Assembly: GCA_019635215.1 (NCBI GenBank)
Contig: JAHBZZ010000027.1
Location: 1-39,220, forward strand
Direction: 5' to 3'
Source of the DNA: Nitrosomonas sp.
GTDB lineage: Bacteria > Pseudomonadota > Gammaproteobacteria > Burkholderiales > Nitrosomonadaceae
Length of the DNA stretch: 39,220 nt
The notes beneath the pieces are model-generated. The model was not told where the DNA came from. It saw only the letters and a list, made by a program, of their open reading frames with translations, and ran no database searches. A program made the translations under genes and the position numbers. Positions 1 through 39,220 of this stretch are shown here, piece after piece (the first letter of the stretch is position 1; every line of letters starts with the position of its first letter).

Positions 1-1
1 A

Positions 2-865
2 CCGTGTAGTGCTGGGCCAGGTAAGCGTCAGGAAAGTCTGTGGGATAAAAGTTGTATTGAACGATTACAAATAATTGCTGGATGTGTGAAAGGACAAAGG
101 CTGAATCGCAAGAACGCAGAATGCGCTTTGATTGCTGCCGGGTTGGGAGTTCAGGGATATGTTTTGAAAAAACACTTTCTCAAAATATGTCAACAGATGT
201 CCAATGACTTGGAAAGGCGACAAAGAAATGATAGTTCAGATGTGGTTGATCAAGCCTCTAATTTGGAACGTTCAACCAGAGACCGGATGTTAGCCCACAG
301 TGAATTAGTAAAAACAATTTTTGCCAGTTGTTGTTTAGGTTATACGGGTTTGAACAAAGAGGAGGAACACTTCAAGTCTCTTGCCAGGCTTGCTAGTTTA
401 TTTCGACCTGATGTTTTGCACGAGTTAGTCAAGAATGCTAATTCAGAACTATTGGAACGAGCTTATCAAAATTCAAATAGAGTTTGCTCTGAAAGTTTAA
501 TCCAGGGTATTTTTGATTTGATCTGTGGACAAAGTAAAAAATTAGGCATACCAAGTTTTGATGACAATCCCGTCATGGCTGGCATATTAAAAGAATTTGC
601 GCCAAAACCATCCGGTAAACTGCGGCGCAAAAAACCCTATCCTTATTCTAAAGACAAGATGCAATATTACTCGCATTTAACCGTCACACTTTTTTATCTT
701 GTCTGCGGTAAGCGCAAGGAAGAATTTCAGAAAATGCTCATGCAATCCATACTTGAAATTTTAATGTGGCCCAAATTGGCTGTTCCAGATGACATTAAAA
801 ATTTATTGAGCAGTGAACAGGAGAAACTGAATGCATTATTTAGTCTGCCCTCAATGTCAAAGTAA
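2..865 (+). CDS. Unrecognised protein, 3' part of a gene running in from the left edge
   Basis: The reading frame is open from base 2 with no stop, so at least 287 residues are encoded and the true start is probably outside the window. A GTG at 86 could start a 259-residue form, but no Shine-Dalgarno sequence precedes it and coding-like sequence continues upstream. I recognise no family. The protein is basic and mostly helical in character, with scattered cysteines and a charged KLRRKKPYPY stretch near residue 180 of the GTG form; no reverse transcriptase, nuclease or helicase motif is evident. Its end overlaps the cas1 start by 35 bases, and the cas1 ribosome binding site lies inside it, so the two are probably co-transcribed and translationally coupled. 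A CRISPR-related role is inference from position only. Confidence 0.7.
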   Translation, partial: PCSAGPGKRQESLWDKSCIERLQIIAGCVKGQRLNRKNAECALIAAGLGVQGYVLKKHFLKICQQMSNDLERRQRNDSSDVVDQASNLERSTRDRMLAHSELVKTIFASCCLGYTGLNKEEEHFKSLARLASLFRPDVLHELVKNANSELLERAYQNSNRVCSESLIQGIFDLICGQSKKLGIPSFDDNPVMAGILKEFAPKPSGKLRRKKPYPYSKDKMQYYSHLTVTLFYLVCGKRKEEFQKMLMQSILEILMWPKLAVPDDIKNLLSSEQEKLNALFSLPSMSK

Positions 866-2093
866 ATTCGCCACAAAAGATAAGCGGGCAAAATATTGCT
901 CAAAACCTTGTTCCAATACAGGCAGAGCACTTAAAAAAAAGCCGCGATCTATTGATTTCAGACATCAAGAAAAAGGTAGATTCTATATAGAAAAAGTCTC
1001 CCCAATTACCAAGGGTACGGATGCAGTTTCATTATTAAGTGACGATCGTCCGATCGAAGTCAATCCATCAGATAATTCCCCCGCTTTTGTTCAGTTCATG
1101 CTCAATGGTGAAGAATATGCCAAAACAGGTAAGCGTTGGTCTGGTGCACTCAAAGAAAAAGATATTATCACTCTGGCAGGAAACGGTTGCAGTTTACAGG
1201 TGGACAAGGGGCAATTGGTTTTACGGTCTGGTTTTACCTGTACCACGGCACCCAACAAGGAAAGGCGAATATCGCGTGGCGTTCATGCAGTCAGAGCAAT
1301 TATCGTTCTGAACACAACAGGGAATTTATCTACTGCTGCTATTCAGTGGTGCGCCGATCAGCGCATTGCCCTTTTTATATTGGATAGGGATGCCAATCTG
1401 ACGGCTTTGACGCATCCACCAGCACCTCATGTAATATCGCTTCGGCGATTGCAATATAACGTAAGTCCGATTACGTTGGCGAAAGAAATACTAAACCGTA
1501 AGTTTGAAGCATCTCTTCGAAGCAAACCGGAATTGGCCGCAACATTAACACCCTTTGTTTCATCCGTTGCCAAAGCGGAAACGCTGGAAGCGTTACGCTT
1601 ATTCGAGGCCAGGGCTGCGTTAGCTTATTGGGCTGCATGGAATGGCCCGGTCAAATGGAAAGAAAAAGACATACCTGCTGAATGGAAAAGTTTTACCCAC
1701 CGGGCATCCGGTATATCTGGCAAAGGTTATAAAGCAACTCATCCGGTTAACGCCACATTGAATTATGCTTATGCAATATTAGCGGGACAGGTAGAGCGAG
1801 CTTTGCAGATTGCTGGGCTTGATGTTGCAGTAGGAAGTCTGCATGCAGATCAAGATGGCCGTGCATCGTTGGTTTATGATTTGATGGAACCGCTTAGGCC
1901 AGTAATTGATAACATCATTTTTAGCTGGGTAACGATGCAGCGATGGCGAAGGGCTGATTTTATAATTGATCGACAAGGGGTGATTAGAGTACATCCACAG
2001 CTGGGTCGGGTTGTTGTAACGAAAGCCATGCTGCCGGAAGCGGTCATCCGGGAAGAAATCAATTTTTATATAGGGCTACTGAGGCAATACTGA
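831..2093 (+). CDS. cas1: CRISPR-associated endonuclease Cas1 with N-terminal zinc finger
   Basis: 420 residues against roughly 300-340 for usual Cas1. Residues 6-27 form a CxxC-x13-CxxxC finger (Cys6, Cys9, Cys23, Cys27) of the 'YCS..C' kind, followed by a basic KKKPR stretch and a linker. The Cas1 fold starts near residue 112 (ITLAGNGCSLQV). Glu259 (in FEARAALAYW), His338 (GSLHAD) and Asp350 (in YDLMEPLRP) fit the metal-binding triad of the Cas1 integrase, and HPVNATLNYAYAIL is the usual helical signature. The DLMEPLRP form is that of Cas1 from subtypes other than I-E, where I would expect a DIADLYK-like motif. An AGGAG sits 7 bases before the ATG. No cas2 follows. The stop lies in an 11-bp tandem duplication that seems to have trimmed about ten residues. 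Known role of the family: spacer integration, normally together with Cas2. Confidence 0.93.
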   Translation: MHYLVCPQCQSKFATKDKRAKYCSKPCSNTGRALKKKPRSIDFRHQEKGRFYIEKVSPITKGTDAVSLLSDDRPIEVNPSDNSPAFVQFMLNGEEYAKTGKRWSGALKEKDIITLAGNGCSLQVDKGQLVLRSGFTCTTAPNKERRISRGVHAVRAIIVLNTTGNLSTAAIQWCADQRIALFILDRDANLTALTHPPAPHVISLRRLQYNVSPITLAKEILNRKFEASLRSKPELAATLTPFVSSVAKAETLEALRLFEARAALAYWAAWNGPVKWKEKDIPAEWKSFTHRASGISGKGYKATHPVNATLNYAYAILAGQVERALQIAGLDVAVGSLHADQDGRASLVYDLMEPLRPVIDNIIFSWVTMQRWRRADFIIDRQGVIRVHPQLGRVVVTKAMLPEAVIREEINFYIGLLRQY

Positions 2094-2099
2094 GGCAAT
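2078..2099 (+). repeat. 11-bp tandem duplication spanning the cas1 stop codon
   Basis: ACTGAGGCAAT occurs twice head to tail (2078-2088 and 2089-2099). The TGA stop of cas1 is created inside the second copy. If one copy is removed, the frame reads on from LRQ into FDDGKLTATK and ends at a TAA at 2129-2131. A recent slippage duplication that truncated the C-terminus is the simplest reading. Confidence 0.85.
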
Positions 2100-2198
2100 T
2101 TGATGACGGCAAGTTGACGGCGACAAAGTAAGTATTTGACCACAAGTTTACCCTGGATTCAAAAGTGTGCGGCGTTTTGGGAGAAGTTAACATACCCC
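2100..2198 (+). promoter_or_regulatory. Leader-like gap between cas1 and the CRISPR array
   Basis: About 100 bases with no convincing ORF lie between the end of cas1 and the first repeat, on the side where a leader is expected given the repeat orientation (GTGTTCCCC to GGGATGAACCG). The first 32 bases are probably the former 3' end of cas1. It is not strongly AT-rich, and I cannot place a -35/-10 pair or an IHF site with confidence. Leader status is inferred from position. Confidence 0.4.
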
Positions 2199-2288
2199 GT
2201 GTTCCCCACATCCGTGGGGATGAACCGGATGACAAGATCATCATCCTAATTGAGTGCAAGTGTTCCCCACATCCGTGGGGATGAACCG
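2199..2288 (+). CRISPR. Two-repeat, one-spacer CRISPR array with type I-E-like repeats
   Basis: Two identical 29-bp repeats occupy 2199-2227 and 2260-2288. They begin GTGTTCCCCAC and end GTGGGGATGAACCG, and contain a 6-bp stem CCCCAC/GTGGGG around ATCC. They flank one 32-bp spacer (2228-2259). A 29/32 pattern and this repeat form are typical of type I-E arrays. No third or degenerate repeat is visible downstream. The array is in the same orientation as the preceding cas1. Confidence 0.95.
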
Positions 2289-2352
2289 ATAGAACACCTC
2301 TTTAATGCCATATTAAACTGAGTTCAGCTCCTATTTTAGGAACTAATTGCCC
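2289..2352. other. Short gap with a weak hairpin between the CRISPR array and the TPR gene
   Basis: TCCTA (2329-2333) and TAGGA (2337-2341) form a 5-bp stem with a TTT loop. It could mark the convergent end of array and TPR-gene transcription. No T-run follows on either strand, so terminator function is uncertain. Confidence 0.25.
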
Positions 2353-2994
2353 TCATTCCCGCCACCGGCCGGCAGAACGCAGCTGTTGCTTCAATCCTTG
2401 CAGCGGGAAATCCTGGGCATAAGCTTTTTTAGCAAAGTGAACCGCTTTTTCATAGTCTCTCTTTTTCAAATAAATCAGCCCGAGATTATATGCCGTTAGC
2501 GGGTTGTCAGGCTCAAGGTCAATTGCAAATAGCAGTTGCTCAAGCGCCATATCCAGTTTGTCGATTTTCAGCAGATGATTGCTAAAAATCAGGCGCACCA
2601 TAACATCATTCGGTTTGAAGCGAATCGCGCGTTCAAACCAGCACAGTGTTGTGTATCTTGCTCCCCGCGGTTGTGGTGTCTTGTCTCTGATGGCTAATCG
2701 ACTCATTGTATCCAGCGCACGATGATGATTCGGATAAGCTCTTAAGGTATAATCGAGGTCAGCGCCATGTGCACTGCCTTCGTAAATATTGAGCCGTTCA
2801 ACATTTTTTGTGAAATGATGATCTTCAACTAATTTAAGATGATCTTTATCCGCACCGATATAATCAAAAGGACCGTTTATACCATTATCCAGATCCCCGC
2901 AAATGGACGATGCCAAGCTTATATTTACACTCAACAGAAGAAATACAGTCGCTGAAGTCGATAAAATATTCATAATATTAGCTATTATATTCAT
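2353..2994 (-). CDS. Exported tetratricopeptide-repeat protein
   Basis: 213 residues with an N-terminal hydrophobic signal segment (about residues 8-29, ending SLASS). About 60 residues without clear repeats follow, then TPR-like helices from about residue 115 to 205: W-FERAIRFKPND, ALEQLLFAIDLEPDNPLTAYNLG and YEKAVHFAKKAYAQDF. TPR units usually mediate protein-protein contacts, so a periplasmic scaffold or adaptor is likely, but the partner is unknown. The start at 2994 has no clear ribosome binding site; an alternative ATG seven codons later would also leave a signal peptide. It stands alone, pointing at the CRISPR array. Confidence 0.8.
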   Translation of the reverse strand: MNIIANIMNILSTSATVFLLLSVNISLASSICGDLDNGINGPFDYIGADKDHLKLVEDHHFTKNVERLNIYEGSAHGADLDYTLRAYPNHHRALDTMSRLAIRDKTPQPRGARYTTLCWFERAIRFKPNDVMVRLIFSNHLLKIDKLDMALEQLLFAIDLEPDNPLTAYNLGLIYLKKRDYEKAVHFAKKAYAQDFPLQGLKQQLRSAGRWRE

Positions 2995-3123
2995 TTAAAA
3001 CGATTGCCTGACAATTAATGGGTTTGACCATGGCGTAGTAAAAATACAGGAAAGAATTGCTAGAGCAGGCATAATCTTGCCATCAAATGCCATAGGCTTA
3101 CAATCATTAAATAAAGTTCAAGT

Positions 3124-3243
3124 ATGAATAATGCATACAAATCATTTGAGAAAAATGTGTCGCAACTGAAAGAAATGCTGGTCAATCTTCAATATCAGGT
3201 TACCCAGAAAGCAGGAATCAAGCCGCCGTTTCTGAAACACTAG
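3124..3243 (+). CDS. Possible 39-residue small protein
   Basis: An ATG-initiated ORF starts MNNAYKSFEKNVSQLKEM and ends at TAG 3241-3243, 17 bases before the antiporter gene. The composition is polar and helix-forming, without a signal or membrane segment. There is no strong ribosome binding site and I know no family. It could be a real upstream small gene, a remnant, or chance; its stop lies where translation could feed the next gene, which itself lacks a clear Shine-Dalgarno sequence. Confidence 0.2.
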   Translation: MNNAYKSFEKNVSQLKEMLVNLQYQVTQKAGIKPPFLKH

Positions 3244-3260
3244 CTCAGACCCTGCCTGAA

Positions 3261-4691
3261 ATGTCAGCGAGTGATGGACATGAAATAAAGCCGGACGTGT
3301 TGTCGGCGGGCAAACGGTTACCGTCATTATCTCACGCCATCGCTTGTTTCTCGAGCGTGTTTTTAATGATTTCATCAGGCTTGTTCGTTTTTGAAATCAG
3401 CCTGCACGTCATTATGTTTCTGGCATTGATCTGGGTTGTGATTCAGGCATCCTGGCTTGGGCATTCGTTTGTCGTCGTGCGGCAGATGATGAATCACGGC
3501 ATCAGCAAGGCATTGCCCGCGCTTTATATTTTCCTGCTGATCGGCATGGTGATTGCGAGCTATATGCAGAGCGGCACAATTGCGGGCCTGCTCTATTACG
3601 GCATTGATTGGCTTAGTCCGGTTATTTTTCTGCCTGTCGGATTGATTTTATGCAGCTGCATGTCAGTGGCGACAGGTACTTCATGGGGAACGGTCGGGAC
3701 ACTCGGTATCGTTATGATCGGCATTGGAGAAGCGATGGGCATACCTGCGCCGCTGGTGGCGGGTATGGTTATTTCCGGTGCTACGTTTGGCGATAAGTTA
3801 TCGCCGATATCCGATACAACCAATCTGGCCGCCATGAGTGCGGATACCGGGCTTTACCGCCATATTCATTCGATGCTCTATACGACAATGCCGACATTAG
3901 TAATCGCGATGGGCTTGTTTATTGTGCTGGGTATTCAATTTACCGATAAGGCATTACCCAGGGCGCACATTGAGGATATCCGGTCCGCATTGGAAGGCGC
4001 GTACCAGTTGAATCCATGGATTACCCTGTCGCCGCTGGCGGTGATGTTTGTATTGAGCATGAAACGCTTTGCACCCGAAATCAGCATGTCGGCAAGTATT
4101 CTGTTCGCCATGCTGATCGCCGTTTTTTACCAGGGTAAAAACGGTATTGATGTATTGAACGCACTTTGGTTGAATACCGGCGGCACGACCGGTATTGACA
4201 GTCTCGATGCATTGCTGGGTCGTGGCGGTATTTACAGCATGGCTTGGACGTTGTTGCTTTCGGTCATGGCGCTGGCGCTGGGCGGTATATTGCATTACGC
4301 CGGTTTTTTGCGTGTTTTGCTGGTGAATATTATTATGCATATCAAACGCATCAGCACCCTGATTGCTACCACGGTTGCTGCCGGTTTTATCGGCAATATC
4401 GCAATGGGCGAAGCGTATATATCGATCATCCTGAACTGCCAGCTGTTTAAAAGCACCTATGAAGAAAAAGCGGTTGATAAAGCGGTATTGTCGCGTTCCG
4501 TGGAGGAAGGGGCGACGCTGACCGCGGCGCTGATACCCTGGACGACGACCGGCACATTTTATGCCGCTACGCTGGGTATCGCGACACTGGATTATGCGCC
4601 ATACGCTTTGCTGAATCTATTGAGTCCCTGTGTTTCAATCATCATGGCATTTCTGGGATTGGGGATGCTAAAGCATACAATCAGCCGATAA
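3261..4691 (+). CDS. nhaC: NhaC-family Na+/H+ antiporter
   Basis: 476 residues with about eleven to twelve hydrophobic segments. The region around 140-200 holds the family-type core SVATGTSWGTVGTLGIVMIG and GATFGDKLSPISDTTNL, and SVEEGATLTAALIPWTTTG is a second conserved half near residues 408-426. These are the hallmarks of NhaC/ion-transporter superfamily antiporters, which exchange external H+ for internal Na+ at the inner membrane. The N-terminal 25 residues are polar and probably cytoplasmic. Ion specificity cannot be read from sequence; related proteins can exchange other substrates. The ATG at 3261 is the first start in a frame open back to 3150, but no good ribosome binding site precedes it. 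It converges on metW. Confidence 0.88.
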   Translation: MSASDGHEIKPDVLSAGKRLPSLSHAIACFSSVFLMISSGLFVFEISLHVIMFLALIWVVIQASWLGHSFVVVRQMMNHGISKALPALYIFLLIGMVIASYMQSGTIAGLLYYGIDWLSPVIFLPVGLILCSCMSVATGTSWGTVGTLGIVMIGIGEAMGIPAPLVAGMVISGATFGDKLSPISDTTNLAAMSADTGLYRHIHSMLYTTMPTLVIAMGLFIVLGIQFTDKALPRAHIEDIRSALEGAYQLNPWITLSPLAVMFVLSMKRFAPEISMSASILFAMLIAVFYQGKNGIDVLNALWLNTGGTTGIDSLDALLGRGGIYSMAWTLLLSVMALALGGILHYAGFLRVLLVNIIMHIKRISTLIATTVAAGFIGNIAMGEAYISIILNCQLFKSTYEEKAVDKAVLSRSVEEGATLTAALIPWTTTGTFYAATLGIATLDYAPYALLNLLSPCVSIIMAFLGLGMLKHTISR

Positions 4692-4746
4692 GTGAAAAAC
4701 TGATGGATGTGAGCACGGCAGCTGTGGATGAGCGAAGTTGAGCCGA

Positions 4747-5382
4747 TTAATCCTGGGTCGATTTCGGCGATTTGTTTTGCCGTTCAAACCGATAAAATGC
4801 GAGTTTTCCTCTTAAGTTGGGCAGGAATCTGATTGGCCGGTCTTGCTTCATGACGCGGCGCTCCAGGATTTTTGCATCGCACTGCTTGCACAAATTCTCA
4901 AAATCTCCGAGCGTGCAAAGATGTATGTTCGGGGTGTCGTACCAGTGATAGGGCAATGCATCGGATACTGGCATATGACCCTGGATGACCTGTAGGCGAT
5001 TTTTCCAGTGACCGAAATTCGGAAAAGAAACAATGCCCTCCCGCCCGACACGCAGCATTTCCCTGATAATCCTTTCTGTGTGTTTCATGGCTTGCAGCGT
5101 TTGTGAAAGAATGACGTAGTCGAACGAGTTGTCCGCAAAGCCGGAAAGCCCTGATTCAAGGTCACTTTGAATGACATTGATGCCATTCCTGAGACAGCCC
5201 AGCACATTAGCGTCATCAATTTCCACACCAAAACCAAAGATCCGGTGCTTCTGTTGCAGGTATTTGAGTAATGCGCCGTCTCCGCAACCCAGGTCCAGTA
5301 TTTTGGAATTGGGTTTGATCCAGTTGGCGATGGCCGCAAAATCGGGGCGCTGGGCCGCGGTTGATGATGTCAATGTAACCAT
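4747..5382 (-). CDS. metW: Methionine biosynthesis protein MetW
   Basis: 211 residues forming a class I SAM-dependent methyltransferase fold: motif I ILDLGCGDGALL at residues 28-39, the acidic end of strand 2 in GVEIDD, and YVILSQTLQAM as motif IV. It starts 9 bases after the metX stop, the usual metX-metW arrangement of proteobacteria. MetW is needed with MetX for homoserine acylation in some species; it is best regarded as a MetX partner, since no methylation product is firmly established. The C-terminus (KNRLQVIQGHMPVS and VMKQDRPIRFLPNLRGKLA) is typical for the family. Identity is secure, biochemical role less so. Confidence 0.93.
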   Translation of the reverse strand: MVTLTSSTAAQRPDFAAIANWIKPNSKILDLGCGDGALLKYLQQKHRIFGFGVEIDDANVLGCLRNGINVIQSDLESGLSGFADNSFDYVILSQTLQAMKHTERIIREMLRVGREGIVSFPNFGHWKNRLQVIQGHMPVSDALPYHWYDTPNIHLCTLGDFENLCKQCDAKILERRVMKQDRPIRFLPNLRGKLAFYRFERQNKSPKSTQD

Positions 5383-5391
5383 AGGGCAGTA

Positions 5392-6519
5392 CTAAACCTC
5401 GATATTATTCATGTATGCCTGTACTAATTGATGATAGTAAGCATCGTTCATCAGGAATGAATCGTGACCGTGTGCCGAAGTAATCTCGGCATAGCTGACA
5501 TTGATATTATTATTCAGCAATGCCTTGACGATATCCCGCGAACGTTCCGGTGAGAAGCGCCAGTCGGTGGTAAACGAGAGCACCAGAAAACGGGCTTTGA
5601 TCGCTTTGAACGCAGCGGTCAGGTCGCCATTATACGCATTGGCCGGGTCAAAATAGTCCAATGCCCGGGTCATCAGCAAATAACTGTTGGCATCGAATAA
5701 ATCGGTGAATTTGTCGCCCTGATAGCGCAGATAAGATTCGATTTCAAATTCGACATCATAGCCGAAAGAGAATTTGCCATCCCTGAGATCGCGCCCGAAT
5801 TTTGTCGCCATCGAGTGATCCGAAAGATAGGTGATATGACCGAGCATGCGAGCGAGCCGTAGCCCACGCCGCGGTACTGTATTATAGGTGTAATAATCGC
5901 CGCCATAAAAATCCTGATCGGTCAGGATCGCCTGGCGCGCCACATCGTTAAATGCGATGTTTTGCGCGGTGAGTTTGGCCGCGGCGGCAATGACGACAGC
6001 ATGGCGAATCTTTTCTGGATAATTGAGCGTCCACTGCAGCGCCTGCATGCCGCCCAGACTGCCGCCGACCACGGCGGCAAATTGCGTGATGCCAAGGTGA
6101 TCCGCCAGTTGCGCCTGGGTTTCGACCCAGTCTTCCACGGTTACAATGGGAAATTTTGCGCCATACTGATGATTGGTCAATGGATCGATACTTGCTGGTC
6201 CGGTGGAGCCATGGCAACCGCCCAGATTGTTGACGCCGATCACAAAAAACTTATTGGTGTCGATGGGTTTGCCGGGACCGACGATATTATCCCACCATCC
6301 GGTGCTCTTGGGTTTGTCGGCGTAAAGGCCGGCGACATGGTGATTTCCCGAAAGCGCGTGGCAGATCAGCAAGGCATTTGAACGGTCGGCATTCAACCGG
6401 CCATAGGTTTCATAAACCAGATGGTAGCTGTTCAATGTCGAGCCGCTTTTCAGTTCCAGGGGCTTATCGATATGCACGTATTGCGGTATTACGATACCAA
6501 CTGAATTTAAATCTTGCAT
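5392..6519 (-). CDS. metX: Homoserine O-acyltransferase MetX
   Basis: 375 residues with an alpha/beta hydrolase fold. The nucleophile elbow is [10 protein letters not shown] with Ser154; Asp319 (TTDWRFSP) and His352 (SAHGHDSF) complete the catalytic triad. ALSGNHH near 55-61 and [14 protein letters not shown] near 97-110 are family signatures. It activates homoserine with acetyl-CoA or succinyl-CoA as the first committed step of methionine synthesis. Many proteobacterial MetX enzymes are succinyltransferases despite their annotation, and the specificity cannot be settled by eye. It is first in a metX-metW operon. No SAM riboswitch fits the 85-base upstream gap. Confidence 0.94.
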
Positions 6520-6558
6520 TAAATAATACCGAAAAATCTTTCTGCTAAAAAACGCATT

Positions 6559-6564
6559 ATTATA
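6559..6564 (-). promoter_or_regulatory. Candidate -10 box for metX-metW
   Basis: On the minus strand this is TATAAT, about 40 bases upstream of the metX ATG in an AT-rich gap. No good -35 hexamer is seen at the matching distance (ATGCAG or GATGCA is the best available), so the call rests on the perfect -10 alone. Confidence 0.3.
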
Positions 6565-6604
6565 TCGCTAAAAAATATAACTGCATCGATCTGCGATACT
6601 GTTA

Positions 6605-8332
6605 TCAGCTGTTCAGCTTCATGAGAAGCTGATGCATCTTTTCCGGATTATCCGCGCGGACAATACGTTGCGCCAATGAAATAATATCGGGTAAATTGCT
6701 TTTCAGTATCTGGTTCTTGATGGCCAGCAACTGCGAAGGATACATGGAAAACTGCTGTAACCCCATACCGAGCAGCAGGCGTGTGAATTGGAGATCCCCC
6801 GCCATTTCACCGCAAATTGAAACCGGTTTCTCCGCGCGTGCGGACAGCTGGATCACTCTTGATATCAGCCATAAAACGGCGGGATGAAAAGGGTCGTAGA
6901 GGTGCGCGACCGAGTCATCGACGCGGTCAACAGCCAGTGTGTATTGAATCAGATCATTGGTGCCGATGGATAAAAAGTCTAGCCGCTGGAGAAAAATCTC
7001 TACACTGAGCGCGGCTGCCGGGATCTCGATCATGCCGCCGATTTGAATTTTTTCGTCAAAATCGGTTTGCTCGTTACACAGTGTTTGTTTGGCATACTCT
7101 ATCATATGCAATGTCTGGTTAACCTCGTTCAGATTCGACAACATCGGAATCAGGATCTTGATATTGCCGAACTTCGACGCACGCAATATCGCGCGGAGCT
7201 GCGTGAGAAACATCTGCGGTTCGGACAAGCTCAGGCGGATTGCACGCAGCCCTAGTGCCGGATTGGCAGCCGTTTGAGCAACATACTTTAAATTCTTGTC
7301 CGCCCCCAGATCAAAAGTCCGGATCGTAACGGGTTTGCCACGCATTTGCGTCGCGACGGTTCGGTAGGCCTCAAATTGTTCTTCCTCGCCGGGTAAATCA
7401 TCGCGGTTCATAAATAAAAATTCGCTGCGGAATAAACCGATGCCCGCGGCCCCATTTTCCTTGACCTGTTCCAGATCACTCGGTAATTCAATGTTGGCCA
7501 ACAAGTCTATTGTTGTTCCATCCAATGTGACCGCTTTAACACTCTTCAAGCGTCTGAGTTTTTGCTTTTCCAGCTCAAATTGACTCTGCCGCAGGCGGTA
7601 TTCGTCGAGAACATATTTGTCGGGATTTACGATGATGATTCCCTGGCAGCCGTCAACAACCAGGCAATCGCCCTCGAGAATCAGTTGATGGGCGTGATGT
7701 AATGCGACAACAGAGGGAATATTCAAACTGCGCGCAACGATTGCGGTATGGGATGTCAGGCTGCCCATGTCAGTCAGAAAGGCAGTAAACTGGTGCGGTT
7801 TGTATTGCATGATATCGGCGGGACTCAGGTCGCGCGCGACCAGAATGTGATCGCCTGAATGTCTGGAAGGCGGTGGTTGATAGCCGGGGTGACCCAGCAA
7901 TGCCTTGAGTACCCGGTCGACCACCTGTTCCACATCTGTCTTACGTTCGCGCAGGTAAGCATCGTCAATCGCTTCAAACTGCTCAAGCAACACATTCTTT
8001 TGCTGTGCCAGCGCCCATTCTGCATTACACTGCGTCTGAGAGATGATATCGCGTGCTGCTTCCATCAACGTTGGGTCATCCAGAATCATATGATGCAGTT
8101 CGAGAAATGCACTGAACTCAGCCAGTGCCGGCCCATCCGATACCGAAGAACGCAACGTATCGAATTCAGCCCGGACAGTCGCAAAAGCGTCGTCCAGACG
8201 TTTGGTTTCGGTATCGATCTGATTCCTGGGGATCAGATAATGCATCACCTCCAATGCGGCGGAGGCTGTTTTGTGCGCATGTCCTATCGCGATACCGCTT
8301 GATACGGCAATACCGTGCAGGATGAAGCTCAT
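6605..8332 (-). CDS. ptsI: Phosphoenolpyruvate-protein phosphotransferase (PTS enzyme I)
   Basis: 575 residues, the usual length for EI. The N-terminal half holds the phosphorylatable histidine His195 in GSLTSHTAIVAR. The TIM-barrel half has GLFRSEFLFMNRD (Arg301), TIRTFDLGADK (Arg337) and the catalytic CGEMAGD loop with Cys506. It transfers phosphate from PEP to HPr in the cytoplasm. Its ATG overlaps the HPr stop by the ATGA tetranucleotide, so the genes are translationally coupled. No EIIB or EIIC gene is present, which suggests regulatory rather than sugar-uptake use. The alternative, the NtrC-linked EI variant PtsP, is ruled out by absence of an N-terminal GAF domain. Confidence 0.95.
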   Translation of the reverse strand: MSFILHGIAVSSGIAIGHAHKTASAALEVMHYLIPRNQIDTETKRLDDAFATVRAEFDTLRSSVSDGPALAEFSAFLELHHMILDDPTLMEAARDIISQTQCNAEWALAQQKNVLLEQFEAIDDAYLRERKTDVEQVVDRVLKALLGHPGYQPPPSRHSGDHILVARDLSPADIMQYKPHQFTAFLTDMGSLTSHTAIVARSLNIPSVVALHHAHQLILEGDCLVVDGCQGIIIVNPDKYVLDEYRLRQSQFELEKQKLRRLKSVKAVTLDGTTIDLLANIELPSDLEQVKENGAAGIGLFRSEFLFMNRDDLPGEEEQFEAYRTVATQMRGKPVTIRTFDLGADKNLKYVAQTAANPALGLRAIRLSLSEPQMFLTQLRAILRASKFGNIKILIPMLSNLNEVNQTLHMIEYAKQTLCNEQTDFDEKIQIGGMIEIPAAALSVEIFLQRLDFLSIGTNDLIQYTLAVDRVDDSVAHLYDPFHPAVLWLISRVIQLSARAEKPVSICGEMAGDLQFTRLLLGMGLQQFSMYPSQLLAIKNQILKSNLPDIISLAQRIVRADNPEKMHQLLMKLNS

Positions 8333-8598
8333 TCACCTTCCTCGAAATAGTTCTCAATCAATGCTGTTAGCGCACCCATCGCTTCATTCTCGTCATCGCC
8401 ATTGGTTTCAATATGTAGCTTTGTGCCTTTGTTTGCAGCCAGCGTCATAACGCCCATGATGCTTTTGGCGTTTACACGCCGGTTATTGCCGGTAATCCAG
8501 ACTTCGCACTTGTATTGACTGGCCAGTTTGGTCAGTTTGGCTGATGCGCGCGCATGCAGCCCCAATTTATTGATGATTTCGACTTCTTTAAGCTGCAT
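8329..8598 (-). CDS. ptsH: Phosphocarrier protein HPr
   Basis: 89 residues from the ATG at 8598; an upstream in-frame start would add an unusual 15-residue extension inside the EIIA gene. His15 (LGLHARASA) is the phosphate acceptor from EI. Ser46 in NAKSIMGVM is the site that HPr kinase/phosphorylase modifies in bacteria having HprK. It overlaps the EIIA gene by 11 bases and the EI gene by 4. The intact Ser46 region fits betaproteobacteria that keep HprK for regulation. No canonical hprK lies in this window, only an HprK-related protein at 37147-38055. Confidence 0.95.
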   Translation of the reverse strand: MQLKEVEIINKLGLHARASAKLTKLASQYKCEVWITGNNRRVNAKSIMGVMTLAANKGTKLHIETNGDDENEAMGALTALIENYFEEGE

Positions 8599-8992
8599 GG
8601 CCAGCGACCTCGGGAATGACGACGATGCCTGATTTTCCGCCACTTAGTGCTTTTTCAGCAACCGTGGGCAACGCTTCATTACGATAGGTCAACGCTCTGA
8701 CCAGCATGGGCAGGTTGACGCCGGTAATGCAGATGACCTGATCAGTTGCAGCGAGCCGCGTGGCGACATTGCATGGCGTCGCGCCAAAGATATCGCACAG
8801 CACCAGTACGCCGTGGCCTGTGTCAAGCTGTTGCACTATTTTGCGCATGCCGATCAGAACAGTATCGGGATCGTCGGTAGTAAAAACACCCAGATGCATC
8901 AATCGTTCAGGTTCCTCACTCACGACATGGCTTGCGCAGCGGATCAGATGATCACCGAGATTTTCATGCGTGACAACAAGTATTCCGATCAT
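8588..8992 (-). CDS. PTS EIIA component, mannose family
   Basis: 134 residues from the ATG at 8992, which has an AGGA 7 bases upstream; a longer form starting at 9040 would add 16 polar residues and is unlikely. MIGILVVTHENLGDHL carries the phosphorylatable histidine (His9). DIFGATPCNVATRL and ITGVNLPMLVRAL are hallmark segments of the EIIA-Man fold. It takes phosphate from HPr. With no partner EIIB/EIIC/EIID nearby, it is probably the end point of a regulatory phosphorelay, as in other betaproteobacteria with truncated PTS systems. First gene of the EIIA-HPr-EI operon. Confidence 0.92.
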   Translation of the reverse strand: MIGILVVTHENLGDHLIRCASHVVSEEPERLMHLGVFTTDDPDTVLIGMRKIVQQLDTGHGVLVLCDIFGATPCNVATRLAATDQVICITGVNLPMLVRALTYRNEALPTVAEKALSGGKSGIVVIPEVAGHAA

Positions 8993-9079
8993 ATTTTTTC
9001 CTGATTTTTTGAATGATGAATGATCAATAGCCGCCGGCAATACGTTCTTCAGTGAGATCTTGAACAGATTTCAAGCAAT

Positions 9080-10567
9080 TTAGAGTAATTTACGCTGCAT
9101 CAGTGTGGCTGAGATCCAACCCATGCATAATAGCAAAACAGCCGATCCCAGCACCAGATAATTTCCCGTCAGGACATAGAGTGTCGCGCCGCTGAAACCC
9201 TGAGCCAGACCGTGTAGTCCGGCGGTGGTGAAGACTTCAAGCTGATCCAGAATTTTTCCGCGATCATCGATGATCGCGGTTACGCCGGTATTCGTCGAAC
9301 GTAGCATGTAGCGCCCGGTTTCCAGTGCGCGCATTTGCGATATCTGTAAATGTTGATGCGGTCCGATTGAGCGGCCGAACCAAGCGTCGTTACTCACATT
9401 GACAAGTAACGTCGCCTGCGGCAGCTGAGTGATGATTTCTTCACCAAACACATCTTCATAGCAGATATTCACCGCAACCTGTTGTCCCGCCAATTGCATC
9501 GGTTGCTGATCGGTACCGCCGCGGGAGAAGTCGGATAATGGAATATGCAGTGTTTGGATAATCCAGCCAAAAACAGGCTTAAGCGGGATGAATTCGCCGA
9601 ATGGCACCAGATGATGTTTGCGGTAGACCTGTTCAGGTGAGGAACCAAAACTGAACATACTGTTGTAGTAGGTATCGATGCCATTCGTGGCATGCTCAGC
9701 CAGCCCGATGAGTATGTCGCCATCGTTTCCCCGCGCATGCTCAGCCAGATAATCCAGATAATCCGGCGGTACCGCGTCATTGAAAAGCGGAATGGAAATT
9801 TCCGGTGTGACAATCAGCCGGCTTTCACTTTCCAGAATCAATTCCGCGTAGGTCAACATAGTTTTTTCAACATGATCTTCACGCCATTTCAGATCCTGTT
9901 CGATATTGCCCTGTAACAGACTGACGGTTAACGGTTCGCCAATCGGTTCGACCCAATTGATCGATTGCAATCCCAGCCCGCCCAGCCAGATGACGCCGAG
10001 CAGCAGACCAATGCGCACGGCAGCTGCAGCTTTTGCGAACCACAGGCATAGCAGCGCCGCGCTCCAGACCAGAATCAATGAAACGCCATAAACACCGAGT
10101 ATCGGTGCGAATCCTGCTAATGGACTATCGGGCGCCTGAGAATAGCCGAGTGCAAGCCATGGAAAACCTGTGAACAATGCACCGCGCAGCCATTCAGTGA
10201 GCATCCATGCGGCTGCGGCCGCCAGCGCCCAGATATGAGGCGAAGCCGTCTGCATGCGGAAAACCAGCCAGCCGCACAATGCCGGATATAACGAAAGATA
10301 CGCGCAGAGTATGACCAGGGCAAAAGCCGCCAGTACCGGCGGCATGGCGCCGAAATCATGCAGACTGACGTACAGCCAGGTCACACCGGCACCGAACAGA
10401 CCCATGCCATACGTGAACCCCAGCCAGACCGATTGCATAGCAGTCGTGCATCGGCGCCAGAATAGAAAGAGTAGCGCCAGGGTAACCAACGGTACCGGAA
10501 ACCAGTAAAAAGGCGCAAAACCGGGAACGGTTAAAATACCCAGAAAGAAAGCCAGAATGGTGCGCAT
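9080..10567 (-). CDS. lnt: Apolipoprotein N-acyltransferase Lnt
   Basis: 495 residues from ATG 10567; a TTG at 10582 would add five. About six to seven transmembrane helices fill the first 210 residues, followed by a nitrilase-type domain with the Glu-Lys-Cys triad: Glu256 (IVTPEISIP), Lys317 (YRKHHLVPFGEF) and Cys369 (VNICYEDVFG). A final transmembrane helix ends the protein. The enzyme N-acylates the lipid-bearing cysteine of lipoproteins at the outer face of the inner membrane, the last maturation step. A client lipoprotein, MltA, is encoded at 14607. The neighbour upstream is a transporter 21 bases away, so the two are probably co-transcribed. Confidence 0.95.
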   Translation of the reverse strand: MRTILAFFLGILTVPGFAPFYWFPVPLVTLALLFLFWRRCTTAMQSVWLGFTYGMGLFGAGVTWLYVSLHDFGAMPPVLAAFALVILCAYLSLYPALCGWLVFRMQTASPHIWALAAAAAWMLTEWLRGALFTGFPWLALGYSQAPDSPLAGFAPILGVYGVSLILVWSAALLCLWFAKAAAAVRIGLLLGVIWLGGLGLQSINWVEPIGEPLTVSLLQGNIEQDLKWREDHVEKTMLTYAELILESESRLIVTPEISIPLFNDAVPPDYLDYLAEHARGNDGDILIGLAEHATNGIDTYYNSMFSFGSSPEQVYRKHHLVPFGEFIPLKPVFGWIIQTLHIPLSDFSRGGTDQQPMQLAGQQVAVNICYEDVFGEEIITQLPQATLLVNVSNDAWFGRSIGPHQHLQISQMRALETGRYMLRSTNTGVTAIIDDRGKILDQLEVFTTAGLHGLAQGFSGATLYVLTGNYLVLGSAVLLLCMGWISATLMQRKLL

Positions 10568-10588
10568 GGTGATGTCGCTCAAATAGGG

Positions 10589-12238
10589 TTACGCATTTTT
10601 GAAGCGCGAATGTTTGATCAGCAGGATGGATGCGATCGGTAACACCAATCCGATTACCGTGACCGTGATCAGCAGATGGCCCAGATCGCTGTAATCGGCC
10701 GGTATGCTGATTTCTCCGGTGATGGTATCTTTTACCTCACGTGTCACCACGTAAAACTGGTTCAGATATTTCGTGCCAAGCTGTGAGGCGGAAAGCGCCA
10801 GATTGGTAAACGAGGCCATGACTGCAAAAAATGTCGCCTTGAGTTTGTCGGGCGCGGAATTGGCAATCCATGCCAGCATGGGAATCATGGCAATCTGTCC
10901 CAGCGGCGATTCCAGTGCAGTATCAATCAGGGCGATAAAGCGGGCGTCCACGACACCGCCGGTAATCGATGCCGTCCATACATGCAGATCGTAATACATG
11001 CCGATGATCGGCAGCGACAAAATGGTGCCGGCAATCGTCAAAAAACCGATGATGTATGCAATCGAGCGTTCGGCCATGAAACGCCGGAAAATAAACATGC
11101 CCAGGAGCGTAAGGCTTGCACCGACCAATGACAATACCGCGAGGAATTGTTGATCGAAACCCAGTTCATCGATCATCCACCAGGTCGATCCGGCACCCGG
11201 GCCGGGGATGGCACGGAAAATAAATACGAGAAATGCTGTGCCGACCAGTACGTTGCGTGCTTCCGGTTCGAGTTCGCTGACCAGTTGCCGCATCAGGAAC
11301 AATACGATAGTCATTGAAATCAGAAAAATAATTTCTTCTCCCCCGGGTATGCGGCTCAAGCCGACCGTTAGCGATACGATCGTAAAAACCAGCCCGCCGC
11401 CGAGAATCCACCAATTGACCGGCGGCGGTTCCGTATGGACAGCGAGCAGGCTGATCGCATCACGTTTGCTATAGCCTTGCCGGACAAACCGGTTGATTTC
11501 TCTGCGGTGTAGCCAGGAAGCCAATACCACGCCGCATATTGAAATCAGCGGAATAATCAGCGCGAGTTCGTAAACCAGCAGATAAACGGCTTCTTTTTCG
11601 GCCTCGGGCAATGCCGCGGCATCGCGCAGCAGAAAAACATTCGCTACGGATACCAGTATACCCCCGCCAATAATGGCAACACGGCCCAGTGTCTGCATGG
11701 TGACATGCATGAGTTTACGTTTTTCCGGATCCATTTTTTGCCCATTCTCATCGATATGCGGCACGGCTTCCACGGTCATGGCATCGGCAACGACATCCTG
11801 TAAGACATAACCGATCGGTGCCAGCAACGCAGAGGTGACATACCAGGCTTCTACCGGAGCGATTTCGGTCATGGCTTCCGTGTGCCCCAGCAGGCCGATC
11901 ATGATCAGCAGGCTGAGCATGATCAGGCTAGCGCCGAGATAGACCAAAAGCCCTTTCCAGCGCCACATGAGATCGACAATGTGGCCCATCGGCATTTTCA
12001 GCGCCCACGGCAGCATCATCCAGAAACCGAGCATGGCCAGGAATTCGGCCGAAAGCCCCAGTTTTTCCTTGACATAGAAGGTTCCAACGATACCGGTTAA
12101 TCCTGAGATACCCGCGGCCACATAAACCATCAACGGCGGCATGTAGGACAGGCGCATTTCACGTCCCAGTGAAATGATATTGGCGCTGAACCATTGAATG
12201 ACGACGGAGACGAAACCATTGATGATTGAATGTTTCAT
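10589..12238 (-). CDS. MFS-type transporter resembling the BT1 (folate-biopterin) family
   Basis: 549 residues with about twelve hydrophobic segments and a cytoplasmic loop around 170-185 (ENGQKMDPEKRKL). The segments ALKMPMGHIVDLMWRWKG and PIGYVLQDVVADAMTVEAVP resemble conserved blocks of BT1-family transporters, plant and cyanobacterial folate carriers and protozoan biopterin carriers; DVVADAM is the most telling. The assignment is by motif recall, not alignment. Substrate is unknown. It lies between lnt and the DegS-like protease on the same strand, 47 bases after the latter. Alternative: a general MFS permease of the PucC/AmpG kind. Confidence 0.7.
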   Translation of the reverse strand: MKHSIINGFVSVVIQWFSANIISLGREMRLSYMPPLMVYVAAGISGLTGIVGTFYVKEKLGLSAEFLAMLGFWMMLPWALKMPMGHIVDLMWRWKGLLVYLGASLIMLSLLIMIGLLGHTEAMTEIAPVEAWYVTSALLAPIGYVLQDVVADAMTVEAVPHIDENGQKMDPEKRKLMHVTMQTLGRVAIIGGGILVSVANVFLLRDAAALPEAEKEAVYLLVYELALIIPLISICGVVLASWLHRREINRFVRQGYSKRDAISLLAVHTEPPPVNWWILGGGLVFTIVSLTVGLSRIPGGEEIIFLISMTIVLFLMRQLVSELEPEARNVLVGTAFLVFIFRAIPGPGAGSTWWMIDELGFDQQFLAVLSLVGASLTLLGMFIFRRFMAERSIAYIIGFLTIAGTILSLPIIGMYYDLHVWTASITGGVVDARFIALIDTALESPLGQIAMIPMLAWIANSAPDKLKATFFAVMASFTNLALSASQLGTKYLNQFYVVTREVKDTITGEISIPADYSDLGHLLITVTVIGLVLPIASILLIKHSRFKNA

Positions 12239-12285
12239 AGTACTTTTTTATTAGAATTAAATGTCAGTGGAAATTATTGGATATG

Positions 12286-13425
12286 TCATATTTGTTTGGG
12301 GCGTACGCCGACCTTGATCTGAATATCCATTTCCTTTTTGTTGCGTATCACAGTAACCGTTGTTGTGATACCGGGTGGAAGTGCGGCAACTTTGTTGAGT
12401 AATTCCGATGAATTGAGAATCGGTTCGCCTTCAATGGCAATCATGATATCACCTGCTTTGATCCCGGCATGGTCAGCCGGTCCGTCCTTGAGTACGCCGG
12501 CAATGAGTGCGCCTATAACGGTGTTCAGTTTAAATGATTCAGCGAGTTCTTCGGTCATGTCCTGCATGCTGACGCCGAGCCAGCCCCGTGTTACGCTGCC
12601 TGACTGGATAATTTGTTCCATGATTGTTTTTGCGATGTGAATCGGGATCGCGAAACCGATACCCAGAGAGCCTCCGGAGCGTGAATAAATGGCCGTATTG
12701 ATACCGATCAGATTACCGTCCGTGTCGGTCAATGCGCCGCCCGAATTGCCGGGATTGATTGCGGCATCAGTCTGAATAAATTCTTCAAACGTATTAATGC
12801 CCACCTTAGTTCGTCCCAGAGCACCGATAATACCCATCGTGACGCTCTGCCCGACGCCGAATGGATTACCAACGGCCAGAACGACGTCACCGACTTTGGC
12901 TTCCTGGGAATGACCAAACGTCATCGCGGGAAGATCTTTCAGATCGATTTTCAGTACCGCCAGATCCGTTTCCGGATCCGAACCGACAACTGCGGCTTTG
13001 ATTTTACGGCTATCGCTTAAAGCGACTTCCACTTCATCGGCTGCCTCAATCACATGATGGTTGGTCAAAATGTAACCGTTGGAACTGACGATCACACCCG
13101 ACCCCAGATTGGATCTGAGCCGTGATCTGGATTCAAACTGCTCGCCGAAGAAACGCTGAAAAGCAGGGTCGTTGAGGAACGGATGCGGTAAATCCTTGAC
13201 TGCTTTTGTGGTGAAAATATTGACAACCGATGGCATGGCACGGCTGGCGGCTTTATAATAACTGTCGTGCCTGAGCGCGCTGATGTCCGGTGTGGCTTCC
13301 TTGATCGGTATCAGTTCCGCACGCGGTTTCCAGGGCAGTAATTCAGGTTTGAGTGTGGAGACCACGAAAAAAATAGCCAGCAGAATGGTCGCGGCTTGTG
13401 CAAAAATTAACCAGAGCCTGTACAT
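12286..13425 (-). CDS. degS: DegS/AlgW-like HtrA serine protease
   Basis: 379 residues. One N-terminal membrane anchor (about 5-22) replaces a cleavable signal. The trypsin-like domain has the triad His124 (TNHHV), Asp154 (ETDLAVLK) and Ser228 (NPGNSGGAL). A single PDZ domain covers about 275-375 (GWLGVSMQDM and AGIKAGDIMIAIEG). One anchor plus one PDZ is the DegS/AlgW layout, in contrast with DegP/DegQ with two PDZ domains. Family members sense misfolded outer-membrane proteins in the periplasm and start cleavage of the anti-sigma factor RseA. No rseA or rpoE is in the window. It is divergent from the Nif3-like gene, with an 82-base shared promoter gap. Confidence 0.88.
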   Translation of the reverse strand: MYRLWLIFAQAATILLAIFFVVSTLKPELLPWKPRAELIPIKEATPDISALRHDSYYKAASRAMPSVVNIFTTKAVKDLPHPFLNDPAFQRFFGEQFESRSRLRSNLGSGVIVSSNGYILTNHHVIEAADEVEVALSDSRKIKAAVVGSDPETDLAVLKIDLKDLPAMTFGHSQEAKVGDVVLAVGNPFGVGQSVTMGIIGALGRTKVGINTFEEFIQTDAAINPGNSGGALTDTDGNLIGINTAIYSRSGGSLGIGFAIPIHIAKTIMEQIIQSGSVTRGWLGVSMQDMTEELAESFKLNTVIGALIAGVLKDGPADHAGIKAGDIMIAIEGEPILNSSELLNKVAALPPGITTTVTVIRNKKEMDIQIKVGVRPKQI

Positions 13426-13507
13426 GAACGCCTGTAACTCCTAAAACAGATGTCGTCATTTAGATTAAGATGCGTATTGTATGTGTAACCCAGCCGGAAA
13501 AGAAACC

Positions 13508-14254
13508 ATGTTTCGAAATGAACTTGAAAATCACCTCAATCAATTGCTGGATGTATCCCGTTTTCAGGATTATTGCCCAAATGGATTGCAAGTGGAAGGG
13601 CGCGAGCATATTCAAAGGATTGTCACCGGGGTTACCGCTTCGCTTGAGCTGCTGCAGGCAGCCATAGCCCGCGAAGCTGATGCCGTCATTGTGCACCATG
13701 GTTATTTCTGGCGTGGTGAAAATGCCTGTATCACCGGTATGAAACATCGCCGTATCGCGTTGCTCATGCAACATGGGATCAATCTGTTCGCCTATCATCT
13801 GCCATTGGATATGCATTCGGAACTGGGCAATAACGTTCAACTGGCGAAACGCCTCGGTTTCGTTGAAAACGGCCGGTTTGGCGAGCAAGATATTGTTGTC
13901 CGCGGCGCATTGCAAGAAGCCATGCCGTTATGCGCACTGGGTCATAAAATTGCACAGGCTCTGGGACGGGAACCGCAGATCATCGGCAATCCCGAACAAT
14001 CCGTCAGACAACTGGCATGGTGCACCGGAGCTGCTCAGGGCTATTTTGAAGCCGCGATCGCACAAAACGTTGATGCGTATATTACGGGAGAAATATCTGA
14101 ACAGACAGTGCATGCCGCGCGCGAATCCGGTGTGGCTTTCATTGCGGCAGGCCATCACGCAACGGAACGCTATGGTGTGCAGGCATTGGGTGCACACCTG
14201 GCGGACGAATTCGGCATTCAGCATCAATTCGTTGACATCGATAATCCGGTATAA
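13508..14254 (+). CDS. Nif3-like dinuclear metal-centre protein (YbgI type)
   Basis: 248 residues from ATG 13508, preceded by GGAAAAG; an upstream in-frame ATG at 13481 would add nine residues and has no ribosome binding site. DYCPNGLQVEGR near residues 21-32 is the family signature. Candidate metal ligands are His63 and His64 (VHHGYFWRG), His97 and Asp101 (YHLPLDMH), with the C-terminal GHHATERYG supplying a further His and Glu. Relatives form hexameric rings with two metal ions per subunit; proposed roles include GTP cyclohydrolase-like or metal-handling activity, none certain. It is a single gene divergent from the DegS-like protease. Confidence 0.9.
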   Translation: MFRNELENHLNQLLDVSRFQDYCPNGLQVEGREHIQRIVTGVTASLELLQAAIAREADAVIVHHGYFWRGENACITGMKHRRIALLMQHGINLFAYHLPLDMHSELGNNVQLAKRLGFVENGRFGEQDIVVRGALQEAMPLCALGHKIAQALGREPQIIGNPEQSVRQLAWCTGAAQGYFEAAIAQNVDAYITGEISEQTVHAARESGVAFIAAGHHATERYGVQALGAHLADEFGIQHQFVDIDNPV

Positions 14255-14402
14255 CCTGAGTATTTAACAGGTTGTTAAATGTGTTCGAGGCAACCGATGC
14301 AAGGCAAGAACAGGCTCTAATGCCGCAACGGCAACACAGATCGTTTTCCAACAGCCGGCTAATGCGCGTGGTTACAAGACCTGTTGCCCGGTTTTGCCGT
14401 TC

Positions 14403-14540
14403 TTATTCCTTATCCTTCATACTTTTGGTGTCATCGTTATCCTTTTTCTTTCCGGCAAACATGGTCCACCAAATGATAAACAGAAATAAACCCAGCGCGA
14501 CGGCCGCCTCAATTAATAGTATCCACCAATTACTGTCCAT
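14403..14540 (-). CDS. 45-residue single-pass membrane protein
   Basis: From the ATG at 14540 the protein is MDSNWWILLIEAAVALGL, then further hydrophobic residues to about position 28, then a highly charged tail (GKKKDNDDTKSMKDKE). The layout is one transmembrane helix with a basic and acidic cytoplasmic tail. An earlier start at 14600 would add 20 residues overlapping the mltA promoter region and is less likely. CTGGAA lies about 9 bases before the chosen start. Family unknown to me; it is divergent from mltA by 66 bases. Confidence 0.6.
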   Translation of the reverse strand: MDSNWWILLIEAAVALGLFLFIIWWTMFAGKKKDNDDTKSMKDKE

Positions 14541-14606
14541 ATAAAAAATTCCAGGCTTGTTGTATAGTTTGAGCTTTAGAAAACAACATACTGTAACCAA
14601 TATTCC

Positions 14607-15818
14607 ATGAAACTCAAAACTTGTTTTCTTCCGATTCTGCTATCGAGCATTCTTTTCGCATGTTCCACCCAGACGACTGTTCCACCCGAAACAGTCGAGC
14701 AGTCAGCAAAACCCACACCATCGCAACAACAGGAACAGACAGAGCCCACAGTGTTGTCCACGCATGTGTCTGTGCAATGGTCCGATCTGACGGGATGGAC
14801 GGAAGACGATTTGCGGCCTGCCTGGCAGGCTTTTTTGCAAAGCTGCAATGCACTGAAAAGGCAGCAGGTATGGCAGGAAGTCTGCACAGCGGCATCTTCT
14901 TTTATGCAGGCTGACAATAATGCCGGTATCCGGCATTTTTTCGAACATCATTTCGTGCCCTATCGGATCATCAGCCATGATGGCGGCGGCGAAGGTCTGG
15001 TAACTGGTTATTACGAACCATTGCTGCATGGCAGCCGTAAACCGACTGCGCGGTACCGTTATCCGCTGTATGCCGCGCCGGATGAATTACTGATTGTCGA
15101 TCTCGGTGATCTGTATCCCGAACTGAAGGATCTGCGGCTGCGCGGACGTCTGGAAGGCCGCCGGGTGGTGCCTTATTACAGCCGTGCGGAAATTATGGAT
15201 AACCCTGCGGTTCTGAAAGGTTATGAATTACTCTGGGTGGACGATGAAGTCGAATTGTTCTTTCTGCAGATACAGGGATCCGGAAGAATACAGCTCGATA
15301 CCGGCGAGATCGTGAAAATCGGTTTTGCCGAGCAGAACGGCTATCCTTATAACTCGATCGGGCGGATTCTGGTCCAGCAAGGCGAATTGCCGCTGGAGAA
15401 AGCGTCCATGCAGGGTATTAAACAGTGGGGGCAGCAAAATCCGGGCAAACTCAGATCATTATTGCAGCAAAATGCGCGCTTTGTATTTTTCCGTGAACTG
15501 CCCGGTGATTTGAGCGGCCCCATCGGCGCGCTCGGCGTGCCGCTGACAGCCGGGCGCAGCATTGCCATCGATCCGCGTTCGATTCCCCAGGGCGCGCCCG
15601 TTTTTCTGGCAACCACCTGGCCCAATTCCAGTAAACCGCTCAACCGCCTGATGGTAGCGCAGGATACCGGCGGTGCAATAAAAGGCGGCATACGTGCCGA
15701 TTTTTTCTGGGGTTATGGTCCTGAAGCCGGGAATCAGGCCGGCAAGATGAAGCAACAAGGGAAAATGTGGGTGCTAATGCCCAGTAGCTACAAAGCGCCG
15801 CAACTGACGCAACAGTAA
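14607..15818 (+). CDS. mltA: Membrane-bound lytic murein transglycosylase A
   Basis: 403 residues. A lipoprotein signal ends in the lipobox LFAC with Cys19 as the lipidated residue, followed by a Gln/Thr/Pro-rich linker. The MltA barrel starts near GYYEPLLHGSRK (134-145) and includes VVPYYSRAEI and FFLQIQGSGRI. The C-terminal 3D domain holds AIDPRSIPQGAPVFL and AQDTGGAIKGGIRADFFWG, where Asp353 corresponds to the catalytic aspartate. It cleaves the MurNAc-GlcNAc bond of peptidoglycan with formation of 1,6-anhydroMurNAc at the outer membrane. Its maturation would use Lnt, encoded at 9080-10567. Confidence 0.95.
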   Translation: MKLKTCFLPILLSSILFACSTQTTVPPETVEQSAKPTPSQQQEQTEPTVLSTHVSVQWSDLTGWTEDDLRPAWQAFLQSCNALKRQQVWQEVCTAASSFMQADNNAGIRHFFEHHFVPYRIISHDGGGEGLVTGYYEPLLHGSRKPTARYRYPLYAAPDELLIVDLGDLYPELKDLRLRGRLEGRRVVPYYSRAEIMDNPAVLKGYELLWVDDEVELFFLQIQGSGRIQLDTGEIVKIGFAEQNGYPYNSIGRILVQQGELPLEKASMQGIKQWGQQNPGKLRSLLQQNARFVFFRELPGDLSGPIGALGVPLTAGRSIAIDPRSIPQGAPVFLATTWPNSSKPLNRLMVAQDTGGAIKGGIRADFFWGYGPEAGNQAGKMKQQGKMWVLMPSSYKAPQLTQQ

Positions 15819-15882
15819 TCGCGTGATGAAATTATCGGCGGCATTCCGGCATCCCGTCAGGCAAAGCAATATTCGGTATTAT

Positions 15883-17193
15883 CTATCCGGCACCACCCGG
15901 TACCGGCGTATCCGGAGGATGCGGTTTCTTTCTCGGCAAATGACCGGGGAGCCGTAATTTTGCCAGTTTCAGCAGCGGCCCGCCCTGCAGGACAATCGCA
16001 TCCTGCAGGGCAGCGCCATTGCGCTCTTTGATGCTGAGATAGAATTGCAGATAATCATTTTTCTCGACATTGTCATGACCATCCAATGGTGCACCGGGAT
16101 TGTACAATCCGACTGAAAGTGACAGATTCGCAGTCAGAAAAACCGGATCGTCCGCAAGTTGCGCTTTGGCGTATTCCAGGTAACGTGGTTCGACATACAC
16201 GACAACTTGCTGTTCCAGCGTCAGCTCAATGACATCCTTGCGATGGCCGGAAAAAGACAGTTCGACTTCCATGAGCGCATTGTCCTTGATCATTTTATTT
16301 TTAGCGGTTTCCTGACTATTCCGATGATCAGGGATGACCTGTGCGATTACGTTATTGACAAAATCGTTCTGCCCGTTCCCCGCTTCTTGCAGTGTTGCAA
16401 TCTGTTCGTCCACCGTGCTGCCCGAATCGTAAATTTCGTGGATGGCCATGATCGTTTTCTGTCCGGCACCCGGTATATCGATATCATGATCGAGAAATCC
16501 GAGCATCGGATCGTAATCCAGTTCGACTTCCATCGGGTAGGGTACATCCTCGTTGGTATTGATCGTACCGCTCATAAACGATGTTACGACAATCCTTCGG
16601 TGAGTATGGGGATCAACCTGCATACCCAGCGGAATAGGACTGACGATGATATGTCCGGTACTTTTGAGGTGGATATCCAGCGTCGCCAGCCAGCGGTCTT
16701 CAAACGGTACAATGGATGCATCCAGATTATCCGCCAGCCAGTCGGGGATCAGGTCAAAAAATTTCAGTACCCCTGTCGCCCGTATTTCCTGTCGGTTGTC
16801 TTCACCGGTTTCATCGCCTTCCAGCATCTCGGCTTGAAAAAATTCATGTGCGTGATCGATGGAAACATCGATTTCAGGCGCGGGTCGCTCTGCCGTACCC
16901 AGCGCTCTGCCGAGCATGCGAGATACCGCTTTGATGTTGAAAACTTTGTTAAGAATTTCGGGAATAGTGCCATTATCCGGTATCGGAACACATAAAATGG
17001 TGGATTTGCTGTGTGTATCCGCGCGGACTTGAGCAAGTCGTTCATGGAAATAATGGTTTAGATAAAGCGATTCCGCCGAGAAGCCGTGAGTTTCCAGTTC
17101 GGAAAAACAATCGCCCGCTTCATGCTTCTGATAAATTGCGCGCGTTTCAACACGTTGAAGAAAATAATCATTTAATGAAACATAATCACTCAT
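15883..17193 (-). CDS. Unrecognised 436-residue cytoplasmic protein
   Basis: No known domain is recognised. The protein is acidic in its first 400 residues, has no signal or membrane segment, and alternates strand-forming stretches (WLATLDIHLKSTGHIIVSPI, LEQQVVVYVEPRYLEYAK, PVFLTANLSLSVGLYNPGAP). It ends in a Pro/Lys/Gly-rich tail (RKKPHPPDTPVPGGAG). There is a stress on Asp and His in the N-terminal half (EIDVSIDHAHEFFQ). Upstream lies a 262-base gap with a perfect dyad. Codon use and composition resemble the neighbours, so it does not look recently acquired. A long opposite-strand ORF inside it is its shadow. Confidence 0.7.
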   Translation of the reverse strand: MSDYVSLNDYFLQRVETRAIYQKHEAGDCFSELETHGFSAESLYLNHYFHERLAQVRADTHSKSTILCVPIPDNGTIPEILNKVFNIKAVSRMLGRALGTAERPAPEIDVSIDHAHEFFQAEMLEGDETGEDNRQEIRATGVLKFFDLIPDWLADNLDASIVPFEDRWLATLDIHLKSTGHIIVSPIPLGMQVDPHTHRRIVVTSFMSGTINTNEDVPYPMEVELDYDPMLGFLDHDIDIPGAGQKTIMAIHEIYDSGSTVDEQIATLQEAGNGQNDFVNNVIAQVIPDHRNSQETAKNKMIKDNALMEVELSFSGHRKDVIELTLEQQVVVYVEPRYLEYAKAQLADDPVFLTANLSLSVGLYNPGAPLDGHDNVEKNDYLQFYLSIKERNGAALQDAIVLQGGPLLKLAKLRLPGHLPRKKPHPPDTPVPGGAG

Positions 17194-17455
17194 ATCACAA
17201 TTCAGTCAATCCGCTGGAAACGGATGATTTTCCATGGTTTGATTACTCAGGAATCAGCAATGAGCCTGATTGGCGGTGTCCTATGATATGAATCCGGACA
17301 CCATGATAGTATAACTTCTTTGTTGAACAGTAGAATCCGCCAACTGTTTCGCTACACACGCGCTAAATCGATAGCCTTGCCTGGCTAAAGCTACCGGGAA
17401 TAAATCGATCAGTCAAACTTGCCCTGAATTCCTGTCTTCTATAATACCGTTCGGG
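17194..17455. other. 262-base gap with an inverted repeat; promoter region of the 15883-17193 gene
   Basis: No convincing gene. It must hold the 3' end signals of the 17456-18514 gene and the promoter of the 15883-17193 gene, both on the minus strand. GGTGTCC (17275-17281) and GGACACC (17296-17302) are perfect inverted 7-mers 14 bases apart. AAATCGAT occurs twice (near 17364 and 17403). Just before the start codon I see no strong ribosome binding site. Confidence 0.5.
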
Positions 17456-18514
17456 CTATAACGCATTTACTGCGGTGCGCAGTCCTTCGAGATTCTGAAT
17501 CATCCGTTCTTTCTTGTGTTCCCGTCCAATGCTGCGCTTGAGTGTATTGCCCACTCCGGCAACCTGGTCCGTCGAAGTGCGATGTGTATAAAATACTACC
17601 GAACCGTCGCGGTAAGGCAGGCAACCGACAATTAAATGGCTTGAATTATAGGAGTGTCCGACGTAAAACTGCCTTGTGGCGATGATGGAAGCTGTATCAG
17701 AGGCCATCATGATCCGGTGGCTTAAAATAGCCGTTGGGCGATCATCGACTGTGTTATTGAGCCAGAAAAAAAGTTCTTCAGCACCAACTGGTAGTGGTGC
17801 GGGATAGTTGAGCCATGCGGTATGTAAAGCAGGCGAGAAGTGTGCCAGCAGCTTGCTGTTGGCCGCTGCTATCCGTAATTCTTCGCCAGGATCGACTACA
17901 GCGCCTTGGCGCGCATAAGGCGCAATGCCGCTCAATCCATGCTGACGGTAGGCCTGCCAGCGTTGCAGCAGAATTTGCCGGTAATGTTGTGAAACAGCGG
18001 CGATTATGGATGCGGCGTCTGTAGCGGTTAAATTTTTCTTCAGTGCAGCGAGGCTTTTCATTTCCTCCGCTGACAAGTTAAATCGGTCACCTGCTTCGGC
18101 ATTGAGTAGATCGTTCACTTCATTCATCTGATCGGATGAGAAAACAAAATCGCTGAAAGCACTACTATCGGATTCCGGTGCTATTGTGCCGTACTGCTGC
18201 ACATCCGGATCGATCATCGCCAGATCTCCGTGCCTGAAAAATTCGGTCAGTTTTGCTGGCGGAGACGGAAGATACATGGCCAACCCCAAAGCCAATTCTT
18301 TCTGGGTTGCTTCGGCTATTTCAAAAAATACAATTTCACCTTGATCAAGTGCGGTTATCTGGTCTTCATCAAGCTCAAATGTTGCGATAATGGTTTTAAC
18401 ATCAGTTGTAGTTGTATTTGCCTGTGCATGTAAAACGGCTGTGAGCAAAAGTAAAAGAATGCAGCCATAAGCGGAAATATCCACAGAAATTTTTTGCTGC
18501 GTGCTTTTTTCCAT
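17456..18514 (-). CDS. Unrecognised exported protein
   Basis: 352 residues starting at an ATG with a perfect AGGAGG 7 bases upstream, among the best ribosome binding sites in the window. A signal peptide covers about residues 14-33 (CILLLLLTAVLHAQANT). The mature part is helical and acidic, with FELDEDQITALDQGEIVFFEI, FNLSAEEMKSLAALKK, and a C-terminal section (REFYVGHSYNSSH-like and GSVVFYTHRTSTDQVAGVG) that looks strand-rich. The central WQAYRQHGLSGIAPYARQG suggests a soluble periplasmic domain. I do not know a family. It stands alone between the GT fusion and the other unknown. Confidence 0.75.
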   Translation of the reverse strand: MEKSTQQKISVDISAYGCILLLLLTAVLHAQANTTTTDVKTIIATFELDEDQITALDQGEIVFFEIAEATQKELALGLAMYLPSPPAKLTEFFRHGDLAMIDPDVQQYGTIAPESDSSAFSDFVFSSDQMNEVNDLLNAEAGDRFNLSAEEMKSLAALKKNLTATDAASIIAAVSQHYRQILLQRWQAYRQHGLSGIAPYARQGAVVDPGEELRIAAANSKLLAHFSPALHTAWLNYPAPLPVGAEELFFWLNNTVDDRPTAILSHRIMMASDTASIIATRQFYVGHSYNSSHLIVGCLPYRDGSVVFYTHRTSTDQVAGVGNTLKRSIGREHKKERMIQNLEGLRTAVNAL

Positions 18515-18641
18515 CGAATCATCCTCCTATGTGTCTGAAATTGATGATATTAAATCATAATCATAGCATCGGGAGCAGTGTTTCCGAAAACTGGGAATTT
18601 TAATCCATGTGCGGCGGTGATTTCTGTGGTTCTTTCTCGAA

Positions 18642-21245
18642 TCACGGAACCTCGGTAATGGTAGTATTTCCTTTAAATCCACTTGAAATACGGTAATACA
18701 CATGCCGGAGTGGAATGGTATTGCGCTCGACGACACAACGCCGGATTTCACCGGGTTCAATGAGCATATTCTTGAGGGGAAGATTATCGCCCTCACGGAT
18801 ATGATCGAGGCGGAGCGGTTTCATGGCGATCTGAATAATCGGCCGTGTTGTCGGCGGTTGCGCTGGGAACCAGTAATCGTACATTGCGCTGGTATCGCCA
18901 AACAGATTGCGTGAGCGGATATCCAGATGACGGTGTGCATGGTTGTAAAAATACAGTGAGCTGGCGATTGACCATTTACTCATTCCGACAATAATGGGCT
19001 CCTGTCCCGTCTGTTGGCGGACTGTATCGGTAATTTGCGCAACTACTGCCGTGGTTTCGCGCCAGAAATAATGCTGTGTGAATAATGAATAAGGGATGCC
19101 AGGTATGCCCAGTACAAGATAATGGAGCGTAAAGGCATAGCCCAACAGGCAAGCGATTATGGTCGGTTGCCATAACTTTTGCAGCCATTGTGCAAACCTG
19201 CCCGGGGTATCGGTATCGATCATCCAGGCTATTGCCGGGAGCACGGCGAGCCAGACCGGACCATTCCAGTGAAATTTGGGATGATCGAATACGCTGAAAA
19301 AGAAAAAGATCAAAAATGGGATGCCGGTAAAGATTTTTATAAATAAATGTTTCCGGTATTGCGATGGCTCATCTTGCTGCCGATTTCTGGAAAAAAGAAC
19401 CCATATTGCGGCCAGAAAACCGGCGGGTGTCAGCAGGAGGATGCAATAAATCAGCAAAAAATGCACTGAGAACTGACTGTCGCTTGCTACATGCCGCGTC
19501 GTCTGAAACAGGAATGACGCCCATTCATGCTGAGAATTCCAAATCAACACCGGTGAAAAGAGCGCCAAAGCCAGCAAGGCTGCTAAATAGGGGTGAGGGC
19601 GTCGCAACCAGCGGCGTGCGGTTGGATCGATCAGAACAAAAATCAATGCCGCCAGACCCAGTAATGCCAGCGTATATTTGGCCAGCAATCCTATGCCGAA
19701 AGCAATGCCTGCGCCAATCCATGCGGATTGTTGCCCGGCGATCAGCGCACGTTCCAGGAAATAAAGCGCGGCGACCCATCCGGCAATCAGCGGCGCATCC
19801 GGTGTCATCAGAAGGCCTGTTGCAAAGCTTATCGGCAAAATGGCAAACAGCATCAATGCACGTAGTGCAGTTGATTTGTTGAACAGATTCCGTGTCAGCG
19901 CATAGAGGAATACCATGGCGATCAGATTGCATAAAAATGCGCCAATACGCACACCTGCTTCGTTATCGCCCAGCACAGCTGTCCCTAGCCAGATGAGCCA
20001 TGCAACCAGCGGGGGATGATCGTAGTAACTTAGATCGATATGTTGTGCGTATTGCCAGTAATAGGCTTCATCGGGAATCAACTGCGCGACGCCCAAGTAA
20101 ATTAAGCGCAACAAGACGCAAAATAAAATTAACCCGATTGCAGCTACACGCCAACGTAACTGAGGCGACGATACATTTTTTTCATCCGGAAAAACATAGA
20201 AAGCAGTACCTAAATAATTGATTGCGGCAGCGACCATAATTGCGGGAAAGATAGCGAATTCAGGCGGTATTTCCCAAACATCGACAAATAAGGCCAATAC
20301 GCCGCCACGCAGCAGCAGTGCAAGTGCGCCGACGATTAAGAAGCGACTGAACTGGCGCCAATGCAATTGGCCTGCATTGTGCTGAACAAAAGCCCACTTT
20401 GTATTCAGCGTATAGTTGAAAACGACAGCAGCAAGGAAGCTGACGAAATGCGCCAGCGCAAGCCCGGCATCCCGGCTGATCATCCACTGAAAAGTCAGGG
20501 CATCAACCACAACGCCGAGTAACCCGACCACCGCGAACCGGCCTGCGGTAGTTGCAGACACCACGCCGCCGGCCAGCGCCATCAATCGTTGCAGATAGGC
20601 CAGTTGGTGCGTCAATGACAGTTTTGAGACACCATGCATGCGGTCGCGAAAATGAATGGGCACTTCTTTGATCCGCAGATTTCCAACGTTGGCCATCAGT
20701 ATCTCGAGCAAGACTTTATAGCCCCTGGCCTGATCAGAAACTTTAGTGGCCAGTTGCCGCCGGAATGCGAAGAAACCTGAAGTTGCGTCACTGACGTCGC
20801 ATAGTGGGCAGGCCAGCAATCCGCCCATGCGCGACAATAAACGTCTGTACAGCGGCCAGTTGTGCGTGTCGCCACCTGTGATGTATCGGCTGCCGATAAC
20901 AACATCGTATTGATTGTTCAGAACAGGGGAAACCAGGGCACTCAGTTGATCAGGCGGGTGACTTAAGTCCGCGTCCATAACGACGATGACATCGCTTTGT
21001 GCAGCTGCAGCACCTGCTAAAACCGAAGCTGTCAGATCCGGTTTTTCTGTTCTTTCGATCAAATGGATATTGGATTCTTTTTGCCAGGCGCGGATTTTTT
21101 CAGGCGTGCCGTCATCCGAACCGTCATCGACGAAAATAATCTCGTAGAGCGCTGGTGGAATATTGAGTGCGAGAAGTTGTGTTAAGAGTAAATCGATATT
21201 TTCCGACTCGTTCAGCGTAGGCACTACAATTGAGAATTGTGTCAT
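18642..21245 (-). CDS. GT2-GtrA-ArnT-like triple fusion glycosyltransferase
   Basis: 867 residues joining three modules normally encoded separately. Residues 1-225 are a GT2 polyprenyl-phosphate sugar synthase (VVPTLNESENI, FVDDGSDDGT, DAD at 91-93, MHGVSKLS). Residues about 235-352 are a GtrA-type four-helix membrane domain (RFAVVGLLGVVVDALTF, FNYTLNTKWAF). Residues about 365-865 are an ArnT/PMT-like GT-C transferase with PDEAYYW (392-393 acidic pair) and YYDHPPLVAW. The expected chain is loading of a sugar onto a lipid carrier, flipping or anchoring, and transfer at the periplasmic face, probably to lipid A, glycan or protein. The acceptor is unknown. Confidence 0.9.
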   Translation of the reverse strand: MTQFSIVVPTLNESENIDLLLTQLLALNIPPALYEIIFVDDGSDDGTPEKIRAWQKESNIHLIERTEKPDLTASVLAGAAAAQSDVIVVMDADLSHPPDQLSALVSPVLNNQYDVVIGSRYITGGDTHNWPLYRRLLSRMGGLLACPLCDVSDATSGFFAFRRQLATKVSDQARGYKVLLEILMANVGNLRIKEVPIHFRDRMHGVSKLSLTHQLAYLQRLMALAGGVVSATTAGRFAVVGLLGVVVDALTFQWMISRDAGLALAHFVSFLAAVVFNYTLNTKWAFVQHNAGQLHWRQFSRFLIVGALALLLRGGVLALFVDVWEIPPEFAIFPAIMVAAAINYLGTAFYVFPDEKNVSSPQLRWRVAAIGLILFCVLLRLIYLGVAQLIPDEAYYWQYAQHIDLSYYDHPPLVAWLIWLGTAVLGDNEAGVRIGAFLCNLIAMVFLYALTRNLFNKSTALRALMLFAILPISFATGLLMTPDAPLIAGWVAALYFLERALIAGQQSAWIGAGIAFGIGLLAKYTLALLGLAALIFVLIDPTARRWLRRPHPYLAALLALALFSPVLIWNSQHEWASFLFQTTRHVASDSQFSVHFLLIYCILLLTPAGFLAAIWVLFSRNRQQDEPSQYRKHLFIKIFTGIPFLIFFFFSVFDHPKFHWNGPVWLAVLPAIAWMIDTDTPGRFAQWLQKLWQPTIIACLLGYAFTLHYLVLGIPGIPYSLFTQHYFWRETTAVVAQITDTVRQQTGQEPIIVGMSKWSIASSLYFYNHAHRHLDIRSRNLFGDTSAMYDYWFPAQPPTTRPIIQIAMKPLRLDHIREGDNLPLKNMLIEPGEIRRCVVERNTIPLRHVYYRISSGFKGNTTITEVP

Positions 21246-21292
21246 GCCGTACCAGCCGGTACTGTTTTAATTTTTGTTGTTTTTCGCATCAT

Positions 21293-22306
21293 CTAATTGC
21301 TTTGGCTTTGCCGCTTTTGGTATTTTGCGACGGCACGGTTATGATCTTGTAGGTTGGTCGAAAATTTTGATTTGCCATTGCCTTTGGCAACAAAATACAG
21401 TGCATCAGTGGTAGCCGGATTTACAGCGGCGCGAATAGAGGCCAGACCAGGCATGGCAATGGGCGTAGGTGGCAGGCCGGCACGGGTATAGGTATTATAG
21501 TTATGATCCGTCTGCAAATCTTTTTTGCGCAGATTGCCGTCAAACTGATTACCCATGCCATAGATCACGGTGGGATCGGTCTGCAAACGCATACCGATAC
21601 GCAAGCGATTGACAAAGACGCCTGCAATTTCTGCGCGATCACTTTCCAGTCCGGTTTCTTTTTCAACGATGGAGGCCAGAATAAGCGCCTCATAAGGCGA
21701 TTTCAGCGGCAAGGATTCAATCCTTTCATCCCAGGCTGCTTGCAAATGATTCTGCATACTTTGATAGGCGCGGCGCAGTATTTCGGTATCGCTACTGTTT
21801 TTCAGAAAAAAATACGTATCCGGGAAAAACAGGCCTTCCGCGGATAATTCGTCTGCGCCTATCAGTTGCATGATTTCTGCTTCACTCATACCGCCTATCG
21901 TATTCCGTATATCCGGGTGGTTATTGAGTATTTCGCGGAATTGCGCGAAAGTCCAGCCTTCGATAAAGCGGATCTCGTTTTGCCGGATATCGCCTTTAAT
22001 CAGATATTCCAGCAGTTCAATCTGAGATGGACTTTCGGTAAGCAGATAATCACCCGCCTTGATGGTCGAATCACTGTCAAGATACCGGGATAGCAAAATG
22101 AAAGACCAGGTATCGGAAAGAATACCGGCATCAACCAGTTGCTGGGCAATCTGTTTTAAGTTGCTGCCGGATTCGATTGAAAATTCGTAAGGTGTATAAG
22201 GTAATGCAATTTCGCGGTGATAATGATGATAAAGCCATCCTGCAAGCAGGATGGCTGTTAAAAAGAAGCCGAGAAAAATAAAAGAAAGGCGTTTTAGCGT
22301 CAGCAT
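21293..22306 (-). CDS. mltG: Endolytic murein transglycosylase MltG
   Basis: 337 residues: one N-terminal transmembrane helix (7-26), a LysM-like module (about 40-105, FSIESGSNLKQIAQQLVDAG) and the YceG domain. Glu215 in ILASIVEKETG is the catalytic residue; YNTYTRAGLPPTPIAMPG and FSTNLQDHNRAV are conserved. It cuts nascent glycan strands to set their length. It follows fabF by 21 bases, the usual order in this cluster; the tmk and holB genes that often follow are not present here. Confidence 0.95.
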   Translation of the reverse strand: MLTLKRLSFIFLGFFLTAILLAGWLYHHYHREIALPYTPYEFSIESGSNLKQIAQQLVDAGILSDTWSFILLSRYLDSDSTIKAGDYLLTESPSQIELLEYLIKGDIRQNEIRFIEGWTFAQFREILNNHPDIRNTIGGMSEAEIMQLIGADELSAEGLFFPDTYFFLKNSSDTEILRRAYQSMQNHLQAAWDERIESLPLKSPYEALILASIVEKETGLESDRAEIAGVFVNRLRIGMRLQTDPTVIYGMGNQFDGNLRKKDLQTDHNYNTYTRAGLPPTPIAMPGLASIRAAVNPATTDALYFVAKGNGKSKFSTNLQDHNRAVAKYQKRQSQSN

Positions 22307-22327
22307 GCGCCGTCGGATAAGTTCTAT

Positions 22328-23575
22328 CTACACTTTACGAAAGGCCAATGTCCCATTGGTTCCGCCAAATCCAAAGGAATTTGATAGTGCAACATTGATC
22401 CGCATATCGCGTGCCGTATTGGCAACATAATCCAGATCGCATTGCGGATCCTGGTCATCAAGATTAATGGTCGGCGGCGCAATTTGATGATGAACCGCCA
22501 GCACGGTAAAAATCGCTTCAATACCGCCTGCGGCGCCGAGCAGGTGTCCTGTCATGGATTTTGTCGAACTGATGGCAAGCTTCTTGGCGTGACTACCGAA
22601 ACAACGCTTTACAGCAACGGTTTCGGCTATATCACCCAATGGCGTGGAAGTGCCGTGTGCATTGATGTAATCCACTTCGGCAGGGGTGGCGCCGGCATTC
22701 TTGATTGCGCTTGACATACATCGTGCAGCGCCTTCACCATCTTCGCTCGGTGCAGTCATGTGGTAGGCATCCGCACTCATGCCAAAACCGGCAAGCTCGG
22801 CGTAAATTGTTGCGCCTCGGCGTTTGGCATGTTCAAGTTCTTCCAGTACCAGTACGCCGGCGCCTTCACCTAATACAAAACCATCCCGTGCGGTATCCCA
22901 CGGCCGGCTGGCTGCTTCTGGAACAGCATTGCTGGATGAAAGCGCTTTTGCGGCGGAAAAACCGCCAATTGCCAGTGGTGTGACGCAGGATTCCGCACCG
23001 CCGCAGATCATGACGTCGACGTCGCCATATTCAATCATGCGCGCAGCATTGCCTATGCTGTGCGTTGCTGTCGTACAGGCGGTCACCATTGCCAGATTGG
23101 GTCCTTTATAACCGTATTTGATAGAGACATTACCCGCTATCATATTGATAATGGTGCTGGGTATAAAGAAAGGTGAAATTTTCCGGGGACCGCCTTTATG
23201 ATACGCCGCATCGGTATCTTCAATCATCGGCAAACCGCCGATACCTGAGCCGATATGGACACCGATACGTTCAGCTTCCAGATTGGATGCGGCTATATCT
23301 TCGAGTCCGGCGTCTTTGATGGATTGTATCGCCGCAGCCATGCCGAAATGGATAAAACGATCCATGCGGCGTGCTTCTTTGGCGGGAAGATATTCATTCA
23401 CATCAAAATCATCGACTTCTCCTGCAATCTGGGATGAAAAAGCTGATGCATCAAAGCGGGTAATCTGTGTAATACCGGATTTCCCGGAGACGATATTATT
23501 CCATGCTTTTGTTACTGTGCTGCCAACGGGTGAAATGATGCCTAGCCCGGTGACCACGACCCTGCGTTTGGACAA
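22328..23575 (-). CDS. fabF: Beta-ketoacyl-ACP synthase II
   Basis: 415 residues. The thiolase-fold catalytic set is Cys167 (MVTACTTATHS), His307 (NAHGTSTPLGD) and His344 (KSMTGHLLGAAG); the ending ALSNSFGFGGTN is a family hallmark. It condenses malonyl-ACP with acyl-ACP in fatty acid elongation. The start codon is TTG at 23575 (TTG TCC AAA), supported by GGAG six bases upstream and absence of an ATG nearby. It lies 34 bases after acpP. Confidence 0.97.
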   Translation of the reverse strand: MSKRRVVVTGLGIISPVGSTVTKAWNNIVSGKSGITQITRFDASAFSSQIAGEVDDFDVNEYLPAKEARRMDRFIHFGMAAAIQSIKDAGLEDIAASNLEAERIGVHIGSGIGGLPMIEDTDAAYHKGGPRKISPFFIPSTIINMIAGNVSIKYGYKGPNLAMVTACTTATHSIGNAARMIEYGDVDVMICGGAESCVTPLAIGGFSAAKALSSSNAVPEAASRPWDTARDGFVLGEGAGVLVLEELEHAKRRGATIYAELAGFGMSADAYHMTAPSEDGEGAARCMSSAIKNAGATPAEVDYINAHGTSTPLGDIAETVAVKRCFGSHAKKLAISSTKSMTGHLLGAAGGIEAIFTVLAVHHQIAPPTINLDDQDPQCDLDYVANTARDMRINVALSNSFGFGGTNGTLAFRKV

Positions 23576-23609
23576 ATTAACTCCGATAAGCTAAATATGT
23601 GTAGAAAGG

Positions 23610-23849
23610 TTAATTATTGGTGTTGTTGGTAACGTAGTCGATCGCTTCTTGAACGGTATTGATCTTTTCGGCCTGTTCGTCCGGAATTTCGCATTCAAAT
23701 TCTTCTTCTAGCGCCATGACCAGCTCAACGGTATCCAGTGAGTCTGCACCCAAATCATTAACAAACGAGGATTCGTTTTTAACTTCGGATTCATTCACGC
23801 CAAGTTGTTCAGCTACGATTTTTTTAATGCGCTGTTCTATATTTTCCAT
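23610..23849 (-). CDS. acpP: Acyl carrier protein
   Basis: 79 residues, acidic. Ser37 in [11 protein letters not shown] is the 4'-phosphopantetheine attachment site. The chain carries growing acyl groups for the surrounding Fab enzymes and donates them to PlsX. The ATG is preceded by AAGGA about 10 bases away. A 159-base gap in front of it, with a hairpin and a promoter-like sequence, suggests that acpP can be expressed separately at a high level, as is usual for this abundant protein. Confidence 0.97.
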
Positions 23850-23886
23850 CTAAATGCTTCCTTCTAAGGTAAGAAAAATGTTCACT

Positions 23887-23913
23887 ATATTAGCAAATTT
23901 TAAATCTCTGCAA
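23887..23913 (-). promoter_or_regulatory. Candidate promoter for acpP
   Basis: On the minus strand TGCTAATAT gives an extended -10 (TAATAT at 23892-23887), with TTGCAG at 23913-23908 as a -35-like hexamer 15 bases upstream. The short spacing is partly offset by the extended -10. It lies about 40 bases before the acpP ATG. Confidence 0.35.
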
Positions 23914-23941
23914 AACAAGAATCTACGCTAGAAAATTGCCC

Positions 23942-23959
23942 GCGGTAGAAACGTACCGC
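23942..23959 (-). terminator. Hairpin between fabG and acpP, possible weak terminator or attenuator
   Basis: GCGGTA and TACCGC form a perfect 6-bp stem with a six-base loop. On the minus strand the stem is followed by GGGCAATTTTC, so only a short T-run is present. It sits between the fabG stop and the candidate acpP promoter and could reduce read-through. Confidence 0.35.
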
Positions 23960-24008
23960 AATAGATTCCATGAGATAAGCAGTGTATTGTATTGAGCATC
24001 AATTGGGA

Positions 24009-24746
24009 TCAATCCATATACATCCCACCGTTGACATGCAGTGTCGTTCCGGTGATATATCCGGCATCAGCGGACGCAAGGAACGCGACCGCTGATGCGA
24101 CTTCTTCCGCACGTCCCAGTCTGCCGACAGGCACATGCTGAATCAGACTTTGCTGCAATTCTTCACTTAAACTGCGCGTCATATCCGTATCAATGAAACC
24201 GGGCGCAACGCAATTGACCGTAATATTACGGCTGCCGACTTCGCGTGCCAGTGATTTGCTAAAACCGGAAATACCGGCTTTGGCTGCAGCGTAGTTGGTC
24301 TGGCCAATGTTCCCTATCGCACCGACAACGGAGGTGATGTTAACGATGCGGCCGTAACGTGCTTTCATCATGGCGCGGAGTACTGTACGGCATAAACGGA
24401 AAGCGGATTTAAGATTGGTATCCATAATGTCATCCCATTCTTCATCTTTCATGCGTACGAGCAGGTTGTCACGCGTAATTCCGGCATTGTTCACCAGTAT
24501 TTCAACTTCACCAAACTGATCGCGGATAGTAGCGATGGCATTGCTGATTTGGTTGGCGTCATTGACATTGAGTATGACACCTTTGCCCCGGATATTCGCC
24601 TTATTTAAATATTGGTCGATGGTTTCTGCGCCCTGCTCTGTGGTCGCAGTGCCAACGACTATTGCGCCATGTTGTCCGAGTTTTAGAGCAATTGCCTGTC
24701 CTATTCCGCGGCTTGCACCAGTTACCAGCGCTATTTTATTCTCCAA
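24009..24746 (-). CDS. fabG: 3-oxoacyl-ACP reductase
   Basis: 245 residues, classical short-chain dehydrogenase. The NADP(H)-binding glycine motif is TGASRGIG (9-16), NNAG is at 86-89, and the catalytic Ser139, Tyr152 and Lys156 (YAAAK) are all present. It reduces beta-ketoacyl-ACP. The only plausible start is TTG at 24746 (TTG GAG AAT), with GGAG nine bases upstream. It lies 49 bases after fabD. Confidence 0.97.
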   Translation of the reverse strand: MENKIALVTGASRGIGQAIALKLGQHGAIVVGTATTEQGAETIDQYLNKANIRGKGVILNVNDANQISNAIATIRDQFGEVEILVNNAGITRDNLLVRMKDEEWDDIMDTNLKSAFRLCRTVLRAMMKARYGRIVNITSVVGAIGNIGQTNYAAAKAGISGFSKSLAREVGSRNITVNCVAPGFIDTDMTRSLSEELQQSLIQHVPVGRLGRAEEVASAVAFLASADAGYITGTTLHVNGGMYMD

Positions 24747-24795
24747 AATTTAAATCTCCATTAGACTGAATTTAACCGCTATTGCCGTGTCACTG

Positions 24796-25734
24796 TTAAC
24801 GTAAAACTGAAACCGCTTCCTTGACTGCTTCGCCATTGGATAACGGTAAGTGCTGAAGGCTGCGGTCAATACGTTTGTCAAGGCCTGTTAAAATATTGCC
24901 CGGCCCACATTCCACGATATGCGTGATACCATCGGCCGCGAGCTGCCGAATTGTATCGACCCAGCGTACCGGGTTGAACAATTGTTGCGCCAGGATGTCT
25001 CTGATTGAATCGATGTCATCGTGCGATTTTACATCAACATTATGTAACACAGGTATGGTAGGAGATTGCAGCGATGTCGCCGCAAGTTGTTGGCGCATTT
25101 TTTCCGCCGCTGGTTTCATTAGTCTGCAGTGGGAAGGGATGCTCATCGGCAGCATAACAGCACGTTTGGCGCCTTTTCCTTTCGCCAATTCAATGGCTTT
25201 CAGCACAGCATTCGTGTGCCCAGCTATTACAATCTGGCCGGGTGAATTGAAATTGGCCGGTTCGACAGATTCTTGCGTGTTTGATGCAGTAACTTCCTGA
25301 CAGATTGAAGCGATCATTTCATCTTCCATCCCGAGAATGGCCGCCATCGCGCCGATACCTTCCGGAACGGCCTCCTGCATGATCTGAGCACGGTAACGTA
25401 CCAGAGATAAAGCATCTTCGAAGCTTAACGCACCTGAAACAACCAATGCGGTATATTCACCGAGGCTATGTCCGGCCAGGATTGATGGCTTCTTGTCGCA
25501 AAGACTTTCCCAGGCCCGGTAGACCGCAACCCCGGCCATCAGCATCAATGGCTGGGTATTAACCGTTAAATTCAGATCTTCAGCCGAGCCGTGACTTATC
25601 ATTGCCCAGAAATCCTGTGTGAGGATGTCCGAGGCCTCCGCAAATGTTTCACGCACGACGGGTAAATTATCGTAACCTGCCATCATGCCGACCGATTGGG
25701 AACCCTGTCCGGGAAAAACAAAAGCTAATTTCAT
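24796..25734 (-). CDS. fabD: Malonyl-CoA-ACP transacylase
   Basis: 312 residues from the ATG at 25734 (MKLAFVFPGQGSQ); a GTG three codons upstream overlaps the fabH stop and is less likely, since GGTGA fits the ATG. Ser90 in GHSLGEY is the acyl-enzyme serine and His202 (SIPSHCRLM) the second catalytic residue. It loads malonyl groups onto ACP. It starts five bases after the fabH stop, so translation is probably coupled. Confidence 0.96.
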   Translation of the reverse strand: MKLAFVFPGQGSQSVGMMAGYDNLPVVRETFAEASDILTQDFWAMISHGSAEDLNLTVNTQPLMLMAGVAVYRAWESLCDKKPSILAGHSLGEYTALVVSGALSFEDALSLVRYRAQIMQEAVPEGIGAMAAILGMEDEMIASICQEVTASNTQESVEPANFNSPGQIVIAGHTNAVLKAIELAKGKGAKRAVMLPMSIPSHCRLMKPAAEKMRQQLAATSLQSPTIPVLHNVDVKSHDDIDSIRDILAQQLFNPVRWVDTIRQLAADGITHIVECGPGNILTGLDKRIDRSLQHLPLSNGEAVKEAVSVLR

Positions 25735-25739
25735 ATCTA

Positions 25740-26696
25740 TCACCAGCGAAGTAACACTGCACCCCAGGTAAATCCTCCCCCTACGCCTTCCAGAAGGATT
25801 AATTGATCCTCATGAATACGTCCGTCTCTAACTGCGATATCCAGTGCCAGTGGAATCGATGCGGCGGATGTATTGCCATGTTTATCAACCGTGATGACCA
25901 CTTTATCCATGGGTATACCCAATTTTTGTGCGGTGGAACGGATAATGCGGATATTAGCCTGATGGGGAATCAACCAGTCGATGTCGGAAGTTTGTAACTG
26001 GTTTTCCGTGACGGCTTCATGAACCACATCTTCCAGCACTTTAACTGCAAATTTGAAGACGGTACCACCATCCATATTGATATAGGGATTGCCGCGTACT
26101 GTACCGCCGCTGATACTGCCCGGTACCGATAAAACATCACGATAACTACCGCTGGCATGCAGATGACTCGACAGAATACCGGGTTCCTCGCTTTGAGAAA
26201 GTACCACGGCACCTGCACCATCGCCGAACAGCACGCAGGTGCTGCGGTCATTCCAGTCCAATATTCTGGAATAGATTTCACTGCCAACGATCAGTGCATT
26301 ACGGCATTTTCCGGAGCTTACGAACATATCAGCCGTGGCAAGTGCGTAGACAAAGCCGCTGCAGACCGCCTGAACGTCAAAAGCCGGACAATTTTTTACC
26401 CCCAATTTATCCTGCAGAATGCAGGCTGTGCTCGGAAAAACCATGTCGGGCGTTGTTGTGGCCACAATAATCAGATCGATATCTTTGCTGGTCACACCGG
26501 CCGCTGCCATTGCATTTTGGCTGGCGAGCAGAGCCAGGTCACTGGCCGATTGATCTTCGCACGCAATATGGCGTTGCGTAATACCCGTACGCGATCGTAT
26601 CCATTCATCACTCGTTTCCACCATCTTTTCCAAGTCCTGATTGGTGAGCACTTTTTCCGGCAGGTAACTGCCTGTACCGATGATTCGTGAATACAT
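25740..26696 (-). CDS. fabH: Beta-ketoacyl-ACP synthase III
   Basis: 318 residues. Catalytic Cys112 (VQAVCSGF), His245 (IPHQANIRI) and Asn275 (KHGNTSAAS) are in place. It starts fatty acid synthesis by condensing acetyl-CoA with malonyl-ACP. It begins three bases after the plsX stop and almost touches fabD. Confidence 0.97.
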
Positions 26697-26699
26697 GAT

Positions 26700-27734
26700 T
26701 TAACTGTTCTGCGTTGTTGTTAAAGATTGCTTGGAGAGTTCGGATACGCGCTCGGTAATGCGGCGCAGCATTCCGCCGCGTACTTCATCGGCTGCGCGTT
26801 TGACAGCCGATGTGAATGCAAGAATATCCGCTGAACCATGGCTTTTGATAACAATGCCCCTCAAGCCCAGAAAACTTGCGCCATTATACCTGCGATGATC
26901 CACCCGGCGTTTAAATGCATTAATGACGGGTAACGCAATAATGCCGGCAATTTTTGTCAACATGTTGCGTTTGAATTCTTCACGCAGATAGGTTGCCAGC
27001 ATCTGTGCCAATCCTTCGGATGTTTTTAATGTCACGTTACCGACAAAACCGTCACAGACAACGACATCGGTTGTGCCTTTGTAGATATCATCGCCTTCAA
27101 CGTTGCCATAAAAATTAAGGCCGCTTTTTCTAAGCAATTCGGCGGCCTGTTTGACAACTTCGTTACCCTTGATTTCTTCCTCGCCAATGTTAAGCAGGCC
27201 GACGCTGGGGGATGCCTTGTTTTCAATTGAAGAAACGAGTGATGCGCCCATGACGCCAAATTGCAGCAGGTGCTCAGCGGTACAGTTGACATTGGCGCCG
27301 AGATCAAGCACATAGGTATGCCCTCTGATCGTGGGTAGAATGACTGCTAATGCCGGACGATCGATGCCGGGAATGGTTTTTAGAACAAACCGGGATGTTG
27401 CGAGCAGTGCGCCGGTATTTCCGGCGCTGATACAGGCTTGCGCTTCCCCTGTTTTAACGAGATTGACAGCGACGCGCATGGATGAATCTTTTTTGTTGCG
27501 TAACACTAATGCCGGAGATTCGTCCATGCCGACTACTTCACTGGCCGGATGTATCCTGACTCTGGGATTGAGCTTAAAACCGGCTGCTTTTAATTCGGCC
27601 TCAATAGCTTCCGGAATGCCGACCAGAATAATGTTCGCTTCTGGATCCTGATTGAGATAATCAATTGCGGAAGGCACTGTCACATGTGGTCCGTGGTCTC
27701 CTCCCATGCAATCTATCGCTACAGTGATATCCAA
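26700..27734 (-). CDS. plsX: Phosphate acyltransferase PlsX
   Basis: 344 residues. [10 protein letters not shown] at the N-terminus, [21 protein letters not shown] and [17 protein letters not shown] are diagnostic. It converts acyl-ACP to acyl-phosphate for PlsY, the first step of phosphatidate synthesis. The start is a TTG at 27734, with AAGG about nine bases upstream; no ATG or GTG is near. It lies between rpmF and fabH as in most proteobacteria. Confidence 0.96.
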
Positions 27735-27813
27735 TTTTGGCGCCTTTCTGGCAAAATATCCTTAGACACGATCTATTAAAGACCACAAATCACAATTATA
27801 AATTACCACGTGT

Positions 27814-27999
27814 TTATTCGTCGTCAGATTTTGTATGCAACACTTTCTTGCCGCGATAATAACCGTTTGGACTGATATGATGACGCAGATGGACTTCTCC
27901 GGTACTGGGTTCTATCGCTAACGGCGGATTTTTCAAGGCATCGTGCGAACGATGCATGCCTCTTTTTGAAGGTGATTTTTTGTTTTGTTGGACGGCCAT
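27814..27999 (-). CDS. rpmF: Ribosomal protein L32
   Basis: 61 residues beginning [20 protein letters not shown], the invariant L32 start, with the C-terminal [15 protein letters not shown]. It lacks the zinc-binding cysteines found in some L32 forms. AAGGAG stands 10 bases before the ATG, overlapping the yceD stop region. Part of the large ribosomal subunit. Confidence 0.97.
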
Positions 28000-28018
28000 G
28001 CTTATATTACTCCTTAAA

Positions 28019-28531
28019 TCAATGCTGTATCTTTTTAAGCGTTTTTAAAACCGCGAACGGGTTCTTTGGGTTTGGGAATTCTGCCAGATCATAACGTGCC
28101 TGCTGATGCGCTTCACATTCACCTTCGCTGTGGCGTGAGGATATCGACAAACTCAATATAATTTCTTCTTCGATTAAATCCAATACATCCAATTCAGCGG
28201 TTGCCAATATAGCATCTACCGAATCATCCGCATCCGCCAAAGTCAGTTCATTCTCTGTTCTGGCCAATAATAAAGAAGTATCGATATCAACGCTATGCAA
28301 TAAGCCACCGAGACAGCGCTGGCAGCATAACTGCATTTCGCCTTCCATCTTTACGCGCAAGTGCGGTTTACCATTCTGGTCGAGGATGCCACTGATTTGA
28401 TACAGTATTTCACCATGATTTTTATGAAGAAAATCCTGCAAGCGCTCAAATTCAGCGAGCGGTATTCTACCATGATGCGTCTCAGCCTTGCGTACAAAAT
28501 CAAGAGGATCAATTACAAATCTTACAGACAT
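28019..28531 (-). CDS. yceD: YceD/DUF177 family protein
   Basis: 170 residues. The cysteine cluster in [12 protein letters not shown] and the acidic [12 protein letters not shown] segment are typical of DUF177/YceD. Members are placed next to rpmF across bacteria and have been linked to ribosomal RNA accumulation, though the mechanism is not clear. First gene of the cluster; divergent from maf across a short gap. Confidence 0.92.
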
Positions 28532-28586
28532 AAGGCGCGCATGTTATATTTTTTATCTTTCAGTGTCAAAAATTGCAAAAAGAAAA

Positions 28587-29183
28587 TTGAAAATACAAAA
28601 AATTACCTCGAAAATTATACTGGCTTCCACTTCAATATACCGCCGTGAATTATTGCAACGATTGCAGATTCCATTTGAAATCGCCGACCCTCAGGCTGAT
28701 GAAACGCCCTGGTCGGATGAAACACCACAGCAATTGGCGTTGCGTCTGGCTGAAGCCAAGGCGCGCGCCGTTGCCGGGAAATATTCCGATGCATTGATCA
28801 TCGGCTCGGATCAGGTTGCTGTGCTGGATAGTGTGCAGTTAGGCAAACCAATGACGCATAGCAATGCGGTCCGGCAGTTACAGCAGGTGCGTGGAAGAGA
28901 AGTCTGTTTCTATACGGCAATATGTTTATTGAATAACAACACAGATCAGGTGCAAACGCGGTTGGTTCCTTGTCATGTGCAGTTCCGCTATTTTAGCGAT
29001 CAGCAAATCGAGAACTATCTTCGTAAAGAACAACCGTATCACTGTGCAGCCAGCGCAAAGTCGGAAGGTCTGGGGATTGCTTTGATCGAGCGCATACATG
29101 GTGATGATCCCAATGCGTTGATCGGCCTGCCGCTGATTGCGCTGGTTGAGATGCTGGACGATGAAGGTGTGGATCTTCTGTAA
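28587..29183 (+). CDS. yceF: Maf-like nucleotide pyrophosphatase, YceF type
   Basis: About 198 residues from a TTG at 28587. The frame is open back to 28488 but the upstream part is not conserved-looking and overlaps the yceD start; a GTG at 28563 is the other candidate. [46 protein letters not shown] and [13 protein letters not shown] match the YceF branch, whose E. coli member hydrolyses 7-methyl-GTP as a house-cleaning function. The pairing with divergent yceD-rpmF-plsX is conserved. Confidence 0.9.
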
Positions 29184-29187
29184 TCCG

Positions 29188-29247
29188 GTGCGATCGGATG
29201 ATTGCAGCTTGCAAAAGCCACAATATTGTGAAAAGATTCGATCGCAC
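29188..29247. repeat. Nested palindromes after maf
   Basis: GTGCGATCG (29188-29196) and CGATCGCAC (29239-29247) are perfect inverted 9-mers. Between them lie the palindromes TTGCAGCTTGCAA (29202-29214) and CACAATATTGTG (29219-29230). No T-run follows, so a plain intrinsic terminator is unlikely; the block begins five bases after the maf stop. Confidence 0.7.
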
Positions 29248-29273
29248 TCAATTGCGAACGAGTAAAGTTATTT

Positions 29274-29287
29274 CCTATAAGGATAGG
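29274..29287. promoter_or_regulatory. Operator-like dyad upstream of the efflux operon
   Basis: CCTAT and ATAGG are perfect inverted arms around AAGG, four to five bases upstream of the -10 box. The position just upstream of the -10 is where MerR-type metal regulators bind, but no regulator gene is next to it, so this is inference. Confidence 0.35.
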
Positions 29288-29288
29288 A

Positions 29289-29297
29289 TGTTATAAT
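29289..29297 (+). promoter_or_regulatory. Extended -10 promoter of the efflux operon
   Basis: TGTTATAAT combines the extended TG motif with a consensus TATAAT. The implied transcription start, about seven bases downstream, falls on or next to the ATG at 29304. No clear -35 is seen at 17 bases. Confidence 0.5.
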
Positions 29298-29303
29298 CGC
29301 CCG

Positions 29304-29672
29304 ATGAAAAATTTTCCCGCTTCTTTCGTGATACTTATTCTGGTTGCCGTCATGTTGACAAACGGGATCGGTGTTTCGTTCAAGTCGGAAGTTTTCACGC
29401 ATGAGCTGGATCATCTTCGCCAATCGCTTGCGCTCAATCCTGAAATGCATCTGGATGCACATCGCGATAGTGTCATTATGGATAATGCCGAACTCGATGC
29501 CGCAACACATTTATGTCTTCATGCAGCCGGCCAGTATCAGCCTTTTTATTTTTTACTCATTGCACTGATGCCGCCGCTGGAAGGCAAAGAAATACTAACT
29601 CCGCGAATATCCTTGTTTCTGCCAGATTCGGTTCTGGAATCCCCTTATCATCCACCGCGTATTCACGCATAG
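29304..29672 (+). CDS. Small exported protein at the head of the metal-efflux operon
   Basis: 122 residues. An N-terminal hydrophobic segment (6-24) suggests a signal peptide or anchor. The following part holds several histidines and acidic residues (FTHELDHL, MHLDAHRDS, THLCLHAAG), and the C-terminus is hydrophobic then proline-rich. In size and place it recalls the small periplasmic CzcI-like proteins before czcC in other betaproteobacteria, but I cannot confirm homology. There is no ribosome binding site before its ATG, and the promoter lies almost on the start, so it may be translated from a leaderless message. Confidence 0.65.
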   Translation: MKNFPASFVILILVAVMLTNGIGVSFKSEVFTHELDHLRQSLALNPEMHLDAHRDSVIMDNAELDAATHLCLHAAGQYQPFYFLLIALMPPLEGKEILTPRISLFLPDSVLESPYHPPRIHA

Positions 29673-29813
29673 TCCAAAGACAGTCAGCACTTGACGCTGG
29701 AGCATAGCCTCCGCGTCTTCTTATTAAGTCGTTTGTAATTCACTGGATTCCCCGGATACTCTGATGTTTCTGTGCATCTGCCTGTGTCCCCCGAACCTTG
29801 CAGGGACTTTTAC

Positions 29814-31187
29814 ATGAATTTAAATGAATTGAAGTTTGTATTGGCATTGGCGATCTATCGGTCGGGTGCGATGTTCTTCTTGCCGTTCATATTCTGCGTT
29901 ACTGATTTGCAGGCTGGAAGTGCGGCGAAAGCAGGTATTGGAGGCATTATCCTGTCCCAAGATACAGATGCTGCTGCCGAAACATTTCTTGCTGAGGAAG
30001 CCGGGTTGACATTGCAGACCGCGGTACAGCTGGCACTGCAGCATAACCCCGAACTGGCGGCATTCGACAAGGAAGCGCAAGCCTTGCACGGATTGACGAT
30101 ACAGGCGGGATTATTGCCCAATCCTGTCATGCAGTATGATAGCGAAGATATCAGTTCCCGGTCAGATAGTCCGGGTGCGCGGTTCGATTCGATTCGTATC
30201 AGTCAATTATTTGAAACCGGCGGTAAGCGTTCCGCCCGTACCCGGGCTGCTTCCTTGGGGCAGGAGAGTGCCGAGCAGGATTATGCCGCCCGGCGGCTGG
30301 ATTTGATGGCTCGGGTTGCCAATGTGTTTCTGGATGTGCTGGCAGGTCAGGAACGATTGAAGCTGGCGCTTGCCGGTCAAGCGCTTGCGCAGAGAGTGGT
30401 TGATGCCGCAGCCAAACGTGTTAAAGCCGGTAAGGCGCCGCCGATTGAAGAAACGCGCGCACTGGTTGCGCTCGCTACTGCGGATATCGAGGTCGAGCAA
30501 GCGCAGCGTAGCCTGATCTCATTCCGTAAACAGCTCGTGCTGTTATGGGGGAATTCAATCCCCGCTTTTGCGCAGGTGCTGGGTGATCTGGAAGTATTTG
30601 TCGCTATTCCTGAATTGAATGTACTCGAAACTCGTTTACAGCAAAATCCGCTGGCGTTGCGCAGCCTGAAAAACCTCGAGCAACGGCAGGCGCTATTCGC
30701 GCTGGAAAAAGCGCGGCGAATTCCGGATATTACCGTCAATGCGGGAATCAGGCGTTATGGCCATGATATTGCCAATGACACCACGGCGCTGATTGGCGTA
30801 TCAGTACCCTTGCCATTGTTTGATCGCAATCAGGGCAATCTGATGGCGGCGCAGCAGCGCATTAACCGGGCTGTGGACGAACAGGTGGCAACCGATCTGC
30901 AATTGAAGGCACTGCTGACGCAGGCGTACGAGTCGCTGATCGCGGCTGATGCACAAATTGGCAAATTGCGTGATGAAATTCTTCCAGGTGCACGAGAAAC
31001 ATTCAGGATGGCCAGTCGTGGTTATGAATTGGGCAGATTCGGCTTTCTGGAGTTACTGGATGCACAGCGCACATTATTTCAGAATCAGATGCTTTATCTG
31101 CAGGCCTTGACTAATTATCAGCGTTTGATCAATGAAATCGAGCGCTTGATTGCAGAGCCCATGGAACAGATCAATGACAGGTCATAA
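29814..31187 (+). CDS. czcC: Outer-membrane efflux channel, CzcC type
   Basis: 457 residues from ATG 29814, chosen because AGGGA lies seven bases upstream and a signal-like segment follows; an ATG at 29772 would add 14 residues. The protein has the alternating helix/strand repeats of TolC-family channels: LTLQTAVQLALQHNPEL near residue 60 and its echo ARETFRMASRGYELGRFGFLELLDAQRTLF near 390-420. It gives the outer-membrane exit of the CzcCBA-type export complex. It precedes czcB by 60 bases. Confidence 0.9.
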   Translation: MNLNELKFVLALAIYRSGAMFFLPFIFCVTDLQAGSAAKAGIGGIILSQDTDAAAETFLAEEAGLTLQTAVQLALQHNPELAAFDKEAQALHGLTIQAGLLPNPVMQYDSEDISSRSDSPGARFDSIRISQLFETGGKRSARTRAASLGQESAEQDYAARRLDLMARVANVFLDVLAGQERLKLALAGQALAQRVVDAAAKRVKAGKAPPIEETRALVALATADIEVEQAQRSLISFRKQLVLLWGNSIPAFAQVLGDLEVFVAIPELNVLETRLQQNPLALRSLKNLEQRQALFALEKARRIPDITVNAGIRRYGHDIANDTTALIGVSVPLPLFDRNQGNLMAAQQRINRAVDEQVATDLQLKALLTQAYESLIAADAQIGKLRDEILPGARETFRMASRGYELGRFGFLELLDAQRTLFQNQMLYLQALTNYQRLINEIERLIAEPMEQINDRS

Positions 31188-31247
31188 AAGAATTGTACAG
31201 CAGTGCGTGGAAATTCATCGATTTGACGCAGGGTTAAGGAGTGCATT

Positions 31248-32750
31248 GTGAGCGAAACCCATCTAAAACCGATTTTTGTCGTAATTGTTGTTGGTGTCAT
31301 TCTCGGCTGGTTTATCCTTAATCTGGAAAAGCCGACGGCGCTGGATGATGCGCACCATCATGAGTCTTCTAGTTTGTCTACCGATTCGGATCATGCAGAA
31401 AAAACTGGCCCCAGGGGCGGCAGAATCTTTACCACGAATGATTTCAGTGTGGAGGTGATGATTGATGAAAAAGGCGCCGATTCGCAGTTCCGCTTGTACC
31501 TGTATGAAAAGGATAAACCTGTTCCACCAGATGGGGCCAAAGTGACTATGACATTGTCACGGCTCGGCAGATCAGCGCAATTGTTTATCTTTAGCCCAGC
31601 CGGAGATTATCTGCTTGGTGACCAGCCTATAAAAGAACCGCATTCTTTCGATGTTTCAATCGCTGCGGAATGGCGGGGCAAAGTGTTTCACTGGGGGTAC
31701 AGTCAGGTGGAAGCCCGTATCGAAATGAATGAAGATACATTGGTTAGCACGGGCATCAACCTTCAAACCGCAGGTCCGGATGTGATAAAACCCAGACTTC
31801 AACTGCCCGGTATTGTGATGTTCAATCATCACAATATTGTGCGTGTTGTGCCACGGGCGCCGGGCATCGTTCGCGAGGTGCCGCGCCATCTGGGAGAACA
31901 GATCAGTGAAGGCACTGTTTTGGCTGTTATTGAGAGCCAGTTGCTGGCGGATTTGCGCAGTCAGTATCTTGCTGCGTATAAGCGCCTGGCATTGGCAAAT
32001 GTCAATTTTCAACGGGAAAAACAGCTCTGGGAGGAGAAGATAACCGCTAAACAGGAATATCTAACGACACAGCAGCTACTCAGCGAAGCGGAAATTGCGT
32101 TGGATCTCGCTGCGGCAAGACTGCGCGCCATTGGTGAAGAACCCGGAAAGGTCAGGTTGCTGAAGAATCTGACACACTATGAAATCCGCTCGCCTATTTC
32201 GGGTTTGATTACCACCAAAACTATAGCGCGCGGACAAGTTATCAGAGAGGACGATGAAATATTCACCGTTGTTGATACTGCCACCATGTATGCGGATTTG
32301 ACGGTTTATCCCAAGGATCTGGCTGTCATCAAACTCGGGCAGAAAGCCATCATCAAGTCGACAGAGACGAATATTGAGGGTTTGGGAGAGATAACCTATA
32401 TCAGCGCTATGTTAAACCCGCAGACACGGACGGCGATTGCGCGTATTACGTTGGAGAATCCGGGAGGAAAATGGCGTGATGGCCTGTTTGTCCATGGTGC
32501 TGTCGCGATAGAGGAAATAGAGGTGCCGGTTGCTGTAAAAATAGAAGCTTTGCAGACTTTCCATAATCAGACTGTCGTTTTTGCCCGCTATGGTGATTAC
32601 TTTGAAGCACGTCCGCTTGAATTGGGGCGTAGTGACGGTGAAATGGTCGAAGTGCTGGATGGATTGTATGCGGGCGAACAATATGCCGCGCGCAACAGTT
32701 TTGCCGTCAAGGCCGAGTTGGGCAAGTCGGGGGCCGAGCATAACCACTGA
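31248..32750 (+). CDS. czcB: RND efflux periplasmic adaptor, CzcB type
   Basis: 500 residues starting at a GTG with AAGGAG six bases upstream. A membrane anchor (8-25) is followed by a His-rich segment (DDAHHHESSS, TDSDHAEK), an N-terminal extra domain of about 100 residues, then HlyD-type lipoyl/hairpin/barrel parts (RAPGIVREVPRHLGEQISEG, AGLI-like RSPISGLITTKTIARGQVI). The C-terminus ends in AEHNH. It links the inner-membrane pump to the outer-membrane channel, and the histidines may bind metal ions in the periplasm. 42 bases separate it from czcA. Confidence 0.92.
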   Translation: MSETHLKPIFVVIVVGVILGWFILNLEKPTALDDAHHHESSSLSTDSDHAEKTGPRGGRIFTTNDFSVEVMIDEKGADSQFRLYLYEKDKPVPPDGAKVTMTLSRLGRSAQLFIFSPAGDYLLGDQPIKEPHSFDVSIAAEWRGKVFHWGYSQVEARIEMNEDTLVSTGINLQTAGPDVIKPRLQLPGIVMFNHHNIVRVVPRAPGIVREVPRHLGEQISEGTVLAVIESQLLADLRSQYLAAYKRLALANVNFQREKQLWEEKITAKQEYLTTQQLLSEAEIALDLAAARLRAIGEEPGKVRLLKNLTHYEIRSPISGLITTKTIARGQVIREDDEIFTVVDTATMYADLTVYPKDLAVIKLGQKAIIKSTETNIEGLGEITYISAMLNPQTRTAIARITLENPGGKWRDGLFVHGAVAIEEIEVPVAVKIEALQTFHNQTVVFARYGDYFEARPLELGRSDGEMVEVLDGLYAGEQYAARNSFAVKAELGKSGAEHNH

Positions 32751-32792
32751 TTGATGTCCGTTTAATACCAACCCATAAGGCGGGGTAAAACT

Positions 32793-35700
32793 TTGTTTGA
32801 ACGTATTCTACAAGTTTCTATAGATCATCGCGGCCTGGTCATGGTAGCGGTGTTTGCGATGGCCTTGCTGGGTATTTACAGTTACCAGAAAGTGCCAATC
32901 GATGCAGTCCCGGATATTACCAATGTTCAGGTGCAGATCAATACCGAAGCGCCAGGCTATTCACCCCTGGAAACAGAACAGCGGCTGACGTTTCCGATAG
33001 AAATGATCATGATGGGATTGCCGCATCTCGATTACACGCGCTCGCTTTCACGCTATGGTCTGTCGCAGGTTACGGTTGTTTTTAAAGACGGTACTAATAT
33101 TTATTTTGCCCGTCAGCTGGTCAGTCAACGCATACAGGAAGTCAGAAACCGTTTGCCGGCGGGAATCGAACCCCGCATGGGTCCGATTTCCACCGGACTG
33201 GGTGAGATTTTTATGTGGACGGTTGATGCTAAAGAGGGTGCCAGAAAACCGGATGGCACAGCCTACACGACGATTGATCTGCGCGAAATACAGGACTGGA
33301 TTATCCGCCCGCAATTATTGACCGTTCGCGGCGTGACCGAAGTGAACGCAGTCGGCGGCTATGTCAAACAGTTTCATGTGACACCTTATCCCGAAAAGCT
33401 GATTTCGATGGGTTTGACCCTGCAGGATGTGGTTACTGCTTTGTCATTGAATAATCTGAATGTCGGTGCGGGTTATATAGAGAAAAGGGGGGAACAATAT
33501 CTCGTCAGGATTCCGGGTCAAGTCGCCAATCTGACGGAAATCGGTGAGATTATTCTCGGCAGCCGGCAAGGTATCCCGATACGCATTAAGGATGTGGCTG
33601 AGGTCATTATTGGCAAGGAGTTGCGTAATGGCGCTGCGACGCAAAACGGCAGGGAAGTCGTATTGGGGACGGTGCATATGCTGATCGGCGAAAACAGTCA
33701 GATCGTTTCAGCAGCAGCGGCTGCAAAACTGGATGAAATCAATCGCAATCTGCCGGAAGGTATCGTGGCGACACCGGTTTACAATCGCACGACGCTGGTC
33801 GACAAAACGATACAAACGGTCGCCTCCAATCTGACCGAAGGCGCAATTCTGGTCATTGCCGTGCTGTTTTTGTTTCTGGGCAATTTGCGTGCTGCGTTGA
33901 TTACCGCATTGGTGATTCCGCTATCCATGTTGTTTACCTTGATCGGTATGGTTACCAATAATGTCAGCGCTAATTTAATGAGTCTTGGCGCGCTGGATTT
34001 CGGTATCATCGTCGATGGCGCCATTGTCATTGTCGAAAATTGTATCCGCCATTTAGCACTGGAGCAGGCGCGGCTTGGCAGGCGTTTGACGTTGTCTGAG
34101 CGTTTATCCATTGTTTTTTCGGCCAGCAAGGAAACACGAAGAGCACTTTTGTACGGCCAGCTCATTATCATGATCGTCTACATTCCGATTTTTGCGCTTT
34201 CGGGTGTCGAAGGCAAAATGTTTCATCCGATGGCGTTTGCCGTGGTGATTGCGCTTCTGGGTGCGGTTATTCTTTCCGTTACCTTTGTTCCTGCGGCAGT
34301 GGCGCTGTTTCTGACCGGGGATATCCAGGATAAGGAAAACAAAGTAGTTGAGTATTCCAAGCGGACTTATCTGCCCATGCTGAATTGGGTACTGCGTAAC
34401 AGAGCATTAACGATAACACTGGCGGTTACTGTTATGGTACTTTCCGGATTGCTGGCTACCCGGCTGGGCAGTGAGTTTGTGCCGAGCTTGAACGAAGGTG
34501 ATATTGCACTGCATGCGATCCGTATTCCCGGCACCAGTCTGACCACCGCCATCGAGATGCAAAATGAGCTGGAGGAAAAAATCAAAACCTTTGCAGAAGT
34601 TGAACGCGTGTTTTCCAAAATTGGAACAGCGGAAATCGCCACTGATCCCATGCCGCCGAGTGTCGCGGATATATTCATTATTCTGAAAGACCAGGATGAA
34701 TGGGAGGGGCCTTATAAAACCAAAGCCGAGTTGATTGCCGCAATGGAACAGGTTGTCAGCGATGTGCCGGGTAACAATTACGAATTCACGCAACCGATTC
34801 AAATGCGTTTCAATGAATTGATATCGGGCGTTCGTGCCGATGTCGCGATTAAGGTTTTTGGTGACGATATGGATGTGCTGCATGATGTCGGTAACAGAAT
34901 TCTTTCGGTGATCGAAAAAATACCCGGCGCCGCAGATGCAAAAATTGAACAGCTGACTGGCTTGCCGATGCTGTCCATTCAAATGGATCGTGTCAAAATG
35001 GCGCGCTACGGGTTGAATGTCTCGGATGTGCAGAATGTTATCGCGATCGCCGTCGGAGGATTGTCCACCGGCCTGATTTACGAAGGCGACCGCCGTTTCA
35101 ATCTGATTGTGCGCCTGCCGGAGTACTTGCGCGGCAATATCGACGCACTTAAACGGCTGCCTATCCAGTTACCGAATGCAGTATTAAACGTACAGCCGAA
35201 TGCACCTGCAGCCGCTGCTGCTTATCTGACATTGGGCGATGTTGTTTATTTTGATGTTATTGAAGGCCCCAATCAGATCAGCCGAGAAAACGGTAAACGC
35301 AGAGTCGTTGTCAGCGCTAATGTGCGCGGCAGTGATCTGGGTTCGTTCGTGCGTGAAGCGCAGGCGCGTGTCGCTGGTGAAGTGCACATTCCACCCGGTT
35401 ACTGGGTTGCCTGGGGCGGGCAGTATGAGCAACTGGTTTCCGCGACGGAACGTTTGACCATTGTTGTGCCGATCGCATTGGGGTTGATCTTTATGTTGTT
35501 GTATTTGATGTTTGGGAATCTGCGTGATGGCTTACTGGTTTTTATGGGGGTGCCGTTCGCGTTTTCCGGCGGTATTCTGGCGCTCTGGCTGCGAGATATT
35601 CCATTCTCAATTTCTGCGGCAGTGGGTTTTATTGCGTTGTCAGGAATCGCTGTACTGAATGGTTTGGTCCTGCTAACATTCATAAAAAATTTGCGCGAAG

Positions 35701-35960
35701 AGGGGTATACGCTGGATGATGCCATTAAAACAGGCGCGTTATCCCGGTTGCGGCCTGTCCTGATGACAGCTTTGACAGATGCCATCGGTTTTGTGCCCAT
35801 GGCGCTGGCTGTCAGTATCGGTGCTGAAGTTCAGCGTCCATTGGCAACTGTTGTGATTGGCGGTATTCTGACTTCAATGGTATTGACCATGCTGGTCCTT
35901 CCGGTACTGTATCAGATAGCCAATTGGGGGAAAGCCGATAGAAAACCATTAAAAGAATAG
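32793..35960 (+). CDS. czcA: Heavy-metal RND efflux pump, CzcA type
   Basis: 1055 residues, full length, starting at TTG (TTG TTT GAA CGT) with AGGCGGGG upstream. Twelve transmembrane segments and two large periplasmic loops are evident. In TM4, DFGIIVDGAIVIVEN places Asp402, Asp408 and Glu415 exactly where the proton-relay carboxylates of CzcA lie. This favours divalent cations such as Zn, Co or Cd rather than the Cu/Ag branch. Second-half motif AAVGFIALSGIAVLNGLVLLTFI is also typical. Acts as a trimeric proton-driven pump in the inner membrane. Confidence 0.94.
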   Translation: MFERILQVSIDHRGLVMVAVFAMALLGIYSYQKVPIDAVPDITNVQVQINTEAPGYSPLETEQRLTFPIEMIMMGLPHLDYTRSLSRYGLSQVTVVFKDGTNIYFARQLVSQRIQEVRNRLPAGIEPRMGPISTGLGEIFMWTVDAKEGARKPDGTAYTTIDLREIQDWIIRPQLLTVRGVTEVNAVGGYVKQFHVTPYPEKLISMGLTLQDVVTALSLNNLNVGAGYIEKRGEQYLVRIPGQVANLTEIGEIILGSRQGIPIRIKDVAEVIIGKELRNGAATQNGREVVLGTVHMLIGENSQIVSAAAAAKLDEINRNLPEGIVATPVYNRTTLVDKTIQTVASNLTEGAILVIAVLFLFLGNLRAALITALVIPLSMLFTLIGMVTNNVSANLMSLGALDFGIIVDGAIVIVENCIRHLALEQARLGRRLTLSERLSIVFSASKETRRALLYGQLIIMIVYIPIFALSGVEGKMFHPMAFAVVIALLGAVILSVTFVPAAVALFLTGDIQDKENKVVEYSKRTYLPMLNWVLRNRALTITLAVTVMVLSGLLATRLGSEFVPSLNEGDIALHAIRIPGTSLTTAIEMQNELEEKIKTFAEVERVFSKIGTAEIATDPMPPSVADIFIILKDQDEWEGPYKTKAELIAAMEQVVSDVPGNNYEFTQPIQMRFNELISGVRADVAIKVFGDDMDVLHDVGNRILSVIEKIPGAADAKIEQLTGLPMLSIQMDRVKMARYGLNVSDVQNVIAIAVGGLSTGLIYEGDRRFNLIVRLPEYLRGNIDALKRLPIQLPNAVLNVQPNAPAAAAAYLTLGDVVYFDVIEGPNQISRENGKRRVVVSANVRGSDLGSFVREAQARVAGEVHIPPGYWVAWGGQYEQLVSATERLTIVVPIALGLIFMLLYLMFGNLRDGLLVFMGVPFAFSGGILALWLRDIPFSISAAVGFIALSGIAVLNGLVLLTFIKNLREEGYTLDDAIKTGALSRLRPVLMTALTDAIGFVPMALAVSIGAEVQRPLATVVIGGILTSMVLTMLVLPVLYQIANWGKADRKPLKE

Positions 35961-36155
35961 GTTCGCGTGCATGAGTGTCGAATTTTCTTACACTTTAATG
36001 CTTGTTTTTCCAGGAAATATTGAGATGTATTTTAACTCATTGTATTTTATTGGTTATAAAAATCATCAAAAAGTGGCGTGAAATTTGCTTCTTTATAAAA
36101 GAAGGGGAGTTGATTGATATTGATGCGTTTTCCGTTCAGTTGTTGTTTATCAGAA

Positions 36156-36219
36156 GAATCAAACTGAATCGCATATTTTATTTTTTATAACGATTGAATA
36201 ATTCAGTTGTATTTGATTC
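36156..36219. repeat. Two-part dyad upstream of the Tat-signal gene
   Basis: GAATCAAACTGAAT (36156-36169) pairs with ATTCAG (36201-36206) and TTTGATTC (36212-36219). The right side has five extra bases between the two blocks. The 14 paired bases are too many for chance in such a small gap; an operator or a structured leader is possible. Confidence 0.55.
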
Positions 36220-36236
36220 ATCAATTGAAAAATAAT
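36207..36236 (+). promoter_or_regulatory. Candidate promoter of the PqqD/HprK-like cluster
   Basis: TTGTAT (36207-36212), an 18-base spacer and AATAAT (36231-36236) form a plausible sigma-70 pair, 45 bases before the ATG. The -35 lies within the right arm of the dyad, which would let a bound protein block it. The local AT content makes chance matches likely. Confidence 0.25.
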
Positions 36237-36281
36237 AGAAAAATTTTTAATGAAATTTTTTAATAGAAGAGATTAAGTGGT

Positions 36282-36758
36282 ATGGACAAGAAAGAATCGT
36301 TCGAGCAAGCCCATCAATCAGAGTCTGCACAAAAAATGTGTAAGGATGGCAATTTGAACAAGCAAAAACGAAGAATGCTGTTAAAAGGTACTGCCGCTTT
36401 GCCTGTTGTGATGACGCTGTACAGCGGCGCGGCTCTGGCGCGTAGCAGTAACATCACAGGAGAAGCTGGTGACGTGGGTGATGCGGTATTTGTCGATGAA
36501 AGTAGTCCTAAGTTACTCTGCGTGTATTGGAATGAAAAATTGGATAACGGCGCGTATGATCTGGGGGATACGCCGGGATATACCCTGATCACAGACCCTC
36601 CGATCAATCCGCTCACTGATGATCCTGCAACAGTTCTGACCAAAAAGAATGCACAGCTGGAAGAGTGTCATAGGATTGGTGGTATCATGATTTCGGGAGC
36701 GGCTTTTACCTCTATTGCGGCCAAGAGCGGTGCTTTTGATGGTCTGATGAATCTTTGA
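36282..36758 (+). CDS. Small Tat-signal exported protein, possible client of the adjacent modification genes
   Basis: 158 residues. KQKRRMLLKGTAALPVV with Arg30-Arg31 is a twin-arginine signal; a likely cleavage site follows ALA at residue 53. The mature part, about 105 residues, is acidic with many Asp and Gly (GEAGDVGDAVFVDE, DNGAYDLGDTPGY, NPLTDDPATVLTKK) and two cysteines, Cys80 and Cys129. The end is small and apolar (GAAFTSIAAKSGAFDGLMNL). No family recognised. It is first in a run with PqqD-like, HprK-like and nucleotidyltransferase genes, 101 bases ahead of them, so it is a candidate substrate; this is inference. Confidence 0.75.
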   Translation: MDKKESFEQAHQSESAQKMCKDGNLNKQKRRMLLKGTAALPVVMTLYSGAALARSSNITGEAGDVGDAVFVDESSPKLLCVYWNEKLDNGAYDLGDTPGYTLITDPPINPLTDDPATVLTKKNAQLEECHRIGGIMISGAAFTSIAAKSGAFDGLMNL

Positions 36759-36859
36759 TATCAGAAAGTTGCAAGATGTTGCGGGTCAAAACAAATCAAA
36801 GATGAGAATTTAGTATTTTTTAGTTTTTTCAAACACATTTTGTCGAATCGCACTACGGT

Positions 36860-37135
36860 ATGCGCTGGCTATCAAACAATTTTCACTCGCTTTTAATTGC
36901 AGATTGGGAGGATGAATATACGGTGTTTCAGCCCGATTCGGGAAAAACGCACTTTCTCAATCGCATGAGCATGCAAATGCTTTCATTTCTGGACCAGCAT
37001 CCGGCATCTTCTGCAGAAGTTTGCAGTTATCTGAGCAGGGAATTTGAACGGGAAACAAATCAAAACTTTCAAGACAGTATTGAGAAAATACTCTATCATT
37101 TTGACGCATTGGGTTTAATCCGGAAGGAAAATTAG
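36860..37135 (+). CDS. PqqD-like peptide-binding protein
   Basis: 91 residues. Pattern FQPDSGKTHFLNRMSMQMLSF, then a four-helix portion ending YHFDALGLIRKE, fits the PqqD fold, a winged-helix-like chaperone that presents ribosomal peptides to modifying enzymes. The family form with HprK-like neighbours is known to me as 'HPr-rel-A system PqqD family'. It is followed 11 bases later by the kinase-like gene. The start codon ATG at 36860 lacks a strong ribosome binding site. Confidence 0.85.
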   Translation: MRWLSNNFHSLLIADWEDEYTVFQPDSGKTHFLNRMSMQMLSFLDQHPASSAEVCSYLSREFERETNQNFQDSIEKILYHFDALGLIRKEN

Positions 37136-37146
37136 CGATTTAAGGC

Positions 37147-38055
37147 ATGATGGTCAATCAGATTCCATTTCAGGAATTCCTCATGCGGCTTCAGAATAAG
37201 GGTCTCAGAGTGGCGATGGGTCCTTTTAACGTGTGTATTCAGACACAATATAAACCGCTCATCGTGCAGCTTTATACACTTTACAGCCATTACCGGCTGG
37301 CGCAGGATGAGATCGCCGAGTTCCATGTGCGTATCGTTACTGAACGTTCAATCAAGAATCCTTTGAAATTGAAGGTCCGTTTTCTGATCGATGGTCAGTC
37401 TCCGTTCGAGAGTTTTCCAGAAGATCAGGCGCTGGCCGTACTGGAATGGGGAATCAATCTTGCGATCGCCGTTCGCGTCAATCACTTTTTGTTGCTGCAT
37501 TCGGCAGTGGTTGAAAAGAACAATAATGTCATGTTGTTTCCGGCCTGGCCAGGCAGCGGTAAGACGACATTATGCACAGCACTGTCACACCGCGGATTCC
37601 GTCTGTTTTCCGATGAATTCGGTCTAATGGATTTCCGGCAGGGTGTTTTTCATCCCCTGCCGCGCCTGATGCCGCTAAAGAATGAATCTATACCGGTAAT
37701 CCGCAAACATCTGCCGGAGGCCGTCATTGGCCAGCCCATACCCAATACGCACAAAGGCACCGTCGCGCATGTCTGTCCGCCCGAAGAAAGCCTGCAGTTG
37801 TCAAAAAACACAGCCAAAGCGCGCTGGATTATTTTCCCTAAGTGGGTTGCAGAATCGGCGACACGACTGGAACCTATTGCCGATGCTGAGGCATTCATGT
37901 TATTGGCCAGTAACGCGTTCAATTATGAAGTTCTCGGCGCAAGCGGGTTTCGGGCTGTTGCGCAGCTGATTTCCAGCTGCGATTGCTATACACTGGTTTA
38001 TTCCGATTTGGATGAAATAACGGCTGCACTGCATCATTTGGTCGATGAAACCTGA
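37147..38055 (+). CDS. HprK-related kinase
   Basis: 302 residues. The P-loop PAWPGSGKTTL (Lys139, Thr140) and the downstream LFSDEFGLM (Asp156, Glu157) match the C-terminal kinase half of HPr kinase/phosphorylase, and LLLHSAVV before the P-loop (His118) also resembles it. The N-terminal half lacks the usual HprK regulatory domain. It resembles the family called HprK-related kinase A. The phosphate acceptor is unknown. It ends overlapping the nucleotidyltransferase gene by 11 bases, so the two are translationally coupled. An alternative ATG directly follows the first. Confidence 0.88.
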   Translation: MMVNQIPFQEFLMRLQNKGLRVAMGPFNVCIQTQYKPLIVQLYTLYSHYRLAQDEIAEFHVRIVTERSIKNPLKLKVRFLIDGQSPFESFPEDQALAVLEWGINLAIAVRVNHFLLLHSAVVEKNNNVMLFPAWPGSGKTTLCTALSHRGFRLFSDEFGLMDFRQGVFHPLPRLMPLKNESIPVIRKHLPEAVIGQPIPNTHKGTVAHVCPPEESLQLSKNTAKARWIIFPKWVAESATRLEPIADAEAFMLLASNAFNYEVLGASGFRAVAQLISSCDCYTLVYSDLDEITAALHHLVDET

Positions 38056-39148
38056 TTATCGCCATCATCAGATTCTGCTTGAGGCATTCATCAATCCGGG
38101 ATGCCTTGCGCATTACTCGGATTCAGAGTGGGAGCTGCTCATCAGGCTGGCGAGGCGTGTCAAACTGCTGGGGCGTTTGGCTTTGCTGTTGAAAAACAAC
38201 GACCTCTGGGCGGAAGCACCGTCAAGGATTACGAACCAGTTGACATCCGCGTTAGTGCAGGCGGAGAAATTGAAGCAATCGACACAATGGGAACTGAACC
38301 GGGTCGTGTGGGCACTGGAGGATTGCGATACCACCATCATCGCACTCAAGGGAGCCGCTTATGTCCTGGCAGGTTTGCCCTATTCGGAAGGACGATTATC
38401 CGTTGATCTGGATTTGATGGTGCCCGCAGGCGATCTGGGGGAAATTGAATCCTTGCTCAAAATCAAGGGGTGGCGGCATCGTCCGATTTCGGTTTATGAC
38501 GAGCATTACTATCGCGTCTGGAGTCATGAAATTCCACCACTTGTTCATGCTGAACGAGAAACCGAGGTGGATATTCATCATACCCTTGCGCCACTCACCA
38601 GCCGGCTGAAGATCAATACCGAACTGCTTTTTGCTGAGGCGTTGGCAACACCGCACGCTAAAGTGAAATTACTCAGCCCGATCGATATGACAATACATTG
38701 TGCGGTTAATCTTTTCCAGAATAATGAACTGGCCGACGATTTACGCGACCTGCTGGATCTGCATGACTTAATGGTTTTCTTCAGTGACCAGGATACCGGT
38801 TTCTGGGAGCATCTCACTGATCGCGCCAATCAGCTGAAGCTGAGGCGTATTCTGTATTACGGCCTTTACTTCAGCCAACTGATTTTCAGAACGCCGGTGC
38901 CGATGGGTGTTGCTAATCGGTTGCATGCAAAACCTGGCGGTATGAAACGCTGGATAATGCACCGGCTGGTTCCGCTGGCTTTGTTGCCGCAACATCCCGA
39001 CAAGCCGATGAAACGGGCTGCATTGGCACGATGGATACTCTACTTGCGCAGTCATCTTATACGCATGCCGCTGTATATATTGTTGCCACACTTGATATAT
39101 AAAACAGCGCGCATGCTCATGGCGAAAAGCAAAATTTTACGGCGTTAA
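38045..39148 (+). CDS. Uncharacterised nucleotidyltransferase (NTP_transf_5-like)
   Basis: 367 residues. IIALKGAAYVL (Lys102) followed by GRLSVDLDLMVP (Asp121, Asp123) and EVDIHH (Asp176) give the three-acid pattern of nucleotidyltransferase folds, in the form known from the uncharacterised family PF14907. Such proteins occur with PqqD-like and kinase-like genes in peptide-modifying clusters. The C-terminal third (about 290-367) is basic and contains possible helices LYILLPHLIYKTARMLM. It starts inside the kinase gene. The activity is unknown; AMPylation or other NMP transfer is possible by fold alone. Confidence 0.85.
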   Translation: MKPDYRHHQILLEAFINPGCLAHYSDSEWELLIRLARRVKLLGRLALLLKNNDLWAEAPSRITNQLTSALVQAEKLKQSTQWELNRVVWALEDCDTTIIALKGAAYVLAGLPYSEGRLSVDLDLMVPAGDLGEIESLLKIKGWRHRPISVYDEHYYRVWSHEIPPLVHAERETEVDIHHTLAPLTSRLKINTELLFAEALATPHAKVKLLSPIDMTIHCAVNLFQNNELADDLRDLLDLHDLMVFFSDQDTGFWEHLTDRANQLKLRRILYYGLYFSQLIFRTPVPMGVANRLHAKPGGMKRWIMHRLVPLALLPQHPDKPMKRAALARWILYLRSHLIRMPLYILLPHLIYKTARMLMAKSKILRR

Positions 39149-39220
39149 TGCGTATTGTCGTTAGTACTACAGTCGTAGATAAAGTGCGAGAATATAGCCT
39201 GTATCAACAATAAGGTGGGT
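39149..39220. other. Right-edge tail with a possible ribosome binding site for the next gene
   Basis: The last 72 bases hold no gene. AAGGTGG at 39212-39218 resembles a ribosome binding site for a gene starting just beyond the edge, which could be a further member of the cluster. CTAC and GTAG around AGTC form a small hairpin near 39166-39177. Confidence 0.3.

Follow-up and report, generated by a model that had tools for sequence, protein, structure and literature searches.

A putative protein-marking operon in Nitrosomonas with a Tat-type precursor as the likely substrate of HPr-rel-A enzymes

The closest described relatives of the operon reported here are peptide pathways of Bacillota that combine a RiPP recognition element (RRE), an HprK-like kinase and an NTP transferase. 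PadeK/PsmK-type HprK-like kinases phosphorylate the C-terminal serine of a lasso precursor (PMC8498205, PMC9266682), and PsmN has been linked to hexose on the phosphorylated peptide (PMC9266682). In the LPP pathway, encoded by the lpp cluster of Paenibacillus alginolyticus, the adaptor binds a YxxP motif, LppK phosphorylates Ser3 of the core, a 45-residue core is kept and, in the study that described it, LppN left the products unchanged (PMC13381572). For the HPr-rel-A enzymes (TIGR04352 and TIGR04353), no described function, substrate or product was found in openly licensed literature.

The window, a stretch of 39,220 nucleotides from the ammonia-oxidising bacterium Nitrosomonas sp. (contig JAHBZZ010000027.1), carries four genes near its right end that a preliminary description had read as encoding a Tat protein and a PqqD-like, HprK-like and nucleotidyltransferase trio. 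All four open reading frames were confirmed, the last three with family matches far above chance:
36282..36758, + strand: precursor gene, encoding the presumed substrate (ORF of 158 aa)
36860..37135, + strand: PqqD-like adaptor gene, encoding a RiPP recognition element (ORF of 91 aa; TIGR04353)
37147..38055, + strand: HprK-related kinase A gene (ORF of 302 aa; TIGR04352)
38045..39148, + strand: Pol-beta-type nucleotidyltransferase gene (ORF of 367 aa; PF14907)

The precursor and adaptor genes are 101 bases apart, and the last three genes are joined, as had been described, by a gap of 11 bases and then an overlap of 11 bases. The contig ends at position 39220, 72 bases past the operon. In 9 of 11 other loci of the genus with flanking sequence, the next recurrent gene, MgtE-like (6) or DnaJ-like (3), lies on the opposite strand, an arrangement suggesting that the nucleotidyltransferase gene is the last of the operon. 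Metal-efflux-like genes lie upstream at 11 of 12 genus loci (the window included) but are absent from the 29 other loci that were examined; they are therefore read as inherited synteny, and a functional tie to them was rejected. TatC is encoded in the same genome.

We propose, with a probability of about 0.6, that the operon encodes a system for marking proteins, akin to the LPP/paeninodin module of Bacillota, and that its substrate is the Tat precursor encoded at 36282-36758. A more specific proposal, to which we would give even odds, is of a system widespread in proteobacteria in which Tat signals serve as RiPP leaders, the RRE reads a motif within the export signal, each of two kinase clades acts on one class of Ser motif, and secreted proteins are phosphorylated in the cytoplasm, perhaps also nucleotidylated or glycosylated on the phosphate, ahead of Tat export.

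The adaptor matches TIGR04353 (PqqD_rel_X) with 70.6 bits (cut-off 35) and falls under the Pfam PF05402 cut-off (20.7 bits against 23.4). The kinase matches TIGR04352 (HprK_rel_A) with 349.2 bits (cut-off 200), so that the HPr-rel-A type named in the preliminary description holds for both proteins. The kinase has the P-loop G136-x-G-K139-T and the acidic pair D156-E157; Lys139, Asp156 and Glu157, previously noted as intact, are invariant in a 28-row alignment of relatives, in which column 140 is S or T. The nucleotidyltransferase scores 161.4 bits against PF14907 (NTP_transf_5; cut-off 31.2), and the acids noted in it, D121-x-D123 and D176, are likewise invariant in a 29-row alignment. Its structure model has a Pol-beta-type fold with a DxD...D triad. 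The fold agrees with the suggestion that this enzyme adenylylates its target, but adenylylation is one option only, given that its nearest studied counterpart, PsmN, has been linked to hexose (PMC9266682). A defence or phage module was rejected: none of the four operon proteins had a match in PADLOC or PHROG at E <=0.01, and a single-sequence search found no kinase relatives in viral contigs.

The first gene encodes a Tat-like signal peptide (RRMLLKG...ALARSS) followed by a mature part of about 105 residues. Three features of this protein are needed below:
36369..36440, + strand: leader, the signal-peptide region, residues 30-53 (RRMLLKGTAALPVVMTLYSGAALA), conserved in alignment A3
36447..36449, + strand: Ser56, a candidate phospho-acceptor, mature residue 3 if cleavage follows the presumed AxA site (ALA, then RSS)
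36702..36716, + strand: C-terminal motif AFTSI, residues 141-145, with Ser144 as candidate phospho-acceptor (alignment A3)

Of the 40 precursors in the window's class, 37 make up A3 (L057, L083 and L085 were left out). Within residues 30-53 are the twin arginine, Pro41, Thr45-Leu46, Ser48-Gly49 and AxA; R30, R31, P41 and T45 are each conserved in 37/37 rows, L46, S48 and A53 in 36/37 and G49 in 35/37. The pattern common to precursors is RR...P-x-[VI]-[ML]-T-L-x-S, and this signal region is their longest conserved stretch. The window protein reaches no Pfam or NCBIfam family and no curated Tat-signal model, although with its twin-Arg motif, hydrophobic stretch and AxA it has the features of a Tat signal, and the conserved twin arginine upholds the earlier Tat reading. 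Such models are rarely reached in its class at E <=1 (PF10518 in 3/37, TIGR01409 in 1/37), and each is reached by 1/36 in A4, an alignment of 36 of the 70 other-class precursors chosen because an SGNxS/GYWK region is visible in them. For the mature part of the window protein AlphaFold2 predicts a fold, each ten-residue block between residues 61 and 140 having a mean pLDDT of 88-95 (pTM 0.58). In the window the substrate is probably a Tat-type precursor with a mature part predicted to fold, rather than the small bound peptide first envisaged. Position 56 is Ser in 34 of the A3 rows and Cys in 3, and Ser144 is kept in all 37; both remain candidate phospho-acceptors.

A search across genomes for a small protein encoded beside the trio, which the preliminary description had suggested, found a Tat-like candidate substrate at 110 of 114 distinct related loci (121 minus 7 duplicates), 101 by HMM and 9 by eye. 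The outcome that would have spoken against the preliminary description, a trio usually lacking such a neighbour, was therefore not observed. Among the related loci are L099 and L100 from Nitrosomonas eutropha. Among the 101, the precursor gene lies upstream on the kinase strand at 98 and downstream on the same strand at 3. When 37 genomes of the genus were searched both ways, precursor and kinase were found in the same 12, one copy each, and neither in the same 25; this perfect co-occurrence may simply reflect inheritance of one operon. Across the class (274 genomes), 27 genomes passed the kinase cut-off; 24 of these also had a match to the A4 precursor profile, to which many of them had given rows, and 9 of the 274 had an A4 match with no kinase over the cut-off. 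The kinase cut-off was passed by 61 of 398 sampled genomes. Hosts are mostly Pseudomonadota; two of 80 named records, both MAG contigs, are labelled Planctomycetota. One plasmid copy adjoins 2-aminoethylphosphonate genes.

The precursors fall into classes by a conserved serine motif. All 40 of the window's class carry [ACS]xxS[ILFVM] in their last 30 residues, against about 8 expected from shuffles, and their invariant Ser is found 2-14 residues before the C-terminus, on which ground a strictly C-terminal, PadeK-like target was rejected. In the other class an SGNxS-like motif is present in 51 of 70 precursors only. These classes match the kinase phylogeny: on a tree of 109 loci, separating the C-terminal-motif class from the rest takes a single change (shuffled mean 32.7), at a branch with support 100. 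Class labels (N, X, G) had been given by eye before both the C-terminal motif count and the tree, which excludes five loci with no usable precursor (L112, L113, L168, L152 and L091). When the five were included with the default label G, four changes were needed for two classes; among the five, L168 has a cut frame whose last residues, CMWSLAH, would suit the C-terminal class. The association recurred in held-out loci of the phylum (56 used, with 1 duplicate; four genomes seen before and a partial hit, G516, were left out). Where the nearest labelled kinase was at least 45% identical and of the C-terminal class, and a precursor was visible, the motif was present in 25/25, against 1/5 for kinases of the other class; below 45% identity it was present in 4/9 precursors with a 'G' neighbour. 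Some precursors are short: L148 (85 aa) carries SGNMSG and L083 (74 aa) ends CNASLI, the latter possibly a truncated gene, as the precursor profile match there runs past stop codons. An Asn-X-Ser/Thr sequon is visible in SGNxS and some window-type precursors and was rejected as a glycosylation target on account of its absence from others.

Divergent loci point to the leader as the site that the adaptor reads. The lasso-adaptor motif YxxPx[VIL] lies inside the Tat leader in 6/6 of their rows, and the two adaptors tested from such loci were nearest to lasso B1 models, one matching TfuB1 at E 2.5e-5. Locus L184 encodes adaptor and kinase as a single fusion, with a Tat precursor containing YTPPAV encoded directly upstream. 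A leader model built from the six rows gave 18 matches in 12 of the 274 class genomes; 11 of the 18 have an HprK-like gene no more than about 3.5 kb away (7 of 12 without the model's own rows), and 7 lie away from any detected HprK-like gene, with at most 8 kinase candidates scored per genome. Divergent precursor relatives of 57 and 59 aa occur at L174. In the window leader (TAALPVVMTL) P41 is kept, but position P-3 is Ala38 and there is no Tyr/Trp of [Y/W]xxP; recognition must therefore differ from that in lasso and LPP systems. The adaptor profile A5 matches lasso B1 proteins weakly (TbiB1 at E 0.028, TfuB1 at E 0.14), ranking under matches to designed proteins that were taken as artefacts.

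On the proposed scheme, the substrate would be made from gene 36282-36758 as a Tat precursor, and the PqqD-like adaptor would bind it at the conserved P-x-[VI]-[ML]-T-L-x-S core of the signal peptide, which would make the export signal a RiPP leader as well. The adaptor would present the precursor to the kinase for phosphorylation of a conserved serine, either Ser144 near the C-terminus, as with the lasso kinases, or, on the model of LppK, Ser56 as the third residue of the mature protein. The Pol-beta-type nucleotidyltransferase may then elaborate the phosphate or cap the site, with a nucleotide or, as for PsmN, a sugar; this step is the weakest part of the scheme because LppN had no effect on products where it was studied (PMC13381572). 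The finished protein would be exported by Tat and its leader cut by ordinary signal peptidase, two steps for which LPP has a dedicated SpI peptidase and an MsbA-like exporter.

Other readings divide the roles differently. It is improbable, in our view, that the precursor is a partner or client rather than a covalent substrate, with adaptor and kinase forming a folding or export checkpoint in the manner of a proofreading Tat chaperone and the kinase regulating either the signal peptide or the adaptor. Signal peptides are bound by the Tat chaperones of the cytoplasm, and such a checkpoint would suit a precursor that has its longest conserved stretch in the signal region and a mature part predicted to fold. 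It leaves unexplained the invariant serine outside the signal, in A3 and in the held-out loci alike, as well as the tie between kinase clade and motif class, and the precedent of LPP is direct phosphorylation (PMC13381572). Less probable again is a short secreted peptide, in which the Ser motif would be the core and the folded region a carrier, a RiPP being released by proteolysis. The very short precursors (57, 59 and 85 aa, and the possibly truncated one of 74 aa) favour it, as does an HtrA-like protease gene near 24 of 74 other-class loci. Near window-class loci that gene, the only protease counted, is found at just 2 of 40; the fold of the window's mature part is confidently predicted, and LPP, the nearest relative, keeps its 45-residue core (PMC13381572).

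Least probable of the alternatives is that the nucleotidyltransferase acts first or alone, by NMPylation or a LicD/FKRP-like phospho-alcohol transfer, the kinase preparing a small-molecule or sugar substrate. The Pol-beta fold of the nucleotidyltransferase model is closest to MenT1, ANT(2'')-Ia and LnuA, with FKRP, a ribitol-phosphate transferase, at Foldseek rank 18, and the plasmid copy beside 2-aminoethylphosphonate genes could also be read this way. Yet Foldseek gave this model no match at E 0.001 or better, FKRP itself being weak (E 0.18), and the fused adaptor of L184 is joined to the kinase, not to the nucleotidyltransferase. Characterised HprK-like kinases of the paeninodin and LPP types, moreover, phosphorylate the precursor itself (for LPP, PMC13381572). 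We therefore retain the marking of the Tat precursor as the preferred reading. It names a likely substrate, a docking region and two candidate acceptor sites for HPr-rel-A enzymes, so that their function is directly testable. If true, it joins RiPP leader recognition with Tat export, a pairing not found in openly licensed literature; it would also carry LPP-type chemistry beyond the peptides of Bacillota to proteins that many Pseudomonadota export, and could account for a class of modified surface proteins, of which some have their genes close to those for exopolysaccharide.

Among known systems, the HPr-rel-A entries of NCBIfam describe the window's kinase and adaptor, which are far over both cut-offs and encoded 11 bases apart, but cover those two proteins only, without precursor, leader, Ser motifs or Tat link. 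The SynChlorMet proteins ScmC and ScmD (TIGR04249, TIGR04248) are more distant, at E 0.0077 for the kinase and 0.00057 for the adaptor, both far below cut-off. Paeninodin and pseudomycoidin share the HprK-like kinase, nucleotidyltransferase and B1 adaptor (PadeK, PsmK, PsmN; PMC8498205, PMC9266682), and differ in that the conserved Ser of the window class is not strictly C-terminal. A lasso peptide cluster was rejected, as the neighbours that recur in at least 3 of 41 loci included no recognisable B2 protease or lasso cyclase (the wide-flank set left out G319, one of 41 other loci over the cut-off). An XrtA amidotransferase related to the cyclase, which recurs in 3 of the 41 and lies near 6 of the 114 loci (one of them window-class), scores 1080.6 bits against its own model and 268.5 against the lasso cyclase model (cut-off 525).

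The comparison with LPP is the closest (PMC13381572). There, SpI peptidase and an MsbA-like exporter are linked to the cluster, whereas the present precursor has a Tat-like signal, and inspection by eye, with a family search on 8 representatives, revealed neither protein among neighbours present in at least 3 of 41 loci. LPP leaders carry YxxPxVL, while the window leader lacks the Tyr of this motif; LPP precursors span 35-200 aa, and the presumed substrate in the window, at 158 aa, is predicted to fold. LPP hosts are Bacillota, and those of the present putative system mostly Pseudomonadota. LPP clusters are found within capsule loci; here, XrtA or sugar genes are neighbours of a minority of the SGNxS-class loci. 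The NTP transferase of LPP is described as uncharacterised, and LppN and the window enzyme are likened by description. Both systems have a discrete RRE, an HprK-like kinase and an NTP transferase with no cyclase, and a linked precursor with a conserved N-terminal leader, containing P-x-V-L in LPP, and a variable remainder; the candidate acceptor Ser56, at presumed mature position 3, recalls Ser3 of the LPP core.

The last four genes of the contig lie on one strand, the operon ending 72 bases short of the contig end:

36282-36758, forward strand, Tat-like precursor protein, 158 aa
36860-37135, forward strand, PqqD-like adaptor, 91 aa
37147-38055, forward strand, HprK-like kinase, 302 aa
38045-39148, forward strand, nucleotidyltransferase, 367 aa

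Kinase and adaptor belong to the HPr-rel-A system of NCBIfam, scoring well over the cut-offs, and the nucleotidyltransferase to the Pfam family NTP_transf_5. The genome is placed in the genus Nitrosomonas on the strength of named relatives whose kinases reach 84% identity. The precursor matched no family in Pfam or NCBIfam (E up to 1) and nothing in PHROGs or PADLOC (E up to 0.01). Ahead of the operon, at 29772-35960, stand three genes that resemble a metal efflux set of the CzcC/CzcB/CzcA type; the same genes lie upstream at 11 of 12 genus loci, counting the window's.

Related loci, defined by a kinase scoring over the TIGR04352 cut-off, were drawn from 16 of 61 relatives' genomes and 27 of 274 genomes of the taxonomic class, the window's own genome being in both sets. 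Wider flanks were taken for 40 of the 41 other loci and 80 named loci were added, giving 121 with the window, 114 of them distinct. The nucleotidyltransferase is present in 112/114 (on the opposite strand in six; the remaining two loci lie near contig ends) and the adaptor was detected by HMM in 109/114. The preliminary description had grouped the trio with a small Tat protein, and the association recurs across genomes: a Tat-like precursor accompanies 110 of the 114 distinct loci (101 by HMM, nine more by eye). Three precursor-less loci (L112, L113, L168) are cut by contig ends, and at the fourth, L152, no precursor is visible. RR or KR occurs within the first 120 residues of 106 of the 110 precursors; at L057, L091, L139 and L164 the called start falls inside or past the leader. 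The kinase strand carries all 101 HMM-found precursors, 98 of them upstream and three (L066, L124, L170) downstream. L170 also has two nucleotidyltransferase matches, which, with its downstream precursor match, suggests two tandem copies of the cluster. When searched independently, precursor and kinase were found in the same 12 of 37 genus genomes, one copy each, and neither in the remaining 25. The four-part system is real and conserved, and the Tat-like protein is very probably the client of the machinery.

The precursors form two classes. In an alignment of 37 of the 40 window-class precursors (mean column identity 16%; window precursor numbering), the twin Arg, Pro41, Thr45 and Ser144 are fixed in 37/37, Leu46, Ser48, Gly49 and Ala53 are kept in 35-36 and Ser56 in 34. 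Among their final 30 residues, 40/40 window-class precursors carry the motif [ACS]xxS[ILFVM], where shuffling of the tails predicts about 8; in the other class 1/70 does. The motif was derived from this alignment before counting, so the held-out test below carries more weight. For the other class, an alignment of 36 of the 70 precursors has the twin Arg, together with both Ser of SGNxS (Ser67, Ser71), fixed in 36/36, Ser63 and Asn69 in 35 and Cys59 and Cys79 in 34, followed by P-G-Y-W. Strict SGNxS occurs in 40/70 of this class versus 1/40 of the window's, and a relaxed form in 51/70 versus 3/40. What a precursor needs at the least is perhaps seen in two very short ones: 85 aa at L148 (signal plus SGNMSG) and 74 aa, possibly truncated, at L083 (signal plus about 12 residues ending CNASLI). 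A model of the SGNxS alignment matched 24 of the 27 class genomes over the kinase cut-off (274 searched), many of which had contributed rows to it, and nine not over the cut-off; some of these nine either match by the mature domain only, within a longer frame, or sit beside divergent kinases. The post-leader region was matched without a leader, inside frames of 207-1352 residues, at G075:C37:129742-130083, G140:C1:389895-390254, G144:C6:171855-172229, G159:C48:1509-1817 and G275:C152:233-565 (sampled genome, contig, positions).

On a FastTree phylogeny of 109 kinases the two classes require one change (shuffled mean 32.7; support 100), or four when five precursor-less or leader-less loci are retained under a default label. 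The held-out test used 56 further loci, one a duplicate, taken from a sample of the phylum in which 61 of 398 genomes exceeded the cut-off. At 45% or more identity to the nearest labelled kinase, 32 loci fell with the C-terminal-motif (window's) class, and the motif is present in all 25 precursors that the script found there, and in 1/5 for the other class; below 45% it occurs in 6/6 and 4/9, respectively, and class typing by nearest kinase is not reliable in that range. Two plasmid precursors agree with the pairing of kinase and motif: that of Vibrio alfacsensis contains SGNAS and that of Sphingomonas parapaucimobilis ends SGYTCFLSVQNPRT. The Vibrio cluster (L172:6911-9978) adjoins 2-aminoethylphosphonate transport genes, and an unannotated ORF in the gap ahead of its kinase may be the adaptor. 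The Sphingomonas cluster (L173:7212-9835) has phosphate-uptake (pst/pho) genes on one side and glmU/glmS on the other.

The SGNxS class more often neighbours PrsT (12/74 loci versus 0/40), a sugar epimerase (17/74 versus 2/40) and an HtrA-like protease (24/74 versus 2/40), in counts for which flank lengths differ between loci and the 74 include four without precursor. A minority of its loci have XrtA/PEP-CTERM and polysaccharide genes nearby. The study of linear polyphosphorylated peptides (LPPs) of Bacillota places LPP clusters in capsule loci (PMC13381572). For the SGNxS class, a role at the cell surface or in the matrix is plausible; among the neighbour genes counted at the 40 window-class loci, none pointed to a role.

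The SGNxS model also matched small ORFs, some adjoining divergent HprK-like genes. Six read SRRxFIKKAAYxAPVVLTLxAxPSxA or near-identical, with Y-x-x-P-x-[VIL] inside the Tat signal; a YxxPx[VIL]-type motif is what lasso and LPP adaptors bind, according to the same study (PMC13381572). The adaptors at L175 and L176 come nearest a model of lasso B1 proteins, scoring 50.4 and 52.9 bits against its cut-off of 70, and that of L176 matches the lasso B1 adaptor TfuB1 in the PDB (E 2.5e-5). A 40-position leader model built from the six ORFs gave 18 matches in only 12/274 class genomes. For 11 of the matches an HprK-like gene lies no more than about 3.5 kb away, and for seven it does not, with at most eight candidate kinase genes scored per genome. 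With the six source ORFs set aside, 7/12 lie near such a gene, four of these being TIGR04352 clusters of the SGNxS class. We infer that the export signal doubles as the docking leader.

Tat-signal proteins of 54-105 aa with the lasso-type YxxP, complete or nearly so, in the hydrophobic core were seen at L174:4576-4749 and 6212-6391, L175:4446-4709, L177:5191-5418, L178:5122-5439, L194, L195 and L205; a divergent HprK-like gene adjoins some and not others. Adaptor and kinase are clearly fused in one ORF at L184:6135-7328, directly downstream of a Tat-like precursor with YTPPAV, and are probably also fused at L183:2095-3261 and L185:1559-2803, where adaptor matches are weaker; a nucleotidyltransferase gene adjoins all three. 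At L180:8063-9553, next to a divergent set of adaptor, kinase and nucleotidyltransferase genes, a 496-aa protein includes the signal-like stretch IWHKPVVDAVLLPAHAQTS, with WxxP and a Ser three residues past AxA.

We put the probability that the proposed mechanism is right in outline at roughly 0.6: the adaptor would dock on the Tat signal, the kinase would phosphorylate a Ser (Ser56 and Ser144 being the candidates in the window's precursor), the nucleotidyltransferase would elaborate the product and Tat would export it. Against it, the LPP NTP transferase LppN changed no product when it was studied (PMC13381572), and the window family leader, which keeps the Pro and hydrophobic-Thr-Leu part and is missing the Tyr, departs from the YxxP of lasso and LPP leaders. 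We regard the operon as a novel form of the RiPP module that combines RRE, HprK-like kinase and NTP transferase.
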